The position numbers and the translations under genes are program-made. Shown here one piece after another: positions 1 to 64,000 of a stretch of DNA of 64,000 nt. The stretch's first letter is position 1. Each line of letters starts with the position of its first letter. This DNA is from Pseudobdellovibrionaceae bacterium (lineage in GTDB: Bacteria; Bdellovibrionota; Bdellovibrionia; Bdellovibrionales; UBA1609): assembly GCA_947444305.1 (NCBI GenBank), contig CANEZP010000006.1:62001-126000 (forward strand), given 5' to 3'. The notes beneath the pieces were generated by a model. That model saw only the letters and a list, made by a program, of their open reading frames with translations, searched no databases and was not told the DNA's origin.

Positions 1-287
1 GGGTCTTCCGAAGTTTGTAAGGGAGCCAACGCAATACGAATTTGTTCGATCAATTCTTTTTCGTCGAAAGCTCCGCTCATGGCCGCCTGGGAAATGCTTT
101 GATTTAACGTTCCCCAAAAAGGTTCACTTTTAACTTTTGGAAACGGGCGTGCAGCTTGAAGAGCCAAACGAGAGTTCAGTCCGATAGTAAATTGTAATTC
201 AGGGGAAGCCGGCGCACTCGTCGAGCTGAAATTCTGGAAAGACAGGACGAGGGCGATGCAGGCCATTAGGACGGTGGTACGTTTCAT
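1..287 (-). CDS. Secreted hypothetical protein, C-terminus cut by window edge
   Basis: The reading frame opens at an ATG at 287 and stays open to the left edge, giving about 95 residues. The N-terminus (MKRTTVLMACIALVLSF) has a basic start and a hydrophobic core, so it is a signal peptide. A G-rich ribosome binding site (GGTGGGGG) lies 7-8 nt upstream. I do not recognise the mature part, which begins with Ser/Ala/Pro residues followed by mixed sequence. The protein is exported; its function is unknown because the rest is outside the window. Confidence 0.7.
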   Translation of the reverse strand, partial: MKRTTVLMACIALVLSFQNFSSTSAPASPELQFTIGLNSRLALQAARPFPKVKSEPFWGTLNQSISQAAMSGAFDEKELIEQIRIALAPLQTSED

Positions 288-394
288 CAAAACCCCCACC
301 TAACTTATCGGAAAAAGCATACTGGTCTAAAGTCTCATGAACCGATTAACTATTGGAGAGTCACCGTATGCCCCGGCGTCTCTTTTTGAGGCGA

Positions 395-1165
395 TTAATC
401 CGTGGGACCTTCACTTTTGAAAATCGCGACCGTCTGTGCGACCGGGAAAATGCGCTGGTATTCGACTTCCATTGAATTCGCGAAGGTCATTCGATTGCGG
501 ATCATCGGCCAGCCCTTCCCGTCCCCGTCGGGGATAAACGTTACGCCGTCTCGGTCGTCCAACGGGGTGTTATAAACTTTCACCTGCTTCGAACTTAGAG
601 CCCAGGCGCCCTTCTCAAAAACGGCAACGGCGTGCCACGCGAAATTTTCTGCATCGCGGTCGAAAAGCGTGAGCACCGCGGGGAAGATCATCGCCTTGCG
701 GCCTTCCGCTAAGTCGGTGACCTGAACATTTTGGTTGGCGAAGGCATAGATCTGCTCCTTACCCTTGTTCGCTTTCTTGCGCGTCTTGAATAGCTCCGCC
801 GCGAGTTTTCTGGCGGTTTTTGTTTCCTCATGATTGGCTTCGCGTACGACCGGCACGCCTGGTTTTGTCGCGACGGTGCTCACCAATTGAACGTCACCCC
901 AATAGGCCGTCTCCGTCTCGTTCGGAATCAAAAAGCCGGGCTTAAGATGAACGAGGTCCGAACTTCCTTTTGTACACGTGAACTCTTTTTGCGTATCTAC
1001 GGCCCAAAGCTTTCGTTTCCCGTCGCAGAGTTTGCGAAGTTTGGTCGAGCCCTCTGGATACTCCGAGGCCTGATCCGCGGCTCCTGAATAAGCATTGCTG
1101 ATCGCAAAAAATTGCGGGACTTCACCATGAGCCATCGACGTGAAAAAGAAGAATAAAAATGTCAT
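395..1165 (-). CDS. Secreted hypothetical protein (256 aa)
   Basis: The likely start is the ATG at 1165, which opens directly on a Phe-rich hydrophobic stretch ending near Ala-His-Gly, a plausible signal peptide. A TTG about 10 codons upstream would add a basic n-region and is an alternative. A longer frame back to 1264 would overlap the transposase end and starts with an Arg-rich segment, so I reject it. The mature protein is mixed alpha/beta with many Lys and Asp and no recognised motif. It is transcribed in the same direction as the transposase upstream but need not be co-transcribed. Function unknown. Confidence 0.65.
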   Translation of the reverse strand: MTFLFFFFTSMAHGEVPQFFAISNAYSGAADQASEYPEGSTKLRKLCDGKRKLWAVDTQKEFTCTKGSSDLVHLKPGFLIPNETETAYWGDVQLVSTVATKPGVPVVREANHEETKTARKLAAELFKTRKKANKGKEQIYAFANQNVQVTDLAEGRKAMIFPAVLTLFDRDAENFAWHAVAVFEKGAWALSSKQVKVYNTPLDDRDGVTFIPDGDGKGWPMIRNRMTFANSMEVEYQRIFPVAQTVAIFKSEGPTD

Positions 1166-1242
1166 ACGATAGAGTATGTTGATTCCGTGGCTCAATCGCA
1201 AGTGTCGCAATCTTCGTGACCGTTTCCATCTGGACTTCCGAT

Positions 1243-1788
1243 CTAAGCGGAAGATTTTCGCCATGCCGAGGTTTGCGGCCCGAATTCGCGGATGATGATA
1301 TCCGCGTAATCGCGTTCGTGCCCTTGGCTTTCAAGTTGGTTAACCAAAACGTAATCTCTCACGCTTAGGAAGGCCCGAAAACCAATCACGACGCGCGTGA
1401 ACGGCCGGTAATCCCAAAACTTAGTTTTGTTTTTCTTCAATTTACTCGCGCCGGTCATAGCTAACGCAATCGTGCCGGTCACCGCGCGAATGAAAGCTTT
1501 GTACGTAAACCGGTTCGCGAGCTGAATATGCAAGTGCAGATGATTGCCAACGTTCGCGAGCGTGTGAATTTTCACTCCGTACTTCGCCGCGAAGCGATCG
1601 ATGATCCCGCGCACTTTCTTACGATGTTTTAAGAATGATTTCTCACCCTTCGCTTGGCTCGAACGCAGAACAACGTGCATGGAATGCTTCACCGCGAGTG
1701 GCCGACTGCCTTGACGACCTTTTCGCGTGTTGCGGAAAGTGCCTCCGTAGAAATTCTTTTCGGACTTTAGGAGTTTCAGCTGCTTCAT
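1243..1788 (-). CDS. IS200/REP-associated-type (Y1) transposase
   Basis: A 181-residue protein beginning at an ATG at 1788. It carries the HUH nuclease signature His-Leu-His within NHLHLHI and, near the C-terminus, a helix with RDYVLVNQ in which the Tyr is the candidate catalytic residue that attacks DNA. Size and layout match single-domain IS200-like transposases and REP-associated tyrosine transposases (RAYTs). No paired IS ends or tnpB are seen, which favours a RAYT-like domesticated gene over an active IS. The frame stays open upstream to 2178 through low-complexity DNA, but that extension (Arg/Lys/Glu-rich) looks non-coding. The Shine-Dalgarno is weak. Confidence 0.8.
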   Translation of the reverse strand: MKQLKLLKSEKNFYGGTFRNTRKGRQGSRPLAVKHSMHVVLRSSQAKGEKSFLKHRKKVRGIIDRFAAKYGVKIHTLANVGNHLHLHIQLANRFTYKAFIRAVTGTIALAMTGASKLKKNKTKFWDYRPFTRVVIGFRAFLSVRDYVLVNQLESQGHERDYADIIIREFGPQTSAWRKSSA

Positions 1789-1889
1789 CGTGACCGATGG
1801 TATATTGGGTCGTGGAAATTTGCTAGTTTCTATCTTCGAATGGGCTGATTTTGGTGGTGCGTTAGGTTGTCCGTCCTTGAGAAGGCCTT

Positions 1890-1913
1890 CTTCACGCCGT
1901 CCGCGGCGTGAAG
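1890..1913. repeat. Perfect 10-bp inverted repeat (REP-like hairpin)
   Basis: Arms CTTCACGCCG and CGGCGTGAAG are separated by TCCG, so a 10-bp perfect stem with a 4-nt loop can form. It lies about 100 bp upstream of the transposase start, where RAYT genes often keep their palindromic target elements. No T-tract follows on either strand, so it is not a rho-independent terminator. I saw no second copy in this window. Confidence 0.6.
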
Positions 1914-2068
1914 ACCTAGATTTTGGGGAGATTGATTTTTTAGGGGGAAAGTCGGAGAGATAGGGAGGCTTTTTGGGGTTGGTCGTGCCGTGCGTTTCGC
2001 GGCGAGAGCCATTGAGTAGGAACAGTTCATGAAAGGCGGTGGAACGTTGGCGCGCACGTTCTGCTTCG

Positions 2069-2116
2069 CTCTTCCTTTTCTTCCTTTCCTTTCCTTTCCT
2101 TCCCCTCCCCCTTTCC
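2069..2116. repeat. 48-nt polypyrimidine tract with (TTCCT)x4
   Basis: Every base from 2069 to 2116 on the plus strand is C or T. Four exact TTCCT units occupy 2081-2100. Such tracts can form triplex (H-DNA) structures and pentamer repeats can change copy number by slippage. It lies upstream of the transposase and downstream of clpX. Confidence 0.75.
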
Positions 2117-2239
2117 AACTCACTTTTCTTTTTGATGTAAGCCAGTCCGCCCGGATGGCGGAGTGGTCGCACTCTCACGGATGGACGGATCCTGCGCCCT
2201 TGCGGTGGGCGCTTCGGAGACCGATCGTAGCGACAAATG

Positions 2240-2260
2240 AAAAAGGAGACTTGCGTCTCC
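2240..2260 (-). terminator. Rho-independent terminator of clpX
   Basis: Read on the minus strand: GGAGAC, loop GCAA, GTCTCC, then five T. It sits 46 nt beyond the clpX stop codon, in the right orientation to end the clpP-clpX transcript. Confidence 0.85.
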
Positions 2261-2305
2261 CTCTTCGTACTTAACTAATTTTTAAATGCAGAGCCGGAGC
2301 GAGAA

Positions 2306-3616
2306 TTACGCGCTTTCCATGCCGCCCGTGCCGGAACCGGTCGGGGTGTCTTTTTTGGGTTCTTTTTGGCCCAAAACTAACTGCGGTTTTTCGTGCTTCG
2401 TGATCACGTCGGCCGTGATGATGCATTCTTTGACGTTGGGCTTCGAGGGAATCTCGAACATGATGTCGAGCATCGCGCTCTCGATCACACCGCGAAGACC
2501 GCGGGCACCGGTATTGCGCTTGATCGCTTCTTGCGCGATCGCCTTCAATGCGGCGTCTTCGAATTTCAACTCGACGTTTTCGTACGAGAACAGTTTCGCG
2601 TACTGCTTGGTCAAAGCGTTCTTCGGCTTGATCAAGATCTCGATCAACGCGGCTTCATCCAACGGATCAAGGACGGCGATCGAGGGCAAGCGGCCGATGA
2701 ATTCAGGAATCAAACCGAAACGAACAAGATCGTCGGGCTCGATTTTCTGAAGGATGTTTTCTTTCGCCTGGAATTTGTCTTCTTTGGTTTTAATGTCTGC
2801 CGCGATCCCCATGGATTTGCTGGTCAGACGGCCTTCGATGACTTTATCCAAACCGACGAATGCACCACCGACGATGAACAAGATGTTCGTCGTATCGACT
2901 TGAATGAATTCTTGTTGGGGATGTTTGCGGCCGCCTTTGGGGGGCAAGTTCGCAACCGTACCTTCAAGAATTTTCAACAACGCTTGCTGAACGCCCTCGC
3001 CGCTCACGTCACGCGTGATCGACGGGTTTTCAGATTTGCGCGAGATCTTATCGATCTCATCGACGTAGATAACGCCCTTTTGACATTTTTCGATGTCGTA
3101 GTCAGCGGCCTGAAGCAAGTTCAGAACGACGTTTTCGACGTCTTCACCGACGTAGCCGGCTTCGGTCAACGCGGTCGCATCGGCCATCGCGAAGGGAACG
3201 TTCAAAATTTTAGCGATCGTTTGGGCAAGGAGAGTCTTACCTGAACCGGTGGGGCCGATGAGCAAGATGTTGGATTTCGAAATCTCAACGTCTTCTTTCT
3301 TGGCGCGTCCGCCTTTCATGAAGTTAATGCGCTTGTAATGATTGTGTACGGCAACCGAAAGCGTCTTCTTCGCTTTTTCTTGGCCGATAACATAATCGTC
3401 GAGGAAAGATTTGATGTCGACGGGCTTCGGAACCGACAACTGGACCTTGCTGCTCTCTTCACGCTCACGCTCTTCAGCGATGATGTCGTTACAGAGCTCG
3501 ATGCATTCGTCACAGATGTAAACGCCGGGGCCGGCGATCAGCTTCTTAACTTCTTTTTGGCTCTTGCCGCAAAATGAGCAGCAAAGAGTTCCGTACGCGT
3601 TTTTCTCTTTGTTCAT
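2306..3616 (-). CDS. clpX: ATP-dependent Clp protease ATP-binding subunit ClpX
   Basis: The AAA+ unfoldase that feeds substrates to ClpP in the cytoplasm. At 436 residues it is full length. The N-terminal zinc-binding domain has Cys13/16 and Cys35/38. Walker A is GPTGSGKT (121-128), the pore-1 loop GYVG (154-157) and Walker B VIYVDEID (182-189). The loop that docks onto ClpP, IGF in E. coli, aligns here with MGI (269-271), a conservative change. It starts 2 nt after clpP ends, with an AAGGA ribosome binding site inside the clpP end, so the two genes form an operon. A terminator follows at 2240-2260. Confidence 0.97.
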
Positions 3617-3618
3617 GA

Positions 3619-4254
3619 CTACGCATCCTTCTTGGCGGTTTTGCGTTTTTCCACCACGTGATCCACGATGCCGAATTCTTTCGACTCTTCGGCGGTCATG
3701 TATCTATCACGGTCCATGGCGGAAGTAAGGAAGTCGTGTGTCTTACCCGTATGTTTTACATAGATGTCGGTCAGCTTGTGCTTCGTGCGAACCATTTCCT
3801 TAGCGTGAATTTCGATATCCGAAATCTGGCCGGAGAGTCCGCCACCACCACCGCCGATCAGCGGTTGATGGATCATCGTTTTCGAGTGGGGCAAGATGTA
3901 ACGTTTGCCCGCCGTACCCGCGGTTAAGAGCAGCGAGCCCATCGAGGCCGCCATCCCGATGCAGTAGGTGCTTACGTCACACTTTACGAACTGCATGATG
4001 TCGTAGATCGCGAGACCGGCCGAAACACTGCCGCCGGGTGAGTTGATGTAAATGTGGATGTCGCGATCGGGATTTTCCATCTCGAGGAAAAACAACTGCG
4101 CGATCACGCTGTTGGCGACTTGATCGTCGATCGGCGTACCGAGCAAGATGATGCGCTCTTTCAAAAGACGCGAGTAGATATCGTAGCTGCGCTCACCGCG
4201 TGCGGTTTGCTCAATTACGATCGGCACAAGATTCATGTACGTTTTGTCGCTCAT
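3619..4254 (-). CDS. clpP: ATP-dependent Clp protease proteolytic subunit ClpP
   Basis: Serine peptidase (S14) that forms the barrel chamber of ClpXP. The start at 4254 ([16 protein letters not shown]) is chosen because GAAGGA lies about 10 nt upstream and it matches the family N-terminus; the frame is open 17 codons further. It has 211 residues. The catalytic Ser104 lies in GMAASMGS and His129 in MIHQPLIGG; the Asp is in the DRDRYM motif (Asp183 by alignment). A run of six Gly after the His motif lies in the handle region and is longer than usual. First gene of the clpP-clpX operon. Confidence 0.97.
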
Positions 4255-4303
4255 TCGGTGGTCTTTCCTTCTCTGGTGCGCATTCCAATTCGGTCTATCT
4301 TCC

Positions 4304-4331
4304 AATATGGAACTTTTCTGAGTTCTGACAA
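4304..4331 (-). promoter_or_regulatory. Candidate sigma-70 promoter of clpP-clpX
   Basis: Minus strand: TTGTCA (-35, 4326-4331), 16-nt spacer, CATATT (-10, 4304-4309). This is 5/6 and 4/6 matches to the consensus and would give a leader of roughly 40 nt before the clpP ATG. Based on sequence match only. Confidence 0.45.
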
Positions 4332-4499
4332 GAACTTCTCGGGTTAAACGTGCTGAAACTAGAGCAAAACCGGGCTATTAAGCGAAGTTGGCTCTAAGGG
4401 AAAAGTCTTTCTTCGGGTTATACGCTGTGCTATGACCAGCCTCAAGTCGAGTCCGACACCGTACAGGTAGTGCTGTGCGTAATCTACGAAGGAAAAAAT

Positions 4500-6056
4500 A
4501 TGAAAGTGTCTCTGAAAAAAGGTACCGCTAGCGGCCTCTCCACCTTGGTCATTTTTGCCGCCAAAGATAAAAATGGTAACGCTTTAACGAGCAAACTTTC
4601 GCCCTCGCTTCAAAATTTATTTCAGATGGCCCAAAAAGATGCCTCATTTGTGGGCGCCGCAAAAGAATCCGTATTTTTTCGCGGACAGGATGCGGACGGC
4701 TATACCAACGTGTTGTTCGTAGGACTCGGCGCTGCGCCGAACGCCGAGAGCATTCGTGTCGCCGCCTCGGTCGTTTTCAATTCTTTAAAGGGTCACAAAG
4801 TAACGACGGCCGCCGTTCTCGGCGATTCGCTGGTCAAACAAATCAAAGATCCCGCGCTGGCCGTTCAAGCCTTGACCGAGGGTTTGGCGCTCACCGATTA
4901 CGAATACACCGATTTGAAATCGAAACCGTCGGGTAAAACAAAATCCGCGGATCAAGCGCCCGCGGACAAAGTCACAAAAGTGGCCGGCAAAAAAGTCACC
5001 GACAAACCGAAGTTAGAAGAAATCGCCGTTCTACTCTCCGCCGCCCCGACCGCGGCGCAAGTAAATGCGGTTAAGCGTGCCGAGATTTTGAGCGAATGCC
5101 AAAACTTCGCACGCTGGCTGGGCGACAGCCCCGGTAACTACATGACACCCACCATCCTGGCTGACGAAACGGTCAAAGCCGCCAAAGGCACCGGCCTTAA
5201 AGTTACGGTTTGGGATAAAGCACGCATCAAGAAAGAACGTTTCGGCGGTCTGATGGCCGTTAACCAAGGCAGCACCGAAGAGCCCCGCTTCATCGTCATG
5301 GAATACAACGGCGCGGGCAAATCCACCCGTCCCGTTTGCTTCGTCGGTAAAGGCCTGACCTTCGACACCGGTGGTATTTCGATCAAACCGTCCGCTTCGA
5401 TGGAAGAGATGAAATACGACATGTGCGGCGGTGCCGCCGTCATCGCGACGATGCTCGCGCTCGCTAAGTTAAAAGCCAAAGTGAACGTCATCGGCCTCGT
5501 GCCGTCGACCGACAACATGCCGGGCCCCGACGCGTTCAAACCGGGCGACGTTTACTTCGCTCGCAACGGTAAATCGGTCGAAGTTTTCAATACCGACGCC
5601 GAAGGTCGCTTGATCTTGGGCGACGCTCTTTCGTACGGAGCGGAAATGAAACCCGTCGCGATCTTCGACGCCGCGACTTTAACAGGCGCGATCTTGGTTG
5701 CGCTCGGGAACACGCATACCGGTGTCTTTACCCGCGATGCGAAACTAATGCGCCGTATTCAAGACGCCGCCGAAGTTGCGGGCGAACTCGTTTGGCCGAT
5801 GCCGCTCACCGACTTTCACGTTGATGACATGAAGGGCACCCACGCCGATCTTTGCAATATTTCGGGCGGACGTAATGCCGGCAGCTCAACGGCCGCGGCG
5901 TTCCTCGAAGAAATGGTCGGGCGTGATGTTCCGTTTGCGCATTTCGATATCGCCGGCACGGCGTGGAGCGTGAACGGCCGCTTCCCCTACTGCCCGAAAA
6001 AAGGCGCGTCGGGAATCATCATTCGCACGTTCGTCGAGTTGGCCGAATCATTCTAG
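4500..6056 (+). CDS. pepA: Leucyl aminopeptidase (cytosol aminopeptidase, family M17)
   Basis: Two-metal aminopeptidase that removes N-terminal residues from peptides, likely recycling ClpP products in the cytoplasm. The start at 4500 is supported by GAAGGA 7 nt upstream; an in-frame start at 4470 lacks one. It has 518 residues. The C-terminal catalytic domain carries the M17 motifs KGLTFDTGGISIKP (Lys and Asp ligands) and NTDAEGRL (Asp, Glu, Arg). A Lys/Ala-rich stretch of about 35 residues (roughly 140-175) lies between the N-terminal and catalytic domains, longer and more charged than in typical PepA. Divergent from clpP; convergent with the next gene. Confidence 0.95.
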   Translation: MKVSLKKGTASGLSTLVIFAAKDKNGNALTSKLSPSLQNLFQMAQKDASFVGAAKESVFFRGQDADGYTNVLFVGLGAAPNAESIRVAASVVFNSLKGHKVTTAAVLGDSLVKQIKDPALAVQALTEGLALTDYEYTDLKSKPSGKTKSADQAPADKVTKVAGKKVTDKPKLEEIAVLLSAAPTAAQVNAVKRAEILSECQNFARWLGDSPGNYMTPTILADETVKAAKGTGLKVTVWDKARIKKERFGGLMAVNQGSTEEPRFIVMEYNGAGKSTRPVCFVGKGLTFDTGGISIKPSASMEEMKYDMCGGAAVIATMLALAKLKAKVNVIGLVPSTDNMPGPDAFKPGDVYFARNGKSVEVFNTDAEGRLILGDALSYGAEMKPVAIFDAATLTGAILVALGNTHTGVFTRDAKLMRRIQDAAEVAGELVWPMPLTDFHVDDMKGTHADLCNISGGRNAGSSTAAAFLEEMVGRDVPFAHFDIAGTAWSVNGRFPYCPKKGASGIIIRTFVELAESF

Positions 6057-6082
6057 ATTTGCTTTTAGAAAAAGGGCTCGCT

Positions 6083-6754
6083 CTATTTCCAGTCGAAAGA
6101 CAGGAGCTTGCCCGTTCCGGTGTTTTCGCGCATTTTGTCGGCGTCGATCGTTAACGATTCCTCGCCGTCGTCTTCGCGAAAAAAACGAACTTTAGATAAA
6201 ACCCATCCCGTCGGCCATTCGCCGGGGATATGATTGAACCGGACCATTACCGGATGATCCCCGAAGATTTGCATTTCTTGGTCTTTGGCTTCGGCCGCGA
6301 CGATATCTTGCATAGGAATGTAGATCGTCTCGAGCTCGCTTAAATTTCCGCCGGAACCGCACTTCGACTCGACGGTCATCATGGGCTGGTGTCCCGATTC
6401 GGATATACCCGTGCCGGTGAAGCTCAATTCCACGCGATCAAACAAACCCGGACGGCCCTCGACCGAACATGCGAACTCGTTGCGTTCACTCGACTTCATG
6501 AGCGGGTGACCAAGGGTTAGCGCCATCTGCCCCTGCTGCTTGATGATCTTAGCGCCTTCGAGCATCTGACGGTGAACCGAGCTGAACAAGGCTTTGCGGT
6601 CGATGGCCGAATAGTCACGCATTGAGCGGACGGCCGCGGGCGACCGGCGTTCACCTAAGTAAACGAAAACGGCGCCGTTCCACGAATCAACCATAACGGT
6701 TGAGCCGAGAAGCAAGCATAAACAAAATCCGATGGGACCTAACGCCTTACGCAT
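6083..6754 (-). CDS. Exported or membrane-anchored hypothetical protein (223 aa)
   Basis: The N-terminus (MRKALGPIGFCLCLLLGSTVMV) has a basic start and a hydrophobic core, so it is a signal peptide or anchor. The mature part contains paired Cys residues (FACSVEG and ESKCGSG) and alternating beta-type sequence. No family recognised. It is convergent with pepA (26 nt apart) and divergent from the following membrane protein. Confidence 0.7.
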   Translation of the reverse strand: MRKALGPIGFCLCLLLGSTVMVDSWNGAVFVYLGERRSPAAVRSMRDYSAIDRKALFSSVHRQMLEGAKIIKQQGQMALTLGHPLMKSSERNEFACSVEGRPGLFDRVELSFTGTGISESGHQPMMTVESKCGSGGNLSELETIYIPMQDIVAAEAKDQEMQIFGDHPVMVRFNHIPGEWPTGWVLSKVRFFREDDGEESLTIDADKMRENTGTGKLLSFDWK

Positions 6755-6830
6755 ATACTGTAATATCGGCCTTACTCCCTTCGCGATTGAGGTTCAGGGC
6801 TAAAACCCGGAACAAAGTCGGTGCTTTCGC

Positions 6831-6845
6831 GTCCCAAATTGAGAC
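6831..6845 (+). promoter_or_regulatory. 15-bp near-palindromic motif, copy 1
   Basis: GTCCCAAATTGAGAC, one arm mismatch from a full palindrome of the form GTCTCAAATTGAGAC. It lies 43 nt upstream of the gene starting at 6889. Near-identical copies occur at 19120-19134 (minus) and 57893-57907. Likely a regulator site or promoter-associated element; the binding protein is unknown. Confidence 0.45.
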
Positions 6846-6888
6846 GGGCTATTGTCTCAAGCCGGGACTAGACCGTACACTAAACAAC

Positions 6889-7284
6889 ATGCACGCTATT
6901 CTTAAAACGCCGGAACAAAAATTTGTGTTAATTGCGGGAGTATTCCTCGCGCTGACCGTAGGACTCTTCATGTTCAACGGTGAGGACTCGTTTCAGTCTA
7001 CAACATTCGTCGACGCCATCCCGCCCGAAGAATTTTTGACCACGGCCGCGGACGCCGATGCGGTGACCGACCGTAAACCGTCGAACGCGCCTTTGAACGC
7101 CCGTGAGATCGTGAAGAGCGGAAAGACGTACGATGAACTGAACCGTCAAGAACGCCGGACGCTCTACAACGCGGTTATGTATTTCTGTAACGAGGAAACG
7201 AACGAAAAGACCTGTAAGGAATACGTCGGGTACTGCGGAAAGAGCTGTCAGCTCTTAGTGCAGGAAGTTTCGCTTAACCGGTAA
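6889..7284 (+). CDS. Small membrane-anchored hypothetical protein (131 aa)
   Basis: Start placed at the ATG at 6889 because the protein then opens with a short cytoplasmic segment and one transmembrane helix (about residues 11-26, FVLIAGVFLALTVGLF). Upstream in-frame sequence is intergenic in character. The C-terminal domain is helical and holds five Cys (CNEE...CKEYVGYCGKSC), suggesting disulfides in the periplasm. Family not recognised. The end overlaps the convergent gshA by 37 nt. The 15-bp motif at 6831-6845 lies just upstream. Confidence 0.65.
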   Translation: MHAILKTPEQKFVLIAGVFLALTVGLFMFNGEDSFQSTTFVDAIPPEEFLTTAADADAVTDRKPSNAPLNAREIVKSGKTYDELNRQERRTLYNAVMYFCNEETNEKTCKEYVGYCGKSCQLLVQEVSLNR

Positions 7285-8516
7285 TTCTTGAACTCGACTT
7301 CGAGCTCTTGCGCTTCGCGCGCGACGGAGAGAAACGCCAGACGCGCGACCCAACCGTAAGAGTTCTCCATCGGACAGCCCTCAATTTTCAAATCTAAATC
7401 CGAAATGCAAAGGCGTTGGTAAACGGCGCCCGGAGAATTGAGTGAATCGTCATCGCCTTTATCCCCGTGCGCACGCAAGAACCCGCCCGCGAGTTGGCAG
7501 CCGATCATGTAGATAACGGGTTCGGCCGTTTGCCCCGCTTCGGCGTGGACGATGGTGGGTACGCCCTCTTGAATAATGACTTCGGTGATTTCGCGGCCGC
7601 CCTTTGCGGCTTTCATTTTCTTGCGTGATTTGTTGTTCCAGCCGCGAATCTCGGCCGGGTCTTTCACCGCGATGACGCCGAGGCCGTAAGTGCCGGCGTT
7701 GTTCTTCACGAACAGCGAGGGTTCGCGGTCGATGCCTTGTTCTTTGTATTTGGCTTTCAAGCGATCGAACATTTTTTGCGCTTTGTCGGCAAGCGCGTCG
7801 CGGCTGCTTTCGTCGTCGGGTTCAAAACCGGCGAAGACGTCGGTTTCGACCTGCAAGGTCCAAGGATCGATTTCAATTTGCGCGGCAAACTCTTGCACGA
7901 GTTCGTTGTACACGCGGAAAAATCGGTCTTTACGCCGGCGATACCAACCCAGCTCGCGAGGTGGATTCATCGGTGTGATGAGATCCTTCGACCACTCTTC
8001 GTACTCGAGACTAAAATCGTTGTTCGAAATAATAAGATCGGGCTTGAAACCTTCGATGTCGACGCCGTTGCCGCTGCGCTTTGCCGAGTAAACGGTCGCG
8101 GTCTTCCCGCTGGCGGAAGGCACTTGCAGCGGCTTATCCATCACTTTTGGAATGGCCAAACGAACTTCGCGGCCCGCGCCCTCGAGCAAAGTTTGTAACG
8201 CTAAGACGTTGTCCCAGTAATAGGGGTTCGCCGTATGTTCTTCGGTCAAAAGCAGGATCTTTTTCGTGTCTTTGGAATAGTGGCTATCTAAAAAGTCACG
8301 GGCGATGTCGACGCTGTTTTCGCGGTCGATCAAGCAAACGTTGTTGAATCCCGCAGGAAAGATGTTGGCGTCGACCGGACCGATCTTGAAGCCGGCGTCG
8401 CGAATATCGAAACTCGAATAAATCGGGAAAGGAAGGCCCCTGCCCTTTTCGGAAAACCAATTTTGGATTTTGTCGCGGTTATCTAGTATTTTACGATGCA
8501 GGATTTCATGATTCAT
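7248..8516 (-). CDS. gshA: Glutamate-cysteine ligase, A. ferrooxidans-type
   Basis: First enzyme of glutathione synthesis, joining glutamate and cysteine using ATP. The 422-residue protein matches the proteobacterial GshA family first described in Acidithiobacillus (Pfam GshA) rather than the E. coli type. Recognisable segments are FPIYSSFDIRDAGFKIGPVD and FPAGFNN near the N-terminus, FVKNNAGTYGLGVI in the middle, and the ATP-grasp-like end with VIIQEGVPT and PVIYMIGCQLAGGF. The start is the ATG at 8516; a TTG two codons upstream is possible. No gshB lies nearby. Confidence 0.88.
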   Translation of the reverse strand: MNHEILHRKILDNRDKIQNWFSEKGRGLPFPIYSSFDIRDAGFKIGPVDANIFPAGFNNVCLIDRENSVDIARDFLDSHYSKDTKKILLLTEEHTANPYYWDNVLALQTLLEGAGREVRLAIPKVMDKPLQVPSASGKTATVYSAKRSGNGVDIEGFKPDLIISNNDFSLEYEEWSKDLITPMNPPRELGWYRRRKDRFFRVYNELVQEFAAQIEIDPWTLQVETDVFAGFEPDDESSRDALADKAQKMFDRLKAKYKEQGIDREPSLFVKNNAGTYGLGVIAVKDPAEIRGWNNKSRKKMKAAKGGREITEVIIQEGVPTIVHAEAGQTAEPVIYMIGCQLAGGFLRAHGDKGDDDSLNSPGAVYQRLCISDLDLKIEGCPMENSYGWVARLAFLSVAREAQELEVEFKNYRLSETSCTKS

Positions 8517-8622
8517 TGCCAAGAAGCGTAAGTCCCGGCTTTAGTAAAGTCAACGCGACGGCCATCCCAAAACAGAACGCTATTGGGCTACATTTCGAGC
8601 GCCGATATTCCGAAAAGAGTGC

Positions 8623-9435
8623 ATGAATCCACGCCGCTTCGGATACATTTTGCTCGCGCTGTTTCCCATGTTCGTCTTTATGAACTGCTCCTCCACGAAG
8701 ACCGAACCCCGAACGTCGACCAACACGAGCGGTGAGTCGCTCAAATATTTTCAAGAAACCAGCGTCGTCGAACTCGAAGTCCATTACGAAGCCGGGGCCG
8801 AACCCTTCGTCGGCAATACCCTACAGGGCCGCCCGTACTGGGGCGTGCTGCAAGAAAACCTCGCCGCGATTTTTCAATACCGGAGCGCACCGCCTACCCT
8901 CAACGTTCCAAAAACATTAGCCGAGATGCATGACATGGGTGTTTTCGGGCGAACCGAGTGGACCTCCGCGGATATTCTCGCGTTGCACGCTTACGCGAAG
9001 TTAGGTGAACCCGCCGGCGGCGCGGCCCGCTTCTATATTTATTTTGTTAAAGGTAATTACGCCGATGCCGGCGGTAAACAAACGGGCGTGATCGGCGTAA
9101 GTATCGGTGGCACTCCAGTGATCGCGATTTTTAAAGAGGTTATTCAAACCAACGTAGCGAACCCGAACGGCCCGGCCGCAAAATTTATTGAGCAATCTAC
9201 GCTCGTGCACGAGATGGGACACGCGCTCGGCTTCGTAGACTCCGGCGTGCCGATGGCTTCGAATCATCTCGACGCCGCTCACCCCGGGCACACCACCAAT
9301 ACGAATTGCGTGATGTACTGGTTGAACGAAGGCGTTACGGACCTCCAAGCTTTTATCCAACAATTTTTAGTTTCAAACTCGGTTGTGATGTGGGGTCCGG
9401 AAGTTTTAAAAGACGCCCAGGCGCTAAGCCGCTGA
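8623..9435 (+). CDS. Lipoprotein zinc metalloprotease, metzincin-like
   Basis: A 270-residue exported protein. The signal peptide ends in the lipobox FMNC (Cys21), so it is a lipoprotein. The zinc motif is HEMGHALGFVD (His196, Glu197, His200), the HExxHxxGxx(H/D) form in which the third ligand is Asp, as in snapalysin-type metzincins. About 35 residues later comes NCVMYW, a candidate Met-turn. It is therefore probably a surface or periplasmic protease. The sequence between the lipobox and the zinc site is not recognised. Divergent from gshA; convergent with the TPR lipoprotein. Confidence 0.8.
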   Translation: MNPRRFGYILLALFPMFVFMNCSSTKTEPRTSTNTSGESLKYFQETSVVELEVHYEAGAEPFVGNTLQGRPYWGVLQENLAAIFQYRSAPPTLNVPKTLAEMHDMGVFGRTEWTSADILALHAYAKLGEPAGGAARFYIYFVKGNYADAGGKQTGVIGVSIGGTPVIAIFKEVIQTNVANPNGPAAKFIEQSTLVHEMGHALGFVDSGVPMASNHLDAAHPGHTTNTNCVMYWLNEGVTDLQAFIQQFLVSNSVVMWGPEVLKDAQALSR

Positions 9436-9459
9436 ACAATCAGCCTAGCGGCGCTTTTT
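9428..9459 (+). terminator. Candidate terminator of the metzincin-like lipoprotein gene
   Basis: GCCGCTGA and TCAG...CGGC can pair around an ACAA loop with a small bulge, followed by GC and five T at 9455-9459. The stem overlaps the stop codon of the gene and lies between convergent genes. Confidence 0.5.
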
Positions 9460-10539
9460 CTGCGCGGCGGGCTTAGCGGGAGTGACCAAACGCCCGTCGC
9501 GGCGTAAGCCTTCACGCTTCTGCGCTTCGGGCGTAAGTTTATTCGTTTCGCCGACCTTCGCGGTTTCAATATTTAAACGGCTTTCGGTGGCGTCCACCTT
9601 CGCGAAAATCGCACCCGCGGCTGCGTTCTCATTCGGCATTTTAATTTGCTTGAGCTCACGCGTGACTTGCAGCGCCTGTGTGTAGAAAGCGCTCTGTTTT
9701 TCGGGCTCGCTAAATTTGTATTTCCAAATATTATCATAGGCGAGCTCAAGATCCGCGGCCGCCCGGCCCGACCAGATCGGATGACCACTTTCGACGGCCT
9801 GTAACAGATACGGCTGCTGCATGCTTAAACTTTGCAGAAACGCGACCGGATCACCCTCGGCCCGGCGTTGCCCGGGATTCAATTGACCCATTAGGAAGAC
9901 CGATTGCGCGAAAATGTCGGCCTGTTGCCGGCCACTTTCCGCGCTGACGATTTTCTTTAAGCCGGCGTTGGCTTGCGCAAAATACTCGAGCGCCTTTTTG
10001 CGATTACCGATACGTGCGTAGCCGGCGGCGAGTCGCGCGGGAATTTCGGCCTGGCGAGTGGTAAAAGGCAGATCGCGGCCGCGCTTGCGCGCATCGAGCA
10101 AAGCCGTAACCGCCTTCACATCTTGACCAAGGCATTCGTACATCAAACTTAAGCGGAAGAACGCGAGGCTTTCGACTCGCCCGAATTTACCGGCCGATCC
10201 GCGCGTAACTTCGCGGTAACGATCGGCGGCTTTACTGCAATTGCCCAGGCCTTCGTAGGCGGCGCCCGAGTTGAACGATGTGATGAGATCATGCTCGGCC
10301 GCAGGCTTAGCGACCAGGAGACGATCAAAGATACGGGCGGCTTCGCCGTACTGCTCATTCTCTAAAGCTTTTACGCCTTGTTCAAACTGCGGCAGGCCCG
10401 GCGGCCGTGGGATTTCGGGCGCGACCGGCTCTTGCGTAGGCTTCGCCGCGCACGCGCCGAGGGAAACGATCAACGAGGTAAGCAAGGAGGCGATCACGGA
10501 AGTGGCCAGCGGCGTTCTGATCACGGCAAGCTTTTCCAT
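9445..10539 (-). CDS. TPR-repeat lipoprotein (364 aa)
   Basis: The N-terminus has a signal peptide with lipobox SLGAC, placing it on the outer membrane or periplasmic face. It then has a Pro-rich linker and several TPR-like helical hairpins (for example GVKALENEQYGEAARIFDRL and SGAAYEGLGNCSKAADRY), and ends with a Lys/Pro/Arg-rich tail. TPRs bind partner proteins. Its start overlaps the end of the second ArsA-like gene by 19 nt, so the three genes form one operon. This suggests it works with the two ATPases, but from the other side of the inner membrane. Confidence 0.75.
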   Translation of the reverse strand: MEKLAVIRTPLATSVIASLLTSLIVSLGACAAKPTQEPVAPEIPRPPGLPQFEQGVKALENEQYGEAARIFDRLLVAKPAAEHDLITSFNSGAAYEGLGNCSKAADRYREVTRGSAGKFGRVESLAFFRLSLMYECLGQDVKAVTALLDARKRGRDLPFTTRQAEIPARLAAGYARIGNRKKALEYFAQANAGLKKIVSAESGRQQADIFAQSVFLMGQLNPGQRRAEGDPVAFLQSLSMQQPYLLQAVESGHPIWSGRAAADLELAYDNIWKYKFSEPEKQSAFYTQALQVTRELKQIKMPNENAAAGAIFAKVDATESRLNIETAKVGETNKLTPEAQKREGLRRDGRLVTPAKPAAQKKRR

Positions 10540-11600
10540 TTTTCTTCAATCGTCTTGGCCACGTTTTTCAAATCTTCGAGTCCTTGAACGTTGTTCTTAA
10601 AATCGGGTAATTTCAAAACCGGAACGGTCTTGCCGATTTGGCCGGCGAACTTGTCGTAGGCCTCTTGTCTTCTAGCGAAAAATCCCGAGAAACGCTCATA
10701 AAAAACTTTTAATTCTTTGAAGTCGGGATCCTTCTCCCACTCGGGCAACCAGCGGCTTTCGGTGGTCGACCATTCGGGGAACCAGCGGTTAACGATGACG
10801 CCGCGTAAGAATAGTTTTTCGTCCGTCAGATCTTGTTGGAACTCTAAAGCTTCTTTGAGTTTAGTTTCGTCGAATCCGGTCACGAGCACGAAGCCCGTAT
10901 TCTTGTCGTGCATAAGGTCTGAGGTCTGTTTCGAGACCAGCGCGATTTTTTCTTTCAAAAATGAAATGTGCCCGAAGAAATCTTTAAGCTCGGCGATGAA
11001 CACGCTACCGGTAACTTTTTCGAGCGCGCCGGTCACGAGGCTAGTGCCACGATGGAAAGTGCGCTTGATCCAGCCTTCTTCACCGGCGGGTTTTGCAAAC
11101 CAGCCGATAACCGAATCTTGAAAAAGTGCGTATATACGCTCGGGCGCTTTTAGAAAATCAACCGCGTTCTGCGTGGGCGGCGTATCTAAGATGATGAGAT
11201 CGTAACGATTCGACTGCGCGATGCTGAGCAATTTTACCAACGAAGTGAATTCTTGGCTGCCGTTCAAGTTACCGACGAGCTGCTGGTACAAACGATTTTC
11301 GAATAAGCCTTTGGCGACGACGTTATCGACCGCGCCCAAAACAAAATTATCGAACTCCATTCGCGGATCGATCATCTCGGCCGAAAGATTCGGAATACCC
11401 GGGACCTGTACCTCGCCACCGGACTTGGTTTGGATGCCCAACGCTTGCGCCAGCCGGTGCGCGGGATCGATGGTCAGCACGAGCGTTTTGATTCCGTTTT
11501 GCGCGGCCAGAACGCCGAGACTAGCCGACATCGAAGTCTTGCCGACCCCGCCGGTGCCCGCGCAGATTATGATCTTATGTTTTTTGAGAAGTTCAATCAT
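10521..11600 (-). CDS. ArsA/Get3-type ATPase (second of a pair)
   Basis: A 359-residue SIMIBI-class P-loop ATPase. The start at 11600 gives the P-loop GTGGVGKT directly after the first strand, as the family requires. TIDPAHRLAQALG and ILDTPPTQNAVDFL match the ArsA/Get3 switch I and switch II motifs (DPAH and DTxPT). Metalloid-binding Cys residues of true ArsA are not evident and no ars genes are nearby, so arsenite export is unlikely. The start overlaps the preceding ATPase gene as ATGA. A role in handling or targeting membrane proteins, by analogy with Get3, is possible but unproven. Confidence 0.85.
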   Translation of the reverse strand: MIELLKKHKIIICAGTGGVGKTSMSASLGVLAAQNGIKTLVLTIDPAHRLAQALGIQTKSGGEVQVPGIPNLSAEMIDPRMEFDNFVLGAVDNVVAKGLFENRLYQQLVGNLNGSQEFTSLVKLLSIAQSNRYDLIILDTPPTQNAVDFLKAPERIYALFQDSVIGWFAKPAGEEGWIKRTFHRGTSLVTGALEKVTGSVFIAELKDFFGHISFLKEKIALVSKQTSDLMHDKNTGFVLVTGFDETKLKEALEFQQDLTDEKLFLRGVIVNRWFPEWSTTESRWLPEWEKDPDFKELKVFYERFSGFFARRQEAYDKFAGQIGKTVPVLKLPDFKNNVQGLEDLKNVAKTIEEKWKSLP

Positions 11601-12436
11601 ACGAATCCCTGGCCCACCAGGGCGGACAGCGAACGGATTTTTTCTTCGGCGTTGTCGGCGAATAACCACGGTAAAACTTTGAGCGGCAGCCCGGTGCTTT
11701 CCGCGGAAGCGCGCAATGTGGATTGACGGGCGAGCAACGTGGCCAGGTAATCGGCGAAATCGTGGCCCTTGAATTTCTCAATCTGCTTTTGATCCAAGGG
11801 ACAATCCAGCCACCGGTTCAACACCAACGTCGCCTTCTGACCCAATTCTTTTTCGATATCGCGTGATAGCTCCAGACCTTCGGTTACGGGCAATTCTTCG
11901 GGAATCATGGTGACGTAAATCTTGGTCAACGCGGGATCTCTGAGTACGCGTACGATGGCGCGGGATTGTTCGCCCATCGGCCCGAACGGAATGGCCTCGG
12001 CCAAACCGACCGGAGCGCGCCACAAGGCCCGGAAGTGTCCCGTAGCGTAGGCATCGACGACGATCTCATCGCAAGGAAGCGTAGGCCCGATGTGCCTGGG
12101 GCCGCTCGTGATCTTGCCGGTCAACGCGAGTTCTTTAAGCGCGGGGGCGGCCTGAACCAATGCCCGCATCACTTTGTTGTCGAAGAACAGCTTCACCATC
12201 CGCTCGATCTTCAGCAAATGCAGAAGGTACTCGCGCAGGACGACTTCGCCCTGCCAGCGCTCAAGCGTTAAGTTTTTACCCGCGGGCAACTCGCCGCTAA
12301 AGACGTGACGGAAATAACTACGCTCGCCTAATTCGACGAGTAGCGTACGCTTACCCTTGGCCGCGAGCGACCACGCGAGACTGGCCGCCACCGTGGATTT
12401 CCCGACGCCGCCCTTTCCGGTCACCAGGTGGATCAT
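11597..12436 (-). CDS. ArsA/Get3-type ATPase (first of a pair)
   Basis: A 279-residue P-loop ATPase opening with MIHLVTGKGGVGKST, the KGGVGK(S/T) signature. The switch II equivalent is VVDAYATGHFRALW, close to DTAPTGHTLRL of ArsA/Get3. It is shorter than the second ATPase and diverges in the helical part. First gene of a three-gene operon (ATPase, ATPase, TPR lipoprotein). Such tandem pairs could form a heterodimer, since this ATPase class works as dimers across the nucleotide site; that is inference. Divergent from trigger factor. Confidence 0.83.
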   Translation of the reverse strand: MIHLVTGKGGVGKSTVAASLAWSLAAKGKRTLLVELGERSYFRHVFSGELPAGKNLTLERWQGEVVLREYLLHLLKIERMVKLFFDNKVMRALVQAAPALKELALTGKITSGPRHIGPTLPCDEIVVDAYATGHFRALWRAPVGLAEAIPFGPMGEQSRAIVRVLRDPALTKIYVTMIPEELPVTEGLELSRDIEKELGQKATLVLNRWLDCPLDQKQIEKFKGHDFADYLATLLARQSTLRASAESTGLPLKVLPWLFADNAEEKIRSLSALVGQGFV

Positions 12437-12467
12437 GCCGCACCTAGTTTAAGCCCGTGGGCCACTT

Positions 12468-12495
12468 TTGCTGTTGGCAAAGCGCAGCATATTAA
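12468..12495 (+). promoter_or_regulatory. Candidate sigma-70 promoter of tig
   Basis: TTGCTG (12468-12473), 16-nt spacer, TATTAA (12490-12495), 31 nt before the tig start. Both hexamers are 4/6 matches, so this is a weak call. Confidence 0.3.
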
Positions 12496-12526
12496 GTAAA
12501 CCCATCGCTTTGACGAAGGAGTATTC

Positions 12527-13849
12527 ATGAAATCGACGGTTGAGAAACTGGATGGTTTGTCGCGCAAAATCAACGTTGAAGTCCCGGCGGAAAAGGTTCA
12601 AAAAGCCTTCGAGCGAGTCTACAAGGCCCTCCAAAAAAAGGCCAATATAAAGGGCTTTCGCCAGGGTAAAGCACCCATCGCCACGATCAAGTCGATGTAC
12701 GGTGATCAAGTAAAGGGCGACGTAGTGAACGAACTCGTCAACGAGAGCTACCCCGAGGCGCTCGAGCAACACAAAGTCGATCCCGTCGGCTACCCCAAAA
12801 TTTCTTTCGACCAAGTGGATGAGAGCAAAGGCTTTAACTTTTCGGCCGAATTCGAAGTTCGCCCCGAAGTGGAGCTAAAGAAATACGAAGGCCTCCCCGT
12901 CGTGCGTGAAAAACTCGTCATTCCCGACGATCGCATCTCAAGCGTGTTAGAAAACATCCGCACCGGCCAAGCCGAAACGGTAACGATCTTTGAAGATCGC
13001 GCGCTTTCCGAAGGCGACGTCGCGGTTCTCGATTTCGTCGGAATCGTTAACGGTGAGCCCCTGCCCAACGGTTCGGCCACCGGCCACGAACTCGAAATCG
13101 GCGCGAAACAATTCATCGAAGGTTTTGAAGAAGGTCTCACCGGCATGAAGATCGGCCAAGAACGCTCGTTGAATCTTCGCTTCCCCGAAGGTTACCACGA
13201 AGCGGCGTTGAGCAACGCGCCCGTGCAGTTCGACGTGAAATTGACCGGCATCAAAAAGAAAACTTTGCCCGAGCTGAACGACGCTTTGGCCGCGAAAGTC
13301 GGCGATTTCAAAACGTTGGATGATTTGAAAGAGCGCATCCGCAAAGACATCGAAGAAAGCGAAAATAAGCGCATCGAAGAAGACGTCAAAAACCGTCTGG
13401 TAAAATCTTTGGTCGAAGCGAATCCGGTCGAAGCTCCCCGCTCGTTAGTTTCGCAGCAAAAAGAAGCTTTGATCGAAGACTTCAAAGGCAAATTGAAACA
13501 ACAAGGTTTGTCCGACAAAGAATTCGACGATTACAAATCGAAATGGGATCAAGACTTCGAAGCTTCGGCGACCTTCATGGTGAAGTCGACTTTCTTGCTC
13601 GATGCCTTGGCCGATAAGCTGAACCTGCGCGCGCAACCCGAAGAACTTGAAACCAAGATCGTCGAGTACGGCAAACAGACCGGCATCGAGATGGCTCGTC
13701 TAAAAGAATTCTACGACAAGCCCGAGCGCCGTTCGCGCCTCGCGTTCCAAGTCACCGAAGAGAAAGTGGTCAATTACCTGATCGGTAAAGCCTCGGTCAC
13801 CGAAGTGAACAAAGAGCAGCTACCCCCCGAAAACGAGGGCGGCATCTAA
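12527..13849 (+). CDS. tig: Trigger factor
   Basis: Ribosome-bound chaperone and peptidyl-prolyl isomerase that meets nascent chains. 440 residues. The N-terminal domain has the ribosome-docking signature GFRQGKAP (residues 43-50). An FKBP-type domain follows around 160-245 (VAVLDFVGIVNGE, FIEGFEEGLTGM), then a Lys/Glu-rich helical C-terminal domain. AAGGAG precedes the ATG. In many proteobacteria tig sits directly before clpP-clpX; here it is 8 kb away on the opposite strand. Confidence 0.97.
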   Translation: MKSTVEKLDGLSRKINVEVPAEKVQKAFERVYKALQKKANIKGFRQGKAPIATIKSMYGDQVKGDVVNELVNESYPEALEQHKVDPVGYPKISFDQVDESKGFNFSAEFEVRPEVELKKYEGLPVVREKLVIPDDRISSVLENIRTGQAETVTIFEDRALSEGDVAVLDFVGIVNGEPLPNGSATGHELEIGAKQFIEGFEEGLTGMKIGQERSLNLRFPEGYHEAALSNAPVQFDVKLTGIKKKTLPELNDALAAKVGDFKTLDDLKERIRKDIEESENKRIEEDVKNRLVKSLVEANPVEAPRSLVSQQKEALIEDFKGKLKQQGLSDKEFDDYKSKWDQDFEASATFMVKSTFLLDALADKLNLRAQPEELETKIVEYGKQTGIEMARLKEFYDKPERRSRLAFQVTEEKVVNYLIGKASVTEVNKEQLPPENEGGI

Positions 13850-14389
13850 GTGCGCGCCCTTCTGCTCGCCGGTTTATTCCTCCTGAGCGCGTGTTCAACG
13901 ACGATCGTCGTCCGTGATTTTACGGCCGGCGACGGCGATTACTCCGCGCTCAAAGGTAAACGCGTTGCGATCGTCAATGATCGCTCGAGCATCCCCGAAT
14001 CGCATGAAAATTGGTCCGACGGTCACAAATTCGTGATTCGCGAAATCAATTCCGGAGTTACCGAGGCGCTCGCGCGTCGGCTAACTTCCTCCGCCAAAGA
14101 GATTCGTGTGATTACGCCCGACGCTTACGGCGCTGATAAGTCCAAATACGACGTCGCTCTTTACCCGAAGGTGAACGTTCGCGTCGTTAACGATTTTTGG
14201 ACCAAAGGTTGTTTGGTAAAGTTTGAGCTGAAGCTCGTAACCGGCGGCAAAGTCCTCGCTACCGAATCGCAAGAATTCAAGAAAAGCTTCTTCAGTACTC
14301 CGCAGGCCCAATCGGCCTGCCGTTCTGCTTTCTCGTCGGTCCTTGGATTAGTCACCGACCGCACGATGTTGAAAGCGCGCGCGAATTAA
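13850..14389 (+). CDS. Lipoprotein of unknown function (179 aa)
   Basis: Starts at a GTG immediately after the tig stop codon, with GAGGGCGG in the tig end as ribosome binding site. The lipobox is LLSAC, so it is a lipoprotein. The mature part has an alternating beta/alpha pattern (KGKRVAIVNDRS, DVALYPKVNVRVVND) and a Cys pair. Its phasing with tig suggests co-translation. Family not recognised. It ends 1 nt before the convergent ctpA stop. Confidence 0.75.
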   Translation: MRALLLAGLFLLSACSTTIVVRDFTAGDGDYSALKGKRVAIVNDRSSIPESHENWSDGHKFVIREINSGVTEALARRLTSSAKEIRVITPDAYGADKSKYDVALYPKVNVRVVNDFWTKGCLVKFELKLVTGGKVLATESQEFKKSFFSTPQAQSACRSAFSSVLGLVTDRTMLKARAN

Positions 14390-14390
14390 A

Positions 14391-16079
14391 TTATTGCGCC
14401 TTTTCGTCGCTTTCGCCTTCCGGCATTAAAGACGCGGGCGGCTCACTTTTTTTCGCGTCGATTTTTTTGGGAGCCATCTTAATCGGTGCGGCCTTGGCCG
14501 CGCCCGGTTTAGCCGGTTTCTTCGCCGCGGGGGCCTTCGCCGGTTTTTCCGAAGGTTTGTTCAGTTCTGGTTTTTGATCTTCCTTCTTCTCTTCCGGGAT
14601 TGGCGTGTTGACCGGCGTTCCCGCCGGGACTTCGCCGGCAGCTGCCGTCGGTGTGTCGGCCGCACGTTTCTGATCTTCGATGACGACCCAAGCTTTCAGA
14701 TAATTGTAAGCCTGCTGGATTTGGAAATCGTCTTTCAGCATTTTGTCGCGCATCGAAAATTCTTTTTCGGGTTTCGCGTCCGACTCGGTCCACCAGTACT
14801 GAATCTTCTTGGCGTCGCGCTTAGGCTTCTTCGCGCCTTTGCCGCCGGCCGCGGGCGTCGCCGCCGCGGGACCGTTGTCGTCGACGTTCTGCTCTTCACT
14901 CTCGCCGACCAAGTGGCCGCGGATATCTTTTTCGCGGCGAACGCCGTCGTGTTTCACGCGCGCTTGCTCGAGCGTTTCGGCCGTAAAGTCTTCAAGTTCG
15001 ATGTCGGGTACGATTCCGTAGGCCTGGATGCTCTTCCCGCTCGGCGTATAGTAACGACCGACCGTTAGTTTTAAACCGCTGCCGTCGCCGAGTTTGACGA
15101 CAGACTGCACGGAGCCTTTACCGAAGGTGCGCTGACCCATGATGAGTGCGCGCTTGTTGTCTTGCAACGCGCCCGCAAGAATTTCGGAAGCGCTCGCCGA
15201 GTACTGATCGACTAAAATGATGACCGGGAAATTCTTGAAGCCGTTGGCCTTCTTCGCGTAAACGACTTCTTTTTCTTTTTGGTTACGGCCCATCGTGCTG
15301 ACAATCGTGCCCTGCTCTAAGAACAAATCGCTGATCTGGATCGCTTGGTCGAGCAAGCCGCCCGGATTGCGGCGAAGATCGACGATCAGACCTTTGGTGT
15401 CTTTGAACTTCTTCTCGTGCGCTTTGATCGCGCGTTCCATGTCTTGCGCCGAATTTTCGATAAAGCTCGTCAAGCGGATGTAAGCATAGCCGTCTTGCAT
15501 GTCGACGTACTTCACCGACTTGATTTTAACGGTGCCGCGTTCGATTACGAACTCTTTGGTTTTGTCGAAGCCGTCGCGGAAGATTCCCATTTTGATCTTC
15601 GCGCCTTTTTTGCCCTTCATCTTCTGGGCGGCTTCGACTAACGAGTAACCTTTAGTCGAAACGCCGTCGATCTCGACGATCTTATCGCCCGCTTTGATGC
15701 CGGCTTTCCACGCGGGCGTGTCTTCGATCGGTGAAATGACGGTCAATACGCCGTTCTGTACCGTAATCTCGATGCCGATACCGCCGAACTCGCCGGACGT
15801 TTCCGTTTCGAATTCTTTGTAGATTTCGGGAGGTAAGAAGTTGGTGTGCGGATCAAGCTCGCGGAGCATCCCTTTGATCCCGCCGTAGATCAACTTCTTG
15901 GTGTCGACCTCTTCGACGTAGTATTGCTGAACGAGATTCAGCACTTTCGCGAACAATTGCAATTCTTGGTAACGTTCTTCGGCGGCGGCGCGGAGGGTTT
16001 GGGACGACAAGCCGACGATTACACTTACGAACGCGAAGGCTAAGACTAATGTCCAGCGGTTCCAGAGACGACGTCCCAT
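14391..16079 (-). CDS. ctpA: C-terminal processing peptidase, S41 family (CtpA)
   Basis: Exported serine protease that trims or degrades periplasmic proteins, in other bacteria including cell-wall hydrolases. One N-terminal membrane segment (residues 10-28), then a PDZ domain (about 98-185) and the S41 catalytic core. The dyad is Ser in SASASEILAGAL (near 296-298) and Lys321 in FGKGSVQ. At 562 residues it has an extra C-terminal tail of about 120 residues rich in Lys, Pro and Ala. Its start overlaps the EnvC-like gene by 34 nt, so it is the last gene of the ftsEX operon. Confidence 0.93.
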   Translation of the reverse strand: MGRRLWNRWTLVLAFAFVSVIVGLSSQTLRAAAEERYQELQLFAKVLNLVQQYYVEEVDTKKLIYGGIKGMLRELDPHTNFLPPEIYKEFETETSGEFGGIGIEITVQNGVLTVISPIEDTPAWKAGIKAGDKIVEIDGVSTKGYSLVEAAQKMKGKKGAKIKMGIFRDGFDKTKEFVIERGTVKIKSVKYVDMQDGYAYIRLTSFIENSAQDMERAIKAHEKKFKDTKGLIVDLRRNPGGLLDQAIQISDLFLEQGTIVSTMGRNQKEKEVVYAKKANGFKNFPVIILVDQYSASASEILAGALQDNKRALIMGQRTFGKGSVQSVVKLGDGSGLKLTVGRYYTPSGKSIQAYGIVPDIELEDFTAETLEQARVKHDGVRREKDIRGHLVGESEEQNVDDNGPAAATPAAGGKGAKKPKRDAKKIQYWWTESDAKPEKEFSMRDKMLKDDFQIQQAYNYLKAWVVIEDQKRAADTPTAAAGEVPAGTPVNTPIPEEKKEDQKPELNKPSEKPAKAPAAKKPAKPGAAKAAPIKMAPKKIDAKKSEPPASLMPEGESDEKAQ

Positions 16080-17218
16080 GATTGCTCCTGCTCTTTACGA
16101 TGATCTTTATCTTGCTGCACTGACTTCATTAAAGAATCCTTGATCCAAGAACGGGGGTCAACGGCATCCGTGAAATGCCGGATCTCGAAGTAAAGTCCTG
16201 GTCCAAAGAGCGGCGACAACCCGCCGGAAACCGCGACCACATCGCCTTCGCGGACTTTGCTCCCCTGCTTCACCATAGTTCGCGAAGCGAATGCGTAAAC
16301 CGAATAATAATTGTCACCGTGATCAATGATTACGGTCTTGCCGTAACCGGGCAAATCGCCCGCGAGCGCCACCGTGCCTTCGAAGATTGCGTTCACGTTC
16401 ATGCCCGCACCGGCGGCGTAGAACAATCCTTTATGCATGAGACGAAATCGAAACTGCGAATCGACGTACGTTCCGTATTCACGCGCGAGCGCCGCTTCGA
16501 CCGGCGCTTTCAACGATCCTTTACGTTCGAAAAACGCGTAGGACAATTCACCCGCTTCATCCCCGGCGCGCAAGTCTTTGAGTTCGGTCAGCTTTGAATC
16601 TTTAATCTTACGTAACTCATTCACCGCCCGGGATTTTTGCCGCATCTCCGCCGTTAGCATTGTCTCTTGCGAGAGAACATTCTTTTGCATTTGCGATAGG
16701 CCAGCGACGAGCCCCTTGAGCTGATTCTTTTTGTTTTTAAGCTCCACGAGCTGCGCGACGTAACCTTTGATTTGCTTGTGGTCCGCATCGATCATTCGCT
16801 TTAGGAATCTGTGATTACGCTCTAACTCAACCGGTGATTTGGCGCTGAAGAGCCAGTGGAAGTTATCGCGGTTACGATCCTGATAAAGGTGCCGCAAACG
16901 TTTGTTCAGCATGCCTTTGTGGTTTTCGCTCTTCGCGTCCAATTCTTGGAGCTCTTGCGCGGCGATGCGGACTTTTGATTCACGCTCGAGCATCTTGTCG
17001 TTTAACGACGCACGTTTCTTCGCGATCTGCTTGATGCGCTTGTTAATCGTAAATAAGCTGCTTAAGCTTTCGCGTTGTTTACGCTCGGCCTCGCTAATCG
17101 TGGCGCGGGTGCTATTGATTTGCTCCTCGGCCGTAACGGTTACGGCGACCGGCTCCGTCGCCGGCGCGGGTAACTCTTCAGCGATCGCAATTTGAAAAAA
17201 TAGAAGAATGAAAAACAT
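16046..17218 (-). CDS. EnvC-like murein hydrolase activator, degenerate LytM domain
   Basis: A 390-residue exported protein. The start at 17218 overlaps the ftsX stop by 1 nt (TAATG) and opens with a signal peptide (MFFILLFFQIAIAEE). Residues about 25-240 form a long coiled coil; the last 120 residues are a LytM/M23 fold (YGKTVIIDHGDNYYSVY...GPGLYFEIRH). The metal-binding His of YxHL and HLHFEIR are replaced (YAFAS, GLYFEIR), so it is probably not a peptidase. This matches EnvC, which is recruited by FtsEX and switches on amidases at division. Gene order supports that role. Confidence 0.9.
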   Translation of the reverse strand: MFFILLFFQIAIAEELPAPATEPVAVTVTAEEQINSTRATISEAERKQRESLSSLFTINKRIKQIAKKRASLNDKMLERESKVRIAAQELQELDAKSENHKGMLNKRLRHLYQDRNRDNFHWLFSAKSPVELERNHRFLKRMIDADHKQIKGYVAQLVELKNKKNQLKGLVAGLSQMQKNVLSQETMLTAEMRQKSRAVNELRKIKDSKLTELKDLRAGDEAGELSYAFFERKGSLKAPVEAALAREYGTYVDSQFRFRLMHKGLFYAAGAGMNVNAIFEGTVALAGDLPGYGKTVIIDHGDNYYSVYAFASRTMVKQGSKVREGDVVAVSGGLSPLFGPGLYFEIRHFTDAVDPRSWIKDSLMKSVQQDKDHRKEQEQSWDVVSGTAGH

Positions 17219-18141
17219 TAGCCGGCCGCCGCCGACCAGCCGGTGTTCAGTTTGCGCACGCAATTCCAAGCGCCTAAGGCGCCGAAGCCCACGCCCGAAG
17301 CTAAATTCATCACGATGTACCACGGCTGCAGCGGCGAAATTTGCTTCAGCGCCAACCAAAAATTCCACTTATCCGACAACCACGCGAGAAGCAGTGAATG
17401 CACACCGTAGCTAACCAGAAGCGATAGTACCGAGGCCGTAAGGCCCAACACCAGACCTTCGATCAAGAAAGGAATTCGGATGAAACGTGAAGTGGCACCG
17501 ACCAATTCCATCACTTCAATCTCTTCACGCCGCTGTAGAAAACTTAAACGAATGCAATTGCTGACGATGAGCAAACCCACGCTCAAGCTTAAGATCCAGA
17601 TACCGGCGATCATCCCGCGCGCGCTACCGATGAACTTCGAGAAATTTTCGACCCAGCCTTGACCGTAAAAAACTTCGTCGACGATTTCGAGCGAGCGGAA
17701 CTTCTCGCCCCACCCTTGTAATGAAGCAAGCCGCTCCTGCATGGGAATGCGTTCGCTTAAGCGTAGTTCGAAACTGGCCGGGATCGGCGAACTCCACTTC
17801 GGGTCTTTTAATAGATCGGACGAATCGGGACCAAGCGCGGCCAAGAATCGTTTCGTCGCTTCATTCTTTGAGGTGAATTCGATCTGGTCGAAGTCCCCAC
17901 TTTTTTCGATTCGCCCGCGTAGACGTTCGAGATTTTCGGGCGAGATGCCTTCTTTCACGTAAACGATCATCTCCATGCCCCGGCCCCACGAGTCCACCAT
18001 TTCGTTGAAGGTCGAGAAGCCTAAAAACACGAAATTGAGAATGACGAGTACGATCGTCATCACAGATATCGATGCGAATTGCAGCGGCCAGTGTTTAGCG
18101 TAAGCGCGAAAGATATGTTGCCGTAAAAGATTACCGTTCAC
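17218..18141 (-). CDS. ftsX: Cell division protein FtsX
   Basis: Permease-like partner of FtsE that transmits ATP hydrolysis to periplasmic murein-hydrolase activators. 307 residues with one N-terminal helix (about 25-45), a periplasmic loop of about 115 residues, and three C-terminal helices. The segment REEIEVMELVGATSRFIRIPF is the usual FtsX signature. Starts within the last codons of ftsE (ATGA-type overlap) and its stop overlaps the start of the EnvC-like gene. Confidence 0.93.
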   Translation of the reverse strand: MNGNLLRQHIFRAYAKHWPLQFASISVMTIVLVILNFVFLGFSTFNEMVDSWGRGMEMIVYVKEGISPENLERLRGRIEKSGDFDQIEFTSKNEATKRFLAALGPDSSDLLKDPKWSSPIPASFELRLSERIPMQERLASLQGWGEKFRSLEIVDEVFYGQGWVENFSKFIGSARGMIAGIWILSLSVGLLIVSNCIRLSFLQRREEIEVMELVGATSRFIRIPFLIEGLVLGLTASVLSLLVSYGVHSLLLAWLSDKWNFWLALKQISPLQPWYIVMNLASGVGFGALGAWNCVRKLNTGWSAAAG

Positions 18142-18794
18142 GCGTTCTCCACTTGGCCGTCGGTGATATGAATCGTGCGAAACGGTTTGCGCTTAATCAA
18201 TTCGGTATCGTGGGTCGCGACGAAAACGGTCGTGCCCTGCGCGTTGACCGCTTCGAGCAAACGAAATATTTCCGCGCTCATTTCTTGATCTAAGTTCCCC
18301 GTCGGTTCATCCGCGACGAGTACGCCGGGGTGATGAATCAAAGCCCGCGCGATGGCAACGCGTTGCTGCTCACCGCCCGAAATTTCATCCGGGAATGATT
18401 TCATACGGAAAGCTAATCCAACTTGTTCCAGAATCTCGCGAACGCGGCGATCGATGTACGATCCCCGATCGCCCCTGACGAGCAACGGCATCGCTACGTT
18501 TTCAAAAACCGTGCGGTCCTTCAATAATCTGAAATCCTGGTAGATGACGCCGATTCTACGCCGGAAAAACGGAATTTCGTTCGGTTTGAGCGAAGCCACT
18601 TCCGTACCGAGTACGTTCACCGCCCCGGATGAAGGTTTGTCGAACGCCGAAATCAGGCGGAATAAAGTTGTCTTGCCCGCACCGCTTGGGCCGGTGAGAA
18701 AAACAAATTCACCCTTACCGATTTCGAACGAGACGTTACGAAGACCTTGGTAGCCGTTGGCGAATACCTTGTAAGCATGTGCGAATGAGATCAT
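18138..18794 (-). CDS. ftsE: Cell division ATP-binding protein FtsE
   Basis: ABC ATPase of the FtsEX division complex at the inner membrane. 218 residues. Walker A GPSGAGKT (35-42), Q-loop VIYQDFRLL, ABC signature SGGEQQRVAIAR and Walker B VLVADEPTGNLD are all present. Its start is 19 nt downstream of a small conserved gene that probably opens the operon. Confidence 0.95.
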   Translation of the reverse strand: MISFAHAYKVFANGYQGLRNVSFEIGKGEFVFLTGPSGAGKTTLFRLISAFDKPSSGAVNVLGTEVASLKPNEIPFFRRRIGVIYQDFRLLKDRTVFENVAMPLLVRGDRGSYIDRRVREILEQVGLAFRMKSFPDEISGGEQQRVAIARALIHHPGVLVADEPTGNLDQEMSAEIFRLLEAVNAQGTTVFVATHDTELIKRKPFRTIHITDGQVENA

Positions 18795-18813
18795 TCATTT
18801 AGTTTATGCGCGC

Positions 18814-19068
18814 TTAGAGAAGTTTGCCAGAAAGCAGCAGGTCCAGAATTTGTTGGTGCTGGATCTTCATCGCGAGACGTATGGCTTTGCTTTCGGTGGT
18901 CGGGCCGTTGGGTAGGACTTCTTCGTAGCCGGTCTTGATGGATTTTACTACGGCACCGTTTTGAAATACCCGGCTCACCAAAAATGGATTCGTCAGACCC
19001 CAGTCTTCCGTCTGCACGTGGTACTGAGTGCCTAGCCATGCAACGTCTGAATTAAATCCCTTTTCCAC
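18814..19068 (-). CDS. Small conserved protein leading the ftsEX operon (84 aa)
   Basis: I place the start at the GTG at 19068 because GGCGGAG lies 4 nt upstream; a TTG at 19092 would add eight mainly basic residues and has no ribosome binding site. The protein is soluble, mixed alpha/beta, with GFNSDVAWLGTQYHVQTEDWG near the N-terminus followed by RVFQNGAVVKSIKTGY, a pattern I associate with a conserved deltaproteobacterial family of unknown function. It is followed by ftsE after about 20 nt, so it may be co-expressed with the division operon. Confidence 0.72.
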   Translation of the reverse strand: MEKGFNSDVAWLGTQYHVQTEDWGLTNPFLVSRVFQNGAVVKSIKTGYEEVLPNGPTTESKAIRLAMKIQHQQILDLLLSGKLL

Positions 19069-19105
19069 TCGTCTCCGCCTTTTGAAAGCCAACTATATCA
19101 CCGTG

Positions 19106-19134
19106 ATTGTAGGTTGGAATTCTCAATTTGAGAC
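19106..19134 (-). promoter_or_regulatory. 15-bp near-palindrome, copy 2, upstream of a TACAAT -10
   Basis: On the minus strand GTCTCAAATTGAGAA (19134-19120) is followed after 8 nt by TACAAT (19111-19106), a 5/6 match to the -10 box. Transcription from it would begin near 19099, about 30 nt before the GTG at 19068. The palindrome therefore overlaps the promoter of the small gene plus ftsEX, a position typical of operators. Confidence 0.45.
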
Positions 19135-19238
19135 ACCCTTTTTTTTCGACTCGGCGTACTTAAATTCGCCGCTATTGCTCAACAATTGATCATACTTAAG
19201 TCCTCAAACTTAGGCCTTGTCCTGCCGATGAGCACTAC

Positions 19239-21143
19239 ATGCTTCGCGCTCATGTATACCTCATCATAAGTTTGTTCCTGCTGGGCGCTTGCGCAAAGAA
19301 GGAAACCTCAAACACCGCTACGAACGGCCGGATTTCCCCGACCTACGCCGGTCCCGCCGAAGCCGCTTACTGCGCGGCCACGGTTCCTTACGGCGGCTCG
19401 ACCATCACGGTGTCGGGAACGGCCCAGTACGTTCGGCGTGAAACGTACAACCAACCGAGTGCAATGCCGAGCTTCACGGGTCTGGGTTCGGCCTCGACCT
19501 CTCATCCCGATCTACCCGCGGGCGCCTATCCCATTCGCGCGGCCGAAGTGCGCGTAACCGATGCCGCCGGCAACGTTGTTCAGTGTGCGCAAACGGATCC
19601 CGTCTCGGGCGCTTTCTCGTTTACGGTTCCGGCCGGAAACATCACTTACAAGATCGCGATCAATTCCCGTTCGGCGCAATTCAACGGCGGGGCCATCTAT
19701 ATGAATGCCTCGGTCTTGAATAAACCCGAAGCGAATCAGTTCTACTCGTTAGTCACCACGATCAGCGCGGGCGGCGGCAACGTTGCAACCGGCGTTTTAC
19801 AAGCCACGGCTTTGACCAGCGGACCGATGCTCGGCGCGGCCTTCAATATTCTGGATATGTTTTTCAACGCGAACGCATTCTTGCGCAATAAGGTTGGAAC
19901 CTGCGGCGCGACCTTCCCCGGCTGCACCAGCGTAACAACTTCGGCTCCCGTACCGAAAGTTTCCGCGTACTGGGAAAAAGGTTTCAATCCTAACGATTAT
20001 TTCGGATCGACTTCGGGTTTGAGTTTCTACCTGCCTGATTATTCCCGCCTGTTCATCTTAGGGGGAATCAGCGGCGAAATCGATGACGCCGATACCGATC
20101 ACTTCGACAACTCCGTCATCTTGCACGAGTACGGTCACTTCCTCGAAGACTCAATGTTCTTTTCGGATTCACCGGGTGGCTCGCATAACGGAAACAAAGT
20201 CATCGATCCGCGTCTCGCGTGGTCGGAAGGCTGGGGTAACTTTATCCAAGCCGCGATTTTATCCGACACGAGCATTTTCACGACGCCTCCGATGGCCGGC
20301 ACGCCCCGTTACTTCGATTCATCGGGCAACGTCGACGGCACGCCGGACTTGTTCTTTGCCGTGAATCTCGAAGACATGACCGGTACCGACTTGGTGACCG
20401 GCGGCCAGGGCGAAGGAAACTTCCGTGAATTCTCGGTTTCGCGCATGTTGATCGACGCGGTTGACGGAACCGGGGCCGAGGCGACCGGTTCGGCTTACAT
20501 CGATAATATCTCGGGAGCTTTCAACCAGATTTGGGCGGGTTTAACCAAGACCACGGGTAAAGCTTTTCGCCAACCGGCTTTAGCTTTCCGGAATATCGGG
20601 GACCTTCATCTAGCGCAGCAAGCGCTCGGTACCACATCATGGTCCGCGATCCGCGCCGGCAACTATCACGACGGCAATACTTCGGAGTACGGAGAATACG
20701 TAACGACGGCCGGTTCGTGCGCGATCGTTTCGCCTGGTTATAACTACGAGATTGATCCCACGGTCGCGGCGACCAACTACGCTAACTCTAATTTATTTTT
20801 AGACAATGATTTTTACCACCTCAAAATCGCAACCGCCGGAACCTACACCATATCTTTGGATTACAAAGACGCCGACGGCACCGGGCAAGAAGCGGATCTG
20901 GAATTGTATCTTTACAACGAAAGCGCACAGTTCGCCGTCGGTGCGGACATTCTTTCGCGCTCGATGTCCGATCCCGACAGCAACCCGGCCACTCCGCAAA
21001 ACGAGACCATCACGGTTGCTTTGGCCCCGGGCAATTATCTGATTAACGTTAACGCCTTCACGGCCGGTGCTTTCAGCGCCGCGGGCCCCACTCAATATTC
21101 GATCAAGCTAAATGGAGCGAATTTATGTCCGGCCAGTCTCTAG
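19239..21143 (+). CDS. Lipoprotein zinc metalloprotease with C-terminal beta domain (634 aa)
   Basis: The lipobox is LLGAC. An N-terminal region contains carboxypeptidase-regulatory-like beta sequence (PIRAAEVRVTDAAGNVV), then the zinc motif HEYGH (His296, Glu297, His300) and, about 37 residues later, AWSEGWGNF, whose Glu is the likely third ligand (gluzincin form). The last 110 residues resemble a PPC beta-sandwich (YHLKIATAGTYTISLDY, VALAPGNYLINVNAF). It probably degrades proteins at the cell surface. It overlaps the next gene by 19 nt. Confidence 0.8.
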   Translation: MLRAHVYLIISLFLLGACAKKETSNTATNGRISPTYAGPAEAAYCAATVPYGGSTITVSGTAQYVRRETYNQPSAMPSFTGLGSASTSHPDLPAGAYPIRAAEVRVTDAAGNVVQCAQTDPVSGAFSFTVPAGNITYKIAINSRSAQFNGGAIYMNASVLNKPEANQFYSLVTTISAGGGNVATGVLQATALTSGPMLGAAFNILDMFFNANAFLRNKVGTCGATFPGCTSVTTSAPVPKVSAYWEKGFNPNDYFGSTSGLSFYLPDYSRLFILGGISGEIDDADTDHFDNSVILHEYGHFLEDSMFFSDSPGGSHNGNKVIDPRLAWSEGWGNFIQAAILSDTSIFTTPPMAGTPRYFDSSGNVDGTPDLFFAVNLEDMTGTDLVTGGQGEGNFREFSVSRMLIDAVDGTGAEATGSAYIDNISGAFNQIWAGLTKTTGKAFRQPALAFRNIGDLHLAQQALGTTSWSAIRAGNYHDGNTSEYGEYVTTAGSCAIVSPGYNYEIDPTVAATNYANSNLFLDNDFYHLKIATAGTYTISLDYKDADGTGQEADLELYLYNESAQFAVGADILSRSMSDPDSNPATPQNETITVALAPGNYLINVNAFTAGAFSAAGPTQYSIKLNGANLCPASL

Positions 21144-21790
21144 TCATGTTTATTTCCGTCATTGCCATCGCGATCGCGGCCAACCGTGCCGACGAATCTT
21201 CGTCGTGGTTGCAACAGAAGAACCTTGAGCAAAATCCGGGACTCTCTGTGCGCGGCCCCGCTTCGGTCGACGGAAAAAAGGATTTCCCTTTGGCTAAAAA
21301 AGAATTGCTCAAGCACACCCATAAGGTTCGTGGACCTTTGGCGGCCGTCGTTGAGTTGGTCGGTCAGCGTCCTGAGCAAGACGGTGACGTTTTTGTTTTG
21401 AAGGGCACCGTTTCTTCAGAGCAAGCTTTGAATAACGTTGAGTTCACGTGGAACCTCCCCGCCTCCGGCGTCGAAGTCGTGAACGGCCAAACCTCAAGCG
21501 TCATCGCCGTGTTGTCCGAGGGCAAACCCTTCGAAACCCAAATCACTTTACGTCAAGTCGGCAGCGCCAACGCGCGCGTGACTTTGCGGGTGCGTGGCCG
21601 TGACTCGGCTTTGCAATTCGGCGACGCCGCTTTTTACCACACCATGGATCAAGATAAATTGGACGCCGCCCGTTTGGAGCTACGTTCGAAATCGGAAGCC
21701 TACATGGCCTCCGACCTACCGCCCACTTCGGTGAAGAACTTGGATCTGTCGGGTGGCGCGAAGAAAGAGCAGCTGAAGATCTTCCATTGA
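21125..21790 (+). CDS. Secreted partner of the metalloprotease, hypothetical (221 aa)
   Basis: Starts inside the end of the metalloprotease gene (19-nt overlap), so the two are probably translated together. The N-terminus (MSGQSLVMFISVIAIAIAANRA) is a signal peptide. The middle forms an immunoglobulin-like beta pattern (VFVLKGTVSSEQ, VEFTWNLPASGVEVVNG, ITLRQVGSANARVTLRVRG). No enzyme motif seen. It may be an inhibitor, chaperone or substrate-binding partner of the protease; this is inference from the overlap. Confidence 0.7.
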   Translation: MSGQSLVMFISVIAIAIAANRADESSSWLQQKNLEQNPGLSVRGPASVDGKKDFPLAKKELLKHTHKVRGPLAAVVELVGQRPEQDGDVFVLKGTVSSEQALNNVEFTWNLPASGVEVVNGQTSSVIAVLSEGKPFETQITLRQVGSANARVTLRVRGRDSALQFGDAAFYHTMDQDKLDAARLELRSKSEAYMASDLPPTSVKNLDLSGGAKKEQLKIFH

Positions 21791-21846
21791 TTCGGGGTTC
21801 GGCGCTGGTCGCGGTTCGGATGGATTGATTCGTGAGCTTGAATGAG

Positions 21847-21873
21847 AGAGCGGAGCCGGTGGCTTCGCTCTTT
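21847..21873 (+). terminator. Terminator after the metalloprotease pair
   Basis: AGAGCGGAGCC, loop GGT, GGCTTCGCTCT, an 11-bp stem with one G-T wobble, then a short T run. It lies 57 nt after the stop codon. Confidence 0.6.
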
Positions 21874-21884
21874 GCATTTGGGGT

Positions 21885-22802
21885 ATGGATCAAAAATTCT
21901 CTGAAGTTTCTAATAATCAGCTCATCAAAAACTTAAAAACGCTGAAGGCACGCGAGGACCAGGTCCTCGTCAGCATTCTCGAACATATTTACGAATTTGA
22001 ACGCCGAAATCTCTACTTAGTTCAGGGCAAGTCTTCCCTCTACGATTACCTCACCCAAGAAATGGGTTATACCGAAAGCGAAGCTTTTCGCCGGATGGAG
22101 TCCGCGAGATTTCTTGCTACGAATCCCGAGCTAAAAACTTTTGTTCATGATGGTCATCTTACAATGACCTCGATCACCGAGATCCGCGCGGCCGTGCGTT
22201 CAAGAGACAAAACAAAAGAACAAAAAGTATCTCGCCACGAACAGGTTGAACTTGCGAAAGCGGTACTCAATTGCTCAAAGAAGGAAGCGCAGAAGGTGCT
22301 CGCGCAACGACTGCCTGACTTCAAACCGGTCGAATACGAGCGAAAACAAGAATTGGTCGATGGGGGACTTCAGATCACGCTTCGGTTTACAAAACCTCAA
22401 CGTCTCAACATTCAAAAAGTAAAAGACATCATGGTCCGCTCGGGACCGATCGCAAACACCGCCAAATTAATCGATAATCTCAGTGTCTTTTTTCTTCGTA
22501 AGAAAGACCTGACCGCAGATCCATCGACGCACGGTTTAAATTCCAGAAAAGAAACGGTTCGAAATCCGGCTCAGCCTTCACGCCCGAAGCTCGCCGTTTC
22601 GGTTCGGCGTGCGGTTTTTCAGCGAGACGGTGGCCGTTGCCAATTCAAAAACGGGGAAGGCAAAATCTGCGGGACGACGTATGACATCGCGATTGACCAC
22701 ATCCTCCCCGTCAGCGCCGGCGGCGGTAATGAGCTCGGCAACTTGCGTTGCCTTTGTCGCGCTCACAATCAGTGGAAGGGGGATCGGATATTGGACAACT
22801 AG
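21885..22802 (+). CDS. HNH endonuclease-domain protein (305 aa)
   Basis: The first 200 residues are helical (with LYDYLTQEMGYTESEAFRRM and a region on ATNPELKTFVHDGHL) and resemble the DUF222-like partner domain of this family. The C-terminal 60 residues are an HNH fold: RRAVFQRDGGRCQF, IDHILPVSAGG and NLRCLCRAHNQWK, with Cys residues for a structural zinc and the His of IDHI as the catalytic base. It is a predicted DNA nuclease, often present in many copies in related genomes. No restriction partner is adjacent. Its stop overlaps the convergent nfu gene by 4 nt. Confidence 0.85.
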   Translation: MDQKFSEVSNNQLIKNLKTLKAREDQVLVSILEHIYEFERRNLYLVQGKSSLYDYLTQEMGYTESEAFRRMESARFLATNPELKTFVHDGHLTMTSITEIRAAVRSRDKTKEQKVSRHEQVELAKAVLNCSKKEAQKVLAQRLPDFKPVEYERKQELVDGGLQITLRFTKPQRLNIQKVKDIMVRSGPIANTAKLIDNLSVFFLRKKDLTADPSTHGLNSRKETVRNPAQPSRPKLAVSVRRAVFQRDGGRCQFKNGEGKICGTTYDIAIDHILPVSAGGGNELGNLRCLCRAHNQWKGDRILDN

Positions 22803-23374
22803 ACGGGCGTGACGATGAGATCGTCGTTCTGAAGTTCGTTGCGCAAAATGCCTTGGATGGCGTCGAGCGTACCGGCCGCGGCGCTGGGGCAACCGCCGCA
22901 CGCACCTTGGTAAACGATCTGCAATTCGTTGTTTTCGAACGAATGCACTTCGACGTCGCCGCCGTCGGCTTGCAGGCCCGGGCGGATCGTACGATCTAAG
23001 ATTTCTTCGATGGCGCGCAGCTCGGGGGTGGCGGCCATGTCGGCGTGCGGGCGCATTGCTTTCGGTTGTTCACCGAACGACGGATTATGAACCGCGAAAC
23101 GTGAGCGGATGACCGATGAGATCGCCGCGTCCAGATCTTCGTTCTCAAGATCGCCCGAGTGGGTCACGGTCAAAGTGTTTTGGAACAAGTGCACTTGGCG
23201 TACGCCGTCGACGGTAAAGAGATCGTGCACCAGCGGTAAATCTTCGCACTCTTCGGGAGTGTTGAAGGTCGCCTTGCCGTCTTCCTTGAAAGCCGCGTTG
23301 AGGACGAACTTCAACGCGAACGGATTGGGCGTGGGTAAGGTTCGGATCAGAAGATCTTTGGCATCTAGTTTCAT
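22799..23374 (-). CDS. nfu: NifU/Nfu-type iron-sulfur scaffold protein
   Basis: Carrier that binds and passes on [Fe-S] clusters. 191 residues. The N-terminal half matches the Nfu N-domain (IRTLPTPNPFALKFVL, FTVDGVRQVHLF); the C-terminal half is the NifU domain with GACGGCPSAAAGTLDAI, whose CxxC (Cys159/162) is the cluster site. Last gene of the rrf2-suf operon; overlaps sufS by 4 nt. Confidence 0.92.
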   Translation of the reverse strand: MKLDAKDLLIRTLPTPNPFALKFVLNAAFKEDGKATFNTPEECEDLPLVHDLFTVDGVRQVHLFQNTLTVTHSGDLENEDLDAAISSVIRSRFAVHNPSFGEQPKAMRPHADMAATPELRAIEEILDRTIRPGLQADGGDVEVHSFENNELQIVYQGACGGCPSAAAGTLDAIQGILRNELQNDDLIVTPV

Positions 23375-24585
23375 GATAGCAAATCCTTCGCTTTGTAAAC
23401 GGCGCCGATGAGGGCGTCGACGTCTTCTACGGAAGTGTAGATCGAAAATGAAGCGCGCACGGTTCCGGGAATTCCGAAACGGCGCATGAGCGGTTGGCAG
23501 CAGTGATGGCCCGCACGCACGGCAACACCCTGCTCGTCTAAGATGGCGCCGACGTCCGAGGGGTGACTGCCCGCGAGCAAAAACGAGAACACGTGGCTGC
23601 GGTGGGCGGCGGTGCCGATGCGGCGCAAACCTTGAATGTCGCGAAGTCCGGCTTCGGCGCGCAACATGATTTGGGTGGAATGCTGCTCGAGCTTTTCGAA
23701 ACCGATGGCGTTGACGTAATCGAAGGCGGCGCCGAGGCCCATGATCTCGGCGATCGCGGGCGTGCCCGCTTCGAAGCGGTTGGGCGGCGGCAAGAAGGTC
23801 ACGCCGTTTTCGCGCACTTCGGAAATCATCGAGCCCCCGCCTTGGTACGGCGGCAAGGCTTCGAGGAGTTCGAAGCGCCCGTAAAGAATGCCGATGCCGG
23901 TAGGCCCGAAAATCTTATGGCCGGAGAAAACGAGAAAGTCGCAACCGAGCGCACCGACGTCCAAACGCATGACCGAGGCCGACTGGGCCGCGTCCAAAAC
24001 GGTGAACGCGCCCGCGGCTTTCGCGGCCGCAAAGATTTCGGCGACCGGATTGATGGTGCCGAGGGCATTCGATAAGTGCACGAGGCTAACGATTTTTGTT
24101 TTGGACGAGATCATCTTGTAGGCCGCTTCGAGGTCGAGCGAGCCGTCGTCGAGAACTGGAATGAAGCGAACGACCGCGCCTTTTTCGCCCGCGATCATTT
24201 GCCAAGGAACGATGTTCGAGTGGTGCTCCATCTGGCTGAGAAGGATTTCGTCACCGGGGGCGAGATGCGTGCGGCCCAAAGTTTGCGCGAGCAAATTCAT
24301 GCCTTCGGTCGTGCCTCGGGTAAAAATCATTTCGCCGACGTTGGCGGCGTTGACGAAGCGGCGGGCTTTTTCGCGCACTTTTTCAAAGCGGCCGGTCACT
24401 TCGTCGCCGATGAAGTGGGCGCCGCGGTGAACGTTCGATGCACCGAAGGCCATGCTTTCACGAACGGCTTCGATCACGGGCAAGGGCTTTAAGGTCGTCG
24501 CCGCGCTATCAAGATAGACCAGGCGCTTGTCGCGAATGATGCGTTTGAGCTGCGGAAAGTCGGCGCGAAGATCTAAGCTTTTCAT
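23371..24585 (-). CDS. sufS: Cysteine desulfurase SufS
   Basis: PLP enzyme that strips sulfur from cysteine for Fe-S cluster assembly. The start at 24585 gives the usual SufS N-terminus and an ATGA overlap with sufD. It has 404 residues. VYLDSAATT is the typical opening, FSGHKIFGPTG carries the PLP-binding Lys, and AGHHCCQPLM carries the active Cys362 followed by a second Cys. No sufE or sufU acceptor gene is adjacent in this window. Confidence 0.95.
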   Translation of the reverse strand: MKSLDLRADFPQLKRIIRDKRLVYLDSAATTLKPLPVIEAVRESMAFGASNVHRGAHFIGDEVTGRFEKVREKARRFVNAANVGEMIFTRGTTEGMNLLAQTLGRTHLAPGDEILLSQMEHHSNIVPWQMIAGEKGAVVRFIPVLDDGSLDLEAAYKMISSKTKIVSLVHLSNALGTINPVAEIFAAAKAAGAFTVLDAAQSASVMRLDVGALGCDFLVFSGHKIFGPTGIGILYGRFELLEALPPYQGGGSMISEVRENGVTFLPPPNRFEAGTPAIAEIMGLGAAFDYVNAIGFEKLEQHSTQIMLRAEAGLRDIQGLRRIGTAAHRSHVFSFLLAGSHPSDVGAILDEQGVAVRAGHHCCQPLMRRFGIPGTVRASFSIYTSVEDVDALIGAVYKAKDLLS

Positions 24586-25856
24586 GCGCGCGCTCCTTCT
24601 AAGGATTGTTCGAGTTCGACCGAGAACTCGGGCAACCACGACTGCACGCAAGCGTCGGCGAACCGGCGTAGCGTTTTGGGGCCGATCTTCATCAGCACGT
24701 CACCGGCGAAGGCGTGCGCCAACATCTGCTGCGCCAACGAGCGCGGAATCCCGCGGCTCATCAGGTAAAACATTTCGTCGTCGCTCAACCGGCCGATGCT
24801 CGCGCCGTGATTGGCTTTGACGTCGTCGGCGTAGATTTCGAGTTCGGGCTTCGTGTCGGCCTCGGCCGTGGGGCTTAATAGTAAATTGTGATTCAACTGC
24901 ATGGACGAAACTTTCTGCGCGTCCCGTTCAATCAAGATTTTACCGTTCAATACACCGCGGGCGTAATCTTTAAGGACGCTTTTAAATAACTGAGTCGAGG
25001 TACTGAGACCCTTCGCGTGGCGAACTTCCACCCGCTGATCGATATGTTGCTTTGCGCGCGCAAAAGTGAGGCCCGAAAGATGCGCCTCGGCGCGCTCGCC
25101 TAGGATCTCGGCGCGTAGGGAAGATCGGCACCAGCCGGCGCCGCCGTGCAACTGCGTGAGATTTAAAATCGCGCGCGCTTGCAAACGCGATTGCACCTCG
25201 GAGAAATGAGCGGGCGCGAGGTCTTCTTGCTGAACGCGGACCCAATCGAAAACGGCGTCTTCGCCGACATCGGCCACCGTCATCTCGGAGCGCAGGTAAG
25301 GCTGACCGACGCCGAGGTGAACTTCCGCAAGCGCCAGCGCAACGCCCTTCGCAACGGAAATGCGGTTCACCACCGGGGACCAAGTCGCACCCGAAGTTTG
25401 CGCGTGCACGATTAAAAAAGGTCTCGCGGGCGTCGAAGTGACGTTAAGATCAAATCCGGGCCGAGCGAGCGCCGAAGCTAGTCCCGACCACCCGTCATCC
25501 AGCTTGAGTTCCAAAGCGGCGAAATCTAATTCACGAAGAAATTTTTTATCCAAGGTTGATGATGCTTGATCGACGGAACCATTGACGGTGACGAGCACGT
25601 CGAAATCTTTGGACCATTGATTAATCATCGCTTTCGCGAACGAAGGCAAACCGTCGAGGTTCGCAATCGGAGCCAAATTCCACGGCACGGAAGTTACGGC
25701 GTTCGTGGAAGTGTACTTCCAGTCGTCATCTTTTTTGCCGGGCATGCCGGTTTTAGCAAACTTTGCCCAGGCTTCCTCACGAAAAGCGAGCTCGGCACCT
25801 TTAACGGTGGCGATCAAAGATTGGTACTGCGAAGTGACGCGGTCTCCGAAACTCAT
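24582..25856 (-). CDS. sufD: Fe-S cluster assembly protein SufD
   Basis: Partner of SufB in the SufBC2D scaffold. 424 residues. The start at 25856 overlaps the sufC stop as ATGA and has GAAGG upstream. The conserved C-terminal beta-helix part includes LNHNLLLSPTAEADTKPELE and ADDVKANHGASIG, the usual SufB/SufD family signature, ending with the ARGIPRSLAQQML-type helix (here SRGIPRSLAQQML). Confidence 0.93.
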   Translation of the reverse strand: MSFGDRVTSQYQSLIATVKGAELAFREEAWAKFAKTGMPGKKDDDWKYTSTNAVTSVPWNLAPIANLDGLPSFAKAMINQWSKDFDVLVTVNGSVDQASSTLDKKFLRELDFAALELKLDDGWSGLASALARPGFDLNVTSTPARPFLIVHAQTSGATWSPVVNRISVAKGVALALAEVHLGVGQPYLRSEMTVADVGEDAVFDWVRVQQEDLAPAHFSEVQSRLQARAILNLTQLHGGAGWCRSSLRAEILGERAEAHLSGLTFARAKQHIDQRVEVRHAKGLSTSTQLFKSVLKDYARGVLNGKILIERDAQKVSSMQLNHNLLLSPTAEADTKPELEIYADDVKANHGASIGRLSDDEMFYLMSRGIPRSLAQQMLAHAFAGDVLMKIGPKTLRRFADACVQSWLPEFSVELEQSLEGARA

Positions 25857-26608
25857 GCCTTCGTCACCCAATCGTAACCTTGTTTTTCAAGTTTCAAGGC
25901 TAACGATTTATCGCCGGATTCAACCACGCGTCCGTTGACTAACACGTGCACGAAATCCGGCACGATGTAATCGAGTAAGCGTTGGTAGTGCGTGATCAGT
26001 AAAATCGCGTTGTCCTTCGAGCGGAGTTTGTTCACGCCCGAGGCCACGACTTTCAAAGAATCGATATCGAGACCCGAATCGGTTTCGTCGAGGATGGCCA
26101 AGCGCGGAGATAGGACGGCCATTTGCAAAATCTCGTTACGCTTCTTCTCACCGCCCGAGAAACCTTCGTTCACCGCGCGTTCTAAAAACGACGGATTTAA
26201 CTCGACGATCGAAGATTTTTTCTCGACGAACTTGCGAAATTCTTCTTCGTTCATTTCGGCGACGCCTTGATGGCGGCAGACGGAATTGAACGAAGCGCGC
26301 AAGAAAGCGAGATTCGAAACACCGGGGACTTCGACCGGGTATTGGAACGCGAGGAAAACGCCTTCGCGCGCGCGTTCGTCGGCGGGCATCGCCAACAAAT
26401 CGCGCGGCTCGAAATTCACCTCGTAAGAAACTTGGCCCCCGGTCACTTTGTAATCCGGGTGGCCCGCCAAAACTTTAGATAAAGTCGATTTACCCGAACC
26501 GTTCGGGCCCATGATGGCGTGCACTTCGCCCGGTTTGATTTGCAGGTTCAAACCTTTCAAAACTTCTTTGTCATCAATCGTGCATTTAAGATCACTTACC
26601 GAAAGCAT
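25853..26608 (-). CDS. sufC: Fe-S assembly ATPase SufC
   Basis: ABC-type ATPase that drives the SufBC2D scaffold in the cytosol. 251 residues. Walker A GPNGSGKST (33-41), ABC signature FSGGEKKRNEILQ, and the Walker B region LAILDETDSGLD are all typical of SufC, including the Asp in the D-loop. It starts 2 nt after the sufB stop codon and overlaps sufD by 4 nt. Confidence 0.96.
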   Translation of the reverse strand: MLSVSDLKCTIDDKEVLKGLNLQIKPGEVHAIMGPNGSGKSTLSKVLAGHPDYKVTGGQVSYEVNFEPRDLLAMPADERAREGVFLAFQYPVEVPGVSNLAFLRASFNSVCRHQGVAEMNEEEFRKFVEKKSSIVELNPSFLERAVNEGFSGGEKKRNEILQMAVLSPRLAILDETDSGLDIDSLKVVASGVNKLRSKDNAILLITHYQRLLDYIVPDFVHVLVNGRVVESGDKSLALKLEKQGYDWVTKA

Positions 26609-26610
26609 AA

Positions 26611-28035
26611 TTATCCGATGCTGTTCTCGAGTTTCATTTCAATTAACTTAACGGCCTCGACCGAGAATTCCAGAGGCAGTTGTTTAAATACGTCTTTACA
26701 AAATCCATTAACAAGCAACGACACAGACTCTTCCTGGGAAAGGCCGCGCGATTGCAAATAGAACAGTTGGTCTTCCGATATGCGCGAGGTCGAAGCTTCG
26801 TGTTCGACGACCGCCGTATCGTTCTTCACTTCAATATAAGGAAAGGTGTTTGCGCTGCTCTCCGGGCCGACGAGCATGGAATCGCACTGCGAGAAATTGC
26901 GCGCTCCCGCGGCCGTCGGTAAAACTTTAACCAAGCCGCGGTAGCTGTTCATCGATTTACCCGTCGAAATACCTTTGGAAATAATCGTGCTCTTCGTGTT
27001 TTTACCGATGTGGATCATCTTCGTGCCGGTATCCGCTTGCATCTTATCGTGGGTCAGCGCCACCGAGTAAAACGCACCGACCGAGTTGTCACCCTGAAGA
27101 ATGCACGAAGGATATTTCCAAGTGATGGCCGAGCCGGCTTCAACTTGCGTCCACGAGATCTTTGAATTGCGGCCCTGGCACTTACCCCGTTTGGTCACGA
27201 AGTTGTAGATGCCGCCGCGGCCCTCGCGGTCCCCGGTGTACCAGTTCTGAACCGTCGAGTAGCGAATTTCGGCGTTGTCCATCGCGATGAGTTCGACGAC
27301 GGCCGCGTGCAGTTGATTTTCGTCACGCTGGGGCGCCGTGCAACCTTCAAGGTAGTTTACGTACGAACCTTCTTCGGCGACGAGCAAGGTGCGCTCGAAC
27401 TGCCCGGTCTCTTGCGCGTTGATGCGGAAGTAAGTCGAAAGGTCCAGCGGGCAACGAACACCTTTAGGAATATAGCAAAACGAGCCGTCCGAAAAAACCG
27501 CCGCGTTCAAGGCCGCGAAGAAGTTGTCGGTGTGCGGGACGACGGTGCCCAAGTATTTGCGCACCAATTCGGGATGAGTCTTCACCGCTTCGGAAATCGA
27601 GCAGAACACGACACCGACGCGATCGAGCGCTTCCTTGTGGGTCGTGCCCAAAGAAACCGAATCGAAGACGACGTCGATCGCAACGCCCGAGATGCGCTTT
27701 TGCTCGGTTAGCGGAATACCCAGACGTTCGAACGTTTTCAAAAGTTCGGGATCGAGCTGATCGAGCGACTTCGGTTTTTCATTCACCGACTTAGGGGCCG
27801 AATAATAATGCAAAGCTTGGTAATCGATTTTTTGGTAATCGGCCTTAGCCCAATGCGGTTCGGTCAGCGTTAACCAGTAGCGGAATGCCTTGAGACGGTA
27901 TTCGAGCAGCCACTCGGGTTCGTTTTTCTTTGCCGAAATCAGACGGACGACATCTTCGTCGAGCCCGCGGCGGATGTTTTCCATTTCGACGTCGGTGATG
28001 AAGCCATGCTTGTATTCGCTTTTTGCGGGATTCAT
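26611..28035 (-). CDS. sufB: Fe-S cluster assembly protein SufB
   Basis: Core scaffold subunit of the SUF system. 474 residues, full length. Recognisable segments include [20 protein letters not shown], the NYLEGCTAP region, [11 protein letters not shown] and the C-terminal [20 protein letters not shown] with SRGLSQEES. The Cys in YLEGCTAP matches the conserved Cys of SufB. Its start overlaps the Rrf2 regulator gene as ATGA. Confidence 0.96.
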
Positions 28036-28472
28036 GCGGTGGCCTCCGGTTCACTGACGACCTTTTTAGATAATTTCAAAAGATCACCGATCATAAGTGT
28101 TGAGTAAAAATCGAGCAGTCTGCGGTTCAGGGTCGTGATGGGCGAAACGATATTGCACGAGGTTTTAAGGTCACAGTCCCCATCGGCGCCGACGCACTTC
28201 GCGACCGCGAGATTGCCGAGGATCAATTCCATGAGTTCAAGAATCGATACACGGTTCAGATCGCGGATAAGAAGGTAGCCCCCGTACGCGCCCTGTTCGG
28301 AACGCAAGATCTCCCGCTGTGCCATTTGTTGCAGCACCCGCGCGGTCGCGTCGAAAGGCGAACCGGTCAGATCAACGACCTCTTTGGCGGAGGTCAGCTC
28401 GCCCGGACGTTTGTCGGCCATGACTTTGAGGGCCATTAGGGCGTATTCAACTTTTCGGTTCAAACGGTTCAT
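28032..28472 (-). CDS. Rrf2-family Fe-S-sensing regulator of the suf operon
   Basis: A 146-residue DNA-binding protein. The N-terminal winged helix is typical of Rrf2 ([23 protein letters not shown]). Cys93, Cys100 and Cys106 (CX6CX5C) can bind a cluster, as in IscR (CX5CX5C), so it probably senses Fe-S status and controls its own operon. First gene of rrf2-sufB-sufC-sufD-sufS-nfu. A candidate operator lies 41 nt upstream (28513-28527). Confidence 0.9.
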
Positions 28473-28512
28473 GGACTTCCAAAACCTTAAAAGTTCTCGT
28501 GCTTTACTTGAC

Positions 28513-28527
28513 CTGGGTAGGCCCCAG
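28513..28527. promoter_or_regulatory. Candidate operator upstream of the suf operon
   Basis: CTGGG TAGGC CCCAG is a perfect 5-bp inverted repeat with a 5-nt spacer, 41 nt upstream of the rrf2 start codon and in the gap between divergent genes. Its position suits autoregulation by the Rrf2 protein; it does not match the known E. coli IscR sites. No convincing -35/-10 pair was found. Confidence 0.35.
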
Positions 28528-28653
28528 AGCTAAATGAAAGCGAGTCGAGAAGCAAGTGAATACTCAATTATATACGCTAAAAAATAACCGATATCTACGC
28601 GTCTCCTCCACCGATCGGTTTTTGGCATTCACCGCGAATACGGACACCTAACT

Positions 28654-29349
28654 ATGCTGAATGCGTTCTTAAGGTTATTGGCGATCACCGCAGGGTCCTT
28701 AATCCTGATCTTTTTTGCCGTAGTTTTCGTCCGCTGGATGGGTTTCCAACAAGAGTTCGCGGCACCCCCACACGCGTGGTTCGAACAAAAATATTGGAAC
28801 GTCTACGCCCCCGAAAAACCCTGTGGAAAAGTTAAGCAGCCTAGTGATCCGCAAACGATGATCATGGTGACGGTTAAATCGAGCGAAGGAGATTGGATCA
28901 TCGATTGTCCCGAAAATACGCCGATCGACGATCTGCTTAAATCCTCCGCACATCCCAATTGGATTCTTCGCGTGAAGGCGCACGATTCGGCCAATCTGGA
29001 TAAGTTGGTGGAGATTGTGGGTAACTACGACACGCGCAAGAAGTTCGGTTTCGTCAGCGATTCGCAACGAGCCTCGCGGTTCTTGCGGAAGAAGGGCCCG
29101 CAATGGCTCTACGCCGCCGATCCCGCGAGCCTTTTACGCTTACAGATCTTTACGAGCTTGTGGATCGAAACCGCGATGGATTTCTGGCCCGATTTTGTTT
29201 TAGCAACTAACGACTCATCCCTGCCTACTCACCTGAGCGAGCGTATCGCTAAGGAATTAGCGCGCCGGCAAAAACGCATCGTCTGGCAAGGTGATGAAAA
29301 TCCGCTCATCCCGGTGCAGGGACGCGTGACGACGAGTGCGGAGCACTAG
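28654..29349 (+). CDS. Membrane-anchored protein, possibly GDPD-like (231 aa)
   Basis: One N-terminal membrane helix (about residues 8-28) follows MLNAFLRLL. The rest is alpha/beta: a strand-helix series with WILRVKAHDSANLDKLVEIV and KKFGFVSDSQRASRFLRKKGP, a layout reminiscent of glycerophosphodiester phosphodiesterase or PI-PLC folds, but the usual catalytic His/Glu/Asp set is not clear, so it may be inactive or a different fold. Divergent from the suf operon; followed by tolQ after 51 nt. Confidence 0.65.
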   Translation: MLNAFLRLLAITAGSLILIFFAVVFVRWMGFQQEFAAPPHAWFEQKYWNVYAPEKPCGKVKQPSDPQTMIMVTVKSSEGDWIIDCPENTPIDDLLKSSAHPNWILRVKAHDSANLDKLVEIVGNYDTRKKFGFVSDSQRASRFLRKKGPQWLYAADPASLLRLQIFTSLWIETAMDFWPDFVLATNDSSLPTHLSERIAKELARRQKRIVWQGDENPLIPVQGRVTTSAEH

Positions 29350-29400
29350 AATCCCGCACGCAGGGTTGCATAAGGATTAGAATCGTCTTAGCCTTTTTGC

Positions 29401-30144
29401 ATGTTTGATTTATTCATCCCGCTCGCACATGCCGCTACTGATAACGTACAAGTCACCAACACCGGAGCGTGGCACGCCATCGCCACCGCGAGTCCGATTG
29501 TTCAGCTTACGCTACTGAGCCTCGCCGGCATGTCGGTCGTCTCGTGGGCGATCATGGTGCAAAAACGAAAACAGTTTAAATCCGTCATCGAAGCGAACGC
29601 ACCGTTCGAAGAAAAGTTCTGGAAAGCCGCTTCGCTCGAAGACGTGCACGATCATCTCAAAGATTTTCCCGACAGCAATTTGGCCAGCGTCTTTCGACTC
29701 GGTTACATGGAGTTAAAAAAATTAGCCGAGAGCAACCTGTCGGCCCCGGGCGAAAACGAAGCGCCGAATCTCTCGGGTCTCGACAACTTGGCGCGTGCTC
29801 TACGTAAAGCGATCGATTTGGAAGTCGCACGTTTAGAGTCGCGGCTGATTTTCTTAGCAACCGTCGGCAGCGTGGGTCCGTTCGTAGGTTTGTTCGGAAC
29901 GGTCTGGGGGATTATGTCCTCGTTCCAAAAAATCGGGCAAACCGGCATGGCTTCGCTCGCGGTCGTCGCTCCGGGTATTGCCGAAGCCTTGATCGCGACG
30001 GGCGTAGGCTTGGCGGCGGCCATCCCGGCGACCATCGCCTACAATCATTTCGTTTCGATGATCAAACGCCAAGAATTAGACCTTAATAATTTCTCGTCGG
30101 ATTTTTTGAACCTCGCTAAACGCAATTTCTTCCGGAGTCACTAA
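29401..30144 (+). CDS. tolQ: TolQ/ExbB proton-channel subunit
   Basis: Inner-membrane proton channel subunit that energises TolA for outer-membrane constriction at division. 247 residues with three membrane helices (about 35-55, 155-180, 195-220). The segment LIFLATVGSVGPFVGLFGTVWGIM and PGIAEALIATGVGLAAAIPA are the family signatures. Its stop overlaps the tolR start by 1 nt (TAATG). Confidence 0.93.
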   Translation: MFDLFIPLAHAATDNVQVTNTGAWHAIATASPIVQLTLLSLAGMSVVSWAIMVQKRKQFKSVIEANAPFEEKFWKAASLEDVHDHLKDFPDSNLASVFRLGYMELKKLAESNLSAPGENEAPNLSGLDNLARALRKAIDLEVARLESRLIFLATVGSVGPFVGLFGTVWGIMSSFQKIGQTGMASLAVVAPGIAEALIATGVGLAAAIPATIAYNHFVSMIKRQELDLNNFSSDFLNLAKRNFFRSH

Positions 30145-30566
30145 TGGCCGCGGGTCCCGTCGGTCGCAGCAGTTCAAGAATGGTTTTGAGTGAGATCAAC
30201 GTCACTCCGCTCGTCGACGTCATGTTGGTGTTGCTCATCATCTTTATGGTGACGGCGCCGATGATGCAGCAAGGTTTAGACGTGCAGTTGCCCGAAACCT
30301 CGAGCAGCGGCGTTCCCACCAGCGATGAGCCGTTCGTGTTGATCGTCAAGAAAGACGGCACGATCAAAGCCGGCGAGGCTTCGATGAAACTATCGAACCT
30401 TAAAGAAAAGCTGCAGGCCATTTTCAGCACGCGTAAAAACAAACAAGTTTATATCCAAGCCGACAAACAAACCGATTACGGTACGGTGGCCGAGGTTATG
30501 GGCGAGGTACGGGCCGCGGGGATATTTTCCATCGGTTTGATCACTTTGCCCAAAGGCTCGCGTTAA
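30144..30566 (+). CDS. tolR: TolR/ExbD biopolymer transport protein
   Basis: Partner of TolQ with one N-terminal membrane helix. 140 residues. The channel Asp is in ITPLVDVMLVLLIIFMV-type sequence (INVTPLVDVMLVLLIIFM), which carries the conserved Asp. The C-terminal periplasmic domain holds the usual VYIQADKQTDYGTVAEVMG. Its stop overlaps the tolA start by 1 nt. Confidence 0.93.
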   Translation: MAAGPVGRSSSRMVLSEINVTPLVDVMLVLLIIFMVTAPMMQQGLDVQLPETSSSGVPTSDEPFVLIVKKDGTIKAGEASMKLSNLKEKLQAIFSTRKNKQVYIQADKQTDYGTVAEVMGEVRAAGIFSIGLITLPKGSR

Positions 30567-31342
30567 TGACCGACCATTTTTCGCGCAATTTAACGATCTC
30601 GGCCGTGGGACACGCCGTTGTGCTCGCGCTGATTTTCGTGCGCGCGGCGTTCATGCCTTCGGAGCCGATCGAAATTCGCCGCGCGATTCGCGTCGACGTG
30701 GTCGACCTGCCGATGAAAATGACGGAAGAGCAGTTGAAAGCCGCCGAACCCCTGCCCGCGAAAACCGAAGCGAAGCCCGAGCCGATAAAAGAAGCGGCCA
30801 AGCCGCCCGAACCCGCAAAGCCTGAACCCGCAAAACCCGAACCGGTGAAGTTAAGTAAACCCGACGCGAATGCAAAGCCGAAGGACACTTCAAAATCGCA
30901 AAACGATGCCCTGGCAAAAATTAAGGCGATGAACGCGCTCGACAAAATTCGCGAAGACGTTAAGGGTGAAAAGAAACCCCCGGTTAAAGACGCCAAACCC
31001 GCGCAAGTTATAAAAGGCAATCAAGTCAGTGCGGGCAATTCGCTCACCGGCATGGATAAGATTGAGTACGACAAATATTTCGACGAACTCGAAGGCAAGA
31101 TCCGCGCGCAGTGGAGCATTCCGCAATGGCTTGCCGACGGGAACTTCAAAGCGCAGGTCCAAATCTTGATCGACGAACGTGGTTACGTAACCAAAAAAAT
31201 TATGCGCAGTTCTTCCGGCAACGAAATTTTCGACGCGCAAGTCATGGCGGCGATCGATGCTAGCTCGCCTTTGCCCGTGCCACCGGCCCGACTTCACGGC
31301 CGGCTTTCTACGGGCGGTATTGTTCTTAATTTCCCGGACTGA
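30566..31342 (+). CDS. tolA: TolA/TonB-like energy-transducing protein
   Basis: 258 residues: a short cytoplasmic start, one membrane helix (residues about 10-28), a Pro/Glu/Lys-rich spacer with repeated KPEPAKPEP units, and a C-terminal TonB/TolA-type domain (ISALIR-like alpha, YVTKKIMRSSSGNEIFDAQVMAAI). It links TolQR to TolB. The spacer is much shorter than in E. coli TolA (421 residues). The gene lies directly between tolR and tolB. Confidence 0.88.
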   Translation: MTDHFSRNLTISAVGHAVVLALIFVRAAFMPSEPIEIRRAIRVDVVDLPMKMTEEQLKAAEPLPAKTEAKPEPIKEAAKPPEPAKPEPAKPEPVKLSKPDANAKPKDTSKSQNDALAKIKAMNALDKIREDVKGEKKPPVKDAKPAQVIKGNQVSAGNSLTGMDKIEYDKYFDELEGKIRAQWSIPQWLADGNFKAQVQILIDERGYVTKKIMRSSSGNEIFDAQVMAAIDASSPLPVPPARLHGRLSTGGIVLNFPD

Positions 31343-31361
31343 TTACACCAGAGGATAAAAT

Positions 31362-32783
31362 ATGAACCATCGACTCTTGACCCAGAACCCGACCGCGACC
31401 CTGCTCCTCTTCGTCATGCTCGCGACGACGCTCTTTAGTTCGCAGATAACGACGGCCCAAGATTCATCAGTCTACATCGACGTCGGCCAAGCCCAGATCA
31501 AGAAGTCGTTGATCGCGCTACCTCCGCTGCTCTACGTCGGTTCGCAGGGAACGAACCGCGCGCACATCGAAGCGGGCCAAAATCTTTACCGCGTGATCTC
31601 GAACGACTTAACCGTGTCGAATTTTTTTACCTTCATTAAACCCGAAGCCTACCTCGAAGATCCCGCGAAGATCGGACTGCAGCCCGCGCCCGGCTCCCCT
31701 AACGGGTTCAAGTACGAAAATTGGAAAACCATCGGCGCTGAATTTTTGGTGCGCGCATCTTACCAAGTTTTAGGCGACGACCTTTCACTCGAAAGCTACG
31801 TGTACCACGTGCCGACCGCGAAACAGATCATGGGCAAAACCTATAAGGGGAAAGTGAACGCCGCGCGGAAGATGGGCCACATCTTCGCGAACGACTTAGT
31901 TAAAGCGCTTACCGGCAAACGCGGAATGTTCTTAACAAAGCTTACCGCCACCGGCCAAGAGACCAAAGGCGGCTCGAGCAAAGAAGTCTACGTCATGGAC
32001 TGGGACGGCTCGAACAAGCAACAGATCACCACGAACAAAGACATTACGCTTTCGCCCGCGTGGTCGAGCAAAGGCGACAAGATCTCGTACACGGCGTACG
32101 TCATGCACGTGAAGAACAAAGTAAAAAATGCCGATCTGTTCATCTATAATTTAGAAACCAGCAAACGTTTCCTCGTCTCTTACCGTAAAGGTTTAAACTC
32201 GGGTTCGGCATTTTTACCCGGCGACGAAAACCTGTTGATCACGTTGAGCGTGAACGGCAACCCCGATATCTACAAGATGACCGCCGACGGCAACACGATC
32301 ACGCCGCTGACCAACGGGCCTAACCGTTCGATGAACGTGGAACCGGCCGTTTCACCCGACGGCAAAACCATCGCGTTCTCGAGCGATCGCTCGGGTAAGC
32401 CGATGCTTTTCACGATGGACACCAACGGGAAAAACGTGAAGCGCCTGACCTTCGCCGGTAAATACAATTCGACGCCCGCGTGGTCACCCGACGGTAAGGT
32501 CATCGCGTTCGCGGCCCTTGACGTAGATCACTTCGATATCTTCACCATGAACCGCGACGGCTCGAACCTAAAACGCATGACCGATGCCAAGAAAGCCAAC
32601 GGCCGCGGCGCGAACAACGAGAGCCCGAGCTGGTCACCCGACGGCCGGCATATCTTATTCACCAGCGACCGAACCGGTAAAAATCAACTTTACATCGTCA
32701 GTCCCGACGGCACGAACGAGCGCCGGATCACCGAAGACAACATGAATTGGGACAAGCCTAAGTGGTCACCCTTCCTGGATTAG
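31362..32783 (+). CDS. tolB: Tol-Pal system protein TolB
   Basis: Periplasmic beta-propeller of the Tol system. 473 residues with a signal peptide (MNHRLLTQN...LFSSQITTAQ). The N-terminal domain is followed by WD/PD40-type blades (AWSSKGDKISYTAY, AVSPDGKTIAFSSD, AWSPDGKVIAFAA, SWSPDGRHILFTSD). AGAGGATAAA precedes the ATG. No pal gene follows; the end overlaps glnE by 22 nt. Confidence 0.93.
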   Translation: MNHRLLTQNPTATLLLFVMLATTLFSSQITTAQDSSVYIDVGQAQIKKSLIALPPLLYVGSQGTNRAHIEAGQNLYRVISNDLTVSNFFTFIKPEAYLEDPAKIGLQPAPGSPNGFKYENWKTIGAEFLVRASYQVLGDDLSLESYVYHVPTAKQIMGKTYKGKVNAARKMGHIFANDLVKALTGKRGMFLTKLTATGQETKGGSSKEVYVMDWDGSNKQQITTNKDITLSPAWSSKGDKISYTAYVMHVKNKVKNADLFIYNLETSKRFLVSYRKGLNSGSAFLPGDENLLITLSVNGNPDIYKMTADGNTITPLTNGPNRSMNVEPAVSPDGKTIAFSSDRSGKPMLFTMDTNGKNVKRLTFAGKYNSTPAWSPDGKVIAFAALDVDHFDIFTMNRDGSNLKRMTDAKKANGRGANNESPSWSPDGRHILFTSDRTGKNQLYIVSPDGTNERRITEDNMNWDKPKWSPFLD

Positions 32784-35203
32784 AAACTTACTCCGCCGAC
32801 CAATTGACGAAGGCCGGGCAGCTGAGTCCCGCGTTCGGCCACTACGAACGGCTTTTGCAATTAACGACGATCGAACCGCTGCATGGTCTGCGGCATCGCG
32901 CCTGGTGCGAGTGCGTACTCGCAACGTTCTTCAATACCGCCACGACGAGCGAGATTTGTGCCTACTGGTCCGCACGCGCCGACGTCATCGTCCAGCAAGC
33001 CTGGCGAGAAACGGGACTCCACGATTTCGAAGCGGCCTTGTTCGCGCTGGGCAAACACGGTGCGATGGAACTCAATCTCAGCTCAGATATAGATTTGATG
33101 ATCGTGGCCGAACCGAAGGATGCGCTCGAAGTTGAAAAACGGCTGCGCAAGTTCCAGCACCTGCTTCACTTCCCGACCGACTTTGGTTTTTGTTTTCGCC
33201 TAGATTTTGATTTGCGCCCCGGCGGCAAACTCGGCCCGCTGATCACCTCACCTTCACAATTTCAAGATTATTACTGGAGTCAGGGCGAAACTTGGGAGCG
33301 TTTAGCGCTGGTGCGCATGCGTGCGATCGCGGGAACCGCCAACCTTGAAAAACAGACCGGCGATCTCGCGCGCCGTTTCTCTTTCCGTAAGTTTTTGGAT
33401 TTCACGTTGCTCGACGATCTAAAGGCGATGCGCGCGCAGGTTCACCAAAAAGGATTTTTACGTCAGGATCACGAGCTGCACATCAAACTGGAAGTCGGCG
33501 GGATCCGCGACATCGAACTGTTCGTGCACTCACTATTGGTGATGAACGGCGGCAAGATGCCCGACTTACAAACCCGCTCGACCGGCGAGGCACTGGCGAA
33601 GCTGGGCGCCGCCGGAATCTTGCCCGCGGGCGAAGTTCGGTTGCTCACCGACAGTTACTGGTTTTTTCGTCATTTGGAAAATTCCGTGCAGGCTTTGGAA
33701 GACCGGCAAACCCATGCGTTGACCGATGTGGCATTAGCGAAACTTGATTTGCCCACCCGCCCCGAGATTATCGAGCGCATGAAAGAGGTCGACCGTGTCG
33801 TGTCCTCACTTTTGGGTAAGGTCGACCTCGCGCAGGTCCACCTCCCGCAGGATGAGACCGCGCAAAAAACTTGGCTTACCGGTCTAGGTTTTTCGGACGC
33901 CGTGATTGAACAAGCGTGGGATCAATTGATGAAAGCCACGGCGCTCTCGCACAAGAACGACCGCGATGAGCGCGCGCGCCAGGAGTTCTTGTATACGTTC
34001 GTCACCGCGATCAGCCGTCACAAAGCGCTCGACCGGGATTTAGGCTTAAGAATCACCGTTGATTTCGTGCAAGCCATGCGCGCCAAGGCGACCTTTTTTT
34101 CGATGCTGCTGCGTTCGCCCCGTTTAATCGAAGATCTTTCACGACTGTTTTGCCTATCGCCCTACCTGGGCTCAATCTTAGCATCGCGGCCCGAACTCAT
34201 GGATCATTTTATTCTTCAGGTCGACGAAGCCTGGGCACCCGACATGGAAGCCTTACTCCAACAAATGGCGGAGCGAAAACTCCTTACCGAGTTGTGGTCG
34301 GCGAGTCAGTTTTTGAACGACCGGGACTTGAACGGGTTGTTCGCGCGGGTTACCGCAACCGCCGACGAAATTACGCAGCAGTTGTTGTCACAGCTGAAAC
34401 ACGAATATCCCGATTCGTTGGTTAAGATTATCGCCCTGGGCAAATGGGGCGGCGAAGAGCTGGGCCTGCGTTCGGATTTAGATTTTATATTCGTCACGCC
34501 TTCGCAACCGAAGGATTCCGATTTCAAAGTCGCGCGCCGCTTTATCTCGCGCCTAACGGATCCACTTAAGGGCGGCCAACTCTACGACGTAGATTTACGT
34601 TTGCGCCCGTCGGGCCAGTCGGGATTACTGCTGGTCGCGGAAGACTCCCTGCACGAGTACTGGAAAAACGACGCTAAGGCGTGGGAACGGCAAGCTTACT
34701 CACGCGCCCGCCCGCTGGGTTTTACGCTCGACAAGAGAATCTTAGTTGATCGTGGTCTGTCCGTGGAAGAGCTGGAAGAACTTAAAACAATTCGCGGTAA
34801 GCTACTTAAGTCCGTCACCGCGAGCGAGATCGATATCAAATACGCGCCGGGTGGCTTACTCGACATCGAGTTCGTCGCGCAAACGGCCTTACTCGCGCTT
34901 AAGATTCACGGCGCCGGCACCTCTACCTCGTCGATGATCTCGCATTTGCAGATTCATTCACCCGACTGGAAGAATTCCGCACGGCTCATCGCCATCTACG
35001 ACGAACTTCGAACCTTTGAACAGATGCTGCAGTTGAGTTCAGCCTCAAAAATGGGAACGGCGCGCGAGGGTCAGCCCGATTTCACCAAAGCGTGCGCACT
35101 CAATGGTTTGTCGCCCACCGAAGGCTGGAAAAAGTTAAACTCGCTGATTAGCGAGTCCCGCACTCTCCTCAATCAGTTGGATCCCACCGGGCTGCGGTAC
35201 TGA
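32762..35203 (+). CDS. glnE: Glutamine synthetase adenylyltransferase GlnE
   Basis: Modifies and demodifies glutamine synthetase to control nitrogen assimilation. 813 residues, shorter than the 946 of E. coli. Both nucleotidyltransferase domains are intact: FALGKHGAMELNLSSDIDLM (about 96-112, removal domain) and IALGKWGGEELGLRSDLDF (about 559-575, addition domain). The GTG start at 32762 lies inside the tolB end; the N-terminus is therefore short and an alternative start further inside is possible. No PII or glnA gene is nearby. Confidence 0.9.
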   Translation: MVTLPGLETYSADQLTKAGQLSPAFGHYERLLQLTTIEPLHGLRHRAWCECVLATFFNTATTSEICAYWSARADVIVQQAWRETGLHDFEAALFALGKHGAMELNLSSDIDLMIVAEPKDALEVEKRLRKFQHLLHFPTDFGFCFRLDFDLRPGGKLGPLITSPSQFQDYYWSQGETWERLALVRMRAIAGTANLEKQTGDLARRFSFRKFLDFTLLDDLKAMRAQVHQKGFLRQDHELHIKLEVGGIRDIELFVHSLLVMNGGKMPDLQTRSTGEALAKLGAAGILPAGEVRLLTDSYWFFRHLENSVQALEDRQTHALTDVALAKLDLPTRPEIIERMKEVDRVVSSLLGKVDLAQVHLPQDETAQKTWLTGLGFSDAVIEQAWDQLMKATALSHKNDRDERARQEFLYTFVTAISRHKALDRDLGLRITVDFVQAMRAKATFFSMLLRSPRLIEDLSRLFCLSPYLGSILASRPELMDHFILQVDEAWAPDMEALLQQMAERKLLTELWSASQFLNDRDLNGLFARVTATADEITQQLLSQLKHEYPDSLVKIIALGKWGGEELGLRSDLDFIFVTPSQPKDSDFKVARRFISRLTDPLKGGQLYDVDLRLRPSGQSGLLLVAEDSLHEYWKNDAKAWERQAYSRARPLGFTLDKRILVDRGLSVEELEELKTIRGKLLKSVTASEIDIKYAPGGLLDIEFVAQTALLALKIHGAGTSTSSMISHLQIHSPDWKNSARLIAIYDELRTFEQMLQLSSASKMGTAREGQPDFTKACALNGLSPTEGWKKLNSLISESRTLLNQLDPTGLRY

Positions 35204-35266
35204 GAAAAGAATATATTCGGACCGTTTTTGTATGCACCAGCCGGCCTTTTGCCGCTATCAATCCAG

Positions 35267-36079
35267 ATGCCTAAATTCCTACGTTACCTGCCGCTGCTCA
35301 TACTCGTCGCGCTCGCACCGGCCCTGCGGGCCGATTCATGCCTAGATGACTTAACGAGACCCTCCCTAGTGAGGACGGCGTTGCTCGCGAACGTTTTAGT
35401 TCCCCAGGCCACCAACGGTATTAATCTGATGGTGTTTACCTTAGTGCTTAATCACCCCGAATTAATTCCTGAACTATTCGCAAAAACCACGAAAGCTGAA
35501 ATCGAAACGGCCGAAAGAATGATGAACCGTGCGCACGCCGCTTATCACATTCGGTACCGCTCGGCCGGTCACCCCGACGCGACACCGGAAGCTACGGTGA
35601 AACAAGGACGGCTGGCTGCCCTGATCCGGACGAGCCGAGTTTCCACTTTGCAGTCTTTGCTCTACGTGGCGCACGGGCTCGAACCACAAGGGCGGCGTTG
35701 GCTTACCCGGTCAGCCTACGGAATCAATGAGACCGCGCACGAACACGGCGGCGAGGAAGGCCGAATGATCGCGGCGGCCCTTCAGGCTTTGCTCAAACGC
35801 CACGGGCACGAAGATTCTCAATCATTACTTTTCGCGTACCGAACCGCCCTCGCACGCGTGGTGGAAGGCCAAGATTTTAAAAGTTTTAACAGGCGCTACC
35901 GCGAGGATGTATCATCGACCATTCAGCGGTTCGGCCGGCGCCAACGAGATCAAGCCCGGTGGGAGCATGAGGTCGACACGTTTTTAAAGACGGACCTGCA
36001 AAAAAAAATCGAGGAGCTTTTGCCCCCCGAAAAGCTCGGCGAAATTTATTTTATGTCCGCTTGGAATGCCGGGGATTAG
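35267..36079 (+). CDS. Secreted hypothetical protein (270 aa)
   Basis: The start at 35267 gives a clear signal peptide (MPKFLRYLPLLILVALAPALRA) with cleavage before DSC; an upstream in-frame start lacks it. The mature part is mostly helical and rich in Arg, His and Glu, with one Cys. No catalytic motif or family recognised. Possibly separate from glnE (63-nt gap). Its stop overlaps the convergent 51-residue gene by 4 nt. Confidence 0.68.
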   Translation: MPKFLRYLPLLILVALAPALRADSCLDDLTRPSLVRTALLANVLVPQATNGINLMVFTLVLNHPELIPELFAKTTKAEIETAERMMNRAHAAYHIRYRSAGHPDATPEATVKQGRLAALIRTSRVSTLQSLLYVAHGLEPQGRRWLTRSAYGINETAHEHGGEEGRMIAAALQALLKRHGHEDSQSLLFAYRTALARVVEGQDFKSFNRRYREDVSSTIQRFGRRQRDQARWEHEVDTFLKTDLQKKIEELLPPEKLGEIYFMSAWNAGD

Positions 36080-36231
36080 TGTTCGTACAGGTCTTCGTTT
36101 TCGTTGCGGGCCGATTCTTCCCGGGCCAAGTTCTTGTCTAGTTCGCCCAAGAAATCATCAACGATCACTTCTTCCGCGTAAACGATGCCGGTTTCCTCAT
36201 TGGGTACCAAAACGAGTTTCAATTTGGTCAT
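36076..36231 (-). CDS. Small acidic protein (51 aa)
   Basis: A short gene beginning at ATG 36231 and ending at TAA 36076-36078. A strong ribosome binding site (GGAGCAGGAG) lies 5-15 nt upstream. The product starts MTKLKLVLVPNEETG and ends NEDLYEH; it is rich in Glu and Asp with a beta-like first part and a helical second. It could be a small regulator or protein partner. It is convergent with the secreted protein gene and lies upstream of motB on the same strand side, 135 nt beyond the motB end. Function unknown. Confidence 0.65.
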   Translation of the reverse strand: MTKLKLVLVPNEETGIVYAEEVIVDDFLGELDKNLAREESARNENEDLYEH

Positions 36232-36366
36232 GGGCGCTCCTGCTCCTGGGGATGGACGGCCGTAAAGAACTTTGACGACGAGATCAATTTTACCAATTGA
36301 TCGGGTCCAAATTCCTTTAAGCCCGTATGGGTTTAGTGCGGTAAACCCATTGCGAAACGCGAGCCA

Positions 36367-37110
36367 CTAAAATTCCATGTCGGCGTTGAGGAGAACCAGT
36401 TCGATGCGGGCATTGCCCGGCGCGGTGCCTTCGAAATCGGGCCGGCTGTCGCCCAAGGCCGCGGCCACCATTTGGTTTGAGGGGAACTTTTCTTTAGCGG
36501 CGATGTAGCGCAAAAGATTGACCGCGCGGGCGGAGGAAAAATCCCATGTGGAACGGTATGAACCCTTATCACCGGCGGCGACGTGACCTTCGATCAGAAT
36601 CTTACGCTTAGTCTTAGCGACGAGATCACTCAATTTCCCGATGAAGGCCAGCGCGTCCTCACGAAATTTTTCGGACTTGGGTGAATACATCTCGGACGAC
36701 GGCAATTTGATTCGTACGCCCCACTCGTCGGCCGAAATATCCTGCACGTAACGTTTGCGTTCTTCGGGGGTGAGCTGCGTTTCGATAAACTCTTCCGTCT
36801 TGTCCAGCACGTCGGTTGTTTCGGGCCGGGTATCTTTGTACGTGGGAATGGGCGGTTCAATAACCGCGTTGCCCTTTTCGCCGGTTTGAATTTGCGGGCC
36901 GCTGCCCCCGACGGCGCCGGCTTTGATCAAATATTTTTTGACCGACTCTTGAAGCTCTTTAGCCTTATCCATATCTTTTTGTGACGTGGCGTAAAGAACG
37001 GCGAAGAACGCAAACATCAGTGTGATGAAGTCGGCGTATGAAACCAGCCAACGTTCACTGGATGCGCCTTCGTGATGATCGTTTGAATCGCCCGGACCCG
37101 AAGAACTCAT
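36367..37110 (-). CDS. motB: Flagellar motor stator protein MotB
   Basis: Proton-conducting stator subunit anchored to peptidoglycan. 247 residues. The channel Asp27 is in SYADFITLM within the single membrane helix. The C-terminal OmpA-like domain (ILIEGHVAAGD, FSSARAVNLLRY, NARIELVLL) binds murein. Its start overlaps motA by 4 nt (ATGA). Confidence 0.94.
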   Translation of the reverse strand: MSSSGPGDSNDHHEGASSERWLVSYADFITLMFAFFAVLYATSQKDMDKAKELQESVKKYLIKAGAVGGSGPQIQTGEKGNAVIEPPIPTYKDTRPETTDVLDKTEEFIETQLTPEERKRYVQDISADEWGVRIKLPSSEMYSPKSEKFREDALAFIGKLSDLVAKTKRKILIEGHVAAGDKGSYRSTWDFSSARAVNLLRYIAAKEKFPSNQMVAAALGDSRPDFEGTAPGNARIELVLLNADMEF

Positions 37111-37865
37111 GTGCTCTTCACTTCCAACGTGAAGGCCCGCAACTTTTGTTCAATCAAGTACGGATTCAACCCGGTAATCACGCTAAGCGCACCTTCTAAT
37201 ATCATGTGCTCGGTCTCCGCACGGAAGCGTATGAGCGCACGCAATTTGTTTGAGATGGGGATGAAGATTAAGTTTGCCGAGGCGACGCCGTAAATCGTGG
37301 CGACGAAAGCAACGCCGATCCCCTGACCGAGCATTTCGGTGTCGGCGAGGTGGGCCATGACCGAGATTAAACCTAGAACCGCCCCGATAATCCCGATCGT
37401 GGGCGCGAAACCACCTGCGTCCGACCAAACTTTAGCGGCGGCCATTTTCCTTCGCTCGTTAACGGCGATCTCTTCCTGAAAAATCTTGCGCAAAACTTCG
37501 GGGTCCACGCCGTCGATCACGAAGCGGTAAACGGTACGCATAAAAGGATCGCGGAATTTCGTTAAACGCGATTCAAGCGCCAAAACCGATTCGCGCCGCG
37601 CGAGCGTGGCCGACTGTAAGATTTCGGTGGCGATGGCGTTACGCTCACTCGATTCGTTACCGGCAAAAACTTTTTTCAGATAACCGAAGGCTAAGCGTAA
37701 GTCTTCAACCCGGTGTGAAAGCATGGTAGCGCCGAGTGTTCCGCCGAAGACGATGATCGCCGCGGCAACTTGCAGCAGCGCGAAGATGCTTCCACCCTCG
37801 AGAAGATTGCCGAGCACGACGCAACCGAGGCCGATGATAAGTCCGAGTATCGCGGTCATTTGCAT
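37107..37865 (-). CDS. motA: Flagellar motor stator protein MotA
   Basis: Four-helix inner-membrane stator subunit. 252 residues with helices near the N-terminus (MTAILGLIIGLGCVVLG, VAAAIIVFGGTLGATM) and in the C-terminal half (GGFAPTIGIIGAVLGLISVM, GIGVAFVATIYGVASANLIFIP). The cytoplasmic loop and the conserved Pro-Gly motif (FAPTIGIIG) match MotA. One motAB pair only is in this window; the rest of the flagellar genes must lie elsewhere. Confidence 0.94.
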   Translation of the reverse strand: MQMTAILGLIIGLGCVVLGNLLEGGSIFALLQVAAAIIVFGGTLGATMLSHRVEDLRLAFGYLKKVFAGNESSERNAIATEILQSATLARRESVLALESRLTKFRDPFMRTVYRFVIDGVDPEVLRKIFQEEIAVNERRKMAAAKVWSDAGGFAPTIGIIGAVLGLISVMAHLADTEMLGQGIGVAFVATIYGVASANLIFIPISNKLRALIRFRAETEHMILEGALSVITGLNPYLIEQKLRAFTLEVKST

Positions 37866-37934
37866 TTAATTTCCGATCACACGTAGTTCGTAAAAAGCTT
37901 AGCACCGAACCTTTATTTCAGGTAGTAAAGTCCA

Positions 37935-38918
37935 ATGGCTGTACTTGTAACCGGAGCGACGGGTTTTGTCGGAGCGTGGTTGGTGCGCCGCCTCACCGAA
38001 AAAGGTGAAACGGTTCACGTCCTCCACCGCAAAACATCGAACCTCGAAGATTTAAAAGGTTTAGATTACGTTTCGAAAATCGGCGACGTAACCGACGCTT
38101 CAAGCGTTCAACGTGCTTGCCTAGACGTTGATACAGTTTTTCATCTCGCCGGGGTCGTCGGTTATTCGAAGGCCGCGCGGCCCCAAATGGATCAGGTCAA
38201 TATCGAGGGCACCCGTCACGTCATCGAAGCCTGCCAAGCTGGACGAAAGCCTAAGCTGGTCTACATGAGTTCGGTCGTCGCCGTGGGCGCGAGTTTCGAC
38301 GGCCAACCGCTGAACGAGGAATCGCCTTACAACGTTTCGCGTTTAAACCTCGGTTACTTCGAAACGAAAAAGGCCGCCGAAGATCTCGTGAAAGAGGCCT
38401 GCCGCAACGGCAAAATCGAAGCGGTGATCCTCAACCCTTCAACTATCTACGGCGCGGCCGACGCAAAAAAAGGCAGCCGCAAGACGCAACTAAAAGTCGC
38501 GCAGGGTAAATTCCCGTTCTACACATCCGGTGGGGTAAGCATCGTCTCCGTGCACGATGTGATCGAAGCCATCCTCACCGCGCGCGAACGGGGCCGCAAC
38601 GGCGAACGCTACATCTTAAGCGGCGAAAACTTAACGATCAAAGAGACTTTCAGCCGCATCGCTAGGCTCGGCGGCGCCAAGCCGCCTTCAATATATCTTC
38701 CTAACCTAGCCGTAAAGGCGATTGGAAAAGCGGGCGACATGCTCGAGAATATGGGAAGAAAAGGCCCGCTCAACAGCGAAAACGCTTGGACCGCAATTTT
38801 GTATCATTGGTTCGACAATTCGAAAGCGCGAGCCGAACTCAATTTCAATCCCCGCCCGGCGCAAGAGGCGCTGAAAGAAAGCGTGGATTGGATGAAGCAA
38901 CAAGGACTGCTCGGATGA
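37935..38918 (+). CDS. NAD(P)-dependent sugar epimerase/reductase (SDR)
   Basis: Extended short-chain dehydrogenase of 327 residues. The nucleotide site is VTGATGFVGAWLV (residues 4-16) and the catalytic pair is Tyr/Lys in YFETKKAAE, with the Ser of MSSVVAVG upstream. The overall pattern is close to dihydroflavonol-reductase-like and hopanoid-associated sugar epimerases. Substrate unknown. Overlaps mtgA as ATGA, which suggests a shared role in envelope building. Confidence 0.85.
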   Translation: MAVLVTGATGFVGAWLVRRLTEKGETVHVLHRKTSNLEDLKGLDYVSKIGDVTDASSVQRACLDVDTVFHLAGVVGYSKAARPQMDQVNIEGTRHVIEACQAGRKPKLVYMSSVVAVGASFDGQPLNEESPYNVSRLNLGYFETKKAAEDLVKEACRNGKIEAVILNPSTIYGAADAKKGSRKTQLKVAQGKFPFYTSGGVSIVSVHDVIEAILTARERGRNGERYILSGENLTIKETFSRIARLGGAKPPSIYLPNLAVKAIGKAGDMLENMGRKGPLNSENAWTAILYHWFDNSKARAELNFNPRPAQEALKESVDWMKQQGLLG

Positions 38919-39820
38919 AAAATTTCTTTAAGACGATCGGCAGCTTCGCTATTTTCGGCATCAGCATCTTTATGCTCATCGCGATCGGTTTGATCGCGGT
39001 GTTGATGACCCTGCCCAACGTCGACGTTCTCGAAAAATGTTTCACGACGTCGATGTACGAAGTGAAGCTCTGCCCCGAGAGTCCGCAATACGTAAAACTG
39101 AAATCAATATCCCCGTACATGATCCACGCGCTAATCGCGGCCGAAGACGCCGCCTTTTACCAGCATAAAGGTTTCGACTGGCACGAGATGGAGGCTAGTT
39201 TCGAAACCAACTTAAAGTCCGGTAAGATCGCGCGTGGCGGTTCGACGCTTACGCAACAGTTGGCGAAGAACGCGTTTCTCACTAAAGATAAAAGCTACCT
39301 TCGTAAAATCAAAGAGGCCTACCTCGCGAACGCCATCGAGAACCGCTACAAAAAAGATTTCATCCTCGAAAAATATCTGAACGTGGTTGAATTCGGCCCG
39401 AACATGTACGGCATCAAAGCGGCCTCGCTGCACTACTTTCAGAAGAATCCAAGCGAGCTTCACCCGCTCGAAGCGGCCTACCTCGCTTTCTTATTACCGA
39501 ATCCAAAGCTTTACTCGCAGAGTGCCCGGAAGGGCAGCTTGACGCCGTTCGCGCGCAAACAAGTGGCGGTTATTCTTAAACGTATGGCGTCTTTCAAAAA
39601 ACTTTCGGCGGACGGCTACCAAACGGCGAAAGCGAATCTCGACGGATTTCCATGGCGCGGCTTAAGTTTGTCGTCGTTTGAGGGAACGCCGAGTTACGAT
39701 CTCGACGCACCACAGGTTTCGGCGGGCGACCTCCAGCTAGACGAAGACGCGCTTGAAGAAATCATTGAAGAGAACGACCGCGGTTCAAAGAAAACCGAAC
39801 CCGCGGACCTCGAAGAATAA
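38915..39820 (+). CDS. mtgA: Monofunctional peptidoglycan transglycosylase (GT51)
   Basis: Polymerises lipid II glycan chains on the outer face of the inner membrane. 301 residues with one N-terminal membrane helix. GT51 motifs are in order: AAEDAAFYQHKGFD (catalytic Glu), GGSTLTQQLAKN, RKIKEAYLA, and ILEKYLNVVEFG. No transpeptidase domain follows. The C-terminal tail is acidic (residues about 265-300). Start at 38915 overlaps the SDR stop. Confidence 0.93.
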   Translation: MKNFFKTIGSFAIFGISIFMLIAIGLIAVLMTLPNVDVLEKCFTTSMYEVKLCPESPQYVKLKSISPYMIHALIAAEDAAFYQHKGFDWHEMEASFETNLKSGKIARGGSTLTQQLAKNAFLTKDKSYLRKIKEAYLANAIENRYKKDFILEKYLNVVEFGPNMYGIKAASLHYFQKNPSELHPLEAAYLAFLLPNPKLYSQSARKGSLTPFARKQVAVILKRMASFKKLSADGYQTAKANLDGFPWRGLSLSSFEGTPSYDLDAPQVSAGDLQLDEDALEEIIEENDRGSKKTEPADLEE

Positions 39821-39927
39821 TTTATAAAATTCAGCGCGGGTCAAAAGATTTGCGGTGAAATGTAAACGCCTGTGATATTCCCGCCCCTTCATCAGATTTA
39901 TTTACTTTGATCGACAGGGGTATTCGC

Positions 39928-42483
39928 ATGTTGCGCATCGCACTTCTTCTCGTCCTGCTAAGCTCGTCCATCATCGCCCAATCCGAATGTCTCGAGCGAA
40001 CGTACGGCCAACGCCACTTAAACCGTTACCCAAACCAAGAGCTCCGCTCCATCTTGCTGTCGATCAAAACCACCCTCATCCCGGGCGGCGACAACGATCA
40101 AACGACTTACACCGCGCAGGGCCAGCTCAACGTGATGATGTCGCGCAACAACAAGCTACGTAACGTGAACTTCGATTTTGAATGCCGTTCGGTTCCCGAA
40201 GCTTTCCTTTTCAATCCCTACGAGATGGAAGTCAGCAAGCAAGAAATGGTTTGCCAGGCTAAGGGCAAGGCAGGTTCGTTCACGCTCGAACGGATTAAGA
40301 ATGCCGAATTCGATTACTCTATCAAGCTCGACAACGCGGCCGAACTGCAAGATTCCGCAACGGGCGAAAACATAAAATTCATCAACGGCGATCGCGTGTT
40401 CCGGGTGAAGTTAGACCAAGCTTTAGGCGAAGACACCTGCCAGCCCGTTTTGTTTTTACCGGAAGCAACGACCACCCCGCGCATCTGGAGCGAGGCCCTT
40501 TTGCAGTCCGTGCGTTACGACCTTGCGCGGCCCACCGTTACTTCGCGCAACCTTTACCATCTCTCGGTATTGCTGTGGGACGTTTACGCTTCGTTCGACA
40601 ACCGGCTAAAAAGTTTCGCGCTCGAAAAACGCCCCGCGCTCCCGGCCGGCGCCAACTTGCAGGCCGAGCGCAAGAAAGCGTTGAGCTACGCGGCTTACAC
40701 TTTCATCGTGGACCGCTTCAAGCGAGCCCCCGGCAACGTTAAAGATGCACGGCCTAATAAATACGAAGCGGGCGTCGGTGACGGCGTACCCGACGAGACG
40801 ATCAACATCATGCTTCGCCGCCTCATGTTGCGCATGGGCTACGATCCCGCGGTGACCTTCGTCAGCCGCGGTTTCAACGCGGCCGAGTTCGGCACGCTCG
40901 CCGCCCAGCAACTGATCGCTAAATTCGCCGCCGATGGCTCGCGCGAGAATGAAAATCACGCCGCGCCCAAAAACTTCGTAGCTATGAACCACTTCGGTTA
41001 CCTCGACGTCATGCAATCGGGAGTGAGGACGCCCCCGAAGTCAGACGACGAAAGCGGCCAGACCAAACTCGGCGAGGAATTCGCGGACAAATACGACATC
41101 AATCACTGGCAGCCCATGTACATTCCCGGCTCGCTTGATCAAAACGGGGTCGAGGTCGATAGCCCGCAAGCGCCGATGACCCTTTTCTGGGGAAGCTTGC
41201 CTACCTTCTCGGACCTTTCCTCTTTCAAGTCGAACGATAAGCCCGGAGTCTACTTCGATGACATCGCCGTATTCCCGACTTTCGAAAAAGATCCCGATTC
41301 GTTCATCTTGCAAAATTTGAAAGTGCTCGAGGCTAGCCAAAGCTTAGGCCCGCACGACTTGTTTGAAGCTAAAAAAGATTTCGACGGCGACGGCGTATAT
41401 GATCTCAACCCCGGCGCGCAGAAGATGGACATCTCACCCAAAGCGCTGGGCCACAACACGCTGGGTACGAACGACGGCAAAGGTTACGCGGTTAATCCGA
41501 TCACCTCGCAACCCTACGCACCCTCGTTAGTTAAGCGCGCCGACTACTACCGGTCGTTGGCCGAATTCTGGGCCGACGGTCCCCGCTCCGAAACACCTCC
41601 CGGGCATTGGAATGTGATCGCAAATCTAACCATCGACGACATGGTCAAGAGCGGCATTCCGTTACGCTGGCAAGGACAGGGCGCAGATCTTCCGCGCGAA
41701 CAATTCGAAATGATGCTTTACGTTTCTTTGAACGGCGCGCTTTACGACGCCGGCATCGTCGCGTGGGGTTTAAAGGGTCATTACCAAGGTGGTCGTCCGA
41801 TCACCGTGTTTCGAAAACTTGCGAAGATGGCGGAAGTCGACTCTGAGTTCGGACGCAAGCTCGAGCGCCTTAGCCCGTTTCTAAAAATGGTAACGTACGA
41901 CGAGGTCACGACCACTTACCGCGACGGCGTAGAGAACGAAATTAAAACTCAGAAGACCAAGCTCGCGGCCTACGGATGGCGGGGTCCGGTTCAATTCGGT
42001 GAAATCCCTAATAACCGCAACACCAGTTTCCAAGATCGCGACGAGCCCTCGAAAGCCGAAAACACTTTCTATTCAGAGAACGGCGATTACTCGGCCGGCG
42101 TCGGGTGGATCTTGCTCGAAAACTGGATGCCTTATCAGCAGCAAACTTTCGTGACGCCGCCGTTCCCCGGATTTATTTCGGGTCACAGCACCTTTAGCCG
42201 CGCGGCCGCCGAAGTGATGGCTGCGGTTACGGGCAGTCCGTACTTTCCGAACGGACTCGGTAAATATCCGGCGCCCGCGCTCGTTTTCGAAGGCAAGGCC
42301 GACCCGTTCGACTTTCAGTGGGCGAGTTACTACGATGCCGCCGACGAAAGCGGAATCTCGCGCGTCTACGGGGGCATTCACTCACCGTACGACGACATCC
42401 CCGGCCGCAAAATCGGATCGCAGGTGGGCAAAGCCGCCTTCCGCCGCGCCGATGATTTCTTTAAGGGGACTAATATTTTTTAA
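39928..42483 (+). CDS. Secreted vanadium-haloperoxidase/PAP2-like protein (851 aa)
   Basis: Signal peptide MLRIALLLVLLSSSIIAQS. The N-terminal 150 residues are an unknown beta-rich domain; the rest carries the vanadate/phosphate pocket of the haloperoxidase superfamily: KGHYQGGRP (KX6RP, near 615), FISGHSTFSRA (SGH, near 750) and SRVYGGIHSPYDD (SRX5HX3D, near 810). All pocket residues appear intact. It could be a haloperoxidase or an acid phosphatase; sequence alone cannot decide. The start at 39928 is preferred over 39907 because it gives the cleaner signal peptide. Its stop overlaps the next convergent gene by 14 nt. Confidence 0.85.
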   Translation: MLRIALLLVLLSSSIIAQSECLERTYGQRHLNRYPNQELRSILLSIKTTLIPGGDNDQTTYTAQGQLNVMMSRNNKLRNVNFDFECRSVPEAFLFNPYEMEVSKQEMVCQAKGKAGSFTLERIKNAEFDYSIKLDNAAELQDSATGENIKFINGDRVFRVKLDQALGEDTCQPVLFLPEATTTPRIWSEALLQSVRYDLARPTVTSRNLYHLSVLLWDVYASFDNRLKSFALEKRPALPAGANLQAERKKALSYAAYTFIVDRFKRAPGNVKDARPNKYEAGVGDGVPDETINIMLRRLMLRMGYDPAVTFVSRGFNAAEFGTLAAQQLIAKFAADGSRENENHAAPKNFVAMNHFGYLDVMQSGVRTPPKSDDESGQTKLGEEFADKYDINHWQPMYIPGSLDQNGVEVDSPQAPMTLFWGSLPTFSDLSSFKSNDKPGVYFDDIAVFPTFEKDPDSFILQNLKVLEASQSLGPHDLFEAKKDFDGDGVYDLNPGAQKMDISPKALGHNTLGTNDGKGYAVNPITSQPYAPSLVKRADYYRSLAEFWADGPRSETPPGHWNVIANLTIDDMVKSGIPLRWQGQGADLPREQFEMMLYVSLNGALYDAGIVAWGLKGHYQGGRPITVFRKLAKMAEVDSEFGRKLERLSPFLKMVTYDEVTTTYRDGVENEIKTQKTKLAAYGWRGPVQFGEIPNNRNTSFQDRDEPSKAENTFYSENGDYSAGVGWILLENWMPYQQQTFVTPPFPGFISGHSTFSRAAAEVMAAVTGSPYFPNGLGKYPAPALVFEGKADPFDFQWASYYDAADESGISRVYGGIHSPYDDIPGRKIGSQVGKAAFRRADDFFKGTNIF

Positions 42484-42940
42484 GGAAGCCGAAGTACCGG
42501 TCGCCGATCACGTCGACCTCCATCACCTTGCCGGCGCTGTCGACGACCGCCGGCCATTTAATGATGACTTTGTTGTTATCGAAATCAAAATGCTCGCCGC
42601 GATTAAATAGGACCGACTTACTCTCGCCGGTGTCTTCGCTGAAGTAGGGAACGTAGAAACTCATGATCCTTGCGTGCTTCGGCAGGAAGTCCATGATCAT
42701 ATTCACTTGATCGATGAAAAAACGCGGGCAGTACGAAAACAAAAGCCGCGGCGCTTTTATCCCTAAAACCCAGTCACGGAAGTAGCGAATACCCATCGAG
42801 TTGATCATGGTCAGTCCGATCAAATCAATTTCGACCGAAGAGGCTTGCGGGATTCGAACCGTCTCTAAATCGGCCGACTCGTTGAGTTTGCCCGACATGC
42901 GGAGAACAAGCTTGTCGCTCCCGCTGACGATCACCTTCAC
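42470..42940 (-). CDS. STAS-domain-like protein (156 aa)
   Basis: The central part (VEIDLIGLTMINSMGIRYFRDWV) has the strand-loop-helix of STAS/anti-sigma-antagonist domains, with a Ser where phosphorylation occurs in SpoIIAA-type proteins. The C-terminal 60 residues are an added beta segment. It may sense or relay a signal. Its start overlaps the Dus gene by 4 nt (ATGA). Confidence 0.6.
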   Translation of the reverse strand: MKVIVSGSDKLVLRMSGKLNESADLETVRIPQASSVEIDLIGLTMINSMGIRYFRDWVLGIKAPRLLFSYCPRFFIDQVNMIMDFLPKHARIMSFYVPYFSEDTGESKSVLFNRGEHFDFDNNKVIIKWPAVVDSAGKVMEVDVIGDRYFGFLKKY

Positions 42941-43932
42941 CCGTGGCCGCCCATCAAAAATGGTTCGTGGCTGGTGTCGGCCTGATCGTTGGCAACGTTG
43001 AAGAATTCATGGATACGCCCAAGCACTTCGTCGCGTTTCTGCAGTTGGAAAAGATCCTTGCGAAAACCCGCCGCGCCCGCGTAGCCCGCCGAATACCACG
43101 CCGCAAATTTGCGCATCTGGATGAGGGTCAACCGCTCGTCATAAAAACCACTGAGATGCACGTGCAAGCGGTCAAGAATGCGCCCGAAGGTTCGCTCTTC
43201 CAGCCGGCCGCGCGCTTCGGCAAAGATGCGTGGATTCTTCAAACAACCGCGGCCGATCATAACTCCGTCACAGCCGGTCTCGTTCAACCGGCGAAGAGCG
43301 CCCTCGGCGGTGTGGATATCGCCGTTGCCGATGATCGGGACTTTGCTCTTCGCTTTGACTTCGGTGATGTAATCCCAATCGGCCAAACCGGTGTAGGCCG
43401 CCGCGCGCGTGCGCCCGTGAATCGCAACCCAGGTCACGCCTTCATCGAACGCGATTTGCGCGACCTCGTGGGTGTTGCGGGTGTTCGCGTCCCAACCGGT
43501 GCGGACTTTAATGGTGAGCGGAATCTGGATTTTAGATTTCGCCGCCCGAACGGTGTCGCGAAGTTTCGAAAGATCTTTAAGACAAGCGCTACCCGCGCCC
43601 TTGTTCACAACCTTTGGAACCGGGCAGCCGAAGTTCAAGTCGACAAAGTCGGCGCCCATTTGCTCGACCTCTTGCGCGGCGAAGGTCAGGTGTTCAAGAT
43701 TTTCACCGAAGAGTTGAATGCCGACCGGGTGTTGGGTCTTGTCGAACTCCATGAGTTTGCGTGTTTTCTCCGACGAATATTTCAGGCCGGTGGAGCTGAC
43801 GAGTTCCGACACGACGATTCCGCAACCCATTTCGCGCATGAACGTGCGAAACGGCCGATCCGTGATTCCCGCCATGGGAGCCAAAACGAAGGGATTGAGG
43901 CGAAGATTTTCGAGGAGCGCTGTTTCGGTCAT
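42937..43932 (-). CDS. dus: tRNA-dihydrouridine synthase
   Basis: FMN enzyme that reduces uridines in tRNA. 331 residues; start 43932 (MTETALLENL) gives the family N-terminus. APMAGITDRPFR near the N-terminus binds FMN, LNFGCPVPKV holds the catalytic Cys, and AIHGRTRAAAYTG, GNGDIHTAEGA and IGRGCLKNPRIF are the usual later motifs. Probably DusB-like; subtype is not certain. Confidence 0.93.
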   Translation of the reverse strand: MTETALLENLRLNPFVLAPMAGITDRPFRTFMREMGCGIVVSELVSSTGLKYSSEKTRKLMEFDKTQHPVGIQLFGENLEHLTFAAQEVEQMGADFVDLNFGCPVPKVVNKGAGSACLKDLSKLRDTVRAAKSKIQIPLTIKVRTGWDANTRNTHEVAQIAFDEGVTWVAIHGRTRAAAYTGLADWDYITEVKAKSKVPIIGNGDIHTAEGALRRLNETGCDGVMIGRGCLKNPRIFAEARGRLEERTFGRILDRLHVHLSGFYDERLTLIQMRKFAAWYSAGYAGAAGFRKDLFQLQKRDEVLGRIHEFFNVANDQADTSHEPFLMGGHG

Positions 43933-44068
43933 AGAATTTGATTTACCACGCCGTGCGAGAGAGTCAGTGATCAATTTACATTTTGTGGTCGGCGGGCTCT
44001 AGCGTGGCCAACCCGTTCGAGTTCGTGCTCTAGTGAGTTCGACACTCGCATAAAAAATTCCAGGTTGA

Positions 44069-44097
44069 TTGACAAAAGTTCCGTTGATGCCTGATAT
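44069..44097 (+). promoter_or_regulatory. Candidate promoter of the HPF-like gene
   Basis: TTGACA (44069-44074), 17-nt spacer, TGATAT (44092-44097). The -35 is a perfect match, the -10 poor. Leader to the ATG at 44176 about 70 nt. Confidence 0.4.
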
Positions 44098-44175
44098 GGG
44101 CAAGATTTTGTCCCAGATTCTAAGATTTATCTGGTACAGTGCCATTATGGGTCTGGTGTTTTACGGAGGTTACCT

Positions 44176-44469
44176 ATGTTGTCAGAAGATGTGAAAATTA
44201 AGTTCTCGGGTTTCGAACCTTCCCAAGATGTCCGTTCATCTGTTTATTATCTTTTGAACCGCCTTCATTTGAAATCGCCGCACCAGTCTTTCTTGTCGGC
44301 AACGTTTACGCTGACCAACGGGATCATCGAAGGCGTGATTAAAATTTCGTCCGGCGCCGAAAACTTTGTAGATAAAGCGACCGGCGTTCACATGACCGAA
44401 GTCGGCGAAAAGCTGTTGGACCGCATCACGACCAAACTCGACAAGTGGAAGTCCCTCCGCTGCTTCTAG
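44176..44469 (+). CDS. Small HPF/RaiA-like protein (97 aa)
   Basis: A strong ribosome binding site (GGAGG) lies 10 nt before the ATG. The pattern strand (VKIKFSGFEPS), helix (QDVRSSVYYLLNRL), two strands, then helix (HMTEVGEKLLDRITTKLDKW) follows the beta-alpha-beta-beta-alpha order of the ribosome hibernation factor HPF/RaiA, and its size is similar (E. coli HPF 95 residues). Conserved charged ribosome-contacting residues are not obvious, so it could be only a distant relative. Terminators follow. Confidence 0.55.
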   Translation: MLSEDVKIKFSGFEPSQDVRSSVYYLLNRLHLKSPHQSFLSATFTLTNGIIEGVIKISSGAENFVDKATGVHMTEVGEKLLDRITTKLDKWKSLRCF

Positions 44470-44503
44470 TTTAGCCTCGGTTCCGACTACCAAGTTTCAT
44501 TCA

Positions 44504-44527
44504 GGCCGCAGCGATGCGGCCTTTTTA
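44504..44527 (+). terminator. Terminator of the HPF-like gene
   Basis: GGCCGCA, loop GCGA, TGCGGCC, followed by TTTTTA. A perfect 7-bp stem, 35 nt after the stop codon. Confidence 0.88.
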
Positions 44528-44534
44528 TTTAGAA

Positions 44535-44588
44535 GGGTCGCAGGCTTGCGACCCTCCAGATATAGACCGGGTCGCAGGCTTGCGACCC
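44535..44588 (+). repeat. Two direct copies of a 20-nt palindrome
   Basis: The exact sequence GGGTCGCAGGCTTGCGACCC occurs at 44535-44554 and again at 44569-44588, 34 bp apart. Each forms an 8-bp stem with a GGCT loop. The second copy is followed by TTTTT and so can act as a terminator; the first is not. Together with the 44504 hairpin they form a stack of three hairpins in 90 bp. Confidence 0.85.
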
Positions 44589-44657
44589 TTTTTATTTGCG
44601 CCGCCCCCGGCGTGGGTGAAGACTGTTGTTATAAACAGATGTTCCGGGGGGAATCGT

Positions 44658-45059
44658 ATGAAATTCGTTTTGTCGTTTTTGTTCGTGTGCGGTGGGTTTT
44701 CGGCGTCGGCGGCCGAGGTCAGTTTTAAGTGCTCGCCTAAGTCGTTCGCGTGCACGCCCGGTGGGGCTTGCCGTTGGACGGAAATGTTCGAAGGGATCGT
44801 GACGACGGTGCGGCTTGAACGTGATCTGTCGGACCGAGATATTTACCGCGCGCGCTACCAGAGCGTGCTCGACAACCATCAACTGACCCTCGACTTTCGC
44901 TACGATGAGAAAAGCGTGAACCGCCCGCTCCGGGTTAACGCTTACCTTGGGGCGACGAACGTCATGGCCGAATCATCGGGCACGAACTCGATCGACATCG
45001 CACTTCGCAACAATAATTTCGGCCGCGGGTTTAATTGCCGGCAGATTCAGGTTCGCTAA
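44658..45059 (+). CDS. Small secreted hypothetical protein (133 aa)
   Basis: The start at 44658 gives a signal peptide (MKFVLSFLFVCGGFSASAA) and has CCGGGGGGAA upstream; the longer frame would run through the palindromes. The mature protein is beta-rich with Cys residues (CSPKSFACTPGGACRW and CRQ near the end), so disulfides are likely. Family not recognised. Convergent with ligD. Confidence 0.68.
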   Translation: MKFVLSFLFVCGGFSASAAEVSFKCSPKSFACTPGGACRWTEMFEGIVTTVRLERDLSDRDIYRARYQSVLDNHQLTLDFRYDEKSVNRPLRVNAYLGATNVMAESSGTNSIDIALRNNNFGRGFNCRQIQVR

Positions 45060-45078
45060 ATTTCTTTAGCTCACCTGC

Positions 45079-47625
45079 TCATTTGAGCAACGAGATCTTC
45101 TGCTTCACTTTGAAGAAGTCCGCCCAAGGATCTTTCTTACGGGTCGCCAGCCACTCGAGCGCTTTCGGGAGCGTGAAAGTGTTGGCGGCTTTTAGCTTCG
45201 CGAGTTCGGACCACTCTATGGGCATCGCGACCGCACTCTGAGCTCGGGCGCGCAGGGAATACGGCGAAACGGCCGTCGCGCCCCGCCCGTTCCGTAGATA
45301 ATCCAAAAAGATTTTACCTTTGCGCAGCTTCTTCGACATGTTCGCGGTGTAGAGATCAGGATGTCGCGAGACCATTTCTTGCGTCAGAGTTTTCGCGAAA
45401 CTTTTGACCGAATCCCAATCGTAACGGGCCTCGAACGGGAAGACGACGTGCAGTCCCTTCCCGCCGGTGGTCTTTAGGTAGCTTTTCAAACCGAGTTGTT
45501 TGAGGATGTCGCGCATCTCGAGTGCGCCTTCTTTAACGACGTCGAAGCCGAGACCTTCTTCCGGATCGAAATCCATGATGATCATGTTGGGTGAATCGAT
45601 TTGGCCAGGTTCTGAGCCCCAAGGATGAATCTCGAGAGTGCCGAGTTGCACGAGGTGCATCAGCCCCTCTTCGCTATCGACGCCGACCCAGGGCTCCTTG
45701 CCTTCGGTATCGGGAATCGCGGTAAGGGAATCCGGCATCTTCGGCATGTGTTTAGCGAAGAAACACATGCCCACCGCGCTCTGCTGACAACGCAACATCG
45801 AGATCGGCCGCCCCGCCAGGTGCGGCAAAATCCATGGGCTTACCGATTTGTAGTATTCGGCGACTTGGAGTTTCGTGATTTTTTCCTTCGGGTAAATAAC
45901 CCGGTCCGGATGGGTCACGTGCACGCCCGAGCCGGCTTTCTTTTTGCCTTTGGGCGAAGCTTTCAGTTCTGCTTTGAGCTTCGCTTTGATTGTCTTAGTT
46001 TTCTGCGTTGTTTTAGTCTGTGTCTTCGAAGTTCCGGTCTTCGTCTTCGAACCTTTTTTCGTTTTAGTGGCCACGGCTTCGACCTCCTTCGGTTTTTCGA
46101 TGGTGATTTCGCCCGGTGCTTTGTCCGAGCGAAGCCCTTTAAACACGGGCGCGCGCAAGTGACCGCCCTCGGTCATCTCGGCGTAAGAAACTTCGCACGC
46201 GAGTTCGGGTTTCACGTAATGCAGGCCACGCTCTTTGGGAGCGTTAAGGACGAACGGTGATTTCGGAGTCTCGAGTTTACGCAACTTTTTGTTAATTTCG
46301 CGTAGAAGTGCACCGTCGAAGCCGCTGCCGCAGCGGCCGGCGTATTTTAATTTTCCGTTCTCGTAAAACCCGAGCAACAGTGAACCGAACGCGAAGCGCG
46401 AACCTTCGGGGTCGGTGAAACCGCCGATCACGAACTCTTGTCGTTTGATGCATTTTACTTTGACCCAGTCGCCGCGCCGCCCGGAGGTGTAACCCGAATC
46501 CGCTTTTTTACAAATGATCCCCTCGAGGTCCATCGAGCAACTCGCCTCGATCATTTTGTCGCCGACGCCTTTGAAGTGTTCGCTGTAGCGAATCTTCTCG
46601 TCGCCTAAATCGCCGATTAATTCTTCGAGCTTTTCTTTGCGCTCGATCAAAGGTCGTTCGCGTAGATCTTCGCCGTCGAGGAAGAGAAGGTCGAAGATGT
46701 AAAAGATTAAGCTCTGGGTCGATTCGGATTTCATCGCGTTTTGGAGCTTTTGAAAGTTGCTCCGGCCGCTTTCGTCTTGGTAAACGATTTCGCCGTCGAA
46801 AACCGCGTTCTCGACGTCCATGTCCTTCAGTGCTTTGGCGAGGGCGCGATATTTCGCCGTCCAGTTATGACCGTTGCGGGTGTAGAGCGTGACCTCACCG
46901 GCGGCGACGTGCGCTTGAATCCGGTAACCGTCGAACTTTATTTCGTGTAACCACTCCGCGCCCTTTGGCGGTTTGTTCACCAGCTGGGCGAGTTGCGGAG
47001 GCGTGAACTCCGGGAGTTCGGCTTTTTTTTTACGTTGGGGAGCTTTAACAACTTTCGCGGCCTTTTCGACCTTCGCGGCGCCCCGGGTTTTGCCGCTGCC
47101 ATAATCGGCCACCGGCACGAGGACGGCGCCGTCTTCCGCGTACTTGTCATGTCGCTTGATCATAAGCCAATTGGGTTTCGAACTTTGACGGCCGGTACGG
47201 ACGAGTAGAAAATTGCCCTTCAGCTTTTTACCTTTAAGCTCGATTTCGAGCCGGCCCTTTTTCATCCCCGTCTCGAAGTCGTTAACCGGGATCCACGTGC
47301 CGTAATCCCAACGAAAAACCTCGCCCGCGCCGTATTCTTTGGCCGGGATGGTGCCTTCGAACTTCCAGTAATCGTAAGGATGATCTTCGACCTCAACGGC
47401 GAGACGTTTTTGCGCGGGGTCGAGCGAAGGTCCCTTCGGCACGGCCCAGCTTTTTAAAACGCCTTTCCACTCTAAGCGGAAATCGTAATGAAGGTGCGAG
47501 GCGTGATGCTCTTGCACCACGAACAAAAGATTCTTCTGCGTACTTTTGCCGGTCCGGACCTTCGCTTCGGGCTCGGAAGTTTTTTTGAAGTTCCGTTTCC
47601 GTTTGTATTCGGCGAGGGATTTCAC
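45079..47625 (-). CDS. ligD: ATP-dependent DNA ligase D (PE-LIG-POL)
   Basis: Repairs double-strand breaks with Ku by non-homologous end joining. 848 residues in the order phosphoesterase (about 30-160, EHHASHLHYDFRL with His41 and His45), ligase (Lys230 in EIKFDGYRI), then primase/polymerase (about 575-848, MDFDPEEG with catalytic Asp pair, and VTHPDRVIYPKEK). A Lys/Thr/Ala-rich linker of about 65 residues joins LIG and POL. The Pseudomonas LigD order is the same. Its start overlaps the ku stop by 4 nt. Confidence 0.95.
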   Translation of the reverse strand: MKSLAEYKRKRNFKKTSEPEAKVRTGKSTQKNLLFVVQEHHASHLHYDFRLEWKGVLKSWAVPKGPSLDPAQKRLAVEVEDHPYDYWKFEGTIPAKEYGAGEVFRWDYGTWIPVNDFETGMKKGRLEIELKGKKLKGNFLLVRTGRQSSKPNWLMIKRHDKYAEDGAVLVPVADYGSGKTRGAAKVEKAAKVVKAPQRKKKAELPEFTPPQLAQLVNKPPKGAEWLHEIKFDGYRIQAHVAAGEVTLYTRNGHNWTAKYRALAKALKDMDVENAVFDGEIVYQDESGRSNFQKLQNAMKSESTQSLIFYIFDLLFLDGEDLRERPLIERKEKLEELIGDLGDEKIRYSEHFKGVGDKMIEASCSMDLEGIICKKADSGYTSGRRGDWVKVKCIKRQEFVIGGFTDPEGSRFAFGSLLLGFYENGKLKYAGRCGSGFDGALLREINKKLRKLETPKSPFVLNAPKERGLHYVKPELACEVSYAEMTEGGHLRAPVFKGLRSDKAPGEITIEKPKEVEAVATKTKKGSKTKTGTSKTQTKTTQKTKTIKAKLKAELKASPKGKKKAGSGVHVTHPDRVIYPKEKITKLQVAEYYKSVSPWILPHLAGRPISMLRCQQSAVGMCFFAKHMPKMPDSLTAIPDTEGKEPWVGVDSEEGLMHLVQLGTLEIHPWGSEPGQIDSPNMIIMDFDPEEGLGFDVVKEGALEMRDILKQLGLKSYLKTTGGKGLHVVFPFEARYDWDSVKSFAKTLTQEMVSRHPDLYTANMSKKLRKGKIFLDYLRNGRGATAVSPYSLRARAQSAVAMPIEWSELAKLKAANTFTLPKALEWLATRKKDPWADFFKVKQKISLLK

Positions 47626-48467
47626 GCTTTCTTAGCCTTCTTCTTCGTAGCGCGCGGTTTTTTAGCTTTGGCTTCTAAGCTTTTGCGTAGAAGCGGCAAG
47701 AGATCGACGACTTTCGTTGCTTCAACCTCTTCGACCTCTTCGTCATCGCCTTCCTCAATCTCGTGGCCTTTACCCGCTTTGACCTTCGCTTTAATTCGCT
47801 TGAGGATATCGTCGTAATAGGTGTCTTTGTATTTCGACGGATCCCACTTGGTCGTCATACCGTCGATAAGATCTTGCGCCATCTTTAATTCTTTCGCGTT
47901 GTAGGCTCCCTTGCGCGATGTCCCCGCTAGGTAATCGGCTTCTTCGATGTCGAGCATCTCGTGCGGAAAGCGCAGCATTTCGCAAATCAAGTATTCGCCG
48001 CGCACCATGACCGCGCAAAGGTGTTGCTTGGTGCGGATCACGATTTTGCCGACGGCGACTTTCTTAGATTTTTCCAAAGCATCGCGTAGCAGGAAGTAGC
48101 CTTTTTCGCCGTTCTTTTGCGGCGCTAGAAAATATGGCTTATCGAACATCATCATATCGATTTCATCGAGCGGAACGAAATCCTCGATGTCTAAAGTTTG
48201 GGTGGCCTTCGGGTTCGCGGCCGCAAAATCTTGTTTAGTCATGACCACGAATTGATCGGGCTCGTATTCGTAGCCCTTAACGATGCGATCGTACGGAACC
48301 TCTTTACCGGTCGAAGCGCTCACCTTCTTGTATTTGATCGCCGAAAAATCTTTGCTGTCCAACATCTGGAAGGATAAGGCTTTCCCCTCCTTCGCGGTTT
48401 GTAAACTCACCGGGATGTTAAGCAATCCAAAGCTGATCGAACCTTTCCAAATTCCTCCGCGCGCCAC
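47622..48467 (-). CDS. ku: Non-homologous end-joining protein Ku
   Basis: Ring-shaped homodimer that binds broken DNA ends and recruits LigD. 281 residues. Starts at GTG with GGGAGG six nt upstream and opens MARGGIWKGSISFGLLNIPV, the Ku signature. Other matches are KGYEYEPDQFVVM and KIVIRTKQHLCAVM. The C-terminal tail is Lys/Ala-rich, as in other bacterial Ku proteins. Overlaps ligD by 4 nt, so the two form a repair operon. Confidence 0.96.
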   Translation of the reverse strand: MARGGIWKGSISFGLLNIPVSLQTAKEGKALSFQMLDSKDFSAIKYKKVSASTGKEVPYDRIVKGYEYEPDQFVVMTKQDFAAANPKATQTLDIEDFVPLDEIDMMMFDKPYFLAPQKNGEKGYFLLRDALEKSKKVAVGKIVIRTKQHLCAVMVRGEYLICEMLRFPHEMLDIEEADYLAGTSRKGAYNAKELKMAQDLIDGMTTKWDPSKYKDTYYDDILKRIKAKVKAGKGHEIEEGDDEEVEEVEATKVVDLLPLLRKSLEAKAKKPRATKKKAKKA

Positions 48468-48608
48468 GTGTAACCTCCCAAGGGTTTTGCTAATTCCTTC
48501 AGCATTACAAGAACTAAGCCACGGGGCTACGCTTTTTTAAGCTCAACGTTGCCGTGGAGATTGGGAATTTTGCCCCATCCATGCTACAGGTAGCGGGAAG
48601 GAGTTCTC

Positions 48609-49007
48609 GTGCGAAAACAATTTGATGAATTAGCCTCGGCCCTTAAAGAACTACACAGATCCCTGCTCATGCTCGAAGCGAAGAAAATGGAGGCCGCCCT
48701 CGGCCGCAAAGTTTCGCCGTACGAGTTGTTGGGTGCTTCGATGAATGATCCAAACTTTGCGTGGCTTCGCGTGATGTCGGAGCTAATCGTGGACATCGAC
48801 ATCCTGGTCGACGAATCCCCGACTCTGACCGCGCAGGAAGCGAACAAAACCGTGGCAACGACACTTAACTTGCTCGAAAAACCGCCCGGGCTGATCGCCA
48901 CCGATTTCTGGACCCGCTACACGGATTATCTCGCGACTAATCCCGACATCATCATGCTGCATTCAAAGGTAAAGAAGATTTTAGATTCGCTTCGTCCGCA
49001 AATGTAA
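48609..49007 (+). CDS. Hypothetical cytoplasmic protein (132 aa)
   Basis: Starts at a GTG with GGAAGGAG seven nt upstream. The protein is helical, with no signal or membrane segment, and has an early pattern ELASALKELHRSLLMLEAKKME and a later one DPNFAWLRVMSELIVDIDILVD. Related small proteins of unknown function occur in other proteobacteria. The end overlaps the convergent membrane protein by 56 nt, so one of the two stops may be in a diverged tail. Confidence 0.62.
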   Translation: MRKQFDELASALKELHRSLLMLEAKKMEAALGRKVSPYELLGASMNDPNFAWLRVMSELIVDIDILVDESPTLTAQEANKTVATTLNLLEKPPGLIATDFWTRYTDYLATNPDIIMLHSKVKKILDSLRPQM

Positions 49008-50097
49008 CCGTTCGCCAAATGATGAACGTGTTCCACAAGATCGCGGCCGTGAAGTAATAGATAACCGGTAAACCTAGTAGAAGTTGTGCAGGCGCGATCA
49101 CAAACACGCCACCGAGCGCGAGAACCGCGGGCAGGTTTCGGCGTTTGGCGCATAGGTCTTGCAGAAGTAAAAACATCCAAGTCAGTAGACCCATATTCCA
49201 ACAGGACAAAAATATCTGTAAATGCGACGGAGATTCGGCCCAGCGGAGTGCGTAAATCGCGACAAGCGGACCTAATAATGCCGCCGCGCCGGCCAAGGCG
49301 ACCGCGCCCGCGTAAAGCCGCGGATCCGAAAGCGCTTTACCAGCCCGTTTCGGATCTCGCAATTGATACGGCAACAGCCACTGCGAAAAAATTAGGAATA
49401 CGAAGAAGATCGCTTTGTAGAACAGGCTTAGTCGCGCGAAAGCGTTGAACGCGTCCGTCGACTGGGTCGTTCTCATTAGCATCAGTTCGAACTGCGGGAA
49501 CAGCGCGCTCCCGGCGCCGAGTACTACGGTCGATACGATAGCCTCTTTAATTTGTCCGGTGCCTTTGGTGCGCGGGGCTTCTTCGCGATGCTTGAGCAAA
49601 ACGAAGCTCATGAGCAATACTCCCGGCACGTAAGCCATCGGCACCGCCCAAAAGTACCGCTCGCCAGAAGGTAATGCGAGAAGCGGCGCGACCCCGAACA
49701 GCAGCTTCGCTAGCGCGACCATAAAGTTACCGGCGCCCAAACCTAAGAACAGCAGCCGAACTTGCGCCTGACCTAAAAAAATACCGAACACGCATGCCAT
49801 TAATCCCGCGAGTACGCCGATCATTGTATGATCGAAGGTGAAGGCGAAAGGCAGGAGCGCTACTGCAACGGCGTAGAGTAAACCCGCGGCGATGAAGATT
49901 TTGATATGCCGTCGTGAAAGCGGTACGAAACAAGACAGGTATTGCAGCACCGCCGAGCCGATAAAAGCGAAAGACAGAAAAGCGAGCCAGGCACTCAATG
50001 CGGAAAAATTCTCGGTGGTCAGTTGCTTTGAGGCGACGACCAAAAATAAGTAATGCAAAAAACCTGCGACGAAATTAAGCGCGACGAAACTCTTCAT
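48952..50097 (-). CDS. Polytopic membrane protein, flippase-like (381 aa)
   Basis: About ten to twelve hydrophobic helices over 381 residues with short charged loops (HREEAPRTKG, CAKRRN). The arrangement and the neighbours (glycosyltransferase, UDP-GlcNAc 2-epimerase-like) suggest a polysaccharide or lipid-linked sugar flippase of the MOP superfamily. No strict motif confirms it. Divergent from the glycosyltransferase by 52 nt. Confidence 0.6.
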   Translation of the reverse strand: MKSFVALNFVAGFLHYLFLVVASKQLTTENFSALSAWLAFLSFAFIGSAVLQYLSCFVPLSRRHIKIFIAAGLLYAVAVALLPFAFTFDHTMIGVLAGLMACVFGIFLGQAQVRLLFLGLGAGNFMVALAKLLFGVAPLLALPSGERYFWAVPMAYVPGVLLMSFVLLKHREEAPRTKGTGQIKEAIVSTVVLGAGSALFPQFELMLMRTTQSTDAFNAFARLSLFYKAIFFVFLIFSQWLLPYQLRDPKRAGKALSDPRLYAGAVALAGAAALLGPLVAIYALRWAESPSHLQIFLSCWNMGLLTWMFLLLQDLCAKRRNLPAVLALGGVFVIAPAQLLLGLPVIYYFTAAILWNTFIIWRTVTFADEANLKSSLPLNAA

Positions 50098-50149
50098 CTT
50101 AGTGCATCCATGCTTTGCTCATCTCAACTTATGATGCCACGATAAATTT

Positions 50150-51160
50150 ATGCGCGTCACGGTTCTTATACCGACCTACAATATGGGAGAATACCTACCC
50201 GCCCTGGCCGGCTCGATCTTAGCGTCGGGCCTTTTGCCGGAGGTTTACGAAATCCTGTTCGTCGACGACGGTTCGGTGGACGCCACGCCCCAGATCATTG
50301 AAAGCTTAGCTTCCGAATCCCAATTCGACGGAAAGATCCGTGCGCTAAGGCTGGAACCGAATCGCGGCCGGTTTCATGCGCGATTCGAAGGAGCGAGGCT
50401 CGCGAAGGGCGATTGGATTTTGTTCTTGGACTCTCGCGTGCAGGTGAAAGAAGGCTTCGCGCTCAACTTGCAGCGCGCGATCAAACGCGGCGGCGCCACG
50501 GTCGGTTGGATCGACACGGACGTGAGTAAAAATATTTACTCCCTCTATTGGCAGCGGTCTCACGAAACGGTCTTTCGCCGTCACTACTCGATTCGGACGC
50601 CGGTCGAGTTAACGACCACCAACTACGATCAATATCTTAAAGGCACGGGCATATTCGTTTGCCCGACTTCGCACTTTTTAGAGGTCTGCACGCATTTGGA
50701 GCGATTGAACATCCTGAGTGACGATACGCTTTTGCTGCGTGAATTGCTGGAGCTCGGGCCGATGCGCATCGATCCTTCGCTTGCCGTCAATTGGGAGCCA
50801 CGCTCGGATCTCAAAAGTTTCCTTAAACGTTTTTTTGAACGCGGGCCCGGTTTTGTGGAATATCACGTTTTCAAGGCGCCGGGCCGGTACGCCGCCGTAG
50901 TCATGGCCGGCTTATTCATCATCGCGCTCTGGTCCGGCTTTAGCTTACGCTATCCCCTAGACGGAATTTTTTGGGCTTTGCTGGCGGTACCGTTAATTGC
51001 GTTAACGGCCCTGCCCTTCGGTAAAACATGGGGCGAGAGTTTTCGATTGATGCCGCTGCACACGTTGGTCATTTTGTTCTTCGGCGCAGGTGTGCTGCGC
51101 GGACTTTTTATGAACACTTTTAAAAACTTTAGGCTTCGGCCGCCAAGGCATCGACGATAA
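50150..51160 (+). CDS. Family 2 glycosyltransferase
   Basis: A 336-residue GT-A fold enzyme. TVLIPTYNMGEYLPALAGSI is the first strand-helix, FVDDGSVD binds nucleotide, and DWILFLDSR carries the DxD equivalent. Two hydrophobic helices near 245-305 anchor it to the membrane. It probably adds sugar to a surface or exopolysaccharide carrier. The end overlaps the convergent epimerase-like gene by 32 nt. Confidence 0.85.
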   Translation: MRVTVLIPTYNMGEYLPALAGSILASGLLPEVYEILFVDDGSVDATPQIIESLASESQFDGKIRALRLEPNRGRFHARFEGARLAKGDWILFLDSRVQVKEGFALNLQRAIKRGGATVGWIDTDVSKNIYSLYWQRSHETVFRRHYSIRTPVELTTTNYDQYLKGTGIFVCPTSHFLEVCTHLERLNILSDDTLLLRELLELGPMRIDPSLAVNWEPRSDLKSFLKRFFERGPGFVEYHVFKAPGRYAAVVMAGLFIIALWSGFSLRYPLDGIFWALLAVPLIALTALPFGKTWGESFRLMPLHTLVILFFGAGVLRGLFMNTFKNFRLRPPRHRR

Positions 51161-52178
51161 TTTTACTCGGGCTCTGCCGCGGAAAACCGGTCGATCGGCC
51201 GTAGCGTGACGGATCCTCAAGGAATTCATCAACGCGTTCCTCGATGAATTTTGAAAGCAAGTTATTTTGGCCCAGTCCTTCTTCACGTTCGCTTTCGTTG
51301 CGCATCAGTAAACACGGCAAGCCTAAGTACGAGCACTCTTCCTGATTGCTTCCGCCGTCACTAATCAAGAACGACGCTTCGGAAAGTAATTTGATAAATA
51401 TGCTAAACGGCAGACGGTCGACGAAAGTAACCCCCCGCGCGGTCATTTCGGTGCGCCATTTCGGATCAAGCTTAGCCTTGGTCTGCGGGTGCAGAACCCA
51501 AGTCACGGGCCGCCGGGCCGCGGTTTTCTCAACGGTCTTTAGGATCATTTTCCATTTTGCGTTCGAGCGGAGATTCTCGAAGCGGTGAATGTTCACGAGC
51601 GCGAAAGGCCAAGCACTTTTACCCGGAGCTGAAAACAGGCGAACCGAATCGGCCAAGGTGTTGCCGCCGGTGTCGATAATCCCGGAGGTGATTCCGGCCG
51701 CGCGTAGATTATTCGCCGCCCCCGGGCCGGGAGCCATGTGCCACGTCACCGATCGCGAAACTAAGCGCCGGTTGATCTCTTCCGGGAAGGGTGAAAATAG
51801 GTTCGGCGAGCGAAGCCCGGCTTCGACGTGCGCGACCTTCGCCCCCACAACTTTGCCCCAGTGCGCGCCCACCAGCGTCGATAGCGTATCGCCATGAACA
51901 AGTATAATCCCATCGTCATACCAAAGCGGTTTATTGCGCCACGCCCGGGCGAACCACCTGAGCGCCGCGCCGGTCGTTTCGAGATCTCGTTCGCTGCTTA
52001 CGGGAGTCAGGATTTCACTCGGAGGGATGGCGAAGTCGGCGGCCTGTTTCACCAGATTGACCGGGCTTTGGCCCGTACTGACGATTTTCCAAGGTAAGCC
52101 ACGGTTCGAAGCTTCTTGAAGTACCGGGTAAATTTTAATGAGTTCGGCGGCGGTGCCGGCCACAAACCAGAGTTTCAT
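51129..52178 (-). CDS. UDP-N-acetylglucosamine 2-epimerase-like (WecB family)
   Basis: GT-B-fold enzyme of 349 residues. The start at 52178 (MKLWFVAGTAAELIKIYPVL) matches the family N-terminus. VHGDTLSTL, HVEAGLRS, FPEEINRRL and SDGGSNQEE are the usual WecB/MnaA motifs (HGDT, EAGLR, PEE, DSGG), with SDGGSNQE in place of DSGGLQEE. The product is likely ManNAc for surface glycan. The variant last motif may alter substrate. Confidence 0.85.
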   Translation of the reverse strand: MKLWFVAGTAAELIKIYPVLQEASNRGLPWKIVSTGQSPVNLVKQAADFAIPPSEILTPVSSERDLETTGAALRWFARAWRNKPLWYDDGIILVHGDTLSTLVGAHWGKVVGAKVAHVEAGLRSPNLFSPFPEEINRRLVSRSVTWHMAPGPGAANNLRAAGITSGIIDTGGNTLADSVRLFSAPGKSAWPFALVNIHRFENLRSNAKWKMILKTVEKTAARRPVTWVLHPQTKAKLDPKWRTEMTARGVTFVDRLPFSIFIKLLSEASFLISDGGSNQEECSYLGLPCLLMRNESEREEGLGQNNLLSKFIEERVDEFLEDPSRYGRSTGFPRQSPSKIIVDALAAEA

Positions 52179-52257
52179 GTGCTTGAATCTTGGCACAAAA
52201 TACGCGCCGGAGAAAGACGTCATTGACGGACAAACGCCACCCCCGTATCTCTCCGGG

Positions 52258-53928
52258 ATGAAAAAACATTTTTTGTTTTTGCTGGCGCTGATGATCTGCC
52301 GGGCGACCGCCGCCGATCAGCTTTTGGTCCTTAGTGGCGGGGGCTCACCGCTCACGAACCACTACTCGCAGTATCTCCAGACGAAAACTCTGTTCAACGA
52401 TTTGAACGCGCGGTTTCCGCATATGAAACCCTCCGTGCTGTTCGGCGCGGGGAATCGCACAGGCTCGGAGCTCGTGCTGGCCGACACCCACCGTTTGGTC
52501 AAAAACGGCGAACTTTCTTTTCACGAACTTAAGCCCGGAATTATCGACGGCAACGTGCCCGCAACGCTCGCGAATTTGAACGCCTACTTCACGCAACCAA
52601 GTCTTAAACAAATGTCCGGCCAAGAAACGATGTTTCTTTTCGTGAGCGATCACGGCATGCCTTTCGTTTTGCCGAACGGTCAGGTTGCGCGCGCGTTCGA
52701 TAACAATTGTATTGAGATGTGGAACTTTCGCGCCGATTTACGTTCGGGCACGGTTGCGGAGGGCCCTTCGTCGCAACGATGCCTTTCGAAAGAACGATTG
52801 CGCGGCTTACTCACGACTCAGGTTTCGGCGGGCCGTGTTGTCTTCGCGATGACCCAGTGTTTTTCGGGCGGCTTCCACATGATGTCGGTGACCGCTAAAA
52901 ATAATTATCCCAGCGCGAATCCCCGCATCTGCGGCTTCACCGCCGTTCCCGAAGATACGATTGCTTCGGGTTGTACCCCCGACGTCGATGGTCCCGGCTA
53001 TCAAGGCTACGAACGCTCCTTTACCGAACACCTGACCGGCGTCGACGTCGTTACCGGGCATCGCCTACGGCCCGCCCGCATTTCTTTGCAAGACGCCCAT
53101 CGCGAAGCGACGCTTGAGGATGTGACGAAAGATATTCCGCTCGCCACTTCCGACTTCTACCTTTGGAAATGGGCGCTCGCGATCGCAAAAAATAGCTTCG
53201 TCCCCCGCACCTCCGTCCTGAAAGTACACCAGGTGCGCGCGTTGATCGAGCAAGCGCTCATCGGCCAACGTCAGTCCGAGAGTCGGGGTTACAAAAACAA
53301 AGAACGCTTTTTCACGAGTGCGCAAAAGGCCCTAGATTTGTATCCCGAATACCGCGCGATTTTTGCCGGTCCGCTTTCCGAACACGTGAAGCTTGAAGGT
53401 CAACTCGACGCAGAAGTGGCCGAGGCCGAACAAACGCTCGGCGTATACACGCCTACCCTGCAGGTCTCGCAAAGCGCTCTGCTTAACGAGTGGCATAAAG
53501 CCGTCGCCGCCGGGCTCACGCGCGCGAACGCGGTCGAGAAAGCGATCGAAAACAAAGTTTACGGCGGTACCGATGCCGACACGCTCGTTCTTTTATCGAT
53601 GTCCGTGCAGTCGGTGACCGTTCCCCCGACCGCGCGGATTCTAAGTGACTACCAAGGTAAGCGTGAAAGCTACGCCCTTGAATATGCTAAGCGTAACTTG
53701 CGCAAAGATCTTCGCGATCTCGCCCTGGCGATCGAGGATTTAAAGGTAACCACCGCGCAGATGGAAGAGCGCTACACGGAACTGATGAAGAAACATGGAC
53801 ACGTCCGCCGTTTGCTAATTTACCGGCAGGTGTTGGGCGCTTACAACGCGCTTGAAAAGATGGACGACAAAGTGGCGCTCAAAGAACTCGAAGGTCTTTT
53901 GGAATGCGAGATGGCCGAACTTAAATAG
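52258..53928 (+). CDS. Secreted clan CD (caspase-fold) cysteine peptidase-like protein
   Basis: A 556-residue exported protein; the signal peptide (MKKHFLFLLALMICRATAAD) defines the start at 52258. Two motifs of clan CD peptidases are present, each after a hydrophobic strand: ETMFLFVSDHGMP (His132) and RVVFAMTQCFSGGF (Cys201), the same spacing seen in legumain and caspase folds. The C-terminal 300 residues are helical and charged, with no known domain. It is likely a protease acting outside the cytoplasm; substrate unknown. Confidence 0.75.
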   Translation: MKKHFLFLLALMICRATAADQLLVLSGGGSPLTNHYSQYLQTKTLFNDLNARFPHMKPSVLFGAGNRTGSELVLADTHRLVKNGELSFHELKPGIIDGNVPATLANLNAYFTQPSLKQMSGQETMFLFVSDHGMPFVLPNGQVARAFDNNCIEMWNFRADLRSGTVAEGPSSQRCLSKERLRGLLTTQVSAGRVVFAMTQCFSGGFHMMSVTAKNNYPSANPRICGFTAVPEDTIASGCTPDVDGPGYQGYERSFTEHLTGVDVVTGHRLRPARISLQDAHREATLEDVTKDIPLATSDFYLWKWALAIAKNSFVPRTSVLKVHQVRALIEQALIGQRQSESRGYKNKERFFTSAQKALDLYPEYRAIFAGPLSEHVKLEGQLDAEVAEAEQTLGVYTPTLQVSQSALLNEWHKAVAAGLTRANAVEKAIENKVYGGTDADTLVLLSMSVQSVTVPPTARILSDYQGKRESYALEYAKRNLRKDLRDLALAIEDLKVTTAQMEERYTELMKKHGHVRRLLIYRQVLGAYNALEKMDDKVALKELEGLLECEMAELK

Positions 53929-54675
53929 TTAGCCGGTGATTTGGTGGTTGCGGGCGGCCATCGCCGCTTCGATTTTCGTGTAGAGTTCGTTCAACACCGG
54001 ACCGAAGCGCTGTTGAAGCGCATGCGCCGGTTCTTTGTGCCCGAAGGCGGGTATCAGGCTCGCGTAAAAACCCGAAAACGGTTCCGAAGATTTTCCGCGT
54101 AATTGAAAGCACGCCTCAGCAACTTCCTTTTCGGTGAAGCGGAATTGTTCTTCCGCCGTCAACAAGAGCCCTTGGCGCGCTTCTTTGTCGCCGCTTTTTT
54201 CGACCGTTATATCGACCGCGCGGTGAAGCATACCGACCATCGCCGTTCGCACGATACGCAACGCTTCGAGCGAAGGCACATCTTGGTGAAAGTGGTAAGC
54301 GGTCAGCACCAGGCGGTAACCGAGCAGCGCGGCCGTCATATCATGACGAACGAACGAACCTTCGGAGGCTTGGGGGTGCGCGACGGTAAGCTTGTTTTTA
54401 TCCGCCAGCGCGATAAAGGCGCGGCCGGTTTTCCCAATTTGTAACAACAGCCAGTCCGACTGATTTTTCGCCCCACCCGTAAGCGAGAGCGGGCTGACCG
54501 GCTTCGTCGGCGCTTGCGATACCGGTTTCATGGGCGACGGGATCGCCGCGGCCTTCGCCTGGACCACGGGGACCGGCACAACTTCCAGCTTGGGTTGCTG
54601 AGACAAGGCGGCGGTCGCGGGCTCCGCCGGTGCTTTAACGCCTCTTAATTTTTTGAAAAATGAAGTGATGCCCAT
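53929..54675 (-). CDS. Hypothetical protein with Pro/Ala linker (248 aa)
   Basis: Begins MGITSFFKKLRG, then a low-complexity Pro/Ala/Val region (about 15-70) and a helical domain (TAALLGYRLVLTAYHF, LEALRIVRTAMVGML) without a known motif. No signal peptide or membrane helix, so probably cytoplasmic. Its stop abuts that of the convergent peptidase gene. Function not recognised. Confidence 0.6.
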   Translation of the reverse strand: MGITSFFKKLRGVKAPAEPATAALSQQPKLEVVPVPVVQAKAAAIPSPMKPVSQAPTKPVSPLSLTGGAKNQSDWLLLQIGKTGRAFIALADKNKLTVAHPQASEGSFVRHDMTAALLGYRLVLTAYHFHQDVPSLEALRIVRTAMVGMLHRAVDITVEKSGDKEARQGLLLTAEEQFRFTEKEVAEACFQLRGKSSEPFSGFYASLIPAFGHKEPAHALQQRFGPVLNELYTKIEAAMAARNHQITG

Positions 54676-54708
54676 CTAGACCACTCATCGGCAGGCCTAG
54701 ACGAAAAT

Positions 54709-55551
54709 TCAAGACCTTGGCCGGAATTGCGGGTGCTGCCGTACAAAGTCGCGCATGGGGCCCGCTTTTTCGGGCGCACACTCGAACGGAATTTGTAGAT
54801 GTGATCGTTCCCAACGACCGAACCAAGTCGCGCCCATCGGTTTCTCAAGATCGGACAGCACGCTTGCGGCGATGGTCGTCTCCTCCTTGGGTCCGCTGGC
54901 GTGGCCATGCCCAAGGTAAAAGCCACCCGCGAGGATAGCGACCCTTACGGGCGTCGCTTGGCTGTAAGTGTAAAGCATAGTGCCGCCGTCGGCGGCTTCG
55001 CGGGACTTGGCGCGCAAACTTTTAAAGCATTCCACCGACCACATCTCACGATTTACCTTTGAGGAGTACGGGTCAAAGAAGATGAGGTGCGGTTTGTATT
55101 TCTCATTTTCGATCAGTTTGCGGAAATCGCCGTGGCGCAGCTCCCAAGAAATTTTACCTTCACTCCACTCACCTTTATCGAGCAGCGTTTCGATCGCTTC
55201 GGTGAAGCCCGCGAAGTGCGCAAACTGAGCGGCATGTTTGAGTGCGTACCGGAGCAATTCAAGTTCACGTTCAAAGCTAACGATGCGCAGGGGCCGGGCG
55301 CCGGGTGTCTCTTTGGCGCAATGAAGCGCGGCGAGCGCATTCGCGGCCGCGCCGAGACCGACGTCGAAAATGACGAGCTCGGTATCCAAATCCTTCATGA
55401 GCCGCTCGCGCAGATCAGACTGCGTTACGTAAAGCGCGTTGGCCTCGGCCCAAGGGCCGACGGGATTGTGCATGATTTCATTTAACTCTTTATTACGTAT
55501 CGAGACCACACCGAGGGTTGTGGTCACGATTTCAAAAAGCGGATGGTTCAT
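54709..55551 (-). CDS. MnmC-like SAM-dependent methyltransferase
   Basis: 280 residues. The SAM-binding signature is IFDVGLGAAANALAAL (about 60-75) and the catalytic region PHLIFFDPYSSKVNREMW resembles the FDPFSPxKNPEMW block of the MnmC/DUF752 methyltransferase domain, which completes the mnm5 modification of tRNA wobble uridine. It lacks the FAD domain of bifunctional MnmC. Its start overlaps the desaturase stop as ATGA, an unexpected pairing. Confidence 0.78.
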   Translation of the reverse strand: MNHPLFEIVTTTLGVVSIRNKELNEIMHNPVGPWAEANALYVTQSDLRERLMKDLDTELVIFDVGLGAAANALAALHCAKETPGARPLRIVSFERELELLRYALKHAAQFAHFAGFTEAIETLLDKGEWSEGKISWELRHGDFRKLIENEKYKPHLIFFDPYSSKVNREMWSVECFKSLRAKSREAADGGTMLYTYSQATPVRVAILAGGFYLGHGHASGPKEETTIAASVLSDLEKPMGATWFGRWERSHLQIPFECAPEKAGPMRDFVRQHPQFRPRS

Positions 55552-56642
55552 AAAGTAGGATGAAGTTCGCCGGTTCGTGGGTGCACGAGCTGGCGTGAAT
55601 TTTTATAAATCCTGGGCGTACGATACAAAGCCCGCATGGCTTTGTGCTTAGGCATGATTTTGTAAATCGATGAGTACTGTTTCATTAACTGACGGTGCAC
55701 GACTTTTGAATGCTTGCCGTTCACGTGCGGAAAAATGTGATGCTCCACGTGGTAGCCGAAGTTAAGCGATAAAAATTCAAGAATCGGATGATTGGTTACC
55801 GTTAACGAATTGACGAGCGGATCATTGACGTTGGTGAGCGGACTAAGATTGTGGTTCGTGGCGATGTAGCTCATGAGCCAATAGTTTTGCATCATCGTGG
55901 GCACGATAAAGCCCCACACCCAATTGCTGGGCCCGATCAAATACAAATAGCCCGCACCTAACAATAATTGGAAGCCTAATTCCCAGTTCACCCGCTTGTG
56001 GTTCATTTGATCGAACCCGCGATTACGAAAACGCATCCACACTTGCGCCGCGAAATTATGAAATGAAAACCAAAAGAAAAAATAAAGCAGCGAGCGTTTA
56101 TGGCCCGAACCCGGCGTGTACGGAAACATGAATTTCATGAAACGGCTGAGCTTAAATATCCGCAAGTTCGGAAAAGCATCGGGATCGGTGATGAGTTGCT
56201 GGGAGTGCCCGTGGTGCAAACGATTGTGCGAATAGCGCCAGTACGTCGGCGATAAGAAAAACGGCGCCACGCCGAACAAGAATAAGAAGTCTTGCACGCG
56301 CTGGCTTCGGATGATGCTTCCGTGAAGAAGTTCGTGGCCGATGAAAGCAATATTGCCCGTGCAAACGCCGAGCACGATGCCGCTCAATAATTTGAACGGC
56401 CAAGCGATGCCCGCGAACGCGATCAGATAAACCATCGCGAAAGAAACCGCGACGAACACCGCCATCAAACCTAAACGCCAAGGATTCGGTTTGAAGATTG
56501 CGGGATCTAAATTTTTTATTAAAGCCTGGCGATAGAAACTGAGTTTACGTTCTTCTTCAACGGGGTCGTGTTCAACCTGTTTGAGCAGACTCGCCGGGGG
56601 CGCAATCATTTCTTTCATTTTAAGCGGATCTAGTTCGATCAT
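55548..56642 (-). CDS. Membrane fatty acid desaturase
   Basis: Integral di-iron enzyme that adds double bonds to acyl chains. 364 residues. The three His boxes are HELLHG, HNRLHH and HVEHH (HX3H, HX3HH, HX2HH), and four hydrophobic helices surround them. The start at ATG 56642 has GAGG ten nt upstream; a TTG at 56687 is open but lacks a ribosome binding site and would overlap the lpxD start. Coupled to the methyltransferase gene downstream. Confidence 0.88.
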   Translation of the reverse strand: MIELDPLKMKEMIAPPASLLKQVEHDPVEEERKLSFYRQALIKNLDPAIFKPNPWRLGLMAVFVAVSFAMVYLIAFAGIAWPFKLLSGIVLGVCTGNIAFIGHELLHGSIIRSQRVQDFLFLFGVAPFFLSPTYWRYSHNRLHHGHSQQLITDPDAFPNLRIFKLSRFMKFMFPYTPGSGHKRSLLYFFFWFSFHNFAAQVWMRFRNRGFDQMNHKRVNWELGFQLLLGAGYLYLIGPSNWVWGFIVPTMMQNYWLMSYIATNHNLSPLTNVNDPLVNSLTVTNHPILEFLSLNFGYHVEHHIFPHVNGKHSKVVHRQLMKQYSSIYKIMPKHKAMRALYRTPRIYKNSRQLVHPRTGELHPTL

Positions 56643-56686
56643 CTTGAAAATTGCCTCAATCCGTTCTTTAACGAAGACCTTATTCA

Positions 56687-57772
56687 ATGGCCGATTGGCT
56701 AAGGAAAGCAGGTTCTTCGGTGAGTTTCAAGGCGACTGTATCAGAGATTCTTCGGGAATTTCAGTCCAATGGTGTTTTGACCGACGGTTCGGGTGCGGTG
56801 AACCAAAATATTGGCCGAATAGCCGCGGTGGAAGACTGCGGTCCCGGTGATCTCGTTTTTATGGACAAAAAAGACTACCTAGAAACGATCCAAAGCCGGA
56901 GACCCGCGGCCGTAGTCACGAACGCGGCGCTCGCGAAACTATTTGCACCCTCCGACGATCTCGCCGTGCTCACCGCGGCGAACGTCGGCTTAGCACATGC
57001 GTTGATAAAGCAAAAATATGGAGCACGCGATTGGGAACGCGCGGGTTGGAGCGGCATTCACGTCTCCGCCGTCGTGCACGAAAGCGCCGAGATCGGCGAA
57101 GGTTCGATCGTCGAACCACGCGCGGTCATCGGCGCAAACGTGCGCATCGGTAAAAATTCACGCGTCATGGCCGGCGCCGTTTTAGAAAACGGCGCGGTTA
57201 TCGGCGACGATTGCGTTATTCACCCGAACGCCGTTGTAGGTTGGGACTGCCGCATCGGGAACGGCGCCGATATCGGCTCGGGTAGCGTCATCGGATCCGA
57301 AGGTTACGGATTCGCGCAAGATGCGAAACGGCAAAGCTTCGCCATCCCGCAAACGGGTATCGTCGTCATCGAAGACCGCGTTCGGGTCGGTGCGAACAAC
57401 TGCATCGACCGCGCCGCCTATAAAGAGACACGCATCGGCGCCGGCACAAAATTAGACAATCTTTGTCACGTCGCCCATAACGTGACGATCGGTAAAGACT
57501 GTTTGCTTACCGCCGGCCTCATCGTCGCCGGTTCGACGAACATCGGCGACCGCGTGATCACCAGCGGCCAAACCGGAATCCTCGATCATTTGAGCATCGC
57601 CAGCGACACCGTCTTTCTTCATCGCGCGGGCGTAACAAAAGACATCGATAAACCCGGCGCTTACGCGGGGCTCCCATTACAACCGTTGGGCGATTACATG
57701 AAGAACAACGCCGTCGCGCGTGATCTGGTCGACCTGCGCAAGCGACTCATCGCTTTAGAAAAAGATAAGTAA
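56687..57772 (+). CDS. lpxD: UDP-3-O-acylglucosamine N-acyltransferase LpxD
   Basis: Third enzyme of lipid A synthesis; adds the second acyl chain to UDP-acyl-GlcN. 361 residues. The N-terminal domain binds uridine, and the left-handed beta-helix shows many hexapeptide repeats (IGANVRIGKNSRV, VIGDDCVIHPNAVVG). The catalytic His264 lies in HVAHNVTIG, and GYGFA matches the GFGFA acyl-ACP site. No other lpx genes flank it. Confidence 0.93.
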   Translation: MADWLRKAGSSVSFKATVSEILREFQSNGVLTDGSGAVNQNIGRIAAVEDCGPGDLVFMDKKDYLETIQSRRPAAVVTNAALAKLFAPSDDLAVLTAANVGLAHALIKQKYGARDWERAGWSGIHVSAVVHESAEIGEGSIVEPRAVIGANVRIGKNSRVMAGAVLENGAVIGDDCVIHPNAVVGWDCRIGNGADIGSGSVIGSEGYGFAQDAKRQSFAIPQTGIVVIEDRVRVGANNCIDRAAYKETRIGAGTKLDNLCHVAHNVTIGKDCLLTAGLIVAGSTNIGDRVITSGQTGILDHLSIASDTVFLHRAGVTKDIDKPGAYAGLPLQPLGDYMKNNAVARDLVDLRKRLIALEKDK

Positions 57773-57892
57773 ATTTGTCGAAAAAATTGTACTCGGTGGC
57801 CGTCGTGACGGATTCACTAACTCTTCCCGCTTTCATTTGGTGAAGAGGAGCACCGCGATTGCATTAAAGAACCCCGCACGGCTCAACGCGAA

Positions 57893-57907
57893 GTCTTAAA
57901 TTGAGAC
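57893..57907 (+). promoter_or_regulatory. 15-bp near-palindrome, copy 3
   Basis: GTCTTAAATTGAGAC, 22 nt upstream of the ATG at 57930. See the copies at 6831-6845 and 19120-19134. Confidence 0.45.
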
Positions 57908-57929
57908 CCGCGTGTACTTTGGGGAGATT

Positions 57930-58595
57930 ATGTCAACATCGCCAGGAACATCAAATGCGGACGTCGATGCAAAACTCGAACGTCACAACCTACGTTTCGT
58001 ACTTAGCTTTTCGGCGCTTCTGGTTTTCGCTTTCGTGCAAGTGGCGACGTGGGGCGATCACGCTCTCGAAATTCGTTGGATCCAAGTTGCCGATAAAACC
58101 GGACTCGCTTCGGTCGAGCAGCTCGAGCGGATGGCAAAAATTTGCGTCGAGTTGAAGAAACGCGATTGCGTTGAGTACGCTTACCTACGGCAGTCGCAGA
58201 TGGACAAACGAAACGCCGTTCGTCTGGCCGAATTTCAAATGAGCCGCGGCAAGTACCGCGAGGCGCTCGGTTCGTTAAAAACTTACGTCGCGTCGAACAA
58301 ACAAGATTTTCGCGCGCTCATGGTTTACGCCGAAGCGTTGACCGAAGTGGGCCGCTTTGATGAAGCCGCGCAATATTATGAGTACATCATTTCGAAGGCG
58401 CAGACCTTACCGAACGAAGCCGTAAAGAACTACGTGAAATGTTTGGCCCGCGCGAAACGCTACCAGCAAGCCCAAAATGTAATCTATAAAGTGAAAAAGA
58501 CTTACCCCGGAACGACCGGCTTCATGGACGGTGAACTACGCGTGCTCGCGGGCTTAAAATCAGGCCCGGCACCGAACGCTAAGGGTCGCTACTAA
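57930..58595 (+). CDS. Membrane-anchored TPR protein (221 aa)
   Basis: The start at 57930 follows GGGGAG by 4 nt. One membrane helix (about 28-48) is followed by TPR-like helices (EYAYLRQSQMD, GKYREALGSLKTYVA, GRFDEAAQYYEYIIS, KRYQQAQNVIYKVKKTYP) to the end, so the repeats probably face the periplasm and bind partners. Family not recognised. A copy of the 15-bp motif lies upstream. The end overlaps the convergent gene by 4 nt. Confidence 0.7.
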   Translation: MSTSPGTSNADVDAKLERHNLRFVLSFSALLVFAFVQVATWGDHALEIRWIQVADKTGLASVEQLERMAKICVELKKRDCVEYAYLRQSQMDKRNAVRLAEFQMSRGKYREALGSLKTYVASNKQDFRALMVYAEALTEVGRFDEAAQYYEYIISKAQTLPNEAVKNYVKCLARAKRYQQAQNVIYKVKKTYPGTTGFMDGELRVLAGLKSGPAPNAKGRY

Positions 58596-59071
58596 TTCTC
58601 GATAAATTTTGCTTCGGGAATTTGTGCCTTTGGCCGGATATTATCTTCTTTGAACGAGCGCATCCGTTCGATAATTTTCTGTTGGCTCACGAGCGGAAAA
58701 CGCCACAAGACATGATCGAAAGCCTTCGGTGCCTGCCCACGCAAATCGAGGAGCTGCACGCAAGTCTCACTGTCGAAGTCATCATCCAGGACCTGCAGCG
58801 CACCGGTGATCGCGTAATAAATTTCGCGCCGCTGTTCTATCTCAGGTTTTTGTTTAATAGAGATTTTTTCGATTAATTTTGCGATTTCTAAGGCGTACTT
58901 TAAACGGCTGTCGGGTGACTGTTCGGTGTTGTGCTTAGTCGCGAGCGCGTCGATTTGATTGCAGCTTTGGCAAGCGGGACTGAGCTTGCGGTAATCTTGC
59001 GCTTGCGAACCTGCGAGCGCGGCCGCTGAAAAGGCCGTGAGGAAAACCGTCGTGATCAGTTCGACCTTCAC
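58592..59071 (-). CDS. Secreted protein with CxxC (159 aa)
   Basis: Signal peptide MKVELITTVFLTAFSAAALA. The mature N-terminus has ACQSC, a CxxC motif, and a later lone Cys, so redox or metal binding is possible, but there is no thioredoxin fold signature. Helical otherwise. Last gene of the cytochrome operon run; its start overlaps the CHAP-like gene by 4 nt. Function unknown. Confidence 0.62.
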   Translation of the reverse strand: MKVELITTVFLTAFSAAALAGSQAQDYRKLSPACQSCNQIDALATKHNTEQSPDSRLKYALEIAKLIEKISIKQKPEIEQRREIYYAITGALQVLDDDFDSETCVQLLDLRGQAPKAFDHVLWRFPLVSQQKIIERMRSFKEDNIRPKAQIPEAKFIEN

Positions 59072-59838
59072 TTCTTACTCCCCGTGTTACCGCCGCCGCT
59101 CTTCGGGAACCAACAAGCGTCCGCGGGCGTTCGCGGCCATGGCTGGTCATGGGGCGCGCTGTAGACCGAGCAGTATTTGTTGTCGCCGCAGACGAATTCC
59201 ACGTGTCCGTATTTCTTGCCGCGTTTAGTTTCGCTCTTCGTGTACGACAGCACGGCTCCCGCCTGCTTACAACGCGAATCGGTCGGCGAGATTTTGGTGT
59301 AACCGCATTTCGCCATCTGCCCGTTTTTGCAATCGACGAACATTTTGCCGTCACCGCAACCACCGCCGCAATCTTTCTGCCCGCCGATCGAGGGCGACAT
59401 GCACTGAATCATCTTGGCGACGGCTAGGCCGCACATCGTTCGGCCGCCAAATTTCGATGGAGCGCAATCGCGCTGCTTGGCTTCGCCGCACTCTTTCGCG
59501 GTTTGCGAAAAAGGACCGCTGTCGGTCGCCGCCGTAAAATCCCCGCGTGGATTTGGCTTCGTCGTGTCTTTTCTTGCGCGCTCGTAATCTTCTTCGATTT
59601 CGTTGCGGTATTTTTTCTCGAGCGCGTCCTGGTCCATCTTTTGTTTGAGCAAAGCCTGCAGCATCGTCAACCCGGGACTACTCTTCGCCGGCGCCGCTTG
59701 CACGGGCGCCGGAGCCGAAGGCACAACGACGGGAACGATCACGGGCTCGGCCAGTTCGGCGGCGTGAACCTGTGGCGCCCAAAAGCTAAAGATCAGGAGA
59801 AACAATATCGGTAACGATGGGATACGTGCATCCGACAT
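59068..59838 (-). CDS. Secreted Cys-rich protein, possibly CHAP/NlpC-like (256 aa)
   Basis: Signal peptide from MSDARIPSLPI to the Ala-rich stretch. A linker with Pro/Ala and a coiled coil (about 80-110) precedes a Cys-rich domain: RTMCGLAVAKMIQCM and later KYGHVEFVCGDNKYC. The Cys-Gly helix and Gly-His-Val strand are the pair used by CHAP and NlpC amidases on peptidoglycan, but the match is short and the many extra Cys suggest disulfides. Start 59838 is preferred; an earlier in-frame start adds no signal. Confidence 0.58.
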   Translation of the reverse strand: MSDARIPSLPILFLLIFSFWAPQVHAAELAEPVIVPVVVPSAPAPVQAAPAKSSPGLTMLQALLKQKMDQDALEKKYRNEIEEDYERARKDTTKPNPRGDFTAATDSGPFSQTAKECGEAKQRDCAPSKFGGRTMCGLAVAKMIQCMSPSIGGQKDCGGGCGDGKMFVDCKNGQMAKCGYTKISPTDSRCKQAGAVLSYTKSETKRGKKYGHVEFVCGDNKYCSVYSAPHDQPWPRTPADACWFPKSGGGNTGSKK

Positions 59839-59843
59839 TGGGC

Positions 59844-60692
59844 TTAGGGAACGTCTTTCCACGAGCGGAAGTTATTTAGCGTTCCGCCATTGTCGGAATC
59901 TTCTTCGCGAACATAGACGTTTATCCGGTAGGAAACCGGATCGTACCAAGCGTCACGGCAAGTAAAAGTATAATCTACGAACGAGCCTCCGACGTATCCG
60001 TCGGTAATGGCGCCGGCCCCGCCCAAATCCGCAGCGGAATAGCTTGTGTTGCGTTTGGCTAATAGAAAATCACTGGTGGTATGCCGGTTACTTCCCCAGT
60101 TTGCGACCCAGGCTGAAGATACCTTTGAGGTATTAGACTGGGGCACCGTCAAAGTCGTTTCATCGGGAAGATTGATCAGCGCTCTCTTCTTCGGAAAATC
60201 ACTGACTAGTTCTATTGCCGAGCCACCATAGCAATCAACCGGCGAAACTCCACCTACCGGCGTGCAATCTGTCGTTACTTCGGTCCCCGGCTTGTAATAT
60301 CCGACCGTGTTACTAGCTAAATAGTAGGACGGTTGAAAAATCATGAGGCGGCAACTTGTCGGTAACCAAGAATAGGAAAAAATCAGATCACTATAATAAA
60401 GACGACCCTCAGGAACAACGACCGTACAATTCACCGACGGTGTAGCGATACTCGCGGCGCAGGTGGTAGTCCCCGTCTCGGTAAAAGTCAGACCATTATC
60501 ATAATTAATACCGGTGAATTTAGTGCTCATTTTCAAGGCTAATGGTGCGTCCGTAGAGACGCCGGGAGCCGGGGTACCCGGATCTGTAGGCGGTACGTAG
60601 GCCGCGGCCGTTTCACCTTTGTCCTTACACGCGCCGGCGAGCAAAATACTAAAAGAAAACATCAGGATGTAGAACTTGTTTATCTTACGCAT
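59844..60692 (-). CDS. Lipoprotein of unknown function (282 aa)
   Basis: Lipobox LLAGAC with preceding hydrophobic core. The mature part is rich in Thr, Ser and Tyr with several Cys and a beta-strand pattern (VNCTVVVPEGRLYYSDLIFSY, SYRINVYVREED). Not recognised. It stands 105 nt after the three-heme cytochrome gene, on the same strand, so co-transcription is likely but not certain. Confidence 0.65.
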   Translation of the reverse strand: MRKINKFYILMFSFSILLAGACKDKGETAAAYVPPTDPGTPAPGVSTDAPLALKMSTKFTGINYDNGLTFTETGTTTCAASIATPSVNCTVVVPEGRLYYSDLIFSYSWLPTSCRLMIFQPSYYLASNTVGYYKPGTEVTTDCTPVGGVSPVDCYGGSAIELVSDFPKKRALINLPDETTLTVPQSNTSKVSSAWVANWGSNRHTTSDFLLAKRNTSYSAADLGGAGAITDGYVGGSFVDYTFTCRDAWYDPVSYRINVYVREEDSDNGGTLNNFRSWKDVP

Positions 60693-60797
60693 CCATTCAT
60701 TTTCGTTGATATGAACCGGAGCGAAAAGAACTGTCGGCTGTCCTCGACTATCTTAGGACTCGACCTCGACGTTCGCCCGGCGCCACTCAACGGAAAA

Positions 60798-61760
60798 TTA
60801 TCGAGACGCTGCTTTCGGATTTTCAATCGTCGAAAAATACAAAGCCAATGCGGTAATGTCCCGGTCACTTAACGAAGCGGCGTAACGGTTCATCAAGTTG
60901 TTCGTGCGCTCGTTGTTCCGGTAATAAATCAATTGATTCATTAGGTAGCTTTCGGATTGCCCGGCAAGCTTCGGGATACTTGAGTGCGACGTGCCGCTTT
61001 TGTAATCGGGATTGAGGTGGCAAGACACGCAATACAATTTTGCCAGTTGCCTCCCCGCTTCGGCTTCGTTGACACGCTCGGGCCGCAAAGGCGTCGGTGC
61101 CGGTTCGGAGGCGAGCCCCTTTAGCCCCGCAAAGTATCGGGCGGCTTCGTGCATTTGTTCGTCGGTCAGCCCCGAAGCGATTTCGTTCATGGTGTGAGAA
61201 GGATCAATGCGTTTGCGCCATAAAAATGCGTTCAACTGCAAGTATAAATAGTTTTCATTTTGTCCGGCAAGTCTTGGTAAGCGTGGCTGCGCTTGGTGAC
61301 CCGGCCCGCCGGCGCCGTGGCAACTAAAGCACTGTTGGATAAATCCCGAAGCTTGCGTAGCCGGAGCGGAAGGAGCCGAAGGGTCGGCCTGCGTTTTCTT
61401 GCGTCCTTTTTCGGGAGCACCGGCGTCGGCCCACGCACCGATGGCCGCACGTTCGGCGGCGGTCATGCCGGCCGCTTGTGAACTTCCGGGCGGCGGCATC
61501 GATTGCGTCGTCACGACCCGCTGTTTCAGCTTACCGCTATCGGCGTAGGATTTGGCTTGCCCGTATTCGAGCCAATCGGGACCGGAGCGCGACGGATGGC
61601 AGGCGGCGCAGTTCTTCGCGAAGATCGGGCGGATTTCGGCGTAACCGTTAACGTCGGCACCTTCCGTCTTCACCTTTGCCGCGAGCGGTTTGTGCGGTCC
61701 GTTCGAAGGCGCGCAGGCGTTCAACAATATGAGAAATAAAAAAATGATTTTCACGTTCAT
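60798..61760 (-). CDS. Three-heme c-type cytochrome lipoprotein
   Basis: The N-terminal lipobox is LLNAC. Three heme motifs are CAACH, CFSCH and CVSCH. The first domain (NCAACHPSRSGPDW...MPPPGS) resembles the PSCyt-type, the other two are c4/c553-like repeats, each with AGQxExYLxxQL and a Met-containing segment. It carries electrons on the periplasmic face of a membrane. Its start overlaps the diheme gene by 4 nt. Confidence 0.88.
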   Translation of the reverse strand: MNVKIIFLFLILLNACAPSNGPHKPLAAKVKTEGADVNGYAEIRPIFAKNCAACHPSRSGPDWLEYGQAKSYADSGKLKQRVVTTQSMPPPGSSQAAGMTAAERAAIGAWADAGAPEKGRKKTQADPSAPSAPATQASGFIQQCFSCHGAGGPGHQAQPRLPRLAGQNENYLYLQLNAFLWRKRIDPSHTMNEIASGLTDEQMHEAARYFAGLKGLASEPAPTPLRPERVNEAEAGRQLAKLYCVSCHLNPDYKSGTSHSSIPKLAGQSESYLMNQLIYYRNNERTNNLMNRYAASLSDRDITALALYFSTIENPKAASR

Positions 61761-62662
61761 TTTTGCTCCCGGCTAACGGGCTCAAGAGACATGAGGTATT
61801 CGGTCATGGCGACCAAGTCCTCACTGCTGAGGGCCGAGGTGTTTTGAATAACGTCGGCCATTTCTCCCGCCGGCGATTTACCTTCGCGGTTAACCCCCGA
61901 ACTCAAAAAACGTAGCCAATCACCGCGGCGCCAGGTTCCGCGACCGGTTCGCACATCCGGAGTAATGTTAGGCGGCATTCGGCCCCCGATGGCGATGTCC
62001 GAACCCGACATCCAGAGCGAAGTAGTTAGGCCACCGAGCGGATCCCTGGGCGTGTGGCACTCGGCGCAGTGAAACAATCCTTCGACCAGGTAAGCGCCGC
62101 GGTTCCACACTTTGCTTTTTAAAACGTCGGGTCTGAATGCGCCCTGCGCTTGCAATAGATCTTCACTAGCGTTGCCCATCGGCGCGCGGAAGAAGACGGC
62201 TTGCCAAAAATAAAGCAGCCAGCGCTGGTCAAACGGGAATGAAATGGAGTGGCTTAAATTTCTTTTTTCGATCGCGGGAACGGAACGAAGATAATCCCAC
62301 ATTTTGCGCAAATCGGAATCGGTAATGCGCGTGTACGATCGGTAAGGAAACGTAGGATAATAGAGTTGACCGTCGGGTGATACGCCTTCGCGCAACGCCT
62401 TTTTAAAATTTTCGAACGTCCAAGATCCGATGCCCGTCTTTACGTCGGGCGTGATGTTCGGCGTGCGAAAAGTTCCGAAGGGCGAACCAAGCTCGAGCCC
62501 GCCCGCGAATCGTTCATCTTGGCTCACGGAATGACAATCGGTGCAGCCCGCCGCGCGCACTAAGTAAGCGCCCTCGGACAGTTCATCGCCCGTCAGCGCA
62601 GGGGCCGGCGCGGCGAAACATATTGAAATAGAGAATAGGAAAACCTTAAGGAAGTTTTGCAT
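61757..62662 (-). CDS. Di-heme c-type cytochrome
   Basis: Signal peptide MQNFLKVFLFSISICFA. Two heme motifs are CTDCH and CAECH, each followed by TPNITPDVKTGIG or PPNITPDVRTGRG-type segments, the pattern of diheme subunits that take electrons from alcohol or sugar dehydrogenases. No dehydrogenase is adjacent in the window. 301 residues. Its start overlaps the mono-heme gene by 17 nt. Confidence 0.87.
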   Translation of the reverse strand: MQNFLKVFLFSISICFAAPAPALTGDELSEGAYLVRAAGCTDCHSVSQDERFAGGLELGSPFGTFRTPNITPDVKTGIGSWTFENFKKALREGVSPDGQLYYPTFPYRSYTRITDSDLRKMWDYLRSVPAIEKRNLSHSISFPFDQRWLLYFWQAVFFRAPMGNASEDLLQAQGAFRPDVLKSKVWNRGAYLVEGLFHCAECHTPRDPLGGLTTSLWMSGSDIAIGGRMPPNITPDVRTGRGTWRRGDWLRFLSSGVNREGKSPAGEMADVIQNTSALSSEDLVAMTEYLMSLEPVSREQK

Positions 62663-62978
62663 AGTAGCGCGCGAGATCGCGCATCTCTTTCTCGCTCAGC
62701 ATTTTCGCCATCGGGGTCATCAACGGGTCGTAGCGTTGCCCATCGTGAAAGGCTTTGAGTTGTTTAAAAAGATATTCTTCTTTTTGTCCGGCTAGATTAG
62801 GCCAAAGGTCGTTCGCGCTGACGCCCTCGGGGCCGTGGCAAGCCATGCACACCGAAGCTTTTTGTTTGCCGGCGTTTTCATCGGGCGTGGCGTAAGCCTG
62901 CGACGCCACCAAGATCGGCATAAACATCGAAACAAGCGCCGAGAAAAACACAAACTTTGCGAAATCGAAACGAATCAT
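62646..62978 (-). CDS. Mono-heme c553/c4-like cytochrome
   Basis: The start at 62978 gives a signal peptide (MIRFDFAKFVFFSALVSMF). One CMACH heme motif and the c553-type tail AGQKEEYLFKQLKAFHDGQRYDPLM with the axial Met candidate. 110 residues. It lies 8 nt after the outer-membrane barrel gene, which suggests the two are functionally linked. Confidence 0.88.
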   Translation of the reverse strand: MIRFDFAKFVFFSALVSMFMPILVASQAYATPDENAGKQKASVCMACHGPEGVSANDLWPNLAGQKEEYLFKQLKAFHDGQRYDPLMTPMAKMLSEKEMRDLARYYAKLP

Positions 62979-62986
62979 CACTACTC

Positions 62987-64000
62987 CTATAAACTTAACT
63001 GCAAAATGAGGAAGCTGGCGTTTTGCCCGGCCTCGCCCGTGCTGCCCGCTTCGCTCGGGTGCGTAGCCTGCGCCAACTCGGTGCGGGCCTGAACGACGAC
63101 GTTCGGACCGACCGACCACCAAAAACCGAACCCGTGCCGCTGGTAAAAATCGGAAGCAAACTTTTTATCGGGCGTTAGTAAATCGTATTTATATATGAGG
63201 CTGAAGCGCTCGCTGAGGCGGTAGTTCATCGACATGAGCCACCCCTCGGACCGCGAGGTCTTCAAGCTAGTTACGTAGGCAGGGTCTTTCGCGAAACCTT
63301 GGCCCAAGTTCGCGCCCCAATTTTTCGCGGTCACGTGCTCGAACCGGAATTCGGCGGGAATGCGGTCGTTGGTCCACCGGCCGACCGACAGCAAAGCGTA
63401 GAGCGAAGCGGCTTGCCGCGATTCACGGGCGGGTTCGTGATCATGGTAGCTGAAGCTTGTGCCGAGCATAACCGGGCCGGGCATGTAGCGTACGTTAAGC
63501 ACGGTGCCCCAACGGTTGGCCGCACCTTTATTTAAAGTTTGCCCGGTTTGATTCTCGCCGTTCACGACGGCAACGTCGTAATGGAGTTTGTCCGTGGGCG
63601 TCCCGGAAAGTAGCGCTCCGGTTTCGAAGGTGTACCATTCGGTCGCCGACTGCACGCGAACGTAGGTGCGGTGTTCGTCGGTGATAAGACCGAAAGGCAC
63701 GCGGAAGCGTCCGATCAAAACGGAATCGGCCCAGCGGGGTTTTGCGCCTTCGGGCCCTAGATTAAAAAGTGCGTACGTGTCCCGGTAAGGCGCCGCCGCG
63801 AAACCGCCGAAGTTGTGTTCAATCACGAGATGAATTCTTTTATCGGCGTCGAGCGGAGCGTGGCCCGCAACCGAAGCGGACATAATTCCCATCCCGTCGC
63901 GCGAAGCTTTTGCCCGATCGGGGAGGTAATAGAGCGCGCGGAAATCTGCGCTGACGTAATCCTGCGCGAGCACGGGATTGATCTTGTAGCCGTGGGCCCC
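62987..64000 (-). CDS. Outer-membrane beta-barrel protein, N-terminus cut by window edge
   Basis: The frame is open to the right edge (at least 337 residues). The sequence shows alternating hydrophobic/polar strands (GTSFSYHDHE, LLSVGRWTNDR, SLIYKYDLL, NASFLILQLSL) and ends on a strand with Leu, typical of outer-membrane barrels of the porin type. It lies 8 nt before the c553-like gene, suggesting a porin that feeds or houses the cytochromes. The start is beyond the window. Confidence 0.78.
   Translation of the reverse strand, partial: GAHGYKINPVLAQDYVSADFRALYYLPDRAKASRDGMGIMSASVAGHAPLDADKRIHLVIEHNFGGFAAAPYRDTYALFNLGPEGAKPRWADSVLIGRFRVPFGLITDEHRTYVRVQSATEWYTFETGALLSGTPTDKLHYDVAVVNGENQTGQTLNKGAANRWGTVLNVRYMPGPVMLGTSFSYHDHEPARESRQAASLYALLSVGRWTNDRIPAEFRFEHVTAKNWGANLGQGFAKDPAYVTSLKTSRSEGWLMSMNYRLSERFSLIYKYDLLTPDKKFASDFYQRHGFGFWWSVGPNVVVQARTELAQATHPSEAGSTGEAGQNASFLILQLSL

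Follow-up and report, generated by a model that had tools for sequence, protein, structure and literature searches.

A Putatively Exported, Legumain-like Clan CD Cysteine Peptidase with a Predicted Helical C-terminal Domain from a Pseudobdellovibrionaceae Bacterium

In this study, a gene at 52258..53928 (+ strand) of a 64,000-nucleotide stretch of Pseudobdellovibrionaceae DNA (the window) was assigned to an exported clan CD (C13-like) cysteine peptidase by its open reading frame, its invariant dyad and its profile matches. Sequence profiles place the product of 556 amino acids (plus stop) among the clan CD cysteine peptidases, nearer to family C13 (legumain) than to C14. It is probably a Sec-exported endopeptidase with a His132/Cys201 dyad and a regulatory helical C-terminal domain anchored by a disulphide. 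The intact reading frame, the signal peptide, the invariance of the dyad, the profile relation to clan CD and C13, and the pattern of conserved cysteines were established directly.

Gene, Signal Peptide and Genomic Setting

The reading frame at 52258–53928 was intact, with coordinates exactly as first given. The same frame was open already from an upstream ATG at 52138. The ATG at 52258 led into a textbook signal peptide (MKKHFLFLLALMICRATA-AD) with a best 10-residue mean hydropathy of 3.15. By sequence and hydropathy, the signal peptide covered residues 1–19 (MKKHFLFLLALMICRATAA; 52258..52314, + strand), and signal peptidase I cleavage is probable near ATA-AD.

All relatives whose N terminus is intact had a strong hydrophobic export-type segment close to it. 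The signal peptide and these segments supported the first-pass annotation of the protein as exported. L020 and L021 had lipobox-like N termini, and such sister proteins look like lipoproteins. The annotation had also called export unusual, and this did not hold, given these signal-type segments in the phylum's relatives and an earlier precedent. A 2012 survey (PMC3501461) described 46 sequences in which the metacaspase domain is preceded by an N-terminal helix that may be a signal peptide, and legumain carries a signal peptide (PMC4357240). Since export of bacterial caspase homologues was in print as a possibility and legumain is itself equipped for it, export alone is unsurprising.

GC content and third-position GC of the gene were in line with those of the neighbouring genes, so the gene bore no mark of recent foreign DNA. 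On the left lay a gene for an Epimerase_2 protein and on the right an ORF without a match, both on the opposite strand. The neighbouring genes were compared between distant relatives, and none was shared; the peptidase gene stands alone. A reading as part of an operon or defence system was rejected because distant relatives had no common neighbours and PADLOC gave no match to the window protein. In three relatives, PADLOC gave a generic caspase match only. Elsewhere in the window (45079–48467), adjacent genes for LigD (ligase, primase-polymerase and phosphoesterase domains) and Ku formed a bacterial non-homologous end-joining pair.

Family Assignment

Searched alone against Pfam and NCBIfam, the window protein was recognised as no known family, and PF00656 at its gathering score matched neither this protein nor any other in its genome. 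The relation to PF01650 and legumain was found at family level. Pfam Peptidase_C13 matched 12 of the 26 members (best E 3.4e-9), and Peptidase_C14 matched 4 (best E 4e-4). The A1 profile match in G200 (4.4e-15) was a 676-aa ORF above the Pfam C13 cut-off. Against solved structures, the A3 domain profile reached legumain (9.5e-9), metacaspase-4 (5.8e-8), bacterial GSU0716 (1.3e-6) and GPI transamidase (1.8e-3). In the alignments with legumain, the His and Cys motifs were in register, and the loop that follows the strand with the Cys motif (aepdetasgC) was aligned with AANPRESSYAC.

A profile built from the nine closest members was compared with both families by hhalign. Small exported C13-like proteins were matched at prob 92.8 (E 4e-7) and C14 at prob 68.2 (E 4.7e-5), while reversed and shuffled controls gave at most 0.7. 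The same nine-member profile reached solved structures weakly (metacaspase MCA2, 0.037). The assignment of the window protein therefore runs through intermediates, since it has no Pfam match of its own and its closest profile is weak against structures. The first-pass annotation had proposed a caspase-fold clan CD peptidase. The clan was upheld by the profiles, and the nearest family proved to be C13 rather than the metacaspases.

Structure prediction was also carried out. The AlphaFold2 models of the window protein and L001 were of low confidence (pLDDT 48 and 40), and Foldseek found no meaningful match for either. The caspase fold is therefore based on sequence profiles and not on the model.

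Several known systems were compared with the window protein. Legumain, or asparaginyl endopeptidase (C13, PF01650; PDB 4aw9, 4fgu), shares the motifs of the dyad (DHG and CxSG, aligned in register), the aligned loop, a signal peptide, and a helical domain, predicted in the window protein, that follows the peptidase domain. It differs in that the Pfam C13 model misses the window protein, which is further set apart by Cys225, a conserved residue, and by the Cys-Glu motif in its C-terminal tail. Short exported C13-like proteins above the Pfam C13 cut-off were present in several genomes of the phylum (L050–L058, L066). They gave the best profile-profile match and share the signal peptide, TSHG and CYSGQF motifs and an FGC loop, but have about 240–270 aa and lack the helical C-terminal domain. 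Prokaryotic metacaspases and orthocaspases (C14, PF00656) share the clan CD dyad with a weaker profile match. Most of the phylum's C14 proteins compared here started at the catalytic domain without a signal peptide and carried the catalytic Cys in a D-[CS]-C motif.

Catalytic Domain and Dyad

The predicted caspase/legumain-type catalytic domain covered residues 20–304 (52315..53169, + strand), on the evidence of the A3 profile matches to legumain and metacaspases and the hhalign match to the C13-like set. The putative catalytic His132 lay in a DHG motif (52651..52653) aligned with TDHGS of legumain, and the putative catalytic Cys201 in a QCFSGGF motif (52858..52860) aligned with EACESG. Both residue numbers were confirmed, within VSDHG and MTQCFSGG. 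As the first-pass annotation had proposed, each motif followed a hydrophobic stretch (TMFLFVS and RVVFAMT), modelled as strands 124–131 and 194–200, though in a low-confidence model.

In the nine-protein alignment, the invariant residues were H132, G133, N150, W155, Q200, C201, G204–F206, C225–F227 and G238, followed by C239, Y251, F255, A280–H281, D292, P294, T297–S298 and L302. Across the 26 divergent relatives, only His132, Gly133, Cys201 and Gly204 of the catalytic domain were invariant. The dyad is thus no chance pairing, as it was kept in the 9 close and all 26 divergent relatives. Two residues before Cys201, the window protein has Thr (TQC) and legumain has Glu (EACESG); the relatives have A, S, V, I, T, N, G, D or E there. 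Given Thr in place of Glu, the Asn specificity of legumain should not be assumed.

C-terminal Helical Domain and Conserved Cysteines

Residues 305–556 (53170..53925, + strand) formed a predicted helical domain. Long helices were modelled at 373–417, 457–479 and 483–535, mostly at pLDDT 70–88; elsewhere the confidence of the model was too low to be of use. The domain had no Pfam or NCBIfam match and no significant sequence match among solved structures. The first-pass annotation of a helical C-terminal region without a known domain was borne out, and its length was corrected from 300 to nearer 250 residues. The C-terminal domain of legumain has about 110 residues and a death-domain-like fold (PMC4357240), whereas that of the window protein has about 250 residues and long helices. 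No sequence link between the two domains was detected.

The sequence of the C-terminal domain diverged quickly among relatives, but its end was conserved: 23/23 relatives with a complete C-terminal extension had a Cys close to the C terminus, and 20 of these had Cys-Glu. In the window protein this tail motif is Cys550-Glu551 (53905..53910, + strand). Two further cysteines lay in the catalytic domain. Cys225, in a CGF motif (52930..52932), is non-catalytic and was kept in 24/26 relatives. Cys239, in SGCT (52972..52974), was aligned with the Cys of the legumain RESSYAC loop and is a candidate disulphide partner of Cys550.

Cys239 was present in 14 members, one of them (L018) cut by a contig end. 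A Cys at the start of the helical domain was present in 10 others, and no member had both. The pattern is suggestive of a tail Cys that picks one of two alternative partners within the family. Repeated co-variation of the cysteines was rejected because the alternation mapped to a single change on the tree.

Some relatives carried additional elements. An EF-hand-like loop (DxNxDGxxSxxE) stood directly before the conserved Ala-His in 17/26 relatives (L018–L021, L029, L031, L032, L034–L036, L038–L041, L043–L045), suggesting calcium binding in these proteins. The window protein and the four relatives nearest to it have lost this loop. In L032, L034, L035, L038 and L040, the caspase-type domain was preceded by an additional N-terminal region whose CxxC motif looks thioredoxin-like. 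A thioredoxin domain was not assigned to these sister proteins: the fold was hinted at by weak profile evidence (glutaredoxin 0.27), and the region had no Pfam match.

Proposed Mechanism and Alternatives

The putative cysteine endopeptidase would be exported by the Sec pathway and would probably work in the periplasm or beyond. Cleavage would be catalysed by the His132/Cys201 dyad. In legumain, access to the active site is blocked by the C-terminal helical domain, which also makes the enzyme more stable (PMC4357240). By analogy, the helical domain of the window protein, which has a comparable position, is most likely a pro- or regulatory domain. It would be anchored through a disulphide of Cys550, probably with Cys239 in the loop by the substrate pocket. 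In an improbable extension of this mechanism, the disulphide of Cys550 to Cys239, or even to the catalytic Cys, would act as a redox latch that keeps the active site covered by the helical domain. Reduction would then free the enzyme, for example in the cytoplasm of another cell. Such a latch would be in keeping with the conserved non-catalytic cysteines across the family, whose number is odd, with the choice between two partners and with the sister proteins that carry CxxC in an N-terminal segment.

Other functions of a clan CD protein were considered. The protein might be an exported clan CD transpeptidase or ligase, comparable to GPI transamidase and peptide asparaginyl ligases, that attaches exported proteins to something rather than only cutting them. 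The A3 profile did reach GPI transamidase, and the ligase-type entry VdiPAL1 was matched below significance (0.48), but legumain entries scored far better and no neighbouring gene was conserved. Profiles cannot separate ligases from proteases among C13 enzymes. This function is rather unlikely. It is hardly likely that the protein is a catalytically dead peptidase serving for binding or as a scaffold. The conserved polar or acidic residue that known clan CD peptidases have two positions before the catalytic Cys is missing, and pseudo-orthocaspases are known, a number of which carry a TAT-like signal (PMC6426788). However, the dyad and its glycines were invariant in 26/26 relatives in which nearly everything else had changed.

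A different hydrolase with coincidental HG and CxxGG motifs is very improbable. One NCBIfam thioesterase model was weakly matched (0.02), but over residues 4–26 only, which is the signal peptide. Both motifs moreover lined up with those of legumain-type proteins across more than 100 residues.

Distribution and Significance

By single-sequence search, relatives were found in 3/141 genomes of the order and 10/369 genomes of the phylum, the window's own genome counted in both. Within the genus, three other species had no relative by this search. With the nine-member profile, a wider superfamily was reached in 42/369 genomes at E 0.01. The family proper can be no larger than this count, since more distant proteins are among the weaker matches. 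A search of viral contigs, phages and plasmids found no relatives. At L006 (G114:C19, 4748–5375), a broken relic of the peptidase gene was present. Parts of the C-terminal domain alone were matched, over two reading frames, and the catalytic domain was unmatched. The relic points to decay of the gene within the order.

In the literature searched, no paper was found linking Bdellovibrio with legumain- or caspase-type proteases. The family is apparently undescribed, though not exotic, in the phylum of the predatory Bdellovibrio. These exported legumain-like peptidases are largely missed by current domain libraries and are spread patchily across a phylum known for predators. If active outside the cytoplasm, they would be candidates for the processing of prey or envelope proteins and a possible source of new sequence-specific proteases. 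Their conserved Cys-Glu motif at the C-terminal end offers a concrete handle on how bacterial clan CD enzymes stay in check.
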